From Physcia stellaris (lineage: Eukaryota > Ascomycota > Lecanoromycetes > Caliciales > Physciaceae), in NCBI GenBank assembly GCA_018902385.1, contig JABSSW010000025.1, positions 538,948-602,947 of the forward strand: a DNA stretch of 64,000 nt. Direction: 5' to 3'. Of the stretch, positions 1-64,000 are shown piece after piece. The notes under the pieces were generated by a model. The model searched no databases and had not been told where the DNA came from. It saw only the letters and a program-made list of their open reading frames with translations. The translations under genes were made by a program, and so were the position numbers. Numbering within the stretch: the first letter of the stretch is position 1; each line of letters starts with the position of its first letter.

Positions 1-445
1 CCCACTACGCTCTTGGAGCCTGATACATGCTGATGTACACGTCCTACGATGCTGGGCTAGGTAATGCAATGCGGCTCACTGCCGTGCTCGCTAATAAGGT
101 TGGTCCAGTCTGCTCTATTTACAGCCTGCCACAGACTGTGTTCCGTGTAGTATCAGCCTTAACAGATTTCCTCTAAAAGCCTTCACCCTCCAACGTGCCT
201 AAAACCACATAAATACTATTATGTCTTAAGTACTAGTATAACCTCACATATCTACGACCCAGTGATCCCAGATTGGAAATCATATCAACGCGAGTGCGTC
301 TCCTTCGAGTTTAAATCACCAAGCAGAGCCGACTCATTAGAAAGCCCTCCATCTGCTCTACTCTACACTATTCGCCACAGGAAGCCAAAACCTCTATTGT
401 CCGTGTATCTGGCGGCCAATTGACATTCCTCTGGTATCCTCGAAG
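1..445. other. 5' flank, no gene seen
   Basis: No supportable reading frame in either strand. The part just before 446 is presumably the promoter and 5' leader of the monooxygenase gene, but I see no clear TATA element or other motif to name. Confidence 0.4.
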
Positions 446-2286
446 ATGTCTCAATCAACAACTGAGATTGACGTGCTTGTGTGTGGGGGAGGTCCGGTAG
501 GCCTACTTACAGCTTACTGTCTGAGCCGCTACGGCGTCTCTACTATGGTCGTTGAACAGCACGTTCCGACAAGTGAGACTCGCTATGGAAGAGCTGCAAT
601 GATCATGCCAAGGACACTTGAGTTGCTGGACCAACTTGACCTAGCAGATGCCCTGGGGCAGATTGGATTCGCCGTTAGGGGCCAGAAGGCGTACAAAGAC
701 GGGAAGATGGTAGAAATTGGCCCAACGGTATCTAGCGAGTCCGACACCTTCTTTGACTATGTAAGACACGCAGCTAATTCGCTTCGATGCACATGTCTGA
801 CATCCAATAGGTTCTAGTGTGTCGCCAACGATGGACCGAGCAAGTGATAGCGGATGCATACACCAAACTGAATGGGACGTTGCAATACGGAACAAAACTT
901 ACAAATATTGAGATCACAGAGCAAGCGAGTAATGATACTGTGCTCACAACAGTGATGAATCCAGCAGGACAAGAATCTCATGTAAAGAGCAAGTATATCG
1001 TCGGTGCAGATGGTGGCCGCTCTGTCGTCCGAAAACTGGCAGGCATAGAATTCGAAGGTGAGGGAACTAGTCGTCGCTGGGTTCGTATTGATGGCATAGT
1101 CGAAACGAACATGCCCGAAGCTCGATATGGCTTGACCAGCATCCACTCAGCGAGTCACGGATCTATTCTTTGGGTCTGCTTGGATCATAACGCCACCCGT
1201 GTTGGCTTCTCGCTTCCTGATACATGCTGGCCCGTAGGGAAAGAAATCACTCAAGACGATATCGTCCAGGAAGCTCGAAAGGCATTGAAACCCTTTACCC
1301 TTGAATTCAAGTCAGTGGACTGGTGGACAGTCTACTCGATTGGTCAGCGGTTAGCAGCCGATTATAGAGCCCATGACAGACTTTTTGTCGCAGGTGATGC
1401 GGCACACACTTACTCGTCAGGATCAGCGCAGGGTATGAATGTTGGCTTACAAGACGCGGTGAACCTTGCATGGAAGCTAGCAGGCAGGATCAAAAGTCAC
1501 TTTGTCGATCGGTTGCTGAACACATATAACATAGAGCGAAGAGCTGTCGCAGAGCAGATCATTGCGCAAGACAAGATCATATCTCTGCTTACTGAAGGTA
1601 AAATACCCTCGGAACTGCGGGATGACCCGGATAAGAACCCGCATAGGTTACTGTTCAAGCAATTAAAGAAAAACCAAGCATACAGCTCGGGCTTGGGTAT
1701 CGCCTATCCAGAAGACAATCTTGCAATTGTGCGCGCTTCAGGAACCGTCGCCTTGAGAATCCGAAGCGGCGAGCGGGCCCCCGACATACTTGTGCAGAGG
1801 CCAGGCATCCGTGTTCCACTTCGTCTGCATTCACAAATGAAATACCATGGCGCTTTTGCTATAGTGGTATTCTGCGGCGATACATCCAAGACAGAGGACC
1901 TGATCACAGAGTGGCGAAGCTACCTTGACGGTGCTGAAAGCTTTATGCGCTATAAGGCCGACATCTTCGACTCAGCGACCATTATGATCCACGATAACTA
2001 CGCTGGTGCTCCTAGTGAGAGCTTAAAGACCCATCCATTTGGTCAGGTATTCTATGATACGGATGGATCAGCCCATGAACGGTACGGGATCGCTCATGAC
2101 AAGGGTGCCGTTCTAACAATTCGGCCGGATGGTGTTGTAGGCACTGCCTGTGCGCTCAACGAAGGACATTTGGTTTCAGCTTTTTTTGCTAAGTTCATGA
2201 TCACAGAGAAGGAGGAGACCTTAGTCAGCGAATCCAACGGAGTTTCCGCACATCACTTGACCAAGGGCGAAATTGAGCTGAACTAG
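446..2286 (+). CDS. FAD-dependent aromatic hydroxylase (phenol 2-monooxygenase-like)
   Basis: Group A flavin monooxygenase, expected to hydroxylate an aromatic substrate using NAD(P)H and O2; the substrate cannot be read from sequence. The first reading frame runs to a stop at 815-817, but removing a 50-nt intron at 761-810 (GTAAGA donor, CTGAC branch, AATAG acceptor) joins both parts in phase and gives about 596 aa. The N-terminal FAD motif is GGGPVGLL near residue 13. The central DG motif reads GADGGRS, and the second FAD-binding motif reads GDAAHTYS followed by GMNVGLQDA. The C-terminal about 170 residues match the thioredoxin-like dimerisation domain usual in phenol hydroxylases. Length is normal for the family. 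No neighbouring pathway genes are visible, so it could serve catabolism or secondary metabolism. Confidence 0.9.
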
Positions 2287-4117
2287 ACCGCATGTACATC
2301 CCTCTCACAAAGTAACAGAAGGATCATCCGGGGCAAAATAGAAAAGCCTCGTTTCTTCCTGGGATTACGATCCTTGTCTATTCAGACAAGAGTTTGGTCA
2401 ATGCAGAAGATGAGACCTAGTGTGAGTGTGTTCAGAAATTCGAATTATTTCAATGATCCATCCGAGCCCAGGATCTAATCTTGCGTCGCCTCTATCTGCG
2501 CTGCGCTACTCGGGCCCATGCTAGGCGGCCTTATGTTGTACCGAGGGTTTCAATAAAGCGGAAGCAATATCGAATGACAAAAAGAAGCTGACAAGAACGG
2601 TCCTTGCAGCATCCTGGTAGCTGTGTTGGGTGGCAGTGATCCTTCAGGAGAAGAAGCCAAAAGCGATGGGGACATTTCCATTTATACTTACCTCCAGCCA
2701 TATAGACGGGTCGGTCCCAATGCTTGCAATGCCGACTAGACGAGACGCAACCGGTCGATATTGTGTCTCTCGGGGTAACCTCGCTCAGTCTTACAGCTCG
2801 TCTGATGGCTTGATCCGACGCATCAAGAAAGAAAGCCACATGGTTTCGATGGTGCACCGAGGTCCCTGAGAACAAATATGAGGACATCTCAATATTTTTG
2901 TCGCAAGTGCTTCAGCACCAGCAGCGATGTTTGTGGACAGATTGCGAGAGTATCGAGATCAATTTGTGCGCAGATTGTTTTATCAGCCGCAGAATTTACT
3001 TTGGTTCTTCATGTGCAGTATCACTGGACGTCGGGTGCTCTAGGCATTATCATCCACAGGAGGAAACGTCATCGAGCTTACTGCTGAGTCCAGAGATATC
3101 CGTAGTTCAGCTCGATCATCTGAGGTTGCTTGGCGGCCAATCCTGAAAGAATGTACGGAGCGGAATTATCTAGGCGGGGCTGTGATGCGCCATCAGCCTC
3201 ATTACTCCGCTTTCGTAGCCTGTATAGATTATGTGAGCAGTGTTGGTCTGTTGTGTTGGTTTATTCTTGTTATTGCTTGTGGACTACACTACGCCATGTT
3301 GACCCAGAGACTGTCAAGCGGTCTCAAGGTATTGCTATACCTTTCCCAGGCTACTAAGGACTCCATCTCCACTCTCCAGCGTCATAGTTGTTACGGACGA
3401 AGACAGGCTAGGATAGAATTATGCTTTTGAGTAGCTGGTTGGGGTTTATCGACTCATCACATAGGGCTCATCACATAGTCTAAGAGACCTAATTTGGATC
3501 CTAGGTCGATAATTTTTTAGCACCTATATCACATGGCTAAATCAACGGGTGGCCTTTGTACTTCTGAATATGTAAGCCGCTCCTGAACCAGGGAACAACA
3601 TTTCGTCTCCTAACGATCTAGTATTGTGTAGCAAGTCTCGTTCTGCGCACAGAAATCGCTTAACCTAAGAGTTTAGTAGGTTAAAGCACAGTTTCAACCC
3701 TCATGAAGTCCCACCTTTAGCGAAATGCAGTCTGATCTAGCTTCCAGCGAACACGTTTGTAATACCAATTGTATGCATTCATTAAGTCGTTGAATATTTT
3801 CATCGAATTCGGATGGCATTGCCTCTGATGCTAATCAACCCCTTTTCCCTTGCCAGAATCTTAACGCTATTAAATACAGCATTCTTGGTAATTCTAACCA
3901 GTAACCATCTCCCTCTATTCCAGCGTCCCACAGGATCTTTACATGCGTCTCCTTCTTAATGTACCAGAAAGCGCCTTCAAGCACTATAATCTGAATAATA
4001 CGATGTTTCCCTCGTTAAAATAAATTAAAATCTAGCTTTATCACTAACGCCATCTGTGATAAAAGTTTTGATGCAACTAGCATATCGTAATATATTGTAT
4101 TGAGCTTTTGAAAGAGA
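2287..4117. other. Intergenic region with one weak gene relic
   Basis: No intact gene. The only coding-like stretch is the interrupted frame at 2891-3428, listed separately. The remainder is ordinary-composition DNA with only short chance frames, and it becomes more AT-rich towards the inverted-repeat element that starts at 4118. Confidence 0.4.
2891..3428 (+). pseudogene. Possible relic of a membrane protein gene
   Basis: One frame stays open from 2891 to 3428 except for a single TAG at 3041-3043. It is preceded by a stop at 2879-2881, and there is no convincing start. The translated stretch has coherent, protein-like composition and one strongly hydrophobic segment near 3240-3300 (reads LLCWFILVIACGL). 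I do not recognise the family. It may be a decayed gene, a missed exon of one, or chance; the TAG lies where no splice pair is obvious. Confidence 0.25.
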
Positions 4118-4808
4118 GGATCACTATTCGGAGGATACATTTTACTATTTGGAGGAAGAAAATGAGGTTCTTAGCAGTACGCAGAGGCGATATAATAGAG
4201 CACTAATAAGGAGTGTAACGTGATCAGAATCCGATGATTCTGAGAGATCATAATTTTGTTGTTCTGTAGATGTGCTATGGACGGATTTCTAGTAGATCTA
4301 TTGCCAAGCAATTAAGGTGCGTCACGTGACGCTTCGCTTATTGATCAATTATCAGTTTTCTTGTTTCATCTTTTTAACAGAGAATAGAGTTAGAGCTACA
4401 AGTTTTTTGCTCAATGTTTTCACTCTCATCTTTCGACATTTCACTGAAAAGAATCATTATGTGAAAGATGACTTTCGTAGAGCTGAATGAGCGAATTTCA
4501 ATGTTGCAAAAATGAAAGAAATCGATTCGAAACGCATTGAGTAATTGAAATGCGATGTTTTGATCTCAGACAATTTGATGAAACGTCGAGTTCGTTCTTC
4601 GCAAATCCGTCAAGCATCTGTTTCAAATGTTTCACGTCAGACTTTTGATCGTGTATCAGGCATTTGACGATCAAATTTGAACTGACATTTGAGACAGAGA
4701 CGAGCAAAAGATCAGAAAACGTGATTTTTGAAGCATGTTATGCCTGAAATATGAGCAGAAAACGTGTAATTAGCATGCGAATAAATAACTTCGATGCGTT
4801 TTCGAGTT

Positions 4809-4864
4809 TTAGCGTATGCAGAACTCATCGGAAAGCTCGCTTAAATGCGGATCCGAAAATTCCC
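4809..4864 (+). repeat. Inner inverted-repeat arm, left
   Basis: Reverse complement of 5264-5317 with one C/T difference (GGATCCG here against GGATTCG) and one base length difference in an A/T run. Confidence 0.85.
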
Positions 4865-5263
4865 TTCTCGCAAGAAATTATAACGAGTTTTCGTCAATAA
4901 TTGAATTTCCACAACAACAACAAATACAAATGAATTGAAAATTTATACTATTATTTAAACATATATGACTTATTCATTTATAAATTTAAAACAATATATT
5001 TACAACATTGAAATTTCAATGTTCTAATACAAAACTGCCAAGATATACTAAATTTAAGCTTATTTTAGCAAGAAATTTGAACTTCAATTTCTCTCGTGCT
5101 TTCAATACAAAAAAAAACATGTTAATGCATGTAACGATTATTAAATCGAACAACAATTGTTGTGTATATCAATTAAAACATTTCAAACAACTATGCGTTT
5201 TCAGAAATTTCAAAAATTTGATATTGCGAAAGTCATTTTTTATTCGTAGGTATTGCGGGGAGG

Positions 5264-5317
5264 GGATTTTCGAATCCGCATTTAAGCGAGCTTTCCGATG
5301 AGTTCTGCATACGCTAA
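5264..5317 (-). repeat. Inner inverted-repeat arm, right
   Basis: Partner of 4809-4864. About 400 bases of AT-rich DNA separate the arms, which could form a long hairpin stem of about 55 base pairs. Confidence 0.85.
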
Positions 5318-5392
5318 TTCTTGATAGGTTCCGAGAAAACAATCCTAACTCTATTCTCCAGATAGTAAAATGTATCTTCCGAATAGTGATCC

Positions 5393-5887
5393 CCTTGAAA
5401 GAACGGATAGAGTGATTTAAGGTCTGAAGATGGGTACTTACTCGCTAAGGCGCTAGGGCGCATGATGAGGCACTCATAAAATTGTAAATTGACGGATGAT
5501 GTCTGTCGTGAAGATTGAATGTACTACTTACAATGATGGTAATCGTCGTTTGTGGCCTTGTTGTTGGGGTTGTATGCCATAGTCTGGCAGTGGGCCTGGC
5601 TGTAAGTGGCGCCTTGTCCGCTTGGGTATCCTGTGCACAGTTCTTGCTACTGAGGCAGTTTTCATGAAGGTTTTTCTTGAAAACTTAATGTTTAAGAACA
5701 GGGGAGTTGCAACGCGAGGCGTACTTTTTCAGGGTTCATAAGGCGCAAATGCTCGAATCAAGATGGGTAATCATAAATGCTATCTAAGCGTAGGTTCCAC
5801 TCCACTTGCTCATTAAATTGCACCCAACCTAATTTTCATATACATACTAGCCTCCACACTTTTCGTACTAGCTTAGTATTACCGGAT
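5393..5887. other. Intergenic, nothing recognised
   Basis: Between the inverted-repeat element and the 3' end of the Asp f 2-like gene on the minus strand. No coding or RNA feature seen. Confidence 0.4.
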
Positions 5888-6887
5888 CTAATCGCAGTGT
5901 ACATCACCATTTGAGTGGGTATGGCACTCCTAGGCAGGATCAAGTCAGCTTTGAAAGTGTGGAGATGAGCACCAATTGACTCACCGCCGGAACATCACTC
6001 GTAGCGGAAGCAGCATCAGCGACCGTCGGCGTTGGTGTAGCAGCTGCAGGAGTCCCACTCATACTCGATGTTGTGGCTCCCTCCATGGGCACGGTACCAG
6101 GACATCCAACGCCCGGTATAGTGATGTCATAAGCATAGACTTCCAGAGCAAAATACTGCAAGATGTCACTATCATGGGTCGCGAAGGTGGCATTTGTCCT
6201 CGCCAGCTCGAGCGCGCCGGCATAGCCTTCGGCGAAGTGCTCGACATGGTCTTCTCCAAAGGCGGGCATGTGGAAGAGACGGTGGATGAGGTCAGAGCCA
6301 AAGTAGGTATTGGTCTCGCTCACGGCGACAGTGTATCCGAACGCACAGAGCTGCTTTAGGGGTCGGCGCGTCTCGTAGGAGAGGTCTCAGATGACCGTCT
6401 CGTTTGTAGCGTTTGAGCCACGCCAATGCGCGCCCCATTCTAGATACCCGTTAATATTCTGGGAAGAAGATGGGATGATAGATGTACCAGGCTGCTTGCA
6501 GTTACCATCGGGATCATCGCAGCGGAACAAGGCATCGCCTCTATCTCCACTGACAACCTTCTCGTAGTACCCAATGGCCTCCCCAGAGGGAGCGTCCCCG
6601 AAGTATTTCTGGTAGTGAGCAGAGCTGTTGCCGAAACGGAGGATGTGCTCCTTGGCATGCTCAGCTAGCGTGACGGCGTCTGCGAGTCCCTTCCGAAGCT
6701 GAATAACCTCGCTGGCATTGCAGGATTCATGGATCACGAACTCGGTTGTGGCTCCAGCGTTCCAGGCTGTCGTGCTGTGGGAATGCTCGGAAGTCCCGTT
6801 CGAGTCAGCGCGTGGTTGAATCGGTGCCGGGATGGCGAGAGCACATGATGCCGCGAGGGCAACAGTGAGAGAGACTGAGCAATACAT
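5888..6887 (-). pseudogene. Asp f 2 / Pra1-like secreted zinc-binding protein, interrupted by in-frame TGA
   Basis: Homolog of the Asp f 2 allergen and Candida Pra1 zincophore, secreted proteins that capture zinc. The start at 6887 gives a signal peptide (MYCSVSLTVALAASCALA). Introns at 6440-6487 and 5930-5984 remove insertions and restore the family sequence, giving 299 codons in total. Family marks are FRCDDPDGNC, WGAHWRG, the HRLFH metal-site-like segment, and a last 13-residue exon reading ECHTHSNGDVHC, the typical zinc-binding tail. The frame is otherwise continuous, but codon 151 (6387-6389) is TGA where relatives have Cys right after ETVI. Both sides still align to the family without gaps, so the break looks recent, or it is a base-call error. 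No adjacent zinc transporter gene is visible. Confidence 0.8.
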
Positions 6888-7008
6888 TTTCAATAAAAAA
6901 TTGTCGTGAGAGAGCGGTAGGTCTATGTGCTCAGCCAAGTCCTCAATTGAAAAGGTATCGGGGAATCGGGTGGACAATTGCGGATGAGAAAGCATGTTGG
7001 AAGAGCTC

Positions 7009-7018
7009 CTTATATATC
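7009..7018 (-). promoter_or_regulatory. Probable TATA element of the Asp f 2-like gene
   Basis: The minus strand reads TATATAAGG about 125 bases upstream of the start codon at 6887, a plausible fungal TATA position. No recognisable zinc-response site was identified. Confidence 0.35.
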
Positions 7019-8535
7019 CATCGATGAATGAACGAGCCATGAGCTACGGGCTGAACCATGAATATAACGCTTCAGCTTTCTCCAGTGTGCCGTGGCGAGC
7101 ATGGCTTCTCCATGATCAAATGAATCCAGTCATAGACAAGCAAAATCTGGAGACATAAGACTCTGTTGAGGACATTGATACATGTTCGCTTCACATGCGC
7201 AATGAGGCCATCAACGATGCCAAGAAGGTCGACTGGATTCGATAATGAGGACCTTGATACTGCCAAGACAATTGACTCCACCTTTTCCTCCAAATTTCCA
7301 GTCTTCGGACGACGCCGACGACATCGCCAAGATGAGCATCTTCTTCAAATGGGGTGAAGTGACGATGGGATTGCATGATAAGTGAAGCCAAATACGATAG
7401 TGCTGTTTATCTTGCGCCTCGAACGCTTGGCGCTTGTCATCCTTCGTCTAGGCCTACTGCTAACTTTCTCAGTGCATCCCAAATGTACATGTACCTTGCA
7501 GTCTGCTGACAGCAGGAACGCCCGAGGTTGGACCGGTGGTTGATTTCGGGACCACTTAGAAGATCGGGTGCATCTAGATTCGAGGAAGATCCTGCACTTT
7601 CTCCGCTTCTGCTCACTGGGGCTGAGATCAATGGACAAATCCCGAAGTGCGGGATAGATGCCCTGCTCACTGATAGAGTATGATGGGTTTGCGTGGGGGT
7701 CGAAGAAGGGGAGGGCATGCAACAATAGGCGTTCATCCTTTTCCTCTTTAGCAAATGTCAATGCTGAAAATCCCAGCGCGGGGGGCCATGACTAAAGGAG
7801 AGTCTGTCCAGCGATAATTCGTACCACTCGTGCTTGAGTAGATCCCGACCATCTGATCAGGTAAGGCGGTGGTTTGCACTCCACAATTATCGCATTCGTG
7901 TTTTGCTTATCCACGCCCTTTTCCTCATTCAGAATCCCCCGACTCAACCAGGTAACATGAATAGATTCCTCGCTGGGGTGGTGGTTTCGACTGCACCTTG
8001 GTCCTGGAAACCCAACTGTCTCGTTGTCTAGCAACCAGCCAGCAATGTCTCGACGGCTATGGCCACGAACAAGATAATCCCCATGACATGGACAACATCA
8101 CCATAAGAAGAATGTCCTTCTGTGAGGCTGCAATATTATGAAACACCTTTCAAACAGCATAATGTAGCATATTAAGCTGGCATTGCTGATGTTAAGGATC
8201 GGAGAAAGGTTGGCGTTTGCCAGCAGCTGCCTTAAATTGTAACTTTGACCGCTGGGACCCATCTCCATCATCAAGATATACTAATTTCGCTATCATTTGC
8301 ACGTCCTAGTCACGAAGGCAAAAGACTTCACAACTTTGGAACAAGATGTGAGGTTGGAGTAGACTTCAATTCACCGCCACCAGCGCTTCATTGGCCTTGA
8401 CTAGCGAGCCAATCATAGAGGGATGGGTCGAACAAGCTTGAACACTAAAAAAGCTTGGCTAAACTATGAATTCTCGACTTATCCATCGCGCCGTAAAACT
8501 AGTACTGTGACCCTGTGAAGGTCGTGGCTCCATCT
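7019..8535. other. Intergenic, no supportable gene
   Basis: Several overlapping short frames occur on both strands (the longest is 7345-7761, minus strand, 138 codons, Arg/Ser-rich), but none shows a known domain, signal peptide or convincing splice pattern. A TAG at 8500-8502 closes the kinase frame upstream. Confidence 0.35.
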
Positions 8536-10932
8536 ATGAATGTAGCGAATTTGACTGAGCTCGTGCAAGGTAAACACTATACGTCGGGTTTTTCCAGAAC
8601 AGGATTGAGGCTGCTGCGAGAGAAGCATGTACCTTGCACTTTAGTGGCGTCTCTCTCAATGCGTCTTTCCAGGCATGTGGACGAGACAGTGACCGCTGTT
8701 TCACCACGAGACTGTGTATCTGAGGACGACCAAATCACACCCTCTTCCAACTATAGCGCCGCTGACCCTCTCGCTCCTGCGTACATACCAGCCCATACAT
8801 CGCAGAGTCTGGCATCCTCGGCATCAGACTCTATCCAGCAGCGGGATATTATCACAGCTTCGATACGAGAGGCTTTTGAGGGAAAGAGATATGCCAGCCT
8901 CGATGATTTCGATATTTTGGCCATGATAGGTCGCGAGAATTTCGCTAAGATCTTTCTGGTCAAGGCGAAGGTGTCGCAGATTTTGTACGCCCTAAAAAGC
9001 ACAAGAAAAGATTTTATTGTTGAAAATGAGGAAGCTGGACACATCAAGGAAGAGAAAGATGCCCTATTGACCGCGGCCAAAGAAAGACATCCTTTCATAG
9101 TGCAGGTGAAATCAGCATTTCAAACAGACACGAGAATCTATACCATACTAGAACATCTCGGTGGAGGAGACTTAATGCACCATATTCAGAAAGGTACCCA
9201 CATCTTATACTAGTAGTGTAGATGGTTGTTTCTCCCCTAGCGGGGACTTTTATCGAAGTCATCCAGTTCTATCCTAACTTATGCCTGGGACAAATTTCTG
9301 ATGAAAAAGACTAACCTAAATCAGGACTATTCAGTGCAGACCAAGCTCAGTAAGCTCACGAACTCGTTCTTGTTCGCATATAATACTAGGAGCTAACGGG
9401 ATCCGAAATACCCAGGTTCTACGCTGCTCAAGTTTTAGTAAGTTCTTTCATGTCTATTGCGGGGTGAGCAAGTATCCCATGGTCTGGTGTGGTGGGTTTT
9501 GTGCCATCCATGCATCGCCAATAAAACGCATTGTGAACAGACACATACCTGTCTTTGGCACAAAGTATATGATCTGACATGGAAACGACATCATTCTCTC
9601 ATTCCATCCCAAGTCGGGTACTCAAAGGTCTGTCAAGGTATAGTTTAGAAAAGATCGCACCACTTAGTACCAGGTCATTTGGTATGGATGAGTTGCATGG
9701 CAGCACTAAGCGAAACACATCGCCCAACCCCGGATTACTGATTGATACCTCTTCCCTAGCTTGCACAAAAGTTCCTTCACGAGCACGGCATTCTGCACAG
9801 AAACCTTAAGCTTGATAACATGCTGCTTGGAATGGACGGATACATCAAGGTGACCGGTCTTGATTTTTGTAAGTCTGGAATAGACTACAATACCAAGACT
9901 TCTACGTTCTGCGGGACTACAGAATTTATGGCTCCAGAAGTAAGTCTGTCGTGCAATTGATGAATCATCAATGTTTCTCTCCCGGAAACAGAAGGCTTAA
10001 TGATTGTAACAGATTCTTGTAAGTGATCTTTTCGTAGGGATAATATCGTGTATACCCTGTTCAGATGTACTGCTATTGGCCAACAAAGTGTGTGTTACTA
10101 CACAGGTGACCCTAAAGTAGTGAATACATCTTGGCTCCCATAAGGGGTAACGTTCTGGCGAGGAGACTTTTGCAGAGTTCACAGTGGTCGCACCAACTCA
10201 CTGCATCGTTGCCCGGCATCTTTATTGACAAGCATTGATCTAACTATCGCCACTTGCGGATAGCTTGGCAAAGAGTACGGCTTAGAGGTGGATTGGTGGG
10301 CATTTGGAATCACAATGTACCAAATGTTACTGGGGCAGTCTCCTTGTAAGTAAAGTCCACGATAAGACACCAATATCACGATTGTATTTCACGGATATCT
10401 TTACGACCACGCAGTATATGTAAGACTGTTTGTCCCTTCCAAGGCCACCAAATTGATCGTTTCACAACGGAAAACCCGCTAATTTTCACAATTCTGGTAG
10501 TTCATGGTGAGAGCGAAGATGATATCTACGATGCTATCCTCTCAGACGAACCACCTTACCCACCCCATATGCCCGCGGAGAATGTCAATATCCTTCAACG
10601 ACTGCTTGATAAGGAGCCAAAGACAAGGCTCGGATGTGGTCCAACGGGGGCACAAGACATCATGAACCATCCATATTTTCGGAACATTGAATGGGAAGAT
10701 ATTTACCATAAACGAGTGAAGCCACCGTTCCTACCAAGAACCGATAGCTCTATAGATGTATCCAATTTCGACCAGGATCTTACAAGCGTCACACCAAGAT
10801 TGTCACCTGTGGAGAGTGGTAAGCCTCTTTCACGCATGTAACCTGCAGCTGCCACACTAAAACTCTTCACCAGTTCTTTCATTGGCCATGCAAGAGGAAT
10901 TCCGAGATTTCTCGCATATGGGCGTTCATTAA
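8536..10932 (+). CDS. PKC1-derived kinase-domain protein, probable pseudokinase
   Basis: Eight exons join in phase: 8536-9193, 9325-9349, 9416-9437, 9760-9939, 10013-10018, 10264-10345, 10501-10818 and 10874-10932, giving about 449 aa. All introns are GT-AG. The protein follows fungal PKC1 from just before the kinase domain to the C-tail (EEFRDFSH hydrophobic motif, TPRLSP turn-motif region). The N-terminal HR1, C2 and C1 domains are absent. Key residues have changed: the Gly loop reads GRENFAK (GKGNFGK in PKC), the catalytic loop reads HRNLKLDN (Asp to Asn at 9802-9804), and DYG is replaced by GLD at about 9856-9864. The beta-3 Lys (YALK), the alpha-C Glu, the [10 protein letters not shown] segment and VDWWAFG are kept. 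The reading frame is intact despite lost catalysis, so a scaffold or regulatory role, or an early-stage pseudogene, are both possible. Confidence 0.75.
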
Positions 10933-11604
10933 GGCCTAGAAAGGTTGCGAACGGATATTTTCGAAGCGGAAAGAACCCTGGCCAGATGATGTAGCCATAG
11001 TAGCAGGCACATGTAGGAGCCAAAGACCCGGCTAAAGGTAAGACAGAAAAGTATTCCACACGCTGGTAGAGGGTGGCACATTAGTTTCGGCGGCTACGAG
11101 TTCCGGCAGCGCTCTAGAGGCAATTCCGGGCTTCGCCCTATTAAGTCCTCGGATATGAAACGAGGCAAACGTCGGTGGGTTTCGTAGTAAAGCTTTGGGA
11201 AAGGCGACAACGAGTGGGTGTGACGTACGGGGGCATGATGAGTTGAGCGGGGCTTCTGCGGACGAGAATACTCGTGTAGATCTTGATGCCCGTGATCTCC
11301 TGCAGGTCCAGCTTAGACTCGTAACGTATGTTTCGTTTTCATTCTCGCGACATAAGGTGAGGTCATCTGACTTGTATCAATACCAAGATACCTCGGTAAG
11401 TCCCGGTTTGCTTGATTCAAACACTCAACACAAATTCCATCCATAACACTAGTACTGGCCTTTCACCTCAAATTGATTTTGACGCCTCTTAATTTTCCTT
11501 CCCTCCTCCACCACTCCGTCGGCCAACCCGTCGATGCTTTCGCTCACATACCTCTGTTGATTTGATATTCTCCCCTTCATCCAAGTTTCGCAAGCCTCAC
11601 CATA
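10933..11604. other. Intergenic / permease promoter
   Basis: No gene seen. The last about 150 bases (11455-11604) are rich in CT and lead into the permease start, as is usual for fungal 5' leaders. Confidence 0.4.
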
Positions 11605-13514
11605 ATGAACCTTCAAACCCCGGGCATTCCTTCAGCTCCTATCGCTGATTCAAAAGATGCTTCTCCACCCAGTCAAGAAACCTCTCGTCCAGGGCTTCCC
11701 CATGCCGAAGCCCTGGGAAATGACAACATCAGCCCCATCTACTACGACCGGCTGGACATGCAGCGCATGGGAAAGAAGCAAGAATTACGCCGCAACTTCC
11801 GCCTTCTGTCATCGATCGCCTTCACAAGCTGTGTCATGGGCACCTGGGAGGTTCTCCTGTGTATCAGCAACCAGAGTCTTTTGATTGCAGGGCCGGCTGG
11901 TGTCTTCTGGTCCCTTGTCTGGGCATACATAGGGCAATTGTTCGTTGTACTGTCACTAGCAGAGATGGCATCCATTGCGCCGACCGCCGGTGGCCAATAT
12001 CACTGGGTATCAGAATTCGCACCGAGGGCTTATCAAAAGATGTTGAGCTATGCTTCCGGATGGCTGTCAGCGTTAGCACTTCAAAGCTTTCTGGCCGTGA
12101 ACTGCTTCCTCGTCGCAAGGATGATTCTCGGTTTGGCTGTGCTGAATAACGAAACATTCATACTACGGCAATGGCACATCACCTTGTTGATAATCGCTAT
12201 AGTCTTGGCGCTAGCCGCATTTAATATCTTCGCTGGAAAACACCTGGCCTTTGCCGAGTTCGTATTCGCGGCATTCCATTTTCTGGCCGTTATTCCGATT
12301 GTGGCTGTCCTTCTGGCCTTCACACCCAAGAAACAGTCAGCCAAGGTGGTTTTCCGGGATTTCGGCGAAGATATAGCTGGTTGGAGCTCGACGAGCCTGG
12401 CAGTAATTGTCGGGCAGCTCTGCTCATTTTTCATTGTCCTGCGTCAGTGGCTCTACGACTATCCATATCTCTCGAAGCGCTAACAAATACTACAGGCTCC
12501 GAGACTGCGGCTCAAATGTGTACGCAAGCATTCCAATTGTTGTGTTACCCTATAAAAAGCTAACAGCAAGTGTAGCAGAAGAGGTCTCGGACGCAGGCAT
12601 AGTGGTTCCTCGCAGCATGATCTGGAGCTACATACTCAACATCCCGTTGACATTTGCCATCCTGGTAACCTTCCTCTTTTGTATCGACGATGTCTATTCG
12701 GCTGTGGATTCTCCATCCGGCTTTGCTTTTATATACGTTTTCCGCAAGACGATCGGAGCCGGAGCAGGCGCAAATGTACTTGTACACGTCATTGTGATTG
12801 CCAACCTCTTCGTCGCGGCTAGCGTCTTCACTGTAACTTCACGCCAGCTATTTGCTTTCGCTCGGGATGACGGTGTTCCGGCTTCTGGATGGCTTGCCAA
12901 GGTAAGCAGTTTTCGACCAATTCTTCGTCATCCAGACTTTCGGTCTTGTTAGCTGCACATGTTGCGCTGAATATACAGACTGTGATGTGACGACTTCGTC
13001 ATGAATTGTCTTCTCTCCTTCGCTAGAAATGACTTAGCAATTTTAACAGATAGGTAACACACGACTGACCCTACAACAGGTGCATAACCGATACTACGTC
13101 CCTCAAAACTCCATAGCAGCAACAGCGCTCTTCACAATCCTCCTAAGTCTCCTAATCCTAGGCTCCACCGAGGCCTTCGCCACCATCATTTCCCTCGGAG
13201 TAATTGCTCTCATGGCAACCTACGCACTCTCAATCAGCTGCTTCTTGCTCAAACGGCGCCGAGGTCAACGACTACCTCCAGGCCGCTGGAGCATGGGCCG
13301 CGCAGGTCCAACGGTCAATGTACTTGCTTTGATATACACGGCCTGGGCTTTCTTCTGGAGCTTCTGGCCTGTGGAACCGAATCCTGATTATGCGACTTTC
13401 AATTGGGCGATTTCGATCTTTATGGCTGTGGTCATACTCGCTTGCCTGGAGTATTTTGTTCATGGGAGGAAACATTATAGGGGTCCTGCGGTTAAGGTGC
13501 AGAGTTATCAGTAA
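11605..13514 (+). CDS. APC-family amino acid/choline-type permease
   Basis: Plasma-membrane transporter of the fungal amino acid/choline transporter group (relatives include Hnm1 and Uga4); the substrate (choline, GABA or another amine) cannot be fixed. Exons 11605-12442, 12496-12519, 12576-12901 and 13080-13514 join in phase and give 540 aa, the usual size. The N-terminal cytosolic part (about 70 residues) is followed by about twelve hydrophobic segments. Family marks include LAEMASIAPTAGGQYHW at the end of TM2, the short exon encoding SETAAQM, then SEEVSDA and PRSM. The C-terminal part has VHNRYYVPQNSIAA and a GPTVNVLALIY segment. The third intron (178 nt) is long for this locus. The residue before SETAAQM would be Arg where Gly is usual, so that donor (12443) is slightly uncertain. 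Confidence 0.88.
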
Positions 13515-16285
13515 GAAGTATTCTGTTTTTACTGTTAGTTGTTTCTGACATGTTTATTGAATAGGGAGTTCCTGGATTCACCTCTTTTCTTAAGTTAAAC
13601 AAGACGTGACTGGAATGATTGTATAAGATCAGCTGTCTCGCTCATTACTCTCTGCGATTGTCGATCTTCATAATCGATGATACAATTCCGCAAGGCGAGA
13701 TGGCAGATTAGACAGATAGGATTTAACTGATAATTTCAATAGATGTGGTGGATATCTCGGCATCGGCGCTTTGAACACATTGTTCACTTCACGGCGACCA
13801 CGGCAACTTCCAATACCGACCTCTTATTATACCGAGTCCCTTCTGCGTGGACAACCTTGGATGTGAAGTACTACCGTGAAAGTATGCTGCAGGAGCTCAA
13901 TTCCGCCTTGCTAAAGCGAAAGCCGTGACAGACCAATCTAGACTTACTTTATCCGCCTCCAGACTTTCGCTAAATACTTCATGAGTTGACATCAATGGCC
14001 CCAAAGCTCTTCACAAGCTCTTCTTACTTTGAATTCTATCAGCATCGAATAAAATTCCGCCAAATTCCCAGAGGAACTTCGAGAGTAATTGCGTAGAGTA
14101 AGTGAAATCACAATGAAGGTATCATGTCCTGCGAATGTCTTCAGCGGAAAAAATGACTTACAATTTCTTGGCATTCTCCTCCTAATCCTTCTCTCCAGAA
14201 TTGTATGATAGTAATCTGAGAAGCTTCTAATTGATGTTTCTGGACTCGGTGAACTAAAGTGATAGTGGGATGTTATGTCTCATGAATTTCTCTCCAGCAC
14301 CATACTTTCTAGAAACTTCCCAAAGCTTGAGTCTTCTTAAGCTTTCTTGAGCAGCAATGTCTATAGCTCTGCCAGACACTTGACCTGCAGAATTGGATTC
14401 TCAGTCTGTAGATTGCTTTGTCCCAATAGTATCTCATTCCGCACACTCTACAACCATATCACCATATTCATACCGGCGAACATTATTACGTTTATGCCTA
14501 TCTGAACTGTCCACTTTCGTCTCCACATTATCCATCTTCGTCTCCAAGCGCCGGAAACGTCCGTTAATTTCTGCCTTTTGCATGGTATGTAGCAAAGCTT
14601 TCAGTGAGTGATTTAGTTGTAATTAGTTGTAATATCTCCGCCGTGGTGAGCTTTGAGGTCTTGGATTAGGCGAAAGAGGTGATGAATCTATTACATTTGG
14701 TCACTAGAAAAGACGAAGAAGAAAATACAAAAGTTTAGGGTCGTAACAACTTACCGTATAAACGATTATTGTGTGTGTATCACAACCTCTGACGACAGAA
14801 CCTATCCCATCATGTCTGGAAAGGGATGAGTTGAGCTATCCAGCCAGCCCAAGAAACCTACCAAGATGCTTTCTCGGTGCGAGAAGGTTTCTAAGGACGG
14901 GAAACCGCCATTGTAGGTAGGTAATTACAAACGATTGCCCAGATATTTTAGAAAGGCTGCCAGTATGAGCACCTAATTTACGGTACATGTATGCTTCGAA
15001 GTCTTTCGCTTTTGGTCGATTAAGCCTGAAGGCGAGGCCCGCAGGAGGTACCTGAGGCATGGGCCAGTCGAGCTTTGACCGGAGATGTGGATCGGACAGC
15101 TTCCGGGGTTCTTCCGGATGCTTTTCCGGAGAAGGGGGTACGCATAACAGTACCGGGGGTAGCGTATACTGGTAGCCACTTGAAGAAGGCCTTAATTTAT
15201 GATAGTCCTTCAAACATCTAATCGCTGTCTTATCGGCGGACCACCATTCTCAGGTGTGGACTCCGCGCTTCAGTATTCAGGATCCCTACAACGCTGATGC
15301 TACGCTTTACTTGCATGCCCGCCAGAAAGCTCACTGCCCTACCCGAGATCTAGGTATCCTACCTGCTTACACCAACCTTCGTATGCATTCTGCATACCAT
15401 TACCCCTCGAAAGAGGCATACAAGCAAAAAGACTTCCCATCAACTCAGCCCAACCTAGCCCGGTGAGTTCAGCGATGTGTATGCGTCTGACATTTTTCAA
15501 AACATCTATGTCAGTGTCGACTGCGAAAGGTATGGGAGCATTATAAGATAAGGAAATGCAAATACGTGCTTGGGATTCAAGAACGTGTGGGGGGTAGATC
15601 TGCATCCACCGCTTGGAAAATTGAATGGGTTCACTGGGATACCAGCGGGCGGGGTTGTGGGCGGTTCCTAGCTACTTGAATGTAACAGTTGGTTCCCTAG
15701 GAAGACACTAAGAAGAAGCATCTCAAGGCGACGAAGGGCGATGAGAGCTTCGATGAAACTTCAGGATACTACATCTCTGGTAATGTCTGCTAACCTCGGA
15801 TTGCGCGTGATTTAGTACATGATTGACTAAATCTACCATTCGCCCTCCTCGAGAAAAATTTGAGGCTTTGGCTTCGTTGGTAGCTGTGGCTTTTCCAAAC
15901 ATAACTGCTGCTGCAAGAACTCTTTCCTCTACCATAGAGAAGTTTGATGGGATTGATAGCTTCTCCCAACATAAAATTTTTCAAATGACCGTTGCACGTG
16001 AATTTGGCGCAGGTCTCGCTCTGAAAGATTGCTTCTAAAGAGTTCCTTTTCTTCGCCGAACCAGCAGCCATCCTTGCCGCACGCCGCGTGTTGCTCAGCA
16101 GATCATGGGAGTAAAGTGATCTGATCAGAATCACCAAGGCGTACTCTCCAACCTTAACTTCGTAAATCCGATGGATGAACCCTCGATTTTGCTGGTAGTG
16201 GGGCGGTAGCCTGATCAGATGGATATTTAATGCACGACTAAGATCATTCCAAGTAATTCAATGGACGAGTGATGTCGCTGACGTA
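13515..16285. other. Intergenic 2.8 kb, nothing supportable
   Basis: Only short chance frames on both strands (for example 14836-15213 minus, 15790-16137 minus); none shows a known motif or a consistent exon chain. It may hold regulatory DNA of the permease and eIF2B-delta genes or decayed sequence I could not recognise. Confidence 0.35.
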
Positions 16286-17825
16286 TCATGTACTCATACT
16301 CAGACTGTGAACAACTGGAACACTGCTGGGGGGTAGCGATCCATACTCAGTAATGACCATATCGATATATTCTGCAGGTGTGAGATCGTACATCAAGTTC
16401 AGCAACTGCAGTTTTGGAGTATCTTTCCATTTCGACAACGGCGCCGCTACATCAGCTTGGCTGAGTAATTCGTCGGGCGGGGCGATTTCATTCATGACAA
16501 TGCTGTCCAGCGCCACTCGGTCACTGAACTTGACGCTTTCGCAGCACACTATGACTGGTATGGCGGCTTCCTTTGCTGTCATAGCTACCAGCGCAGTTCC
16601 ACACCGAGAGTACAATCGGCCATTGCTCGTCATTGCATGGGCACCTAAGAAGGCTTTGGTGACTTCCTTGATGACATGATTGATAGCATGGAGCAGACAA
16701 TATTGTACTTCGATACCGAGAGTGGCTAATCGGCGCACTAAGGTCTTTCCCTCAAATAGCGGTCTCGAGTCTGCAACGATGACTTTGAATCGCTTTCCAT
16801 GTTTCGCCGCCGCTTGGAGAGTCTGCTCTATAGTACTACTTTTGGCAAATGTTAGGATCACATCGCCGTCCTGTATTCTTTCTGTTGCACTGGCAGCTAT
16901 TGCTTGTCCTGCAACGGTGATTCTTTCTTGTATAAAGCTATCGATACCTTCGCAGAGATCTTGCTTGGCATTCTTTTCGGGCACATCAGGGTCCACGTCG
17001 GATATCTTTACTTTCAGCCATCGTATAGCATTTCCCATCGAGACCGACAAAGGGCGACATGACACCAGGTATTCTATCTGTGAGGAAAGGTGAATTGTGA
17101 GATGCCGCGGCAATGAATTTCCAGGAGGTGTGCTGTAAGATCCTATCACCTAACGAGCTTTAGCAAATGGATGTCATCTTGATACATCGACAGACTCTTT
17201 TGAAAGCTAGTAACATAGCTACACAGCGAGCATTGCTACCGCATATGATATAATGGCTCATCTTGAGACCCAGCGTAACGACAGCCGAGTGGATGTCCTT
17301 GCCAGCTCCTGTCATACTAGTCCGCCTAGGCTGTCCGTACAGGTGACTGAAGAGAGAGACATTATTACTGTCTCTCTTCAGGGTAGTTGGCGCAGTCGCT
17401 GTTTGGTGCTCTGATGTTCTTATTGGAAGTTGTTGCTGAGCATTGGCAGTCGCCGATCCCCTTCTCTTCTGTTGTTTTGGAACTGCTTGTCCAGACGCAT
17501 GTTTGTTGATCCCCGACCCAGTCTGCAAATTCAGGTTCTGCCTTGATTGATCTGGTACACTAGACTGGCTCGGTGCCTGCTTCTCTTGCTTTTGTTTGGC
17601 CCTTCTCGCAATCTTTTCCTCTTTTGCACGTCTTTTGATCTCGGCACCCGAAAGTTCGGTCTCCTTCGCCTCTCCCTGAGGCTTTTTGTCTTTCTTCTTT
17701 AACGAGGGGCTCCTGTCTATATCCTTCCCATTTGCAAGTTGAGTCGCAGAAGGTTCTTGGTCGATGAGAGGGCTTTCCGTGGTTGCGGTTGAAGCTGCTG
17801 ATCTCTCTGCTCCTGTTGTAGCCAT
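16286..17825 (-). CDS. GCD2: Translation initiation factor eIF2B subunit delta
   Basis: Regulatory subunit of the eIF2B guanine-nucleotide exchange complex that recycles eIF2-GTP in the cytosol and is the target of eIF2-alpha phosphorylation. Exons 17196-17825 and 16286-17149 flank a 46-nt intron (17150-17195) and join in phase, 497 aa. The N-terminal about 150 residues are charged and low complexity (Lys/Glu/Gln/Ser), as in fungal delta subunits. The rest is the Rossmann-like eIF2B alpha/beta/delta domain, with CGSNARCVAML, CRPLSVSMGNAIRWLK, ILTFAKSST, VIVADSRPLFEG, the GAHAMTSNGRLYSRCGT segment and FSDRVALDSIVMNE. It is divergently arranged with LSm3, with starts 203 bases apart. Confidence 0.95.
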
Positions 17826-18027
17826 GTCTATAACCAGTGGAGTGGGAATTATGACCCGTAGTCTTAGAAATCAGATGGCAGCAGTCAGAAGCTAGCTGGT
17901 TAATTATGAGTGGATCTGCGTCGGCGTTTACGGCCCTAAGAAAATTGACGCACGGACCACATCAAAAGCATTCGGTTAGTCTTGCCATATGATTCGCAAA
18001 GTCCACCACAATACTAATTGACGAAGA
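17826..18027. promoter_or_regulatory. Shared divergent promoter, eIF2B-delta / LSm3
   Basis: A 202-base gap between two divergently read housekeeping start codons (17825 minus, 18028 plus). A bidirectional promoter is inferred from spacing only; no specific element was identified. Confidence 0.5.
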
Positions 18028-18479
18028 ATGGCCGACGTGGGTGATGGAGACGCAGCTCCAGTGTCTGAGCCACTGGATCTCGTTCGCTTATCCTTAGACG
18101 AAGTAGTATTTGTCAAGCTCAGAGGAGACCGTGAACTCAAAGGACGCCTACATGTAATCAGCTCAAATTTACGGTTTGGAAACAAGCTGATATCTGCGTC
18201 AGGCTTATGACAGTCACTGCAATCTTGTACTAGGCGATGTCGAGGAGACAATCTACACGTTTGAGGAAGACGATGAAGAAGACGAAGTGGTGAAGGTGAT
18301 TTGTCCGTCTTTCCCGGCATTCCGGTTTGGTTGACTCATTTCTAGACGATCAAGAAGCAATCAGAAATGCTTTTCGTCAGAGGTAACTTTTCAATTGCAC
18401 GAAATTAGCGGAAAGTGCCTTCTCTGACGGAGTAGCAGGGGACTCTGTTGTTCTAATATCCCCTCAGGCGCCTAGCTGA
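18028..18479 (+). CDS. LSM3: U6 snRNA-associated Sm-like protein LSm3
   Basis: Component of the LSm1-7 (mRNA decay) and LSm2-8 (U6 snRNP) rings. Four exons, 18028-18153, 18203-18295, 18346-18382 and 18439-18479, join in phase for 98 aa, the normal length. Sm1 motif: [31 protein letters not shown] and [10 protein letters not shown]. Sm2 motif: [18 protein letters not shown]. The acidic loop between them ([10 protein letters not shown]) is typical of LSm3. Three introns in under 300 coding bases is a high density; the short exons mean simple frame scans miss most of this gene. Confidence 0.95.
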
Positions 18480-19014
18480 TTCAGCACGAATCACATCAGT
18501 CATAAAAGAGCACAAGTCTTCACACGATTGAGCTCAAGTTCAAGTATTCCCATTAGATGATCGTGAATCCAATGGGATGATGGTAGGTGACTAGCGGAAT
18601 ATACAGCGGGGAATATATGACCAGTCATAACCTTTCCAAAGACTACATGATGACTCTAAATTGACTCCAAAGTGACTCAAAGACCTCCTTCATCCTCCGT
18701 GCGACCTCTGTCTAGATCCCTCAAGGCTTCGACTTTCAATACAATTGTTGGACTGGGTTCCCTCGGTTGTTGGGATCATGACTCAATAAACCTTGTGATG
18801 CGCCACTCCCGCCTATCGATAAGATAAAGAGGTCGTGCTCCTCGAACAATCCATCACTCTCCGCGCAATGTCTACAGCACGATTATGATATTATAAGAGA
18901 CCTCTGATGCTTTGAGCATTGGTGCATATCACATCTACAAGATGATATTACGAATATAAATTATTTTGCATCTGCCCCTCATTAATTAGAAGCTCGGTAA
19001 CTCGATCATCGAAC
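18480..19014. other. Intergenic, nothing recognised
   Basis: Between LSm3 and the GTPase gene. No coding or RNA feature seen; the AT-rich stretch just before 19015 is presumably the promoter and 5' leader of the GTPase. Confidence 0.4.
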
Positions 19015-21367
19015 ATGCCTGCTGGAGTCCAGAAAGAAACGCCGCATGAGCGGCGAAAAGGCGAGTCGGTACGTCAACAAAGAGTTCAAGACACATTGGC
19101 GTGATTAAATCTAAGTAGCGCAGGCATTGAGCGAATTTGCCGATTACGTCGAGAAGCAGCAGCTACGACGCCCCTTCCCAGGACGTAACGTTGCGCCAAG
19201 CGATAGTGGGTATGGCACCGAGAGCACTGTGACAGAAGACCATCCGGAACTCGACATCCTTGACTCTCTTGGACTCTCCGACGCCCCGGCGCATGTGCGG
19301 CTAAAAGAGCTGCTTCAAGACACTGGAGACGATGCAGAGGTCACCCTCCAGCAACTAAGCAATGTGGTACAAAATAGATTGCTAGAAGGACATGGAGAGG
19401 CCCTGTTTGACCTCGGACAAGATGATAATGGGGAGACTATGGCGTTCGATAAAGAGCAGTGGGATGTGGCGCTCGACAGGATACGGCGGGCCTCCCAGAT
19501 ACTAAAAGCGGAATGTCGATTACTTATCACCCGTAACGTTGGGGGACCCGAGGAAGCCGAAGTGAAGAATGAGAAGGACAAAAGCTGCACTGGGAAACTG
19601 TTGATACGGCAAATGCCGGAATCGACCGAAGATGTGATTGAGACGAGAATAGCGGTGGTAGGCAATGGTATGATTTCTGAAGTACTAGACGGTGCTCGGG
19701 GCTGACGATACGCAGTGGACGCTGGGAAAAGTACTATGCTGGGTGTTCTGGTCAAAGGAGGTTTGGATGACGGACGTGGCAAAGCTCGAGTCAACCTCTT
19801 CCGACACAAACACGAGGTCGAGAGTGGCCGAACTAGTTCGGTGGGTATGGAAATCATGGGCTTCGATGTCCACGGCGAAATTGTTGCCTCAAACGTACCT
19901 GGCCGGAAATTGTCCTGGGAAGAAATTGGAAAGCGTTCGGTAGGCGGACCAGCATCTTCAAAGCCGAGCTCAGCTAATTTGAATAGGCGAAAGTCATCAG
20001 CTTCACTGACTTGGCTGGGCACGAGAGGTACTTGAGAACTACCGTCTTCGGTCTCTTAAGCAGCAGCCCCAATTATTGCCTCCTTATGGTGGCTGCCAAC
20101 AATGGCTTAGTTGGAATGAGCAAGTACGCATTAGATTATACCCCAGGACCGTGGAAATTACAAGCTGACCGACTTTTCGCTCAGGGAGCATTTAGGTATC
20201 GCGCTTGCGCTGAATGTGCCAGTCATGGTTGTCATAACCAAGATAGACATCTGTCCGCCCCAGATCTTGCAACAGACCATCACGCAGCTGACAAGAATTC
20301 TAAAATCGCCCGGCGCAAAGAAAATCCCAATCTTCATCAAGAACCGCGATCAGACTATCGAGACTGCCACCCAGTTCGTTAGCCAAAGGATATGCCCTGT
20401 CTTCCAGGTGTCCAATGTTACTGGTGAGAGCCTTGACTTGGTTAGGACATTCCTGAATATCTTGCCGCACCACGGCAGCTACGATGCTCAAGCACCATTT
20501 GAGTTCCACGTGAATGACACTTTCTCCGTGCCTTTCGTCGGTACTGTAGTTTCTGGTGTCGTCAAAAGCGGTATGTATACACATCTAGGTTTCGTTCTAT
20601 CAGATTACTCACAGGTTCGTAGGGGTAATCCATGCGGGTGAAACTGTGCTTATCGGCCCAGATGGCCTTGGCCAATTTACGACTACCAACATCCGGTCAA
20701 TCGAGCGAAAACGCATACCAGTGCCGATGTGTGCAGCTGGCCAATCTGCCTCTTTTGCACTCAAGCGTGTAAAGCGAAAAGAGGTTCGAAAAGGAATGGT
20801 CGTCCTTCCTAAGCTGGATACTCCTCCTAAAGTATATCGCGAATTTATTGCTGAAGGTGAGACACTTTTTTCTAGAGTTTTCTATCCTCTTCCTTTACCC
20901 TATGGTTCTCCATCATTCAAATAGTATGACATCAACAACCTTGCTAGTCAAGCGTGCCAGAATTTCATTGGCGCGTTGCGAAGTGGAGGATTAGTCTGGC
21001 TAATATAATTTAATCTATAGTACTCATACTCTCGCATGCCACGACCATCCGCACCAAATACCAAGCCATGCTGCACGTGGGTCCCATCTCCCAAACCTGC
21101 GCCATCATTGACATTGATCGCGACCACATTCGTACCGGTGATCGCGCCACCGTCGCATTCCAATTCGTGCAGCGGCCTGAGTATCTTGCTGTTGGAGACC
21201 GGATATTATTCCGTGAAGGCAGAACGAAGGGCCTCGGTATCGTCAAGGCGGTCGGCTATGACGAAGCGAAGCCGTTAAATCCCAACGCAGAAACTGCGGC
21301 GACAAAAGTGGGCAACGGAGTTGGAGCTGGGGACGCGAAAGGGAAAGCGAAGAAGGTAGGCGCTTGA
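19015..21367 (+). CDS. GTPBP1/2-type translational GTPase
   Basis: Elongation-factor-like GTPase of the GTPBP1/GTPBP2 family, linked in other organisms to ribosome-associated and mRNA-decay functions. Seven exons (19015-19068, 19124-19667, 19716-19939, 19987-20123, 20185-20570, 20623-20856, 21021-21367) join in phase to 641 aa. G1 is split by an intron and reads GNVDAGKST. G3 reads DLAGHERY and G4 reads TKID. Domain 2 follows with [14 protein letters not shown] and [10 protein letters not shown], and domain 3 with [11 protein letters not shown]. The N-terminal about 190 residues are the usual poorly conserved extension, and the last about 30 are basic and Gly/Ala-rich. The intron at 20857-21020 (164 nt) is the longest. 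Exact substrate or partner is not visible from sequence. Confidence 0.92.
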
Positions 21368-21690
21368 AGGACTGGAAGGGAGAGGGATCTTGTATGAAGG
21401 TACGAGAGAATATATGTGGGCTATTCTGCTCAAACATGGTAGGTCATTTTATCATTAGAGCTAACTGAAGGCCTGCAAAAGCTTCTTAGTTTGGAGCAGC
21501 TTCATGTTCTTAATGACGGGGTTTGCCCTAGTATTTTAACCCCCTTTTCAACATCTCTCAACGCTCGTATCTGCGCGGATTTCTCGCACTTCCGTCTCTG
21601 TTGACTCTGAAGCCGACGTCTGAGCCTATCAGGCTCGTTCTATTTTCCATCTCCACTTCCGCTTACCTCGACTCTGTCGCTCTCATGCTC
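21368..21690. other. Convergent 3' intergenic region
   Basis: Gap of 323 bases between the 3' ends of the GTPase gene (plus) and the hypothetical gene (minus). No feature seen. Confidence 0.4.
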
Positions 21691-22386
21691 CTATATATTC
21701 TCCGCGATGAACTCTCTTTCCACTGTGTCGGCAATGCTCTCGATGTTGCGCCGTTCATTCACCATATTTCCTCCCCAGCCCTTTCGCTCACTATTGTCGC
21801 TGAAATTCATCAGCCCCGTCAAGAATTGCTGAAGACGTGCCTGTGGGCTTGCGTTCCCCTTCTCACGGACCAACAAACCCAGATTCTTCGAAGTGATGCG
21901 CCGCTGCGGCGGTAACGGTGTCGGTGTGCCTGGAGTCTCCTCCCTGGTCCTAGCCATGCTAGTTTCTTCTTCCCCTTCTTCTTCCTCTTCTTCCATGTCG
22001 AATCCAAATTCCTCGGGTGCGCTGGCTACCATAAACATGAGCTGCGCGGCGATCATGACAACGTGCAGCATAATGAGACGACGGATTCGATTGCGTCGCT
22101 GTCGTTGTTGTTGCAAGATCGTATGCGCCTTAGCTGAGGCCGTTGGTTGAATGCGGTGCAAAGCTCTTCTGGGGGTGGGCTTTACTTGTTCAGACTGCTC
22201 GAAGGCATGGTGAGCTGCCGAGCAGGAGCGGAGGATAGCTGGATTTGGAAATGGAGGTCTCGGGGAGACATGAATCGACGTTTGAGGCGTGGGCGAATCA
22301 GCCTTGACTCTCTTCTGAGCATGGGATTGATCGCTAGCTGGCTCCGTGGGTTGGGAGCGCTTTGAAGCGCTTCTGGTAATGGGCAT
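21691..22386 (-). CDS. Hypothetical single-pass membrane protein
   Basis: I do not recognise a family. The frame is open up to 22683, but the Met at 22386 (reads MPITRSASKRS) is the more plausible start: it gives 231 aa with a basic, Ser/Pro-rich N-terminus, while the upstream about 99 codons are His/Gln/Arg-rich and not protein-like. One hydrophobic segment (MLHVVMIAAQLMFMVASA) lies mid-protein. It is preceded by an Arg/Gln-rich basic stretch and followed by an acidic run (DMEEEEEEGEEE), which suggests a tail facing opposite sides of a membrane. The C-terminal part has RRITSKNLGLLVREKG and an amphipathic end. It sits convergent to the GTPase gene. Confidence 0.5.
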   Translation of the reverse strand: MPITRSASKRSQPTEPASDQSHAQKRVKADSPTPQTSIHVSPRPPFPNPAILRSCSAAHHAFEQSEQVKPTPRRALHRIQPTASAKAHTILQQQRQRRNRIRRLIMLHVVMIAAQLMFMVASAPEEFGFDMEEEEEEGEEETSMARTREETPGTPTPLPPQRRITSKNLGLLVREKGNASPQARLQQFLTGLMNFSDNSERKGWGGNMVNERRNIESIADTVEREFIAENI

Positions 22387-23478
22387 TGCTTCTTTGAAAA
22401 ACTCAAATCCTGGAAGAAAGGGACGATTACGTGTGCCACGCGACAAAGCTACCTGGAGTTTACGGTAACTTTGATGTGGCTGTTGCCGTGGTTCATGCAA
22501 TGCTTGAAATCGTTCTTGGCGCTGCAAGGTTCTGCAGGGTTGTCGATCAGGGGCGATGACAGTGCTTAAGCGCCGGGGAAGGAATGCTGAGTGGATAAGC
22601 GCCCGATTGTCTGGAATGAGACTGAAACCGTAAGGCTGCAGGCTGTGAAGCGAGACGACAGCTTGCAGCTGTTGGCTTCTCATGCCTTGAGCCTCTTCCT
22701 GAGTGGCCTTTTAAGGTCCTGAAGCTTCCTGCTCTTTCTCTTCATCCTTCTGGATTTCTCTCATCATTGCTTTGAAGTATTGAATATATACCTTTTGTTC
22801 ACAGACACCTCTACGCACAGTTTGATACTCTGCCTTGTTCTTGATATTGGTAAGTTGTATTTCTTTTGTTGTCATCACATAGATTTCTTTGGCGATCAAC
22901 ATTGCGTGCAGCCATTTGCCGCTTTTGGCCTGCCTTCGAGCATCCGATGACCTTGATTATGGAAAAGTCCGAAGAAAAGCCGCTTGACGACCTCCTATCT
23001 TGGGTTGTCCCTAGAAGTTTGACGTCGAAACTTCGGTGAGGGTGAGCAAGTGCAATGCTCTCCCGAAATTCTTGTCGAGTTTCGGTATCCTCCGAAACAG
23101 ACCATTAACACATTTCTGTGGTGAACATGGCTGGGGCTCCCTATCACCCCTCTCCTATTGGGCAAGCCGATTTCGAGCCATCCCCACTCTTATCGAGTCT
23201 GTCTTCCCATTCGTCTGGGTCGATTCCGGGAGAAACTTCGCCCGTGGCAAAGGACTCAGAACCTTGGGTGTTGAGGGATACCCTGGTTCGCTTCGCCTCG
23301 CCCAGCCTCACACACAAGTTCTTTCTTCTTCACTGAATTTTTTCATCCTTTTCCTTCTGTTCTCGAAACTCGTTCACAACCAGCACATACTGCATCTTTC
23401 AGTCATAATCAGTTCCCCATCAATCACTTTCACAATCATTTTCACCTACACCAGTCACATCACCTCTTATCATTCACC
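22387..23478. other. Intergenic between divergent genes
   Basis: Region between the minus-strand hypothetical gene and the plus-strand eIF4E gene. From about 23330 to 23478 it is strongly CT-rich with TCAC/CATC words, typical of a fungal 5' leader of a well-expressed gene. Frames here (22711-22902 minus, 23036-23587 plus) look like chance. Confidence 0.4.
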
Positions 23479-24738
23479 ATGCATTCCTCGCTTGAGCTCA
23501 TCCTCTCACCCCTCAAATCTACCTTTTCCATTGCCTCACTCCGTGACATCCCCTCCCCAATCGAGACCACCACTTTCGCGGCGTTGATCAAGCTCGAAGG
23601 GCACTCAGCTAAAGCTCCCCAGGGCGTGACCAGAAAGCCACGATTCTCTGCCCCCGCCAAATTAGCTCGAAGACAAATCCAACTTCCGAAAGTCGCAGAG
23701 ACCGGCCTCCCCAACGAGCTCGTCAACGAGCAGGGCGTCAAACCCTCAAACCTTATCCGCCGTCAGGCCTTCAACAACTTCCTCACAGTTGCCATGTCTC
23801 GTTTCCCGTCCTTGCAAGTCAACGGGCTATCCTCCGTCTCCGAAGACCCTACCTCCGCCACCACTCCGACCGAACGTTCCGCAGAGCGCGAAGAGAAGCG
23901 CCTGGCCATGCTCCATCGCATGCGTCCCCCGCCGCTCAAATACGCCTGGAACTTCTACCACGACAAATACAGCGAGACGAAATCCTACGACGAGCGCATC
24001 ACGCTCATCCTCGACAACGTCGTGACCCTCAAACCGTTCTGGGGCTTCCTCAACAACTTCCCCATGCACTCCCTCAAACTGAAGGACTCGGTGCACTTCT
24101 TCAAGCGCGGCGTCAAGCCTGTTTGGGAGGATAGCCGCAACATCAATGGCGGATCGTGGACGTTCCGCATTCCGAAGGATAAGAGCGAGCAGTTCTGGCA
24201 GGAGGTGTTGATGCTCGCTATCGGAGAGCAGTTTGCGCCTAATCTCCAGCCTCGTAAGTCCTATACCCCCTCTCTTCCTTCTTCCCCACCCTCTATATCC
24301 CCCCCCCCAACCATCATCCACCAACTATTACCCCCAACCCCAAAAAATCTAACCCTCCCCACCCCAGGCGACGACATCTGCGGCATAACCTACACAACCA
24401 GGTTCAACTCGAACCTAATCACAATCTGGAACCGCGCGGGCACAGACGAGTCCTCCATCGCCAGCATCCTCAGCACCGTCCTGGCCAACATCAGCGCGGA
24501 GCTGCGTCCCAAGGACGGCGCCTACTTCTACAAAAAGCATTCTATGCATGCGGGCTTCGAGGGCGCTGTTGCGAAGGCGAGGGCTGATGCCAGGGCTAAG
24601 ATTGAGAGGAGTGAGGCGATGAGGAGGGAGGAGGAGAGTGGGGATGAGGATGAGGCGCTGGTTACGGTGGAGGAGGGGAATTTGGCGCTGTTGAGGGATG
24701 CGGAGGGGGAGGATGTGGAGGGGCAGGGGAAGGTGTGA
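23479..24738 (+). CDS. eIF4E-family mRNA cap-binding protein
   Basis: Binds the m7G cap in translation initiation or its repression. A 114-nt CT-rich intron at 24254-24367 (GTAAGT donor) is a multiple of three with no stop, so it reads through in a naive translation; spliced, the protein is 381 aa. Core marks are LKYAWNFYHDKY, LKPFWGFLNNF, then FFKRGVKPVWEDSRNINGG carrying the cap-binding Trp-Glu pair, the GGSWTFRI strand and TRFNSNLITIWNR. Two starts are possible. The Met at 23479 has a good CACC context but adds about 105 residues of unknown sequence; the Met at 23794 (MSRFPSLQVNG) gives a family-like N-terminus, and a CCTCACAG acceptor lies just before it. The C-terminus is long, acidic and charged. 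Divergence from standard eIF4E suggests a class II/4E-HP-like role, which is inference. Confidence 0.88.
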   Translation: MHSSLELILSPLKSTFSIASLRDIPSPIETTTFAALIKLEGHSAKAPQGVTRKPRFSAPAKLARRQIQLPKVAETGLPNELVNEQGVKPSNLIRRQAFNNFLTVAMSRFPSLQVNGLSSVSEDPTSATTPTERSAEREEKRLAMLHRMRPPPLKYAWNFYHDKYSETKSYDERITLILDNVVTLKPFWGFLNNFPMHSLKLKDSVHFFKRGVKPVWEDSRNINGGSWTFRIPKDKSEQFWQEVLMLAIGEQFAPNLQPRKSYTPSLPSSPPSISPPPTIIHQLLPPTPKNLTLPTPGDDICGITYTTRFNSNLITIWNRAGTDESSIASILSTVLANISAELRPKDGAYFYKKHSMHAGFEGAVAKARADARAKIERSEAMRREEESGDEDEALVTVEEGNLALLRDAEGEDVEGQGKV

Positions 24739-25268
24739 GGTGGAGGTGGTGATGGTTATTGATAGGCTGGCTTTGAGGGAGCGTGGTGCGCTTTGTGGGT
24801 CTTGGGTAAGCATATGGTTATCAGGCGTAGATGCTTGTAGGGTCTACGGATTTGAAGGGTTTAGGTCTTGTCTATGGTCGGCGGTTGTGAGCATTTGTGA
24901 TTGGGGGTTGGGTCGAGCGTGTACTGCATTACCATAGCTGCTTCAGTACCTTGTCGTTATCTCGGCCATGTTGGTGGCGATGTGATACCAGAATGACATT
25001 TGGAAAACCAGTTCAAGTGTTTATTGTGCTTGATATGGATAGCAAGACTTCTTCTCGTCGCCAATGCTCGTGTCTCCCAGTAGATTCAAAAGCCGCATCA
25101 CACAGTCAAATGAGCGTCCCGCTCTCTAACCGCTACTCATCCTACGAGTACAAATGCAACAATAAGCATGCTATCTAAACTCTAGGTATCATAAGCCCAT
25201 TCCCCCATTCCCCCACCCAATGCCCTCGCTAACTCCCTCCCTACCAAGTCTCAAATATAATACAAACA
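24739..25268. other. Convergent 3' intergenic region
   Basis: Between the 3' ends of the eIF4E-family gene (plus) and the PPPDE-thioredoxin-PUL gene (minus). No feature seen. Confidence 0.4.
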
Positions 25269-27123
25269 CTAACCTACAACCATCGCCACCTCCTTCACCA
25301 GCCCCTCCATATCATGCTCAACCCCTTCTTCCCCTCAACCACGCCCTTCGCCTCTAAAAGCTCACAAACATCCCTCACCTCCCCACCCACGGGGGCAGCA
25401 TACGCCAACAACCCAATCGCAAGCAACAACCCCTTCATACCCTCTTTACTCTCCTCCTCCTTCCCCACAGCCTCGATCAAGCTCGCCAGAAGCTCGACCT
25501 GCGTATCTTCGACCAGCAAATCCTCCTTCCCATCAAGTCTCTGAACATGATTCCTCGCGGCGATATTGAACGCCAGCGAAGAAGCAGCGACGCGGATCTG
25601 GGCGTGGGAAGTATCGAGGAGGGAGGAAGCTACGAGGTGAATCAAGGGTGTTGCCAAGGAGGGTTTGCTGAGGAGTTGAGAAGAGAAGAGCGGGGAGGCG
25701 AAGAGATTGCATGCCATCTGCACTGTGACGATGCGGAGCGTGTAGGGACATTTATCCGCGGCGGAGTTGACGGCTGAGAGGACGGAAAGGACGGTGCTGT
25801 GGGAGGGTTCCCCTGCGTAGTAGCTGCATACCCGCGGATCGACGAGCGCGAGGCGGAAGAGGTCGATGATTGGGAATAGGGAGGTTGGCGGCATTGTCTT
25901 GACTGCGGATTGGATGAAGGCGCTGATGGAGGGGAGGGGCGGCAGGGGAGCGTTTGCCGCGAAAGTGGTTTCTCGAGCGGAGATGAAGTTCTTGAGAGAT
26001 ACTACTGCGGGATCGGTGCTGCAGGAGCCTAGCTTTGCGACGAGCTTGTCGATGGGTGGGATTTTGCTGTATGTGACTGGATGTCGGTGATGTTTTTGCA
26101 GTGTCGGAAGTCGTAGTTGGGTGTGGGGGTGAGGGGGGTGGGCCATTTGTAAGAGTAGACGAACGTTGCCACGTAGCTGGCTCTCGTTGGCGCCAACCCA
26201 TTCACTCTCCTTCTCTCCTTTCAGAAATGAGATGAAGGTTGGCGTAGCACGGATCTGATATTTCGAGGCGATCTCGTAGGCCTGGCTGGTGTCCACCTTG
26301 ATAAGGACAGCTTTGTCTCCAGCCTCGGCTGCGAGTTCGTCGTATGCTGGGTAGACAATCTTGCAAGGCGGACATGTAGCAGAGGTGAAGAAGATAACGG
26401 CACACGAGTTTTTGGCTGATTCCAGATAGCTCTCCAGCACGTGTAATTGGGTGACATTGCGCACCACGCCTATTGTTTGGCCGTTCGTAGTTGACCCATT
26501 GGTGTGTGGAGAAGTGGAAGCGCTCGCTGAGTCTGACGATCTTCTGGGTACAGCCGATGGTGGAGTTGGAGCCTGGGTCATGCCGCGCACCTCTTGTTCG
26601 AGCTGGGGCTTCATCATCTGGCCGAAGGGCGTATTTAGGACAGTCTGAGGGAGAGAAGTAATATGCTCCGGTATGCCCTTCCCGACAAGGAACATTGCGA
26701 AGTCGTTCGAGAAGTTATTGCAGTTGTGTAGGAAGAGATCGTAAGACTACAAGGGTTCTCAGCTCGAATCTTGTTGAATTCCATATCAAGTCGATCGTAC
26801 CTCTGCACTGTACACAATTTTCAAGGATTCCAAATACTCCATTATGACTTCTGTTGGGAGTTCTGTCCTGCCCAGTTTCACGATCTCCATCGGTCTCCCA
26901 TGATGAGTGGCGCCCGGGTAAGTCGTCCAAACGCCGTGTCCAAAAAAATATTCTTTCCCGCCGAAGACGATAGAGGTGTGGTAGACAGCATCGATTTGGG
27001 TCCCGAGAAGCTGAAGGGATATCTGTCTGGCCAGGCCCTTGTTGTCGTGTCAGTCTGAGCCCACGACGGTTGACCTTAAAGGCGCACCTTTGAGAGGTCG
27101 TACACATAGAGCTCGACATCCAT
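25269..27123 (-). CDS. PPPDE (DeSI-like) - thioredoxin - PUL domain fusion protein
   Basis: Three exons: 27088-27123, 26801-27037 and 26746 downward. Exons 1-3 encode a PPPDE domain, a DeSUMOylating/deubiquitinating cysteine peptidase fold, with catalytic His in VYHTSIVFGG (about residue 33) and Cys in LHNCNNFSNDF (about residue 100). A Ser/Thr-rich linker leads to a thioredoxin domain with the active site CPPC at about residues 216-219. The C-terminal half is a helical PUL domain, which in other proteins binds Cdc48/p97. This order is known in filamentous ascomycetes, so the fusion is real. As given, the frame ends at 25295-25297. One extra base in the C4 run at 25322-25325 would extend it to a family-like tail ending at 25269-25271; I use that end. 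Shares a divergent promoter with the EF-hand gene. Confidence 0.88.
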
Positions 27124-27464
27124 GGCGCTGTATTTCTTAACGATTTGATCAAGGCTCGACAAGGAGAGGTGTCATATAGTTTGGGTGTAGAGATGTGGGT
27201 ATTTCGTTAAAGCGAAGAAGGGGAGATGAGGGCATCTTGAAGGCATCTTCTAGAAAGATATACAGTGTTGGTGACGAAATCATAATGATGCCTGCTCGGC
27301 TGGTTCCTGACTTGCGCAGGGTCCACGGGAAGATCCGTGAATCTAATCTTATCATAACGACATCAGTCTACATCATCTTACATCTCCGTACTACCTTATC
27401 ATCTTACATACTTAGCTGCAACGTAGTTTCTAGCAGCATTTACTAATTCTTCTACAGGTCGATC
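27124..27464. promoter_or_regulatory. Shared divergent promoter, PPPDE-Trx-PUL / EF-hand gene
   Basis: 341 bases separate the divergent start codons at 27123 (minus) and 27465 (plus). A bidirectional promoter is inferred from arrangement only. The segment next to 27465 is rich in CATC/CTTA words, like a fungal 5' leader. Confidence 0.4.
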
Positions 27465-28079
27465 ATGGTAGGCCACCCCTGCTGATGCTATCCGTCTACT
27501 AACCTCTGTCCAGCCCCCAAACGTCGCCCCACAGCCGTTCCTCCTCCTCCCTCCGATAAAGCCCCCCGCCGAACCAAGCTCGCCAAAGAAAACAATATCT
27601 CCGCAACCACTGAGTCCGAAATTCGCGAAGCCTTCCAGCTCTTCAGCACGCCCGACAACACAATCCCCTCCTCTTCTCTCCGCCGCGCCCTCACAGCCCT
27701 CGGTGTGCCCCTCACCTCTGGTACCGAACTCCGCGAACTGCTAGATACCGTCGATCCGGGTTCATCGGGTTCGATAAAGTACGAGCATTTCGTCGCGGTC
27801 GCGGCGCTTAAGCTCCAGAATCGGAGTGAAGAGGACATCAGTGGAGAGGTGGAGGCTGCGTTTCGGCTTTTCGTGAATGGGGATAGAGGGGGAGCGGAGG
27901 AGAAGATTACATTGGGGACGTTGAGGAGGGTGGCGAAAGAGCTGAAGATGGATGGAGAGGTCAGTGAGGGCATGTTGAAGGATATGATTCTTGAGGCCAA
28001 TGGTGGTGAGGGGGTGGGCGCTGGGGTGGGTAAAGGAGATTTTGAAGGTGTGATGAGGAGGGCGGGCGTTTTCAGGTGA
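27465..28079 (+). CDS. Centrin/caltractin-like EF-hand protein, with a 1-base frame break after the first intron
   Basis: The ATG at 27465 is the last codon of exon 1. A 46-nt intron follows (27468-27513; GTAGGC donor, CTAAC branch, CCAG acceptor), then exon 2 at 27514-28079. Exon 2 carries four EF-hand-like helix pairs (EIREAFQLF, TELRELLDTVD, SGEVEAAFRLF, GMLKDMILEANGG), but the calcium loops are mostly degenerate, so calcium binding may be weak or lost. Joining exon 1 to exon 2 is one base out of frame. A sixth C in the C5 run at 27514-27518 would give a start MPPKRR, typical of fungal centrin-like proteins, and 188 aa in all. I read this as a probable homopolymer undercall rather than decay. 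Centrin-like proteins act at spindle pole bodies, nuclear pores or nucleotide excision repair; which applies here is unknown. Confidence 0.75.
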
Positions 28080-29524
28080 ACGCGGGACCGCCAACAGAGC
28101 GGATATCCGCTTGAGAGACTGTTTACAATCAGATACGGTGATTCGGAAAATAAGGGCTGCTTGCATGTAGGGTTCATTGATGCTAATGTATTTCGAGAAT
28201 CCCCCTAGCGAAAAGCTGTATTCAATGCTGACTCTGATAGGCTAGCTAACCCTCGACCGGATAATCTCGACGTCGATTTCGCCATTCTCGAACCTAGTGT
28301 CCCAGCTTGGTCTTCCAAAGATCTACAGCCTTGTTCCCAAGAAAGGGTAATTATCCTCGATCAACGCCATCCATATCTGGATTTGACGAAGCTTAGCATG
28401 AAAAGCCTAGCAGTGAGCTTGAAGTGGCTATCACCCATTCAATGTCGATTTCACAGAGACAAGTATTGACATTGAGCGGCTCCTGGGTCGAAAAAGGTTA
28501 CCTGCCGTTGGAGTATTGACCTGGGATAACACGAATGGATCTGTGTATCGAAATATGTTCCAGAATTGAGCCATCCCTCTCTGTGCTTTCCATGCTCAAA
28601 TTGTCACGGATTTGGGCGAAGCGCTTTTGCAACGGAAATGGCATCCCCTTCATCTTCCATCAGGAATGAGTCGAAGGCACACCCGACGGTCCTAGATCGA
28701 TGATCAAGCCTTTCAGCATACAATGACCTTCTCAGCAATCAAAGCCCCAACGAACACCCATCACTATTTAAAGAGAATCCATTCCAGATTCCCACTCCAA
28801 GCCAACCCAAAGTCGTGAACCCATAACACCAACCCAGCTCTTCACCTCCCCTCCAGCCCTACGAACATCAACACTTTGATATTCGGCTACGTCGGCCTCA
28901 ATTTCCGATGCCTCCCTAAGACCCAATCGGCAACACGCTAAGCTGCTTCGAGGTTTTCTGAAGTTATCCATGGAAGTTGCGGCAACGTCAGGTCATCGGG
29001 GTTAGGGAGCAGGTTCCCACTTCCTGAAGATTTCTGCCTCAGGCACTGGAAGGTTATATTTCCACCCAACTTATGCAGTGGCATTATTTCGTGTTCAGTT
29101 CAACTGAGTTGCTTGATTCGAGGTCTCCATCCTGCAGGGTTGTTATCTAGGGAGTGGTCGCAAGGTTGTGAGACGAGGCGGAACCTGCGCTGATTTTGAC
29201 ATTCCCAACGTATGTATGGGATTTTTCGCTTGGGATACATAAGTCTTTCTTCATTCCGGGGCATTCAGAATTTGGTTCGATCACGGTGACGACGATGAGT
29301 AACTTTCCCACGTGTCCAATTACGAGGTGCCGAAATTCCAATCAAGGCCGAATACTAGCCAGTGGGCGGGGTCTATGAGAGGCCAGACTCATGATCTGCC
29401 AGGTTTCTAGGGGCAACAGGAGGCACATGAGTCCAGTAAGCAAGCCTTACAGTCCCCCTCCAGCAAGAAAGAGACTAAACTATCCTCTCCCCTAGGCATG
29501 TCAAAACACAATCATCCAGCGCCC
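28080..29524. other. Intergenic with one possible gene relic
   Basis: No intact gene. A coding-like patch at 28245-28569 is listed separately. The remainder shows no recognisable feature. Confidence 0.35.
28245..28569 (+). pseudogene. Possible relic of an unidentified gene
   Basis: A stop-free stretch from 28245 to the TGA at 28467-28469 reads like coding sequence (starts ANPRPDNLDVDFAILEP). From about 28447 to 28569 another frame takes over in a similar style (reads IDIERLLGRKRLPAVGV). Two adjacent coding-like frames offset from each other suggest a decayed or mis-sequenced exon. No start, domain or splice chain could be established, and I do not recognise the family. Confidence 0.25.
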
Positions 29525-30569
29525 TCAATCCCCCTTCCCAAAATACCCCGTCCCCCTCAAATCAATCCTATTCACCCGTCCACCCAAGCCCGTCACATTA
29601 AGCCCACTAGCCAACCCAGCACTCGTAGTAACATACAACCCCTCCCTATCCCCGCGCTTCCTCCCAAACTCGGCCCCGCCAGCAGCGCCCTATCCTGCAA
29701 CGGCGCCCCAGCCAAATTGGTCGCATTCCCCCCCTCAGGACGAAGGAACGCGAGCCTGTTATGCACATTCTCAGCAACGAACGCATCGCCCCTAGGATCC
29801 AGAACGAAATCATCCGCGCCCCCGACGTCGCGCGAGAGCACGACCGCGGGCCCGGCCGCGACCCCGTCCTCCTGGATCGGGATCCGAGCCAGGAGTCCCT
29901 GCTGCGAGTTCGTGAAATAGAGGTTGCGGGCGCGGATCTTCAGGCCGTTGACCCCGAGCCTTATACCGGGGCTCAGGGGCTTCATCGTCGGGTCGTCGAT
30001 CACGGTGCTGGCTTTGCCGCTGCGGACATTCAGCCTGTACACCACACCGGCGCCGGAGTCGGCGACTAGGAGCGTCCCGGCGGCTTTGTGGAGCGCGGCG
30101 ATGCCGTTGAGGAAAGAAGCGTGGGGGAAGTCGGCGGTTTTGGTGACGCGGGGTTTGGTGGCGCTTTTGGATAGGTCGAGCTCGAAGATTGCCCAGGAGC
30201 CGGGGACGCCGCCGCTGGTTAGGGAGAAGTTGCCGGCGGCGAGGTAGAAGATGTTGGGGTGGAGCTCGGCGATGCCGAGGAGGCTGTTGTAGCCCGCGAA
30301 GCTGTGGATTAGGATGCTGGTTTTTGCACAGGGTCGATTTGGTGGATTTCGGGTTTGAAGAGGAGGGTTACGAGGATTTTGCCGGTGGACTGCACGGCGA
30401 GGTTCTCGACCCAGGTTTGGGGTGGGAACTCGTATATCACCTCAATGGGAAGGGGCGGAGCCTGAGGGGGCTTATGAAGCTCGAGGTCGCTAGCTGGAAG
30501 AGCAAACGAGGTGGATGGTAAGGAGAAGAAGGGAAGGAGAGAGAGGAGAGTGGCTCTAAGGAATCTCAT
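29525..30569 (-). CDS. Secreted SMP-30/gluconolactonase-like beta-propeller, with two frame breaks
   Basis: Begins with a signal peptide (MRFLRATLLSLLPFFSL, cleavage near ALPA). The body has propeller-strand repeats: WVENLAVQSTGKILVTL, then NGIAALHKAAGTLLVADSG, then GVNGLKIRARNLYFTNS and DDFVLDPRGDAFVAEN. These match fungal SMP-30-like six-bladed propellers that hydrolyse lactones or have unknown roles outside the cell. The gene is a single exon, but the frame breaks twice. Adding one base to the A5 run (T5 at 30321-30325, plus strand) and one to the G4 run (C4 at 29674-29677) gives a continuous frame of 348 aa ending at 29525-29527. The sequence on both sides of each break is well conserved, so consensus errors are more likely than pseudogenization. 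Confidence 0.78.
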
Positions 30570-31711
30570 CGGCGGACACTCGGTATCTTGAAACCCTCAG
30601 TAGTAAAAATGCTAGAATAGGAGAAACCCCGGAAGGGTAACTGGCACATACTATTTATCTGTGGTTTCATTGAGAGAAAGAGAAGCACCTTCGCACCACA
30701 CGAAGAACCGAGTCGCCGAGCATTACCAAGCCATCGGCGTGGAATAACTACATGTAGTAAATTTCTACGACGAATAACATATATGCATCGCACGAAAGAC
30801 TTTTGCCCCTACGCTGAGACGCAACGCTTCGAGGTCATCTTCCCAATTAAGTCTAGGCGCAGAGGAGGGACTGCAACCATCAGCCTGAAGTAAACCTCAG
30901 ACGATTGCCTGTTTTCTGACTGCATGCCGTGGTCCACCATCTGGATGATGTGGATTTACTTGGCTAGGTGCCTGTGAGAACGCTTGTCGCCCTGCAAGTA
31001 CATTAGAAGTGGCAATTTCTCCAAGCAGAGGGGTCTTCATCATCAAGATGGCAATAACCATGAACACCCTCCTCCTTTCAGAATGTATCTGCGAGGTCGT
31101 ATCCATGATAGATGAACCTTAACCCGGCCTCCTTCCATGTTCACGAGATCAAGGCCATTATTCCTAGTAAATGCTATCATGCTGACAAAAATAACGATCG
31201 CATCAAATGGGACTTAGTCAGCAAGGCTACGCTTGAGTAAGAGATCACTAACCATAATGTGGCTTACGACTCCGTGTGCTGACGTGTGGTCAGCGATGAT
31301 TAGGTACCTTAAGACGCGGCGCATATTAGCTGCTCCGTGATTATTATTAATCAAAGGAAATGCGACCAGGGCTGCAGGATGGTTGGGATCTCGATCCTTG
31401 TCCAAAGACGAGAATGAAAATAGGAAAACTCTTGGAGCATCAGAAATTCATGTAGGCATAATGCCTTAGAATTAGGCATAAACATCATAGTGTGACAATT
31501 TTAATCCCATCTCGGGGTCTTCTTGACTCCCTCCCAAGCATCAAAAGCTGATGCGTTGTCCCAAGAAAAAGACCTTCCATGTGATTCTTTCTCGCCATCC
31601 ATCACTTCTCTTTCCTTTTGTCTTCCTGTACCAAATTCCTTCTTCAATTCAATAGACGACACAAGGAAATTTCCAATTTTACCCAGTCCACAGTCTTCGC
31701 CAGAAACACTG
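30570..31711. other. Intergenic, nothing recognised
   Basis: Short frames only (30897-31106 minus and 31214-31405 minus); none has a domain or convincing context. Confidence 0.35.
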
Positions 31712-32764
31712 CTAATGACGGTGACCCCGCGTCTTTCCACAATGTTCCCCGTTCACAGGTGCGCATCTGATCCTCGGACCCCAAGGCTTTACCCAAGCTC
31801 GTTCATGTGCGTGAACCGACCTCCTCGCCAGGTTAGTCAAGCAGCGAGTACGCCAGCACGCTTCGACGACATCGGGATCCGGAGCCGCAGCGTCCCAAAA
31901 CCCCTCCATGTCGCGGCAGGTCGACATTTGCTCACAGAAAAGCTCGCATTTATCGCCCTTAGCAGTGGTGGGGTGCCAGGATAGCCAGACTATGAAACAC
32001 AGCAGGGCGAAGAGTGCGATTCGAGAAGCTGTACGCTGCGTCCTCTTCCACTTTGATTTCACAAGCAAAGGTGTGTAGGAAGGAAGGTACCGAGCCTGCC
32101 AGCTCATCGGCTTCTGGAGCCTCATAGTGTTGGAATGAGGGTAGGCAACCATGTTAAAATGCCCGGTGGGCATACAGAATCTGATGAATCGATCGACTAG
32201 CCCGCGGTTAAGGATGATGCACAGAGTGAACCATATTAGAACAACCCTTTGCCAAGGTATCTGGTGGTTTAAAAGTGCTGCTTGCGTTGAACGCCATTTG
32301 CTGAGAATCTCTGGAGATACTGTGCCGTTTTTGAAAAACATTTGTTCCTCCAGGGCTACACTGGTATTGTTCAAGCTGACGAAATGGAATGGAGGCACCG
32401 GTTTGCGCAACGCAATATTGCATGGCTGGCTGATCGGATTGTCATGTGACTGATATTGATTCAGCTCGCTTCGAAAAGACTTGGAGAGTTGACTAGGTAG
32501 CAATAGAAGTCGGAGGCATACCTTCTGGGTTTTGCACAAAGCTATGAACTCATTCTTTGCCGTCCATTGCTCCAGAACTCTTGATGTATGAGCCAGCTGT
32601 TGTTGATCATATATGTAGTTGATAGCACAAGCCCCCCATATAAGGGTGATAGTAATGCCGAGCGAACTGGGCATGTATATCTTATCAAGGGCGGTCAACC
32701 AACGCTTAAATGTTTTGCTATTCATGATTATATTTAGAATGGTAACTCCAAAACGATGCCTCAA
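31712..32764 (-). CDS. Orphan multi-pass membrane protein
   Basis: A single open frame of 350 codons with no family I recognise. Three hydrophobic segments are visible: SSLGITITLIWGACAINYIY near residue 33, VVLIWFTLCIILNRGL near 170, and ASRIALFALLCFIVWLSW near 247. The segment between the first two (about 110 residues) contains NxT sites (NNTS, NGT), so it may lie outside the cytosol. The C-terminal about 85 residues hold seven or so Cys (CELFCEQMSTC, CWRTRC) and could form disulfides. A frame this long over three hydrophobic segments is unlikely by chance, but no homology supports it. A lineage-specific gene is the best guess. Confidence 0.5.
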   Translation of the reverse strand: MRHRFGVTILNIIMNSKTFKRWLTALDKIYMPSSLGITITLIWGACAINYIYDQQQLAHTSRVLEQWTAKNEFIALCKTQKVCLRLLLLPSQLSKSFRSELNQYQSHDNPISQPCNIALRKPVPPFHFVSLNNTSVALEEQMFFKNGTVSPEILSKWRSTQAALLNHQIPWQRVVLIWFTLCIILNRGLVDRFIRFCMPTGHFNMVAYPHSNTMRLQKPMSWQARYLPSYTPLLVKSKWKRTQRTASRIALFALLCFIVWLSWHPTTAKGDKCELFCEQMSTCRDMEGFWDAAAPDPDVVEACWRTRCLTNLARRSVHAHERAWVKPWGPRIRCAPVNGEHCGKTRGHRH

Positions 32765-33535
32765 TGACAGACGATGTCTTGCTGAGTGAGGTCCGGATTA
32801 CTTGACTTTGGCAACATTATGGCTGCTCTTGGCAACATTGAGCCTCATGGAAGGCAGTTGCAACCAAGGTGGTTGATATGGTAGCAGAGGCCAAAGCCTA
32901 ATGCAATTCTCGCCCCTGCCATTTCCCCATTCCCCAAGGTTTACTGGTGTGTGCATAAGTAATGCCGCTAAATGGTGCCTAAAGGAAGGCTCGCGGCGTC
33001 ATGTTCAACAAGGTCAGCTTCGCAATTTCGCCCTTTGCGATGATTTGGAGACCTGAATGCCATCAATGCAGCCGCCATGGCCTAATCAAAGCCATGTCCG
33101 CCTGGCGAACAATGTGAGCGGACTGTATATATCCTAGCAGATTGCATAAGTGATTTGAATAGTGGCGATCGTATTGATTGGCTGCTGGTAGGTTATTCGA
33201 GATAAGTCTACAGCTCATGGATGACGAATTTGTCTCAGAATCACTTGTCAAATTTTCTCATTGCGACCAATGCCTCCGTAGAAAGCTGTGGATTTAAAGG
33301 AACAGATAGCTAAAGGTTGTGATTGATCCAAGCTCGCTGAGCCTGGGCGTGATGGATTAGATTCTCATAGAACAGCGAAAATTAAGAAGAGGTCTTGTTA
33401 TTGGATTTGCTTGACTTTGCACTTCCAACCGGACTCCTTACTTAGCAAAGGTAGGCTAGAACATATTAGCTACCATGCCATTCAGATTAAGGCAAGTACA
33501 ACGCGAATGAAAGCGGGAAGATGTTCTGAACTAAC
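32765..33535. other. Intergenic, nothing recognised
   Basis: Between the start of the orphan membrane gene (32764, minus) and the stop of GDA1 (33536, minus). No coding or RNA feature seen. Confidence 0.4.
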
Positions 33536-35203
33536 TCACCTTGCACCTAAACACCATCCCAGCTCGTTACCCTTGATCTTCTTCGCTATTCTTACTTCTC
33601 GCCCACTCGGCATTTCGTAACCAGTGTGCAGCAATGCAACCATGAAGTTCAGATCTAAGCACCACTCTGGTCTTCCTTTCAATTCTTCTAATGCGCCTTC
33701 CACGCTTTCGAAGACGCCCCATGCAGACTTGCCATCACAAACTTTCGCTGTCGTGTCGCGAAGTTCGGCGAGGGTGAAGGATTCCGGCATACCCAATGGG
33801 AAAGTCCGATCGTAAAAGTAGCTGAATATGTAGACATCCTCCTGTGCGAAGGTCTTAGCTAATGAAGGCTGGTGTACGCCCTTGAAGCTGCAAGGTGCCA
33901 GAGCACATGGAGCTTCCTTTTCAAGTATCTTCTCGGCGAATCCACGGCATTGCGCTGGAGAGCCATCTGTAGGCCCGACCATGTTGACTGTTATTTCTGA
34001 ACTTCCCTCTAATTTGACTTTGACATCGCGAGTTGTCCCAGCTGCCAGACATGGATTTTGTATAGGCTTGGTGTACCATGATGGATCACTCTCAGCAGCG
34101 GCATCTTTCTTAGCTTGCACTACCTTCTTATGAATGGCTTCGCGTGCCGCCATGAGACCATACCCAAGATGCGAATGCTGGTAAAGCTCGAACTCGCGTC
34201 CGCCGAACTTGAGTGCGTACTTGTGATCTCCTTCTTGGAGCTTCTCAGGCATACCGCCTGACGGGGCTTTGAATGTAGGCTCAAACACGATTTGAGTGGA
34301 GCCACCGCCAAGGTCAAAGATAGCTGCTGTGGGACTCTTGTCTGGGCCACCGATCTTTCCGAGTAGATAATTGGTGGTAATCCACGCGTACACGCCCTCG
34401 TCTTTGCCATCCATAATCTGTACCCCGTTTTCTTCAACGACCGGAAAAGGGTAAACGGTCTCAAGGCGATGTCGAACGGCCTCAAGTATTTTTGAACTCA
34501 TCTCCTCGCCTAATAGCCGTAGCCCAGCAGTAGCTTTGACAGCAACCGGAGAGCAAGATTGGTATTCTTTTGGGACCGTCTTTACAGCTACGTCCATAAG
34601 AACGTCCAAGCTCTTAGCTGCTCCCTCAGCGTCTGATTTGTAAGAGCTCAATCCGGATCCTCCCTCCTTCTTCTCGGTCATCTTGAATTCTTCATGTTCC
34701 AGCTCTGGCGTCGGACCACAGTTGTTGAATTTGTACACATGGATTCGCGAACCAGTCGATCCCGCATCAATCATCAAAGCGTATTGTATTAAAGGTTTAT
34801 CGGAAGAGTAGGACTTCGAGCACTTCGTTGTCCCAGCTCCGCCCGCCGCTGTTTGACCTCCTTTCCAGCGATTAGCTCATTGCTTAGTACGGGACGCCCA
34901 CGTTAAACTCATACCTTTGACCACGTCACCAATATTGGCGCCATGATTGGGGGCAAGCAAGTAAAGCAAGAAAAAGATAAATGCAAGAACTCCGCCAGTC
35001 TTCAGATACCTTGAGCGTTGACTTTGAGTCATCCGGCCTTCGTCGGTATATTCCAGCTTGGCGTTTCTTCTTCTGTCGTCTTTCTCATGCACGTCAACGT
35101 TGTTGCGAGTAGGGAGTGAGACTGAACGTCGTCGTGGCGGGGAGCTGAAACTAATGTATGACCAAAGACTGGGGCGTCGACGAGCGTCGACTGCTGTTGA
35201 CAT
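33536..35203 (-). CDS. GDA1: Golgi guanosine diphosphatase (GDA1/CD39 NTPDase family)
   Basis: Hydrolyses GDP to GMP in the Golgi lumen, which drives GDP-mannose import for glycosylation. Exon 1 (34915-35203) and exon 2 (33536-34860) flank a 54-nt intron and join in phase, about 537 aa. It is a type II membrane protein: a basic Arg/Ser-rich cytosolic tail, one TM at residues 70-84 (GGVLAFIFFLLYLLAP), then the luminal catalytic domain. Apyrase conserved regions are clear: ACR1 DAGSTGSRIHVYKF (about 128), ACR2 VKATAGLRLLG, ACR3 DEGVYAWITTNYLLG, ACR4 FDLGGGSTQIVFEP and ACR5 near the C-terminus. The start at 35203 is chosen because upstream codons are not protein-like. Confidence 0.95.
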
Positions 35204-35685
35204 GTGAACAAGGAATACGAGAATCGCTTGAGTCGTGTACAATTCGAACAAAAAAAGACCAAAGTACAGGTGCGACGCTTTAGAATGACAGATTCAATAA
35301 TTTCTCCGTGCCCCTTATCGATGCACACTGTACTAGTCTGGGCGATCAGGGTCTACATGACGCTAGCCCAATCACGATTATTCTAAGAATTTGAGCTGGA
35401 TCTTCGGACCGGAGGCCCTCCGCTTTACTCGGCTACCACCTATAAGTTATCTACCCTCGCTACCTTACCTGGCAGAGGCTCGTATGATTCTCCATCATAT
35501 TGCCGCCTCCCAATTGTAAATTCGATACTTTACATCTCAGGCCAAACCTCCCCTTTGTTACACAATCACGACCGCCACCACACCATCCCCAGCTCAACCA
35601 TGGTGCAGTCATTCCCCTTACACCCTCCAAAGTCTTAGATGTTGACTCCCCGCAGTCTCGAGACTCCTCCCACACCTACGTCCAC
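35204..35685. promoter_or_regulatory. Divergent intergenic region, GDA1 / hypothetical gene
   Basis: The region between divergent starts presumably carries both promoters. An in-frame extension of the downstream gene reaches back to 35500, but that part is Pro/His-rich and may be leader. No specific element identified. Confidence 0.35.
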
Positions 35686-35997
35686 ATGAACCACCCTCGC
35701 ATCGCCGACCTCTTCGAAGAATTCAATCGGCCTCCTCAACTGCCCCACGAAGAGATCTACGTTCCGCCCCAGCACCAGCCTCCGAATCCAGAGGACGAGG
35801 ACGATGTGGTGCCGGACCAGCATGCCGCTTTCGGCATCACGCGCGCCACGCAGGCGAGGAAAGAGCCTGCTTGGAAGGATCTGGGGCTGGAGGAGCTGAT
35901 GAAGAAGGGACCTGGAGATGGGGGAGGGTTAGGAGGTACGGGGTCAGGTGGGAAGGGAAGTGGATGGAAGAAGATGGGAAATGGGCTACCCAGATGA
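35686..35997 (+). CDS. Small conserved-looking hypothetical protein
   Basis: Start at 35686 (MNHPRIADLFEEFNRPP) gives 103 aa; an alternative Met at 35500 adds 62 low-complexity residues. The N-terminal half looks structured and acidic, with HEEIYVPPQ and PEDEDDVVPDQHAAFGITRA. The C-terminal half has KDLGLEELMKKG and then a Gly/Lys-rich tail. I do not recognise a domain, but the sequence style (short helix, acidic motif, Gly tail) is protein-like, and the codon use resembles its neighbours. Confidence 0.5.
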   Translation: MNHPRIADLFEEFNRPPQLPHEEIYVPPQHQPPNPEDEDDVVPDQHAAFGITRATQARKEPAWKDLGLEELMKKGPGDGGGLGGTGSGGKGSGWKKMGNGLPR

Positions 35998-36156
35998 TGA
36001 GCTATGGAACACAAAGGAGGGGGTAGGAGGTTACTACTCCGGCATCGGGCGCGCAAGAGCTCGGCATAAGCGATGATGTTCGTTCGACTGAATAGCCTTA
36101 TCCAAAAGCGCTAAGATACACCCTTCGCCAACTTATTCACAACAACGATAGTCAGC

Positions 36157-38315
36157 TCATATCTTTACAATGTCGATCCTCGCACGGTTGAAGAGGTCGT
36201 GGCCCACCCGTGACCCCTGCGATCTCTCAGCTTCCCGTTCTTGGTCCGTCACTTTCTTGGGATAAAGTGACATCTGCGAGTACGTCCCGGCACCTTTTCG
36301 CTTCGAAAGCGGACCTGGATTAATCACAACCACGCCATTGACCACCTGGAAAAGGTCAGCCAGCTATTGGCAGCTCTAGCGCCGAACAACCTACTTTAAC
36401 AAACGGTGCAAGTGCACTCGGAGTAATCAACATGTCCGGCCTCGATGTAAACCATTCTCCCAGCTTCAGGTAGCTGATATCCAATGGCATACCCGTAGCA
36501 ATGCCGTCGGTCGTACCAGTCTTTGGAAGCACGTTTCGATCAACCGGAGGATACAGAGGATAGAAGTGTCTTTGTTGTATTAAATGGCCAGGCAGCCGAG
36601 CCATGATGTTATTCTCTTTCGGCCTCCCCACAGCCAGCTCCTCCCGTCGAAGGTCGTATAGTACATCGTGTGCTGAGATACCAACAACGACCTCGTTCAA
36701 AGCAATGTTTACTGGATTCGTGACCATTTTGGCTTGCTTCGGCAACCCAAGTTCTTTTCTTCCTGTGAAGTGTTCTTGCGGCCATGATACATGTTTGTTG
36801 ATGGCATCTCGCGAGGACGGTATGAGAGTGATCGTGATGCTCGGCACCTTCTGTGCCAAGCTCCGAATAGGGCCCCTACCAGTATCCTGAAGGCGTCAGT
36901 AAGCGTGGCTTTGTCGGGTTCAATGCTTCCATCATCTGGTACATCAAAGTCGCCAGAGGCTAACAGCGGATGTTCAACATCGAATAATGGCCCAACCAAG
37001 ATAAGCATGTCTGCGCAGGACTCGGCAGCTTTCTCGCAGAGAGCGTGTAAAGGCTCGAAGGCCAGATTATCATCTGCAGTGTAAGGTCCAGCAGCTAGCA
37101 CGACGTTGAGCGCACACGACGGATTAGAAGCATCGCCCTCTTCTTCCACTCCCAAGCGCTCATTGTTTGTATCCAGGATTGATGGTAAGGTAACCGATGG
37201 CGGCAGGAGCGGTACTTCGAGCACCTCGCTTACGGAGAAATATTCTCCAGAGGCATTGATCCCTTTGACTGCCACAATTTGGCCAGGAAAGAACTCGTGG
37301 GATATAGAATCCACCCTGAGTGGTACCCGTAAGCCAGCACCTGTGCGTCGCGACGTTTCTAGTAAGAGGGAAGCAGCATTAAGTTTTCCTTCCATGGTAT
37401 CCGAGGTTATTCTTCCTACAGCTATCGTCTCTTCGGTGCTCTGACTCGATGCATTGCCGAAAGCGGACTCATCCAAATGGTGATGTTCCTGGACCAAAAT
37501 TTGGAACTCATCTATTCGGTCATCTAGGACTTCCGAGGCTTCTGAAAGATGCATAGCCATAGGCTTGTAACCAAATTTCTTGAGGTCGGTAGCGGCAGTC
37601 AATTTGACTCTCGGTTCAGATGGAGGTGCCATCGGTGTTTCAAACGGTTCCAGATGCTCGTTGAGCGTCTGGACGATTTGTCCAGGATCCGCTCGCTCTG
37701 CAAATGCGATGCCCCTAGAGAAAATGTCTCAGTATCTCATTCATTGCCCATGCCAGGTATACCCACTGTGCACCGCTCGCGTCTCCATTCACTGCTCCTC
37801 TCGCGTCGCTGGGCGAGCTCATGCCATTGGCCCTGGCAGTTTTGGGCGCAGCTGGGGTCTCAAAAGCTGCTTTGCGCTTCGATGTGCCTGTTGAAGGTCG
37901 CTGAGACGGTGTGTTCGGGACCATGCCATCCAGCCTTGAAGCAATTAATACTCAATCTAATTCTCAGATCGTCAAATACTGACATGCCGAAAACATCATC
38001 ACCTTTCCCTTTCCCAGCTCTCGGTGTAGCATATGCGCCCCGTTTGTCCACGCTTCGAACATGTGCTTTCCCTCGCGAGTCTCGCTCTAGCATCTCTTGT
38101 AGATCCTTCTTCAATGCCCTGACGGTGCCGAGATCCAAGCTCCCCTGGTCCATACCCATCTTCATGCTGTAGGATTCCCATTTGTAGAATAACTCCTGCG
38201 GGGTTATGGAATGCAGGCGGAGAATCGATTGGAGCTCGCCCAAGACATCTGGCGGGAGCTCGCTGACGGGATGGATGGCGAAAAGCTCATTGAGCTCTGC
38301 CTTGACGCTGGACAT
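36157..38315 (-). CDS. POL12: DNA polymerase alpha subunit B (POL12), with one frame break
   Basis: Regulatory B subunit of the polymerase alpha-primase complex that starts DNA synthesis. Exons 37984-38315, 37767-37934, 36395-37714 and 36157-36345 join in phase once the break is allowed for. The N-terminal helical domain (ELNELFAIHPVSELPPDVLGELQ split over residues 6-28) is followed by a variable Ser/Pro-rich linker. The OB and inactive phosphoesterase domains follow, with GQIVAVKGIN, ILVGPLFDVEHPLL, LIPSSRDAINKHVSWPQ and the final VNGVVVINPGPLSKRKGAGTY split by the last intron. The frame breaks at the GGGCCCC run at 36870-36876; one extra base restores it. Both flanks are highly conserved, so I call the gene functional with a probable base-call error. 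Confidence 0.9.
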
Positions 38316-38619
38316 CTTAGTGATGTTTTTGGTGCGCTGAGCGGTCAGGTTTGAAGCTGGCCTGGGGTGCCGTACGATGGCGTGAATTCGATGAGCGCGT
38401 TCTCGCGTCGGTCGCGTAAATTATTTCAATCAACGACGCGAGTCACGCGACTAGTACTGGCGCTAAGGTAAACAAAGATAATGACGTCTTATTTGACTCT
38501 CGGACGCTAAGGTAACCCTAAATCGACCCAAAACTAAAAGACACTCGACTCCCCGGCTGCGTCCCGTGACGCTCCCGTCCCGCTTGATACGGTAGCATGG
38601 ATGCAGCCGGTGGAAGAAT
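38316..38619. other. Short intergenic region
   Basis: 304 bases between the POL12 start and the acyltransferase stop. No feature seen. Confidence 0.4.
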
Positions 38620-40140
38620 CTAGCTACACCTCCACTGTGCCCACTGATTCCACTCCTCCATTTCCCTCAACCGTCCCATAACTCGTTTCTCCAACCCTAC
38701 CATCACCTCCAACCCTGCCTCCTCCTCCTCCCCGACCCCATCGTTGTCGCGCTTGAGCTCTGGGAAAATTATATTCACCCCATCAAACGCCGGCCAAGAT
38801 ACTTTGGGGATCCGAACGCGCTCGCATTTGCTGCCGATCTCCTTGCCCCAATCTATGCCATAGATTCCCTGTCCCTTCATCGTCGTGATCATGAAAGGCC
38901 AGTCTTTGGACATACGACACGCCGGTGCCACTTTGCTGGTGTCATCTACAGTGCCCAATGCTCCGATCAGTTTTCGCACGTAGTCTTCGTCGAGTTGCAG
39001 TAATCGGTTGCGGATTTGGAGGGCGATTGAGGCTATGTTGTAGATTGCTGGGGTAACGGCGTTCAATGGTAGATCCAGATGGCAGAACAGACTCATGTTC
39101 CCCATAAAGTTGGTTGGGAGTGGGGGGTTTAGCAAGCGGCGACCTGAGACGGTGAGGCCGAAAGGGATCGTTTGTTGGGTATCTATCGCTTTGAACGATT
39201 TCCTTGCCTCGGTGACGCAGGTAAATATGAGTGCACAGAGGGCGTCATTTGTGGAGATGTATAGAGGAGCTTTGCAGTTTCCGGAACTTGGGACCATGCT
39301 GGCAACAGAAGCGGACACGGCGGATTTGAGGGCGGCTAATTTGGAGCGCGGAAAGAAGAACGTCTCAGTGTATACCTCCTTTGGAGGTTCAGCCAGAGGG
39401 GAAGTTACACTAGAAGCCGACGGATGCGCCAGTCTGTCTGCGGGATACTTTTTAGTAAATGTCGCAACCTAGTGAAAGATGGACGTACTCATCCGACCCT
39501 TCACTTCGACGCTGCTTTCAGAAAAGTTGACATATTCGCGGAAATCTTTTAGATGACTGGCCGCCTCGCCTACCATTAGTCTTCGTCTATCCATCATTTC
39601 ACCTCTTATCATTTCTGCCCCGTCTTCTCCCCTGCAGAATGTAGCCCATAAGTTCGCGATCACCACGGTTCCCAGGCCGTCTGTGAATGAGTGGTGCAAG
39701 AACACGACCAGGATCATGCCTCTGGGAATGAAATTGACCTGAGCCATCAAAACAGGATTCGGTAGCCCCTCGGGATTTGGTCTCGAGGTATAGACCGAGC
39801 CAATCTCATGTTCATTCCAAAGAGCTTTGGGGAAACCATTTCGTCGTATGTTATCATAGTCGAGGCTGGGTGAGGTAAATGTTTTCACGTGGAAAACCTC
39901 GTGGACCTCATTCCAAGGGGCACCGACACATAATGATCCCCTCTGCGTGTCGTTGGGCGCTAACTGTACGGTACCGGAGAGTATTGGCATTGCTTCGATC
40001 GTGCGCAGGAAGCTCGACTTCAAGACTGCGGTGATGCGAGAGATATCCGCATTTAGGCGTGGGAAGTAGAGAACTTTGGCTGCGTAGCGGCGCGGCATGA
40101 GTTGGTCCAATGGGGAGAGTGCCAATTCGCTTCGCTCCAT
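38620..40140 (-). CDS. BAHD-type acyltransferase (trichothecene 3-O-acetyltransferase-like)
   Basis: CoA-dependent acyl transfer to an alcohol or amine; the natural acceptor is unknown. Exon 1 (39489-40140) and exon 2 (38620-39437) flank a 51-nt intron (GTACGT donor, TTTACTAA branch, CGCAG acceptor), 489 aa, the usual size. The catalytic HHxxxDG motif is HHSFTDG at residues 149-155. The second signature, DFGWG in plants, reads GIDWG at about 411-415, as in fungal relatives. The N-terminus (LSPLDQLMPRRYAAKVLYFP) is also typical. It is divergent from a PKS fragment 260 bases away, which suggests it once tailored a polyketide product, but the cluster is not complete here. Confidence 0.88.
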
Positions 40141-40400
40141 TATGGATGTTGTTGATGATCTGACTTTACCGAAGGCGGGATATCATAAGTTTGACTTTGA
40201 CGATAAGGGTATTTTTCAGGTACTAAGTATAGGAGTAGCGTTGTCGCCGATGTCACGCTTGTGGATACTCTCCGTGACAAAGTGTGCTTTCGTGACCAGC
40301 TGAAGGTTTCTCCAAGGGATATCTGTCACAAGCAAAGCAGCATTGCAGACACAAGATAACATATGGCCTCAACCCCGGCTATGAAAAGGAAAGAAAGAGG

Positions 40401-41093
40401 ATGTTCGAGTCGTTTACGTCAATACGTAATGTATTTGACGCCTTCGCCTCTTACCGCCGGGATCTCGGCCTGGCGGGTTCCGTCATTGACATTGGTAAGG
40501 TGGTAAACGTAGGCTATATAGCCGAGAACTTGGCGCGCGAGGCGCAAGTAGATTTCACGTTCCACGACGCTCTCGTCGAAGCCGAGCTCTTGGCCCTCAT
40601 CAAGGCTCACATCACGGGCGCCTTCTCCGGCAACAACGATCAGCAGACCATCACCGGGCTCAAACTCTCTCCCGACAAGCCACTGCCGACTTGGGCTTCA
40701 GATCCTAGGTTCCAAAACTTGCTGGCCGGTGTGCAATCCGACACGTCGGCGAGATCCGGGGACGACGGAAGAGTGATCGCGGTGCGAGATCTTCTCAAAC
40801 AGGCAGACTCGCCGGAGAGGGCCCTCGAAGTCGTCACCCACGCCCTATTCCAGAAGCTTTCCCGTGTGCTCATAATTGCGGTGGAAGACGTGGATCCAAA
40901 AAAGCCCGTAGTGGCGTACGGTCTGGATTCCTTGATCGCGGTTGAGCTTCGAAATTGGATCACTGTCGATTTGGATGCCAATGTGCCGCTTATGGAACTC
41001 ATGAACAGTCCGTCGATTGAAGCCCTTGCGGCAAAGATTGCAACCAGGTCCAAATCGATTGACCGTTCCACGTTCCCGGAGGGAAAAGATTGA
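40401..41093 (+). pseudogene. C-terminal remnant of a highly-reducing polyketide synthase (KR end + ACP)
   Basis: An intact 230-codon frame that aligns only with the extreme C-terminus of fungal highly-reducing PKSs. The first about 45 residues are the end of a ketoreductase domain (NVFDAFASYRRDLGLAGSV). A linker follows, then an acyl carrier protein domain at about 125-215 with the phosphopantetheine Ser in AYGLDSLIAVELRNW (about residue 177). The KS, AT, DH, MT and ER domains and the KR Rossmann core are missing, and nothing recognisable from them lies upstream up to the acyltransferase start. The frame is clean, so it might still be translated as a free carrier protein, but truncation by rearrangement is the simpler view. 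Confidence 0.8.
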
Positions 41094-41808
41094 GAGTTGA
41101 AGAGCAAATACGGGCCAGTGTTGACTATAACGCCATTTTCTGGTTCGATACGAGATTGATGTAAAGTAATAGCAAGGTTCATGACGATATGAAAACGTAT
41201 TACTCTCCTTGACCTGACAGGAGTCTCTCGTCCTTTGTTTCTTGGTGCTCTTCTCTCGTGTGATATCCGCCTAAACCCACTCAAGTAGGATGAGATCCCA
41301 TTTCGGCACATGCAGGTCAAAGCAAGACCGGGCACACCACAGTGATCTTCGGCTCGTACAAGAAGAGCAAACCATTCCACGCATGATCTGGAAGACCCAT
41401 GGATCCTCGCCAGGCCTTTCCACCCGACTAACCTTTCGATCGAGCCGCCTCCCTGCCGTCTGTATGACGTGACGTCGGATTTCAATCGACGATCCCCCTC
41501 GATGATAGTGATCGGCAGCTTAGGTGGGTCGAGACTACCTAGCCCCATTGATACATATAACGGCCTCCTACGTCCTGGATGCTATCGGAGATCCTCGTGG
41601 AATAAGAGAATGATGTCCTGTGTCTTCTTCATGCAGCTTTTATGATGCAAATGACGCTTGCAACCTAAATGCAGTGGAAGGTGGCTTTGTCACCAGCAGT
41701 ATATAGGTCCCCTGGTGGCTCCGATTCTCCTCTCCCACCTCTTTATTCCTGAATATTTTTCTAAATTCGAAGTAACGGTCAGTGAGTAGAAAATTAAAGT
41801 TTTCTCAG
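41094..41808. other. Intergenic; probable missing 5' exon of the acetyltransferase
   Basis: No gene recognised. The acetyltransferase has no ATG in its first visible exon, so its start should lie here in a short upstream exon; I could not choose among several ATGs (for example near 41663). A long minus-strand frame covering 40640-41548 overlaps the PKS remnant and is not convincing. Confidence 0.35.
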
Positions 41809-42812
41809 TATACATCGTGTCGCTTTCCAAGCAGGAAAAGCGAGTCCTACCAACGGAAAAGAACCAGAAGCTCATTGAACAAGCTAAAGCGCACAACAAC
41901 GTACCATGGTGCGAGGCTTATGAGGAGATGATATCTGGCATGATGTGAGAATGCCGTCTTCCACCGTCACTACGTGCGCTTGTTGCATCTCTCTGATGAT
42001 GGAGAACAGACCTCGGGTTTACGGCAACCCTGTACTCGAAAAGCATATTTTGCAGACCATGAGGCTATGCGAGCGCAACAACAAAATCGCGATTCCCGAG
42101 GACGCCACCTTGAACAGCCTGTTCAAGCAGCTGAACGAGAGTTTAGCCGCCCTCGTGGGCCACGTGGGTAAACATTCATTCGTACGCCCACCATTTTATT
42201 GCTTCATGGGGTGCAATATCTGGCTTGGTGACGATGTCAGTATAAATGACAAGTCAGTACATCCCCGCCTTAAAGTATATAAATGCAACTAACAAGTGGC
42301 TTAGTTTTCAGTGTCGGGATTTAGGATTGGTGACCATCAAGGACCGCACGATGATTGGTCCATGTTGCCGGATTACGACCTTGAATCATAGTCTCAACTA
42401 TCTTGAGCGCCGCAGACCAGATGGCGCGGCAAAGCCTGTGGAGATCGGAGAGGATTGTTGGCTCGGCATCGGAGTCACAGTTCTGCCTGGAGTCACGATT
42501 GGCAAAGGATGCGTTGTCGCCGCAGGGGCCGTGGTCGCTAAGGATGTTGCTCCGTTCAACCTCGTTGGAGGGGTTCCGGCTAAAGTTATACGGTATCTGG
42601 GCAACCCGGAGGAGGTTGATGAACAAGATCAGAGCCAGCAGGATAGCGCCAAGAGCAGCGAAGATGGTGTCGAGGAAGGGGAGAAGCGTGATTACATCCT
42701 GGAAGGGAAAACGGGTGAATCTGAACTTCCAAATGGATCAGGTACCAGAGAGATGGACGAGTCTGAAGCTGACTTGCCAAGATGGCTACGAAAACCTCAT
42801 GGCGTGGAGTAG
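41809..42812 (+). CDS. Maltose/galactoside-type O-acetyltransferase (hexapeptide repeat), 5' end unresolved
   Basis: Acetyl-CoA-dependent sugar O-acetyltransferase of the LacA/Maa/NodL type. Visible exons 41809-41944, 42010-42252 and 42305-42812 join in phase. The N-terminal Mac domain reads EEMISGMIPRVYGNPVLEK across the first intron. The left-handed beta-helix follows, with RPPFYCFMGCNIWLGDD, VTIKDRTMIGPCCRITTLNH carrying the catalytic His, and GIGVTVLPGVTIGKG. The end of the core is VGGVPAKVIRYLG, then an unusual charged tail of about 70 residues rich in Glu, Asp and Ser. Exon 1 is open upstream to a TAG at about 41787 with no ATG; an acceptor-like TTTCTCAG ends at 41808, so a small first exon is missing from my model. 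Confidence 0.8.
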
Positions 42813-43099
42813 TGGGGACTTAGAGAATGCCAATTGTATGACATACGCAGGTAGTAAACATGATTGTCATTGAAGGAATTGTGGTGCCGTCCTGCATTTG
42901 GCATAAAGAATAGCAAGCTTCATCAATCAGATCTCTACTATATAGTGCCTTACAATTGTCTGTTGCGCATCGGGAAAAGTGCAAGAATGTACCGCAACCC
43001 CTCTCAAGTCCAAAGTCATTGATTTGTTGATTTTCCAACATTTATCATAAAGAATGGTAATTACCTCCATGTTTCTTGCCACTCAAATAGTACTGCCCG
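42813..43099. other. Convergent 3' intergenic region
   Basis: About 290 bases between the acetyltransferase stop and the stop of the Thr-rich secreted protein gene. No feature seen. Confidence 0.4.
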
Positions 43100-44459
43100 C
43101 TACTTTCTCAATCCCTCTCGCTTCTTCGCAACCGCTCCTTCTTGCGACCTCTTCGCCAATGCCACCACTTCCATGAAGTCCCTTGCAAAGCGCTTCTTAC
43201 GTTTTCCGTTGAAGGTACTTGAACAGGCCGTATAGTTCACACAGCTTGTGCCGCCGTTACATGTAGCAAAATACCCTCCCTTTGCACAAGCCTGGCCGGC
43301 AGCGCAGTCATTGTCAGACGCACATGCAGGTCCGCAGCTAGTGGCGTTGTCGCATACACCAAGTGAATTTGAGGCCTGGGAGCGCGAGTCGCAGAAGCAA
43401 TTGGAAGAGCAGCCACCCCCGCCTGGGGTGGCGCCATCGGGGTTCTGGCAGGAGGGGCCGCGCGGTGCGGCTGTTGCTGTCGCAGTCTGGGTTACAGTAG
43501 TTGTTGTCACTGATAATGTCGTCGTCGTCGTTGTGAAGGTGGCGGAGAGGCTGCCGGTTAAGGTGATGGACTGCGTTGATGTTGGAGTGGTTGTTCTAGC
43601 ACGATCAGTCATGATTAGAGAGTTAGATCAAGACTCTACTTACGTTGTAGTAGTAGCTGTAACGCTTGATGTCGAGGTCGCGGTAACAGATATCGTCGTA
43701 GATGGGGTGCTGGTAACGGTCGAGGTTTTTTGCGTTTCTATGCAGGTGCAGAAACTGCCGACAAACGAGCTTGCCTCGGATAGTATGCTGTTGAATTTGG
43801 AGGAGCATGAGGCGGACGTAGGGTTGGTTCGCTTCTTGAGTATCGCCACCGTTGTGAAGGTAGTCGTCACTGTCGCCGTGTCGGTTTCTGTCTCGGCAAC
43901 CTAGAATTTCTCAATCAGACTTACGGGCTACAAATAGAGACATGTACATGCGCTTTGAGTGAGAAGAAAAGATTTGTAGCGGCCTGAGCCACCACCTAGA
44001 CACGCAAGTGTCGGGGGATCGGGTTTCTCAGGAAGGAGAGATATCATACGAACGGAAGACTTACTGTGTCGGTCTCCGTAAAGGCGGTGATAGTCACCGT
44101 GCTCGTTGCGACCGTAGTCGTCTGGATGACCGCCGGAGCTGTAAGTCTAGAACAACATCGTCAGCGGGAGATGGTCTTCAAAATGACTAGACTAAATGCT
44201 CTTACGTAGACGTAGTAGTAGCTACAGTCTTGGTAGTCGTTGTGGTCGCGACGGTCTTGGTGCTAGTTGAGGTCGTTGGTGCAACAACCGTACTCGTCGC
44301 AGCGGGAACAGGAAAATGGGACGAGCAGTAGGACTGAGCTGGTGCATATGTAGAGAGTCCGGAGGCAACAATACTGTAAATTCCTGTACATGGCAACGTT
44401 GCTGAGACCAAGGGGGCAAGGATTATCAAGCTGCAAAGCAGCGAAGGTGATAGTACCAT
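43100..44459 (-). CDS. Secreted Thr-rich protein with C-terminal Cys-rich domain
   Basis: Five exons (44206-44459, 44065-44146, 43948-43995, 43644-43900, 43100-43595) join in phase to 378 aa. The start at 44459 gives a signal peptide (MVLSPSLLCSLIILAPLVSA). Long Thr/Ser/Val tracts (TTTSVTATST type) alternate with two short Cys-bearing modules (CTGIYSIVASG near the N-terminus; SASCSSKFNSIL and FCTCIETQ in the middle). Tracts like these are usually O-mannosylated stalks. The C-terminal about 80 residues hold around 14 Cys (CSSNCFCD, CGPACASDNDCAAGQAC), probably a disulfide-rich adhesion or binding domain. The last 40 residues are basic with KRKKRF, a possible KEX2-like site. No known family is assigned; a cell-wall or extracellular protein is inferred. 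Confidence 0.7.
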
Positions 44460-46089
44460 ACTTGATAATTCTACCAGCAAGGAGTTTTGCTTGTCGTCTT
44501 GGCTTGCGACCTTCTCGGCAGCTCGAGAGCTGAAAAGGTCATGAACACTTCTGAAAGGAGACTTTATAGAAGATCTTGATCACAACATCTGATTGATGAT
44601 CGAGACCAAAGCCACAGCCGGCTAAGAGATTAAAGTCGCTACGGTTCTCTCGAACAATATTAAGCCCCGATCCCTCTCTACAGGTAGTTTTCGCATTAGC
44701 TGCTGATTCTGAAGTAGATGCGAGGGGCATAGCTCTAGAACGCTGAAGACTGTGCATATCATACAACACTTTCGTCGCCCTAAGCGGTTCCAGATCGGTG
44801 AGAAGCCTTTTGCTTTTGTCATTCGTAGACCGATCCCGAGCCCACGTGTGAAGAAAGATGACTGAGATGAAAACAAGCTTTGGCCGGTTTTAGGGCTTGC
44901 TGTCAAGCCGGGTCATTAAGCCCAATCAGGCACCATATCCACCGTGTCGAAGCACAAGGGATATGGCTTTCGGGCCGTCTCCCACACCTCTCTGTACGAT
45001 TATACTTTTTTGATACTCGGAGCCCGCAGAGCTAGCTCGGTCCAGACCAGAATCCTGGAGGCGGCGGGAATGTCGAAAGTCCTGAAGAAGCCTAGTTGAC
45101 AGCGCGCTAAGAAATAGCATGCTGGAAGCGAGATCCTAAGCGAGCGTTGATCATGAATGTCCCTTATCGCGTCGGACCGTCGCGAAGACTTTCACTCCTT
45201 ATGGAAGGCCATGATTGTGGCGGTAGACTAAGATGTCAAGTCCTCGCTAAGTTGGGTTGAATGTGCCAATCAGACAGTCAAGCCAGTAGAGGGAAATGCT
45301 ACTAATCAGATTTGCCCCCTCCTTAATGGAATTGTCCTAGAAGTAAAGAAAAGCAGACTTGCTAGAATTTTCGGTTTCCTGATTCAAATCTCTCTAAGCA
45401 GTGGTCCACGAGCTACACCATGAAGGAGGACTCGAAGGCCAACCTTAGCTCGTCGCTCTGTACCACTAGGATCCAAAGCCACGCTATAGTGGCAATTATT
45501 GGTTGCTAGTGAGAGATGATGGAGGTCATTGACCGAGACTACACAGACCATCTTCTTCGATCGCTTGCAGGCAGATTGCCGCTTTGTGTTTGGGAATTTG
45601 AGGCCGAGAAGTTCGTGACCTAGCTTATCACTGTTCAGGATGCTAGGATGAATCTTCCAGACTAGCAAGAGAATTTGAAGACGCTTGTGACTCCAAAGTG
45701 CCACAGCGCTTGAAACTTACTTAGAGGACGCGTATGGGAGTGTAATTTGCTCGTGGCGAGTCCGAAATTTTGCGGAAAGCGGTGTCGATAACATGTGATT
45801 TTCAAGAGTCTTGATGAAAGTGAAAGAGACCTGACAAGAAGATCAAAGCAAATTTCTCTTTTAGCTTGGATTAAGGCTTTGCAACAGAAAATTGTGAAAT
45901 AGTTCTCAATGTTTAAGTCGAGTTGTACGGCTGTGAACACTTTTACTTGATTGAACAAAGACTGGATGTCACTTTACTCACAAGCTCGAATCAGAGAGCT
46001 GTTATCCTCCTTGCATATCTCTACTGCCAGTGTCAAGAATCTAAAGTACCCTATCTGCGTCGGTCCGGTATAGATAGGATGATTCTCAC
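44460..46089. other. Intergenic, nothing supportable
   Basis: Only short frames on both strands, none convincing. It may include the decayed 3' flank of the HET relic. Confidence 0.3.
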
Positions 46090-47470
46090 CTCTCATCGGA
46101 TTAAGTTCCTGGCTCGTCGATCTTCATAATCTCAGGAAATACGTTATCGACGGAAGCATGAAGGTCCAAGATATACTCCACATTTATGTATCGCTGACTT
46201 TTCAGAGATTAATTCTGTATCGTTTGACTGAGATTGGAAGGGTCAATGTCGCCCATTCCGATGGATAGTGTGTGAGTAACAGTGTCGAAAATATGACCGG
46301 ATAAAGCGAGGGAATTCTCAATCTGCCGAGACTTCAGTTTCGCATTCAGTATCCAGCGAACTTCGGTGTGGCGATCTTTCCTGAATTAAATCTCCAGCCT
46401 ACCGTCTAAGAAGCAGCCATTTAGATGGTGGAAATGCCAGTCCATGGACTTGGCGAAGGTCAAGCTGCCATCGTTATTACTGTGATGTAGAAGGATGTCA
46501 AAGACTGATGCTCAAGTCTCGGTGCACAAAAAGTGGCACTTAGACGCACCCAATGGAAGATCAGATCCAAAGGGGCGAATTCGTCAGGATCTGAAGAGCG
46601 ATAATCTTTCGATCTGTTCTCTGTAAGCACACTCATGACAGCCAAACCCATACCTCTCGAACACAGCCGCATAGCAACATCGCCATGCAAATCTTGAGTA
46701 TGTCTCCGCTAATCCATCGCGATATCCAACGGGCTGAGATTCGCATCGCTTGCAATCGCACAAAGCGCAAACATCTCGTCTCGTGGATTCGTAGTCAGAG
46801 CCGCTCGATGGCGCAGAGGTATTGGAATTATGTTCATGTAAGTCACTCTCTTGAAGTCCGATCGATCAGCCCAATAGTCAAGAGGGGCTCATATTCAAGC
46901 GAGAAGTCTTCCTCGACTAAGCCAATCCTGCTGAAGAAAATCCTAGCTGTAGCAAATTCTCCAAATGGCAAAGCTAATCTGCCAAACCGAATCTTTACCG
47001 TCATAACATCTGCGGCTTCCTTAATAGTCCATCTATGATCGAATGTCTAGAAATCTGATTCAGTCCTACCAATCATCGTCATAACGATGTGGTAAATTTT
47101 AGATTCGACCAGGTCTTATGGTTCCCAGCTCAGTCAGAGTTGGTGTATGGTCTGTGACACTTCGTCGCTATTTATCTGAGAGTTTGGGGAAAAATTGATC
47201 ACGAGGTACGTGAGATTGTTGTGTCCCAACCAAAGCGGCTTTTTCTAGATTTCGGGCCTGAGAGATACTTGCTGATCTTGCTCGTTGAGATCTTGCTGGT
47301 TGATGAAGATTGCATTATGACATAATGTTCTGCTCTGATTAGAATAACAAAGTTGATGCAATGCTGAGCAAAGACATATGATAATCGTCAGTTGTTCTCG
47401 TCACAATGAGTCTGCTTGTTGAGCGTAAGATCTCCCCAGCAGTAAGAAAGAAATTCGTAGTATGGCTCCT
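46090..47470 (-). pseudogene. Decayed HET-domain (heterokaryon incompatibility) gene
   Basis: HET proteins trigger non-self recognition death in filamentous fungi. In order along the minus strand, islands match the HET domain. SYCWGD (47430-47447) follows EPYYEF, the usual start of the domain. Then come NQQDLNEQDQQVSL (about 47259-47321), WTIKEAADV (about 47008-47034), and NPRDEMFAL (about 46763-46790). A C-terminal stretch at about 46090-46450 reads LSGHIFDTVTHTLSIGM. The islands lie in different frames and are separated by stops (for example after the PRDE island and twice in the C-terminal part), so there is no intact protein. Order and spacing are right for one gene. It lies about 4 kb from the AT-rich repeat block, a common setting for HET genes. 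Confidence 0.65.
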
Positions 47471-48877
47471 CGGACAGGCGTACTCTTTCGATCTGATCAG
47501 AGATAAGATCGACATCGATCCCGAGCCGTATCTCAATGAATCGGATTGTGCGCCCTTGCAAACGTTAAATTCTTGTTGTTTGGAGCTCGTTTTTTGCCAA
47601 TGAGCTGGCACCAGATCTACCGCAGCCTTAATTAGATGGCGTGGAGCTGCCTCTTTACTCTATCCGCCATTGACGATGGTAAGCTCCTCGCCTGGTTTTC
47701 CAGATGTCGAGATGCATAGGACTGTTCGAAGAGTGCGACCGACCATCAAGCTGCCTGGCGATGCTGAGCGTAAGTCGAGCTAGCAAGTCGGGCGCAACAG
47801 TAGTAAAGCTGCATGTCGTCCAAAGTGGAATGTACCTATGCCACCTCCGCCAAAACTTGCCTCCTCCGGCTACTCGGAACCTCACTGCCTTTGGCATTCT
47901 CCAGTGCTATGCTACGATGGGAATGCTTCCTCTTTTCTCGGTGAAGAACAAACCTATATCACGCTTCACACGTAAGCTTCTCTTCAATTATTTCACCGCC
48001 GTGAACCATTAGAGAGTAGTAAGGCATCCTGGCTCTATGACCCTAGTTTGAGACGTCCTAACGTTTTGTCGCGCGCTCTGCTTCCCCCCACTTTATCTTT
48101 TACTACTCTCTCAAATCTCCTGCAATTTCTAACTTACTAACGGTATCGATATCGGCCGGTACCTAGGTCCCTACGGTCCAACGATGCCCTCCGAAGATTT
48201 GCTTACATAAGCCTCAGCAAAAAGCCCTGTACGAATTATTTTTAGAGTCTGACTCTCTATAGTATGTAAGAAGTGAGGTGTGAGGATTTCAAGTGGTTTG
48301 AGGACGAGATCCCACTCCGGATCGGTGATGCCGATGGCTCTAACCTTGTCAAGTTAGATCGCCAAGATGATTGTTTTACTACCGTCGTCGCGTCATATGG
48401 AAGATCCTTTCCAGAGGCCCATTTGCAATGCTAATACACACGACTAACGCGTTTTCATACTGTTTAAACATGGAAAGGTGTCCAGACATGAAACAATCAC
48501 CCATCTGAAGCTTCTTTGAGGGCACACGAGTCCTTCGGTGGCACTGCCGATCCAACTGCCGCGCGTAGAGAGGTTCTATCATGAAGTTTCGCGTTTAGTC
48601 GCAAAGGCGACCCGCACTTAAATCAGATGCTGTAACTGTTTCATTGATGGATTTGCTGACCGATTTCATACCCTTTGACACGCTCGCTTGAGATCGGAAG
48701 ATGTATATCCTCTTCCTGAGAGATCAAGGTTCTGCAACAACCGAATCCTTCTCCACGATTGTCCTATCCTATGAACCTACCACCAGTTTGCGCAATTGTA
48801 TCATCTGTATTTGACTTACATCTCAAGGTCTGCTTCGATCGTTGCCGGTGTAACCTCTTAGTGATTCTTCAAGTCTA
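47471..48877. other. Intergenic, nothing supportable
   Basis: Short overlapping frames only (47655-47897 minus, 47704-48012 plus). The right end presumably includes the promoter of the aspartic protease gene. Confidence 0.35.
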
Positions 48878-50291
48878 ATGTTATCCATTTTCTTATTTGC
48901 TTCGCTTGCGGCCTCAGCTATAAATAACTACGGTACCTCAGCTAGCACCGTTGTACTTGACCTTCAACAGAACGATGCGTCGACCACTCAAGACGATCAA
49001 TTACTGACTAACATTCGGGGCTCTCTTGGACAACTATCATCAAGATATGGGGGAGCTGCCCGGGCTCTAGCGTTCAACGCAGATGGATCTTCCAATGGAA
49101 AGAGCATCTTGCCTCTTGCCGGACAACAACTCCCAGCTGGTGGGTATGGAGTCTATTACGGGAATATCACGATAGGCACCTCTTCCCCGCAGAATTTCAA
49201 AGTCGTCTTCGACACTGGTAAGTCGCAATTTTCGTCATGAGCTGCAATAGCAAGACTGATTATCTAGGTTCCTCTGACTTGGTCGTCCCTGACTCCGACT
49301 GTTCGCTATCAAGAGGATGTCCAGCTTCAACAAAGTATAACGACAAAGGCATTCCTCAGAAGAACTCCACAACCATTATTTATGGAAGTGCAAACGCAAA
49401 TGGTGAGCGATCCGTAACAGGCAGCTCTCCCACGCCTCGAGGTCATGCTAATTCCACAATCTCTAAGGTACCAACTATGTGGATAGTATATCCATCGCCG
49501 GATTAGAAAGCTCCAACCAGGGACTTGTAGCCATCCATGATAGTGATGGTGTTCAGGATGCTCTCTTAGGTCTGGCTTTTGCGAATCGCTCCCTGAGTGG
49601 AATGACGCCTGTGTTTGATAATCTAAGAGCGGCCAATGCAAGACTTTACCCACAATTCTCTTTCTACTTCGGCCGCAACGGAAGTGGCAGCCAACTCACT
49701 TTAGGTGGAAACGATACCTCAATGTACCAAAGCCCAAACACTGTTTTGGTGACAAAGGAATCATACTGGCAAATCGCAGTTGACGGGATGACTGCCAACG
49801 GCAACTCAGTCGGTAGTATAGCAGAAGGCCAAGCGGCTGTTGATACCGGCACGATTTTGACATTCATTCCTACCGAAGCTGCAACAGCTGTTTTTAAGGC
49901 GATTCCCAACAGTATCCCATATAATAATTCAGAGCAGCCCGGCACTACATTCTACGCTTACCCCTGCGACACGGATGAATCCTACATGCCCACATTCATT
50001 CTCAATGGGCGCCCCATGCCAATCAACGTTACTGACTTCAACGCTGGAGCTCTCAATCAAAGATCCGCCGTAGACGTTGGTGGCGCGGCATTTGCAAACC
50101 AGATTGCTGCTATCCAAGAACGACAGAACATAGAATTTTGCGGTGCCGCCATAGTAGGAGCTTTCAAGAGCAATAGTGGTATGGACCTGAATTACGTGCT
50201 TGGGTCGACTTTCTTACGAAGTTACTACACGATCTTCACTCATGCGCATAACGGACATGGTTCAAGTGTTACTTTCGGGGAGCTCAAGTAG
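48878..50291 (+). CDS. Secreted pepsin-like aspartic protease (family A1)
   Basis: Exons 48878-49217, 49268-49402 and 49468-50291 join in phase to 432 aa. The signal peptide is at the N-terminus (MLSIFLFASLAASA), followed by a propeptide-like region up to about residue 85. The first catalytic triad is FDTGSSDLVVP (Asp about 112), split by intron 1. The second is AAVDTGTILTF (Asp about 284). Other family marks are YYGNITIGTSSPQNFKVVF, LLGLAF and YVLGSTFLRSYYTIF. Many NxS/T sites are present. There is no obvious GPI signal at the C-terminus, so it is probably released. It is the last recognisable gene before the AT-rich block. Confidence 0.92.
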
Positions 50292-51719
50292 ATCAAGCGG
50301 CCAAACTTGTGGTAGCATGTAGCAGATCTTGAATTGGTTATCTTCACTCGCCAGTTCGCAACTTCCCGCAGTGGTTCCGAGAAGCTGAACCTAAGCCATA
50401 TACGTTCTTGGTGAAGCTAGAGAGGCTTTCAGAATTAGTCAAGTGAGGAAATTTGGTATCTTTCCAAGACCCGCAATGTTTCGCGGTCCTACATACCTTG
50501 ATAGAACCAAGCAATAGCTTTACAGACTTCCCTGCCGGTTCTGGAGACCGGGATGTAATGACAGCACTGCAAGCAAGCCTTCCCGTACACAACGGAAGGC
50601 TTATAGTCCGCTGACTCTTCTGAAGTTTAGCTCTGAATAGCATTGGTACCATAGAAAGCTTCGACTGTTGACCAAGAGCTCGTGAGGGTTTTCATGGCAA
50701 AAATAAGGTCCTTCCATTGCACCGCCTCGATGCGCTATATACCTATCTGCATCCCAAGTCGACCCGAAGGATCTTCAATCCTACGGCGAGTGAAGGATAG
50801 GCCTGGCGTTGAGTTGCAGACTTCTCGACGTGCATGGCGAGGACATCATAGTGAACACCTACTGCACATCAAGGATCCACAGATATGATAACTCCGGCTG
50901 ACAAGCATGCGAGGTGAATCCACTTGAAAATACAGACATTGAACAGCCCATAGCTGTGGTGTGATCCTGAGGAGACCTCTTCAGTAAATTTCCTATATCT
51001 CCTGTACTGCGCGCACCCTCGATAAGCTTCGTGATCAAATCAACTTCCGTCTTCAAACGCTTTTCTTCCTCCAAAACGCAGTCCGTTCATGGCTCACTCA
51101 TTCCCTACTTCGCCATTCGATGATGCTGATGACAAATAGAGAAGTACGTCAACATCCGCGCCGGGTGCATCGTTATTGAGTCATCACTGTGAACTTTCGA
51201 CAGCTATCGTTTCATCAGAAGATGTTTGCTCCATCATCAGCCTTCATTCCGCGAGCAGTAAATTATGACGTCGCAGAGAGATTCGTCCTTGCGACAGCAA
51301 TCGATTGAGGTTGGTTTTGAGACAGTCTTTCCCCCATTCTGTTTATCTACTTCCGATCTAAGATCTATTTTAGTATGTCGCGTACAGTGCCAAGTTTCTG
51401 ATGGGTTTAGAGGTCCTGTTTTATTCTGCGAATGCCCCGGCTGACCTCATTGGCGCGCAAATCCGGAATTGAGCCCACATGACCAGACACGTGTACATCA
51501 TTCACGTTTCTTCTGAGCCGTCAATGTATCAGAACTGATGTGTCTTCCCCTTGTCTGAAATGTTTCCGGTGATCAGCAGTGCAGATCGAGCCAATCCAGA
51601 TAGGTAAGTCGTGAGCGGGACGAGATTTCAAGTGAGAGCATAGTCAGTCGAGTAAGTTTTTTGTGACTTGTTCGGGTAGGTCTAGTTATTCTGAATCTTG
51701 ACAGACAAAAGAAGTATAG
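50292..51719. other. Intergenic, edge of the AT-rich block
   Basis: Normal-composition DNA with no supportable gene. One short minus-strand frame around 50859-51074 reads protein-like (EEEKRLKTEVDLITKLIEGA) but has no family or exon chain. Composition changes abruptly near 51720. Confidence 0.35.
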
Positions 51720-51837
51720 CTTAAATTACTAGTAGCAAAGATATTTTGAAAATATTACAAACGATTGAAAAAAAGAACTCGACGAATCAAAAGAAATTTG
51801 TTGTTTAATATTAATTATATTTCATGATTTTGTTCAT

Positions 51838-52300
51838 CAAAATGAATTACAAAAAAGCGAAAAAAACTTTTCGCGAACATACGTTTATTTTTTATTTTCG
51901 TTTGAAATTTGCTTCAAATTCTGCGTCAGAATTCATCAATGAAAAATCGATGAAATTGAATTTATTTCATCGTTTTGTTCAAATTTTGCGTCAAATTCTA
52001 TCGATGAAAAATCGATGAAATCGATTATATTTCATCGTTTTGCTCATCAAAGTGAATTACAAAAAACGAAAAAAACTTTTCGCGAAAATACGTTTATTTT
52101 TTATTTTCGTTTAGAATTTGCGACAGATTTTGCGTCAAAATTCATCAATGAAAAATCGATGAAATTGAATATATCTCGACGTTCTGTCTAGAATTTGTGT
52201 CAAAATCTATTGATGAAAATTCGATAAAAAATCGATGAAATTTTCGATATTTCAACGTTTTGTTCAGAATTTGCGTCAGATTTTGATTCAAAATTGATCA
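51838..52300 (+). repeat. Two tandem copies of a about 210-base unit
   Basis: Units starting near 51838 and 52050 share a segment reading AATGAATTACAAAAAA-type sequence followed by CTTTTCGCGAA and then a 12-base-word array. The same unit recurs near 54465, 55460, 56380, 57518 and 58048, and inverted near 59565, 59935 and 60295. Confidence 0.7.
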
Positions 52301-53159
52301 TTTGACAATCGATGATCAATCGTTAATATTTGTTCATTACAACAATGATTGATTTGAACAAATTTACAATAATATTTTGTATAAACAAAAAACGCATGAT
52401 CAATCACGACGTGTTTGTATTTTCGTTTTCGAATCGATTTAACGAATTTTCATTAAATAACGTGCAAAGTTGAATCAAATTCGACGTTTGTTTATATAAA
52501 TTTTCTATTTGATGATTTTGTCACAATCGATTTTTTGATCACATGAATAATTGTTGACGAATCGTAAAAAACAATCTATCAAATCATAATAACAATGACT
52601 ATGTTGTTTCGACGATTAAAACTGTAAAACGTTATCAAAAATATTGAATTTCATGTTTTCATTTTGAAATTTCGAGATTTAATATCGATTGTTTCAATTT
52701 GATGTATGACGACAAACGTTGTTTTTAAAAATTATCAAATTCGCGAATACAACAATGCGATCGAAAAAATCGAATTTCGAATTGATAACACGTCGTTAAT
52801 CAATTGAGTCGTATTTTACAAAATTCATTTCTCGTTTTCAATTTTTTTTTTGATTTCATTTTCAAATTGTTTGAACATCAATCATTTCGACTCGACAAAA
52901 TATTGATAATTCAAAATTTGTAAATTTTTATTTCAAATAAATCAATTTTCGACAAATATTTTGAGTTTTCTTTTGTCAATCATTTTGTCATTATTTTTAA
53001 CAATTTTCGTGACAGAAAATCTTTACGAAAATTATCGCTCATTTCGATTATAATTCATTTCAAAAAACACGTTTACATCAAGATTATCAATTCACGTACA
53101 ATTTATTTCAAATCATCAAAATGTTTGACAATAAATGCATGATTTGAAATGATAAATCA

Positions 53160-53760
53160 AAATATTATCAATCATATCGTAAATGTCGTTGACTCGACAT
53201 CACAATCAATGTCAACGAGCAATTTTTTTTCATCATTTTTGCAACGCATGACATCAAAATCGATTTTTTCGTTGTAATTGTCATTTTTGAATTTCATTGC
53301 ATTTTTAAAATCGTGCAAAAACAAATCAAAAAACTCAAATTCAAAATCAAAATCGATGATGATTTCGTTTTTGATACGAAAATTGATGAATTCGATTTCG
53401 AAATCAAAAAAATCGCGAAAATCAAAACAATTGATGAAATTTTCAAAAACGTTAAACAAATTTCAAAAAAACGTAAAATCAACGAAAATGACGTAAATTT
53501 TCTAAATTTCGCATTCGAAAAAAAACAAAAATCAAACGAAAACGTTGTCAATGATCAAAAATTAAATGTTGTTGTTGATATCGACGACAATGAATTTGCG
53601 AAACGTATTTTAATTGTCAAGCGAAAAACGAAAAAAATGTTTGAAATTGAAAAAAACGATGACGATCGTGTTGTAATGAAAACGAAAAAAATGTTTGAAA
53701 TTGAAAAAAACATTGAATATTTCGATTAAAATATTTGATCATTAAATTTCGATCAAAACA
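53160..53760. other. Non-repetitive island with Lys/Asp/Asn-rich frames
   Basis: This segment lacks the common repeat words and holds overlapping frames (53313-53729 plus, 138 codons; 53172-53459 minus). The translations are almost only K, D, N, E, I, F and V, as expected when CpY loss removes most Pro, Gly and Leu-CTN codons. It may be a heavily mutated former gene or transposon part. No domain can be recognised. Confidence 0.3.
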
Positions 53761-54789
53761 ATTTCAATCAATTTTTTGCACGTGTGAACAACGATTTGCA
53801 ACGAATAAAATTGTAAATGAATAATTTCGTTCACAAAATCGTGATCGTGATTGTCATTTTTTTAAAATTTGCATTCGAACAATTTGTTTCATTTGTTTTC
53901 ATTTGAACAATAACATATTTTTAAATCATTTTTTTATTTTTATTTTTGTTACATATTTTTTTTTTGTCATTGAATTCGCAATTATTGAATTTTTCTACTT
54001 TTGCGCAATTCGTTAATTTTTGATTTTTCGAATTATTAACATTTGACGTTTTTTGTTTTGATGATTTTTTTTTTGAACGATGTATCGAACTAAATGAAAA
54101 AAAATCGATTTTTTTGAAAAAATGTTGACGTTTCGAATTAAAAAATTTTTGAAAATAATGATGATTGATATTGATTTAATTCAAATTTGATTCAAATTCA
54201 ATCATTTCACAATCGATAACTCATTGACACGTATTCAGATTCTCGTTCAAAATTTCAATTTATTTTCATCATTATTCGTTTTCAATTTCAGAATTTCGTC
54301 GATGATACAATGAACTTCACGTTGATATTCTGATAAATTGATTGTGTATTCGTCGATGAAAACGTTTGAATCGTTGTAATTTTTTCGTGATGTTTCTGTA
54401 CATATCACGTTGATCAAAATCATCAATTTTTCGAAACGAATTTCAAAATTCATGACATCAAAATGAATTACGAGAAAGTCGAGAAAAATTTCGACGAAAA
54501 TACGTTTATTTTCGATTTTCGTTTAAAATTTGCGTCAAATTTTGCGTCAGAATAAATCAATGAAAAATCGATGAAATTGATTGTATTTCATCGTTTTGTT
54601 CAGATTTTGCGTCAAATTTGCGTCAAATTACATCAATGAAAAATTGATGAAATTGATTGTATTTCATCGTTTTGTTCAAACTTTGCGTCAAATTCTGCGC
54701 CAAATCACATCAATGAAAAATCGATGAAATTGATATTATTTTATTTTTTTGTCAAGAATTTGCGTCAAATTTTGTTTCAAATTTTGCAA

Positions 54790-55140
54790 TGCGAAATCGA
54801 TCGTCAATCGATGATCAATCGTTGTTAACACAAAATTGATTGATTTGAACAAATTTATAACAATAATTTGTATAAACAAAATGCGTATAATTATCATTGA
54901 CGTGTTCGCATTTTCGTTTTCGAATCGATTTAACGAATTTTCATTGAATAACGTGCAACGTTAAATCAAATTTGACGTTTGTTTATATAAATTGTTTATT
55001 TGATGATTTTTTTTTTTTTTTTTTTTTTACACGTCAACGAGATCGACGAGTTTTTGCTGACGAAATCGAAATTGAAAATGATTCGAAAATTTTTAATTCG
55101 TTAAAATTTGATTCAAAATTGAATCAAATTCAATTTTTTC
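54790..55140 (+). repeat. Module B/D, forward copy 1
   Basis: Contains a segment near ATTTGAACAAATTTATAACA, then TTCGCATTTTCGTTTTCGAA, then AATAACGTGCAACGTTAAAT, a poly-T run at about 55007-55028, and a part with CGACGAGTTTTTGCTGACGA. It recurs at 55640-55990 about 850 bases on. Confidence 0.7.
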
Positions 55141-55639
55141 ACAATGAATAATTCATTGACACGTATTCAAATTTTGCGTCAAAATTTTTTAATGAAAAAT
55201 CAATGAAATTGATTTTATTTCATTTTTTTATTTAAAATTTGCGTCAGATTTTGCGTCAGATTTTTACAATTTGAAATCGATGAAATTGATTTTATTTTAT
55301 TTTTTTGTCAAAAATTTGCGTCAGATTTTGCGTTAGATTTCGTCAATGAAAAATCGATAAAATTGATTGTATTTTGTTTTTTCGTTCAAAATTTGAATCA
55401 AATTTTGCGTCAAATTACATCAATGAAAAATTGATTGTATTTCACAATTTTGACAATCAAAATGAATTACAAAAAAGCGAAAAAAACTTTTCGCGAAAAA
55501 AAATTTATTTTTTATTTTCGTTCAAAATTTGAATCAAATTTTGCGTCATGTTTCGTCAATGAAAAATCGATGAAATTGATTATGTTTCATTTTTTCATTC
55601 AGAATTTGCGTCAGAATTTGCGTCAGAATTTTACAATGC

Positions 55640-55990
55640 GAAATCGATGATTAATCGCTAATTCAAATTCATCACAACAATGATGAATTTGAACAAATTT
55701 AACAATAATTTGTATGAACAGAATGCGCATAAATTGATTATTATCATTTTATTGTGACGTGTTCGCATTTTCGTTTTCGAATCGATTTAACGAATTTTCA
55801 TTAAATAACGTGCAACGTTAAATCAAATTTGACGTTTGTTTATATAAATCGTTTATTTGATAATTTTTTTTTTTTTTTTTTTACACGTCAACGAAATCGA
55901 CGAGTTTTTGTTGACGAAATCGAAATTGAAAACGATTCGAAAATTTTTAATTCGTTAAAATTTGATTCAAATTTGAATCAAATTTAATTT
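55640..55990 (+). repeat. Module B/D, forward copy 2
   Basis: Direct repeat of 54790-55140 with the same order of words, including AATAACGTGCAACGTTAAAT, a poly-T run at about 55865-55882 and CGACGAGTTTTTGTTGACGA. Confidence 0.7.
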
Positions 55991-56564
55991 TTTCACAATA
56001 AATAATTCATTGACACGTGTTCAAATTTTGCGTCAGATTTTCACAATGCGAAGTCGATAAATCGATTGTATGTCATTTTTTCATTCAAAATTTGCGTCAA
56101 AATTCGTCATTGAAAAATCAATAAAATTGAATATATTTTATTTTTTCGTTCAAAGTTTGCGTCATTTTCTGCGTCAGATTTTCACAATGCGAAATCAATG
56201 AAATTGATTTTATTTTATTTTTTTGTCAAGAATTTGCGTCAAATTTTGCGTCAAATTTCGTCAATGCGAAATCGATAAAATTGATTGTATTTTGTTTTTT
56301 CGCTCAAAATTTGAATCAAATTTTGCGTCAAATTACATCAATGAAAAATTGATTGTATTTCACAACTTTGACAATCAAAATGAATTACAAAAAAACGAAA
56401 AAAACTCTTCGCGAAAAAAAATCTATTTTCTATTTTCGTTCAAAATTTGAATCAGATTTTGCGTCAAATTTCGTCAATGAAAAATCGATGAAATTGATTA
56501 TGTTTTATTTTTTCATTCAAAATTTGCGTCAGATTTTGCGTCAAATTTTACAATTCGAAATCGA

Positions 56565-56970
56565 TGATTAATCGTTGATTCAAATTCATCACAACAATGA
56601 TGAATTTGAACAAATTTACAACAATAATTTGTATAAACAAAATGCGTATGATCATCATTGACGTAAATTCGCATTCTCGTTTTCGAATCGATTGAAAAAA
56701 TCAAAAATCGTTTATTCAAAACAGAAATCGATAAACGCGATTAATGACAAATGAAATTTTAAAAAGTTTTTTTTTTCAACAAACACGTGATATTTTCAAT
56801 TGATCGTTTTCGTTGAAAACGTTTTTAAACAATTTATCATCGCAATTGTCGATAAAATCAAAAACAATCGCAAAATTTCGAAAAATCATAAACATTCATG
56901 ATTTCAAAATTGTCGATTACACGAGATCAGAATCTATCGATAAATCATCGATGAAAAATCGATGAAATTG
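56565..56970 (+). repeat. Module B/C, forward copy
   Basis: Starts with the module B words (ATTTGAACAAATTTACAACA, TTCTCGTTTTCGAATCG) and runs into a segment with CACGTGATATTTTCAATTGA and then TTCATGATTTCAAAATTGTC. The reverse-complement copies are at 60775-61205 and 63400-63812. Confidence 0.75.
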
Positions 56971-58099
56971 ATTTTATTTCATTTTTTCGTTCAAAATTTG
57001 CGTCAAAATTTGAATCAAATTACATCAATAAAAAATCGATGAAATTAATTGTATTTTATCGTTTTGAATTTGCGTCAAAATTTGAATCAAATTACATCAA
57101 TGAAAAATCGATGAAATTGATTGTATTTTATCGTTTTGTTCAAATTTTGCGTCAAATTTTGCGTCAAATTACATCAATGAAAAATCGATGAAATTGATTG
57201 TATTTCATCGTTTTGAATTTGCGTCAAAATCTGTGTCAAATTACATCAATGAAAAATCAATGAAATTGATTGTATGTCATTTTTTCGTTCGAAATTTGCG
57301 TCAAATTTTGCGTCAAATTTCGTTTTTGAAAAATCAATGAAATTGATTTTATTTTTTTTTTGTCAAGAATTTGCGTCAAATTTTGCGTCAAATTTTCACA
57401 ATGCGAAATCGATGAAATTGATTGTATTTCGTTTTTTCGTTCAAAATTTGCGTCAAATTTTGCGTCAAATTATATCAGTGAAAAATTGATGTGTATTTCA
57501 CAATTTTAACATTCAAAATGAATTACAAAAAGCGAAAAAATCTTTTCGCGAAAGAAAATTTATTTTTTATTTTCGTTCAAAATTTGAATCAAACTTTGCG
57601 TCAGATTTTCACAATTCGAAATCGATGAAATTGATTTTATTTTATTTTTTTGTCAAAAATTTGCGTCAGACTTTGCGTCAAATTTCGTCAATGAGAAATC
57701 GATGAAATTGATTGTATTTTATTTTTTTGTCAAAAATCTGCGTCAAAGTTTGCGTCAGATTTCGTCAATGAAAAATCGATGAAACTGATTGTATTTCATT
57801 TTTTTTTGTCAAGAATTTGAATCAAAGTTTGTGTCAAATTTCGTCAATGAAAAATCGATGAAATTGATTGTAATTCATTTTTTCGTTCAAAATTTGTTTT
57901 AGAATTCGTGTCAGAATTCGTCAATGAGAAATCAATGAAACTGAATATATTTCATTTTTCGTTCAAAATTTGCGTCAAATTTTGCGTCAAAATACATTAA
58001 TGAAAAATCGATGAAATCAGTTTTATTCGATCGCTTTGCTCATCAAAATCGATTACAAAAAAACGAAAAAACTTTTCGCGAATTTGAAAATTAAAAAAA

Positions 58100-59255
58100 A
58101 AACGATATCGTTTTTGTTTTGACAAACGTTCATCGCGTTTCATCAATTCATTCAAATATTTGATTTTGTTTACATATCAATTTTTAACTCGACAACAAAA
58201 CATATTTTTTCATTTATTGTCGTCACAAAGTAGAAATTCTCTTTTCGTTCAACGTTTTGTTCAATATTGATTAATTAATTCATATTTATCTATTTTCAAA
58301 CATACATAAATAGAAATTTGATTATTCAATTTTGTTCAATATTTTCGCACGATCACAATCAAATTTGAAAAAATGAATTTTTTTCATTCACATCAATTTT
58401 TTTCAAAACACGATTTTGAAATTTTTATCGATATTTGACGATTTTCGACAATTTTTTTTGTTCATTAAAAACAATCGTTATTATTTTTGTTTGTTATCAA
58501 ATTTCATTAATCGCAAACAATAATTTGATAATTTTTTTATAATTTTTGTATCGCGCAATATAACAATTATCAAAATGTCACGTTAAATTATCGAACAAAA
58601 TCGTCATTTTTTTTCATTATCATTCGTCAAAACATTTTAAAAAAAAAAAATGAATCATCATTTTCGAAAAATTCGAATATGAAAAGAACGATGAAATTTG
58701 TCGATTGATTTTCATTTTTTCGTTTTGTCATTATTCATGTTTTTTTCGTCACATTTTTTCACATTTTTTTATTTCTTTTCGTTTTTTTTTGTTTCATTTT
58801 ATTCATTTCATCATTTTTGTTTGCGTTGAACGATTTTCAATTAACACAATCACGCGTTCAAAATCAACATTTTTTTAAATTGATCAAAAACATTTCAAAC
58901 AAAATTTTTTTCATCGTTGTCGTTCGCGACACGAAACGTAAAATCGACGAAATTTTTTCGTGCAACGACAACGACGTTTTTTTCGACGACAACGAAAACG
59001 CAATCGACGAAAATGTTGACGCAAAAAAAAAAAATGAAAATCGCGATCAATAACAAAATCAAATTCAAAACAAATGTTAAAATTTAATTCAAAATCAAAA
59101 TTGATAATATTGAAAACGAAAATAAAAACGAAAAAAACAAAATTAAATTTAAAATTGAGCGCGAAAAAAAAAATTGTTGATGCGAAACGCGATAAACGTG
59201 ATGAAAAAAAAACGAAAATTGAAATTTGTTTAATTGCACGTTATCGATTGAAAAT
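58100..59255. repeat. Core between opposite-facing repeat halves
   Basis: Lacks the TTTGCGTCAAAT words. It is T-rich on the plus strand up to about 58800, then holds Lys/Asp-rich frames (58817-59053 and 59074-59262, plus strand). It separates the forward-facing left half from the inverted right half. No gene can be supported. Confidence 0.5.
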
Positions 59256-60774
59256 TCGTTAAATCGATTCGAAAACGAAAATGCGAATACGTCAATGATA
59301 ATCATACGCATTTTGTTCATACAAATTATTATTAAAAATTTGTTCAAATTTATCATTGTTGTAATAAATTTGAATCAACGATTAATTATCGATTTCGCAT
59401 TGTAAAATTTTGACGCAAAATTTGACGCAAATTTTGAACAAAAAAATAAAATACAATCAATTTCATCGATTTCGAATTGTCGAAATTTGACGCAAAATCT
59501 GATTCAAATTCTGAACGAAAATAAAAAATAAATTTTTTTCGCAAAGAATTTTTTCGATTTTTTGTAATTCATTTTGATTGTCAAAGCTGTAAAATACAAT
59601 CAATTTTTCATTGATGTAATTTGACGCAGAATTTGATTCAAATTTTGAGCGAAAAAACAAAATACAATCAATTTTATCGATTTCTCATTGACGAAATCTG
59701 ACGCAAAATCTGACGCAAATTTTTAACAAAAAAATAGAATAAAATCAATTTTATCGATTTCGCATTGACGAAATTTGACGCAGATTTTGACGCAAATTTT
59801 TGACAAAAAAATAAAATAAAATCAATTTCATCGATTTTTCGTATTGTGAAAATTTGACGCAAAATTTGATTCAAATTTTTAACGAAAATAAAAAATAATT
59901 TTTTTTTCGCGAAAAGTTTTTTTTATTTTTTTGTAATTCATTTTGAATGTCAAAATTGTGAATATAAAATACAATCAATTTTTTATTAATATAATTTGAC
60001 GCAAAATTTGACGCAAATTTTGAATGAAAAAATATCGATTTTTCATTGACGAAATTTGACGCAAATTTTGACGCAAATTTTTGACAAAAAAATAAAATAC
60101 AATCAATTTTATCGATTTTTCATTGACGAAATTTGACGCAAATTTTGACGCAAATTTTTGACAAAAAAATAAAATAAAATCAATTTTATCGATTTCGAAT
60201 TGTGAAAATTTGACGCAAAATTTGATTCAAATTTTGAACGAAAATAAAAAATAAATTTTTTTCGCGAAAATATTTTTTCGTTTTTTTGTAATTTATTTTG
60301 AATGTTAAAATTGTGAAATACAATCAATTTTTCATTGATGTAATTTGACGCAAAATTTGACGCAAATTTTGAACGAAAAAACGAAATACAATCAATTTTA
60401 TCGATTTCGCATTGTGAAAATTTGACGCAAAATTTGACGCAAATTTTTGACAAAAAAATAAAATAAAATCAATTTTCATTGATTTTTAAAAAAAACGAAA
60501 TTTGACGCAGAATTTGACGCAAATTTCAAAAACAAAAAAAATGACATACAATCAATTTCATTGATTTTTCATTGATGTAATTTGATTCAAATTTTGACGC
60601 AAACTCAAAACGATGAAATACAATCAATTTCATTGATTTTTCATTGATGTAATTTGACACAGATTTTGACGCAAACTCAGAACGATGAAATACAATCAAT
60701 TTTATCGATTTTTCATTGATGTAATTTGACGCAAAATCTGACGCAAATTCTGAGCGAAAATTCGTGATAAAATC

Positions 60775-61205
60775 AATTTCATCGATTTTTCATCGATGAT
60801 TTATCGATAAATTTTGATTTCGTGTAATCGACAATTTTGAAATTATGAATGTTCATAATTTTTCGAAATTTTGCGATTGTTTCTGATTTTATCGACAATT
60901 GCGATGATGAGTTGTTTAAAAACGTTTTCACGACGAGAAACGATCAATTGAAAATATCACGTGTCTGTTGAAAAAAAAATTTTCTAAAATTTCATTTGTC
61001 ATTAATCGCGTTCATCGATTTCTGTTTTAAGTAAACGATTTCTGATTTTTTCAATCGATTCGAAAACGAAAATGCGAACACGTCAATGATGATTTTATGC
61101 GCATTCTGTTCATACAAAGTATTATTAAAAATTTGTCGAAATCAAACATTGTTGTGATGAATTTGATTCAACGATTGATCAATCGATTTCGCATCGTGAA
61201 AATTT
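60775..61205 (-). repeat. Module C/B, inverted copy 1
   Basis: Reverse complement of 56565-56970: it carries TTTTGATTTCGTGTAATCGA, AATATCACGTGTCTGTTGAA and CGATTCGAAAACGAAAATGC in mirrored order. Confidence 0.75.
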
Positions 61206-63400
61206 GACGCAAAATTTGACGCAAATTCAAAAAAGCGATAAAATACAATCAATTTCATCGATTTTTCATTGATGTAATTTGATTCAAATTCTGACGCAGA
61301 ATTTGAACAAAGCGATGAAATACAATTAATTTCATTGATTTCGCACTGATGTAATTTGATTCAGATTCTGACGCAAATTCTGAGCGAAAAAAATGAAATA
61401 GAATCAATTTCATCGATTTTTCATCGATGATCAATCGTTAAATTCTGACGCAAAATTTGAACAAAACGATGAAATACAATCAATTTCATCGATTTCTCAT
61501 TGATGTGATTTGATTCAAATTTTGACGCAAAATTTGAACAAAACGATGAAATAAATTACAATCAATTTCATCGATTTCTCATTGATGTAATCTGACGCAA
61601 AATTTGACGCAAAATTTGAACAAAACGATGAAATACAACTAGTTTCATTGATTTCGCATTGATGTAATCTGATTCAAATTTTGACGCAAATTCTGAACGA
61701 AAAAATGAAATAAAATCAATTTCATCGATTTTTCATCGATGATTTATCGTTAAATTCTGACGCAAATTTTGAGCAAAACATCGAAATACATTTAATTTCA
61801 TCGATTTTTCATTGATGTGATTTGACGCAAAATTTGACGCAAAATTTGAACAAAACGATGAAATACAATCAATTTCATCGATTTTTCATTGATGTAATTT
61901 GATTCAAATTTTGACGCAAATTCAAAACGATGAAATACAATCAATTTCATTGATTTTTCATTGATGTGATTTGACGCAGAATCTGACGCAAAATTTGAAC
62001 AAAACGATGAAATACAATCAATTTCATCGATTTTTCATTGATGTAATCTGACGCAAATTTGACGCAAAGTCTGAAGCAAAACGATGAAATACAATCAATT
62101 TCATCGATTTTTCATTGATGTAATTTGACGCAAAATCTGACGCAAACTCAAAACGATGAAATACAATCAATTTCATTGATTTTTCATTGATGTGATTTGA
62201 CGCAAAATCTGACGCAAAATTTGAAAAAAACGATGAAATACAACGAATGTCATCGATTTCTCATTGATGTAATTTGATTCAAATTTTGACGCAAACTCAA
62301 AACGATGAAATACAATCAATTTCATTGATTTTTCATTGATGTGATTTGACGCAAATTTGACGCAAAATTTGAACAAAACGATGAAATACAATCAATTTCA
62401 TCGATTTTTCATTGATGTAATTTGACACAAATTTTGACGCAAATTCAAAACGATGAAATACAATCAATTTCATCGATTTTTCATTGATGTAATCTGACGC
62501 AAATTCTGACGCAAAATTTGAACAAAACGATGAAATACAATCAATTTCATCGATTTTTCATTGATGTAATCTGACGCAAAATTTGACGCAAAATTTAAAC
62601 AAAACGATGAAATACAATCAATTTCATCGATTTTTCATTGATGTAATCTGATTCAAATTCTGACGCAAAATTTGAACAAAACGATGAAATGAATTACAAT
62701 CAATTTCATCGATTTTTCATTGATGTAATTTGACGCAAAATCTGACGCAAAATTTGAACAAAACGATGAAATACAATTAATTTCATCGATTTTTCATTGA
62801 TGTGATTTGATTCAAATTTTGACGCAAAATTTGAACAAAACGATGAAATACAATCAATTTCATCGATTTTTCATTGATGTAATCTGACGCAAATTCTGAC
62901 GCAAAATTTGAACAAAACGATAAAATACAACGAATGTCATCGATTTTTCACTGATGTAATTTGATTCAAATCATGACGCAAATTCAAAACGATGAAATAC
63001 AATCAGTTTCATCGATTTTTCACTGATGTAATCTGATTCAGATTCTAACGCAAACTCAAAACGATAAAATACAATCAATTTCATTGATTTTTCATTGATG
63101 TGATTTGACGCAAAATTTGACGCAACGTCTGAACGAAACGACGACGAAATACAATCAATTTCATCGATTTTTCATTGATGTAATCTGACGCAAAATCTGA
63201 CGCAAAATCTGAACAAAACGATGAAATACAATCAATCTTATCGATTTTTCATTGATGTAATCTGACTCAGATTCTGACGCAAAATTTGAGCAAAACGATA
63301 AAATGAATTATAATCAATTTCATCGATTTTCGCTGATGTAATCTGATTCAAATTTTGACGCAAATTTGAACGAAAAAAATGAAATAAAATCAATTTCATC
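61206..63400 (-). repeat. About 77-base satellite array with 11-12-base sub-repeat
   Basis: About 25-30 head-to-tail monomers. A clear example runs from about 62461 and repeats 77 bases later: CAATCAATTTCATCGATTTT, then TCATTGATGTAATCTGACGC, then two or three copies of a word like AATTTGACGCAA, ending in GAACAAAACGATGAAATA. Shorter monomers of about 65 bases lack one of the internal words. Most variable positions are TCTG/TTTG, CTCATTG/TTCATTG or GAGC/GAAC, that is CpT/TpT on one strand or the other. No spacers of constant length separate unique sequences, so it is not CRISPR-like. Confidence 0.8.
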
Positions 63401-63812
63401 GATTTTTCATCGATGATTTATCGATAAATTTTGATTTCGTGTAATCGAGAATTTTGAAATCATGAATGCTCATGATTTTTCGAAATTTTGCGATTGTTTC
63501 TGATTTTATCGACAATTGCGATGATAAATTGTTTAAAACGTTTTAACGACGAAAACGATCAATTGAAAATATCACGTGTCTGTTAAAAAGAAAACTTTTT
63601 AAAATTTCATTTGTCATTAGTCGCGTTCATCGATTTCTGTTTTGAATAAACGATTTTTGATTTTTTCAGTCGATTCGAAAACGAAAATGCGAACACGTCA
63701 ATGATTAATCATGCGTATTTTTCATACAAATTATTGTTATAAATTTGTTCAGATTCATCATTGCTGTGACAAAAGTTTAAATCAACGATTAGTCATCGAT
63801 TTCGCATTGTAA
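63400..63812 (-). repeat. Module C/B, inverted copy 2
   Basis: Second inverted copy of the module at 56565-56970, about 2.63 kb after inverted copy 1, with the 77-base array between them. This implies a higher-order repeat of about 2.6 kb. The final bases of the window match the reverse complement of the CGACGAGTTT segment of module D, so the pattern continues past 64000. Confidence 0.75.
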
Positions 63813-64000
63813 AATTTTGACAAAATTTTGACGCAAATTTGAATGAAAAAAAAATATAATCAATTTCATCGATTTCGCACTGACGAAATCTGACGCAAAA
63901 TCTGAACACGTGTCAATGAATTTTTCATTGTGAAAATCAATTTGATTCAGCTCTGAATCAAATTTTAACAATCTCGATTTCGTCAACAGAAACTCGTCGA

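Follow-up and report, generated by a model that had tools for sequence, protein, structure and literature searches.

The AT-rich end of contig C25 of Physcia stellaris is probably repeat DNA that was hit by a RIP-like C-to-T mutator reading a pyrimidine on the 3' side of its target, in the order CpC > CpT >> CpA, CpG. The window analysed, a stretch of 64,000 nucleotides, changes abruptly at about position 51700 into a block that reaches the end of the contig (602,947 bases). Its features, in window positions, are:

1-51699, no strand: ordinary gene-bearing sequence, with domains such as eIF4E, GDA1/CD39, aspartyl protease and IF-2B, serving as the unaffected comparison
51700-64000, no strand: AT-rich block depleted in CpC and CpT up to the end of C25, from dinucleotide counts
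51700-51760, no strand: edge of the block; CC/GG, present at 4-15 per 100 bases in 50000-51699, drops to zero here
51814-52229, plus strand: 209-base repeat in two copies, kin to the satellite
54507-58017, plus strand: span of the 77-base satellite arrays (54507-54782, 55167-55435, 56085-56343, 56946-58017)
54700-54701, plus strand: sole CC/GG dinucleotide of 51720-64000
59388-63415, minus strand: span of the 77-base satellite in inverted orientation (59388-59530, 59599-59898, 60033-60793, 61201-63415)

Composition of the block

A preliminary description of this DNA had stated, from three lines counted by hand, that CpT and CpC are nearly absent, that CpA is abundant and that TpA is not inflated. 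On recounting these lines, C was followed by A or G in 22/22 cases and G stood after A or G in 0/18, and the dinucleotide odds of 51720-64000 bear out all three statements (CpC 0.00, CpT 0.21, CpA 1.40, CpG 3.11, TpA 0.31; GC 0.260). In 1-51719 the GC is 0.490 and the odds are 0.95, 1.06, 1.08, 0.89 and 0.73 in the same order; the GC of genic sequence is about 0.49-0.50. When compared to 200 mononucleotide shuffles, 51720-64000 contains 1 CC+GG where 414.9 (sd 18.9) are expected and 245 CT+AG where 1178.2 (sd 27.4) are expected, while CpA and CpG are retained. The 5' base has little effect at CpC, C being found in 1 of the 1,794 N[C/T]C sites of the block on both strands.

Context and direction of the changes in repeat copies

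A retrotransposon piece with an open frame (L023, on C52) was used as reference for four decayed copies (L028, L029, L030 and L031, in this order below) over about 719 bases. CpC had changed at 80/82, 79/80, 79/81 and 81/81 sites (98-100%) and CpT at 77/88, 78/89, 70/89 and 84/89 (79-94%), with CpA changed at 3/93, 7/92, 2/92 and 14/93 (2-15%) and CpG at 4/92, 4/91, 3/92 and 7/92 (3-8%). C-to-T changes made up 165/176, 169/180, 155/162 and 187/202 of all differences from the reference (93-96%). A decayed rDNA copy, compared with the conserved Rfam letters as an outside reference, had changed at 29/35 CpC, 20/39 CpT, 1/33 CpA and 0/36 CpG sites. The context and the direction of the mutations, and their presence on both strands, are thus directly observed. 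Both the four L023-type copies and the rDNA carry the dense C-to-T/G-to-A transitions by which RIP is recognised in repeats, but not in the canonical CpA context (CpA 2-15% versus CpC 98-100% in the transposon, 1/33 versus 29/35 in the rDNA). CpA as the main mutated context, which the preliminary description had named as evidence against its proposal, was looked for and is absent from these polarised alignments, where CpC and CpT are mutated. Since the open-frame transposon piece and the conserved rRNA letters give the direction, the AT-rich state is, as judged from these sequences, derived.

This bears on whether the satellite and the AT-rich blocks could always have been so, as foreign or selected sequence. 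The satellite would allow it: with 11 candidates scored, it was located nowhere but at the ends of contigs C25 and C44, and no GC-richer ancestor is known for it. The signature is nevertheless derived both in the decayed transposon copies, for which an open-frame relative exists, and in the rDNA copy, whose ancestor is known, which makes an ancestral composition extremely unlikely. On this point the objection anticipated in the preliminary description is contradicted for the transposon and rDNA copies examined, and for the satellite it may still apply. Monomer differences in the satellite had also been described as falling mainly at CpT. In 26 monomers (61150-63500; both strands, unpolarised) the 31 C/T-variable columns had T as 3' base in 14 cases, G in 7, A in 7 and C in 3, so that T is the most frequent, but the pattern is weaker than claimed. 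Because the variable columns are mixed in context, the satellite alone is no proof of a preference for CpY.

A slower process should also be considered, in which a DIM-2-type enzyme methylates CpC and CpT in heterochromatin and deamination of 5-methylcytosine erodes them gradually, with no RIP event. The genome has a DIM-2-like gene, part-eroded copies exist (L026 and L027), and a review assigns DIM-2 a CpT preference, even though, in the part of it available, DIM-2 is also said to methylate all CpN (PMC13297926). On the other hand, within about 719 bases the decayed copies have 155-187 C-to-T changes and 7-15 of any other kind, which indicates that the changes were fast relative to ordinary substitution, and CpC is almost saturated with CpA at only 2-15%. 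We therefore regard slow decay as unlikely. Some observations count against the RIP-like reading itself. In more diverged pairs the order of the contexts is weaker, yet largely kept: CpC, CpT, CpA and CpG had changed at 12/20, 34/58, 16/61 and 18/84 sites from L027 to L035, at 14/20, 35/62, 17/74 and 25/96 from L027 to L036, at 5/8, 32/60, 27/101 and 31/86 from L026 to L030, and at 5/8, 33/59, 29/101 and 31/86 from L026 to L029. When the four decayed copies of L023 type are compared with one another, 29 columns differ by C/T at CpT, but 24 do so at CpA; in old copies a slower loss of CpA may have been superimposed. Two reverse-transcriptase pieces (L024 and L025) are 97.6% identical over 720 bases and both unmutated, so the mutator is not active on every repeat at present.

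Both-strand C-to-T with few other changes could also be left by a DNA cytidine deaminase of AID/APOBEC type that attacks repeats in single-stranded form. Deaminases of this class read the 5' base; in L030, instead, CpC is heavily changed after each of the four 5' bases, with 20/20 ACC, 9/11 CCC, 24/24 GCC and 26/26 TCC sites changed. A genome search for APOBEC_N, that one deaminase family, gave no match (it had no positive control). Such an enzyme is very unlikely to be the cause. Damage of the ultraviolet type would fit CpC and CpT as dipyrimidines; TpC is a dipyrimidine as well, yet C is kept in 23/25 TCA and 27/29 TCG sites of L030, which leaves this origin hardly any credibility.

For RVT_2 and DDE_1 no intact piece aligned well enough to any decayed one, the pieces being too diverged for polarising, and composition alone was used. 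Among their pairs only L058 to L060 showed a CpC excess (69/110 versus 22/111 at CpA); from L061 to L062 there was none (CpC 17/46, CpT 31/68, CpA 29/71, CpG 23/61). In-domain stops of the transposons, pooled, were 695 TGA, 137 TAA and 6 TAG, in detail 250 TGA, 3 TAG and 33 TAA in RVT_1 (150 scored matches among 527 candidates), 401, 3 and 101 in RVT_2 (137 matches) and 44, 0 and 3 in DDE_1 (10 matches). The excess of TGA arises because GpG-to-GpA makes TGG into TGA.

The spread through the genome was observed in random 1.5-kb samples, of which 5/20 were affected, all with the signature of CpC/CpT loss. These five had a GC of 0.25-0.33 and 0-23 CC+GG, compared to 146-226 in the other 15, and the CpA and CpG counts were similar in affected and spared samples (n=20). 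Moreover, contigs C140 and C147 carry the signature all along their first 10 kb. The affected sequence consists of transposon pieces, the rDNA copy and the satellite, kinds that may point to a repeat-directed process; 15/20 random samples, taken irrespective of copy number, were spared. Taken on few repeat families, these results support the repeat-directed C-to-T process favouring C before a pyrimidine that was originally proposed, with CpC hit harder than CpT.

Candidate enzymes and possible mechanism

Genes of RID and DIM-2 type, which the preliminary description had suggested looking for, are present, one DIM-2-like on C3 and two RID-like on C5 and C6; we use these names as assigned from motifs and not from a tree. 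The open frame on C3 aligns with PDB chain 9bap (2e-181 over residues 220-905, plus a second N-terminal stretch) and has the DNMT1-type form with a long N-terminal part expected of the DIM-2 family. The entry name of 9bap is only DNA (cytosine-5-)-methyltransferase, and we take it to be DIM-2. The C5 and C6 genes each have a DNA_methylase domain, are 40% identical over 174 residues and, by their motifs, fall in the RID/Masc1 class. A Pre-SET protein was found on C37 and a MAT alpha-box match on C4, and a genome search with no working positive control gave no chromo-shadow (HP1) match.

We suggest that the C-to-T process would act on both strands and read the base 3' of its target, C before a pyrimidine being changed and C before a purine left almost untouched, and the rate at CpC being, by our estimate, some 2 to 4 times that at CpT. 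At saturation no C would be left before a pyrimidine and no G after a purine, which is close to the block observed. The mutator would likely be a cytosine-5 methyltransferase-type enzyme of the RID/Masc1 class, with the DIM-2-like enzyme as helper or maintainer; repeats would be recognised, presumably before meiosis, and C at CpY deaminated or methylated. RIP in general takes place between fertilisation and meiosis and requires repeats of a minimum length and identity. One of the two RID-like genes would be the likeliest carrier of the altered specificity. Enzyme, timing and homology sensing are the parts of this scheme that we infer.

Relation to known RIP systems

The survey of Clutterbuck (2011) is reportedly the main one on RIP contexts. 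In the accessible parts of the papers cited here, to which all the following statements refer, the order of RIP targets is CpA>CpT>CpG>CpC in Neurospora crassa and, in crosses of Trichoderma reesei, CpA ~ CpG followed by CpT > CpC (PMC5496416). P. stellaris shares with N. crassa and other Pezizomycotina both-strand C-to-T changes in transposons and rDNA, AT-rich blocks and RID-like and DIM-2-like genes, but here CpC and then CpT are hit, CpA and CpG are largely spared, and TpA is low, not raised. With T. reesei it shares RIP-type C-to-T in an altered context, although CpC comes last there and first here. CpT is a main mutated context in transposons of Magnaporthe, Botrytis, Sclerotinia, Colletotrichum and, as Tad1, Neurospora (PMC4352252, PMC6180176, PMC2621366), the Tad1 signature having been obtained by RIPCAL (PMC2621366), and CpT-to-TpT is described as predominating where RIP-capable fungi are aligned (PMC7882544). 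The CpT-type families of Colletotrichum have a TpA/ApT of about 1.6. Unlike here, CpA is also used in these ascomycetes, and a CpC signature is absent from the accessible text of PMC4352252. The basidiomycetes Microbotryum and Rhizoctonia solani AG8 carry CpG or TpCpG signatures (PMC4352252, PMC4014442), alike in being RIP-like C-to-T outside CpA and unlike in that CpG is kept here. In the SNP spacing table for AG8 the mean distance is shortest at CpC, with 214 bases over the whole genome and 301 within repeats, but its authors term the mutations CpG-biased, and SNPs are denser in genes than in repeats (PMC4014442). A literature search limited to open-licence papers, in their accessible parts, found no ascomycete with CpC as main RIP target, the AG8 table being nearest; in PMC5602860, taken up as a lead, "CPC" is a strain label and not a dinucleotide.

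The usual RIP detection scores would read this mutated DNA as free of RIP, because its target order is reversed with respect to the best-studied fungi. The block, with indices of 0.31, 1.78 and -1.47, is RIP-negative by the thresholds in the available part of PMC7882544, and so are L021, L022, L037 and L028-L031 by the standard indices; the composite of the block and of all these pieces lies below that of unaffected sequence (-0.58 and -0.56). Across Ascomycota, TpA/ApT and CpA/TpG indices can thus score strongly negative on heavily mutated DNA, and therefore calls of RIP absence need all four CpN contexts to be checked.

With a near-complete reversal of the order and a short list of candidate enzymes, two of them RID-like and one DIM-2-like, this fungus offers a direct way to test what determines the target context of RIP. 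We give evenly balanced credence to a RIP with reversed base reading, in which one of the two RID-like enzymes would have gained the reading of a 3' pyrimidine; it would destroy Trp codons (TGG to TGA), spare CpA and CpG, act on what may be a quarter of the genome, and be missed by surveys that rely solely on TpA/CpA indices, and other "RIP-free" fungi may carry such a system.

Composition of the AT-rich block and extent of the signature

The AT-rich block of the window (51,720–64,000) starts abruptly at about 51,700, extends as far as the end of contig C25 and has a GC content of 0.260 versus 0.490 in the remaining window, where the genes include eIF4E, GDA1/CD39 and an aspartyl protease. Counting both strands, a single CpC+GpG was found in the block, at 54700, where shuffling predicts 414.9 (sd 18.9), and CpT+ApG was observed 245 times where 1,178 would be expected; CpA and CpG were over-represented (odds 1.40 and 3.11, respectively) and TpA was low (0.31). 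The strong depletion of CpC and CpT without TpA inflation, from which the preliminary description had argued for a RIP-like C-to-T signature preferring C before a pyrimidine (CpY), thus holds for the whole block, and its three hand-counted lines were correct on recount (C before purine, 22/22; G after purine, 0/18). By the thresholds in the accessible part of PMC7882544, the block scores as non-RIP (0.31, 1.78 and −1.47), as do the assembly pieces L021 and L022, the rDNA piece L037 and the reverse-transcriptase pieces L028–L031.

The 77-base satellite, also invoked for C-to-T change before T, gave a mixed picture: among 26 monomers, C/T variation fell most often before T (14), but also before G (7), A (7) and C (3). 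At least 71 matches were found, only at the ends of C25 and of a second contig, C44 (11 candidates scored):

Window 51896–63905: 77-base satellite, end of C25
C44:407877–417311: 77-base satellite, end of C44 (contig end at 417486)
Window 54507–58017 and 59388–63415: satellite inverted arms in opposite orientations, with a core at about 58.0–59.4 kb between them

C25 and C44 may carry the two halves of an array on a single chromosome, and the long inverted arms could be a centromeric layout.

The assembly (43.97 Mb, 147 contigs) contains TTAGGG telomere repeats and a MAT alpha-box. The latter, the window's genes and the RID/DIM-2-type genes would fit a filamentous ascomycete. The signature runs all through the first 10 kb of two small contigs, C140 and C147. 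Among 20 random 1.5-kb pieces (of 40 planned, with positions set on interpolated contig sizes), five were affected (L038, L040, L042, L048 and L055; GC 0.25–0.33, CC+GG 0–23), while the remaining 15 had CC+GG of 146–226; the affected share of the genome is perhaps about a quarter, with a wide margin at n = 20. By our averages, CpA+TpG (192 in affected versus 209 in unaffected pieces) and CpG (87 versus 82) were alike in the two groups, indicating that the losses fall on CpC and CpT.

Direction and context of the changes

Of 14 reverse-transcriptase pieces, three (L023–L025) had a GC content of 0.48–0.50 and 11 were AT-rich (0.24–0.36; CC+GG 0–20). L023, a match without stop codons, aligned to L028–L031 at 72–77% identity, with only 7–15 differences other than C-to-T over about 719 bases, and is therefore near the ancestor. 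From L023 to L028, L029, L030 and L031, respectively, CpC had changed at 80/82, 79/80, 79/81 and 81/81 sites and CpT at 77/88, 78/89, 70/89 and 84/89, whereas the changes were 3/93, 7/92, 2/92 and 14/93 at CpA and 4/92, 4/91, 3/92 and 7/92 at CpG; the four are not independent draws and may partly share a common history. The aligned repeats thus show the transition context that had been proposed. A slow decay, in which a DIM-2-like enzyme would methylate CpY and deamination would follow, is improbable, since the few differences beside C-to-T favour a fast process.

In L030, the 5′ base had a small effect on CpC change (ACC 20/20, CCC 9/11, GCC 24/24, TCC 26/26), and C was kept at TCA (23/25) and TCG (27/29). 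This retention excludes dipyrimidine damage as the cause and, together with the indifference to the 5′ base, argues against a deaminase reading its 5′ neighbour. In the partly eroded L026 and L027, CC+GG had fallen to 8 and 20 and CT+AG was 61 and 62, suggesting that CpC is lost before CpT. More diverged comparisons mostly kept the context order, but blurred; RVT_2 and DDE_1 pairs were unusable for polarised comparison, some showing no CpC excess.

L024 (contig C5) and L025 (C12) are 97.6% identical and unmutated, with differences in both directions, reflecting either recent arrival or escape; all 17 internal differences lie at one codon phase, as if under protein-level selection. Within the mutated L027, 150 bases at about 300–450 form an unmutated island (GC 0.51, 7 CC, 10 GG), a possible conversion tract.

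Stop codons followed the same context, as GpG-to-GpA turns TGG into TGA and CpA mutation creates TAA or TAG out of Gln codons. Inside transposon domains, TGA, TAG and TAA numbered 250, 3 and 33 in RVT_1 (527 candidates, of which 150 matches were scored), 401, 3 and 101 in RVT_2 (137 matches) and 44, 0 and 3 in DDE_1 (10 matches), through which the pattern reaches DNA transposons; ten, four and one matches, respectively, had no stop, and not all stops are independent, because some matches adjoin or overlap within a single element. An additional, slower loss of CpA to TpA is suggested by the TAA share, by 24 CpA columns of C/T differences among the saturated L028–L031 and by the 14/93 in L031.

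For rDNA, the ancestral state can be taken from sequences of other genomes, which leaves no doubt about the direction of change. The only 5.8S match in the assembly at E 0.001 (39 scored of 2,644 candidates) was C41:45899–46052, within the decayed copy L037 (contig C41, about 44.4–47.6 kb), where 28S, 5.8S and 18S segments match Rfam; the working array is apparently missing from the assembly. Taking the adjoining upper-case (conserved) Rfam consensus letters as reference, T stood at 24/26 CpC, 15/30 CpT, 0/23 CpA and 0/28 CpG in eight well-aligned blocks. Over all thirteen printed blocks with conserved letters, including poorly aligned 18S parts, the counts were 29/35 for CpC (5 kept, 1 other), 20/39 for CpT (17 kept, 2 other), 1/33 for CpA (29 kept, 3 other) and 0/36 for CpG; about half of CpT had therefore changed. 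The CpC remaining in L021, L022 and L037 is mostly CCG/CGG (15/24, versus about 20% of CpC in window 1–51719), and the +2 base may influence survival.

Methyltransferase genes and a possible mechanism

Putative RID/DIM-2-type methyltransferase genes, which the preliminary description had named, are present on contigs C3, C5 and C6, as classed by motifs and identity: DNA_methylase (PF00145) gave four matches in three genes. C3:340323–341498 lies within a long open frame matching residues 220–905 of PDB chain 9bap (whole-protein E 2e-181), titled just DNA (cytosine-5-)-methyltransferase, which we take to be DIM-2-like, and with it the C3 gene. The C5 and C6 genes share 40% identity over 174 catalytic-domain residues and 34% over 149 in an upstream segment; having PPCQ, and EQT or EET in place of the usual ENV, they are presumably RID/Masc1-like. 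Both seem intact, since the two inner TGA of the C6 match fall in intron-like stretches and the two pieces of the C5 match are stop-free. A Pre-SET protein, presumably DIM-5-type, is also present, and genome searches for APOBEC_N and chromo-shadow, both run without positive controls, gave zero matches. A second RID alone would be insufficient to explain the changed context, because Anisogramma, in the accessible text of PMC10998396, also has two rid copies and one dim-2, with CpA and CpT mutated.

The simplest account would be a RIP-like process with an enzyme that requires a pyrimidine on the 3′ side of its target C; as CpY remains CpY after the neighbouring C becomes T, this rule alone would yield the observed end state. 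From the transposon and rDNA losses, we estimate that CpC is hit about two to four times as fast as CpT and at least tens of times as fast as CpA.

Comparison with known RIP contexts

In the part of PMC5496416 available, the order is CpA>CpT>CpG>CpC in N. crassa and CpA about equal to CpG, then CpT>CpC, in T. reesei; CpC is thus last in both and first in Physcia stellaris, whereas their first targets (CpA, or CpA and CpG) are spared here. RIP-mutated rDNA copies known from other ascomycetes have CpA as main target (PMC5555474, in part). Among excerpts of further reports, ten fungal genomes show CpA, CpT and CpG signatures (PMC4352252), and alignments in which CpT dominates are described from a wider range (PMC7882544, PMC2621366); the CpT component seen here is thus not without precedent. 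In the same kind of excerpts, RIPCAL found Stagonospora repeats CpC-depleted alongside CpA (PMC2621366), Monilinia has CpC-to-TpT double changes alongside CpA (PMC8959702), and CpC spacing is shortest in a Rhizoctonia solani AG8 SNP table whose authors emphasise CpG (PMC4014442). The accessible parts of the literature on RIP context held no precedent for CpC-first targeting with CpA and CpG spared.
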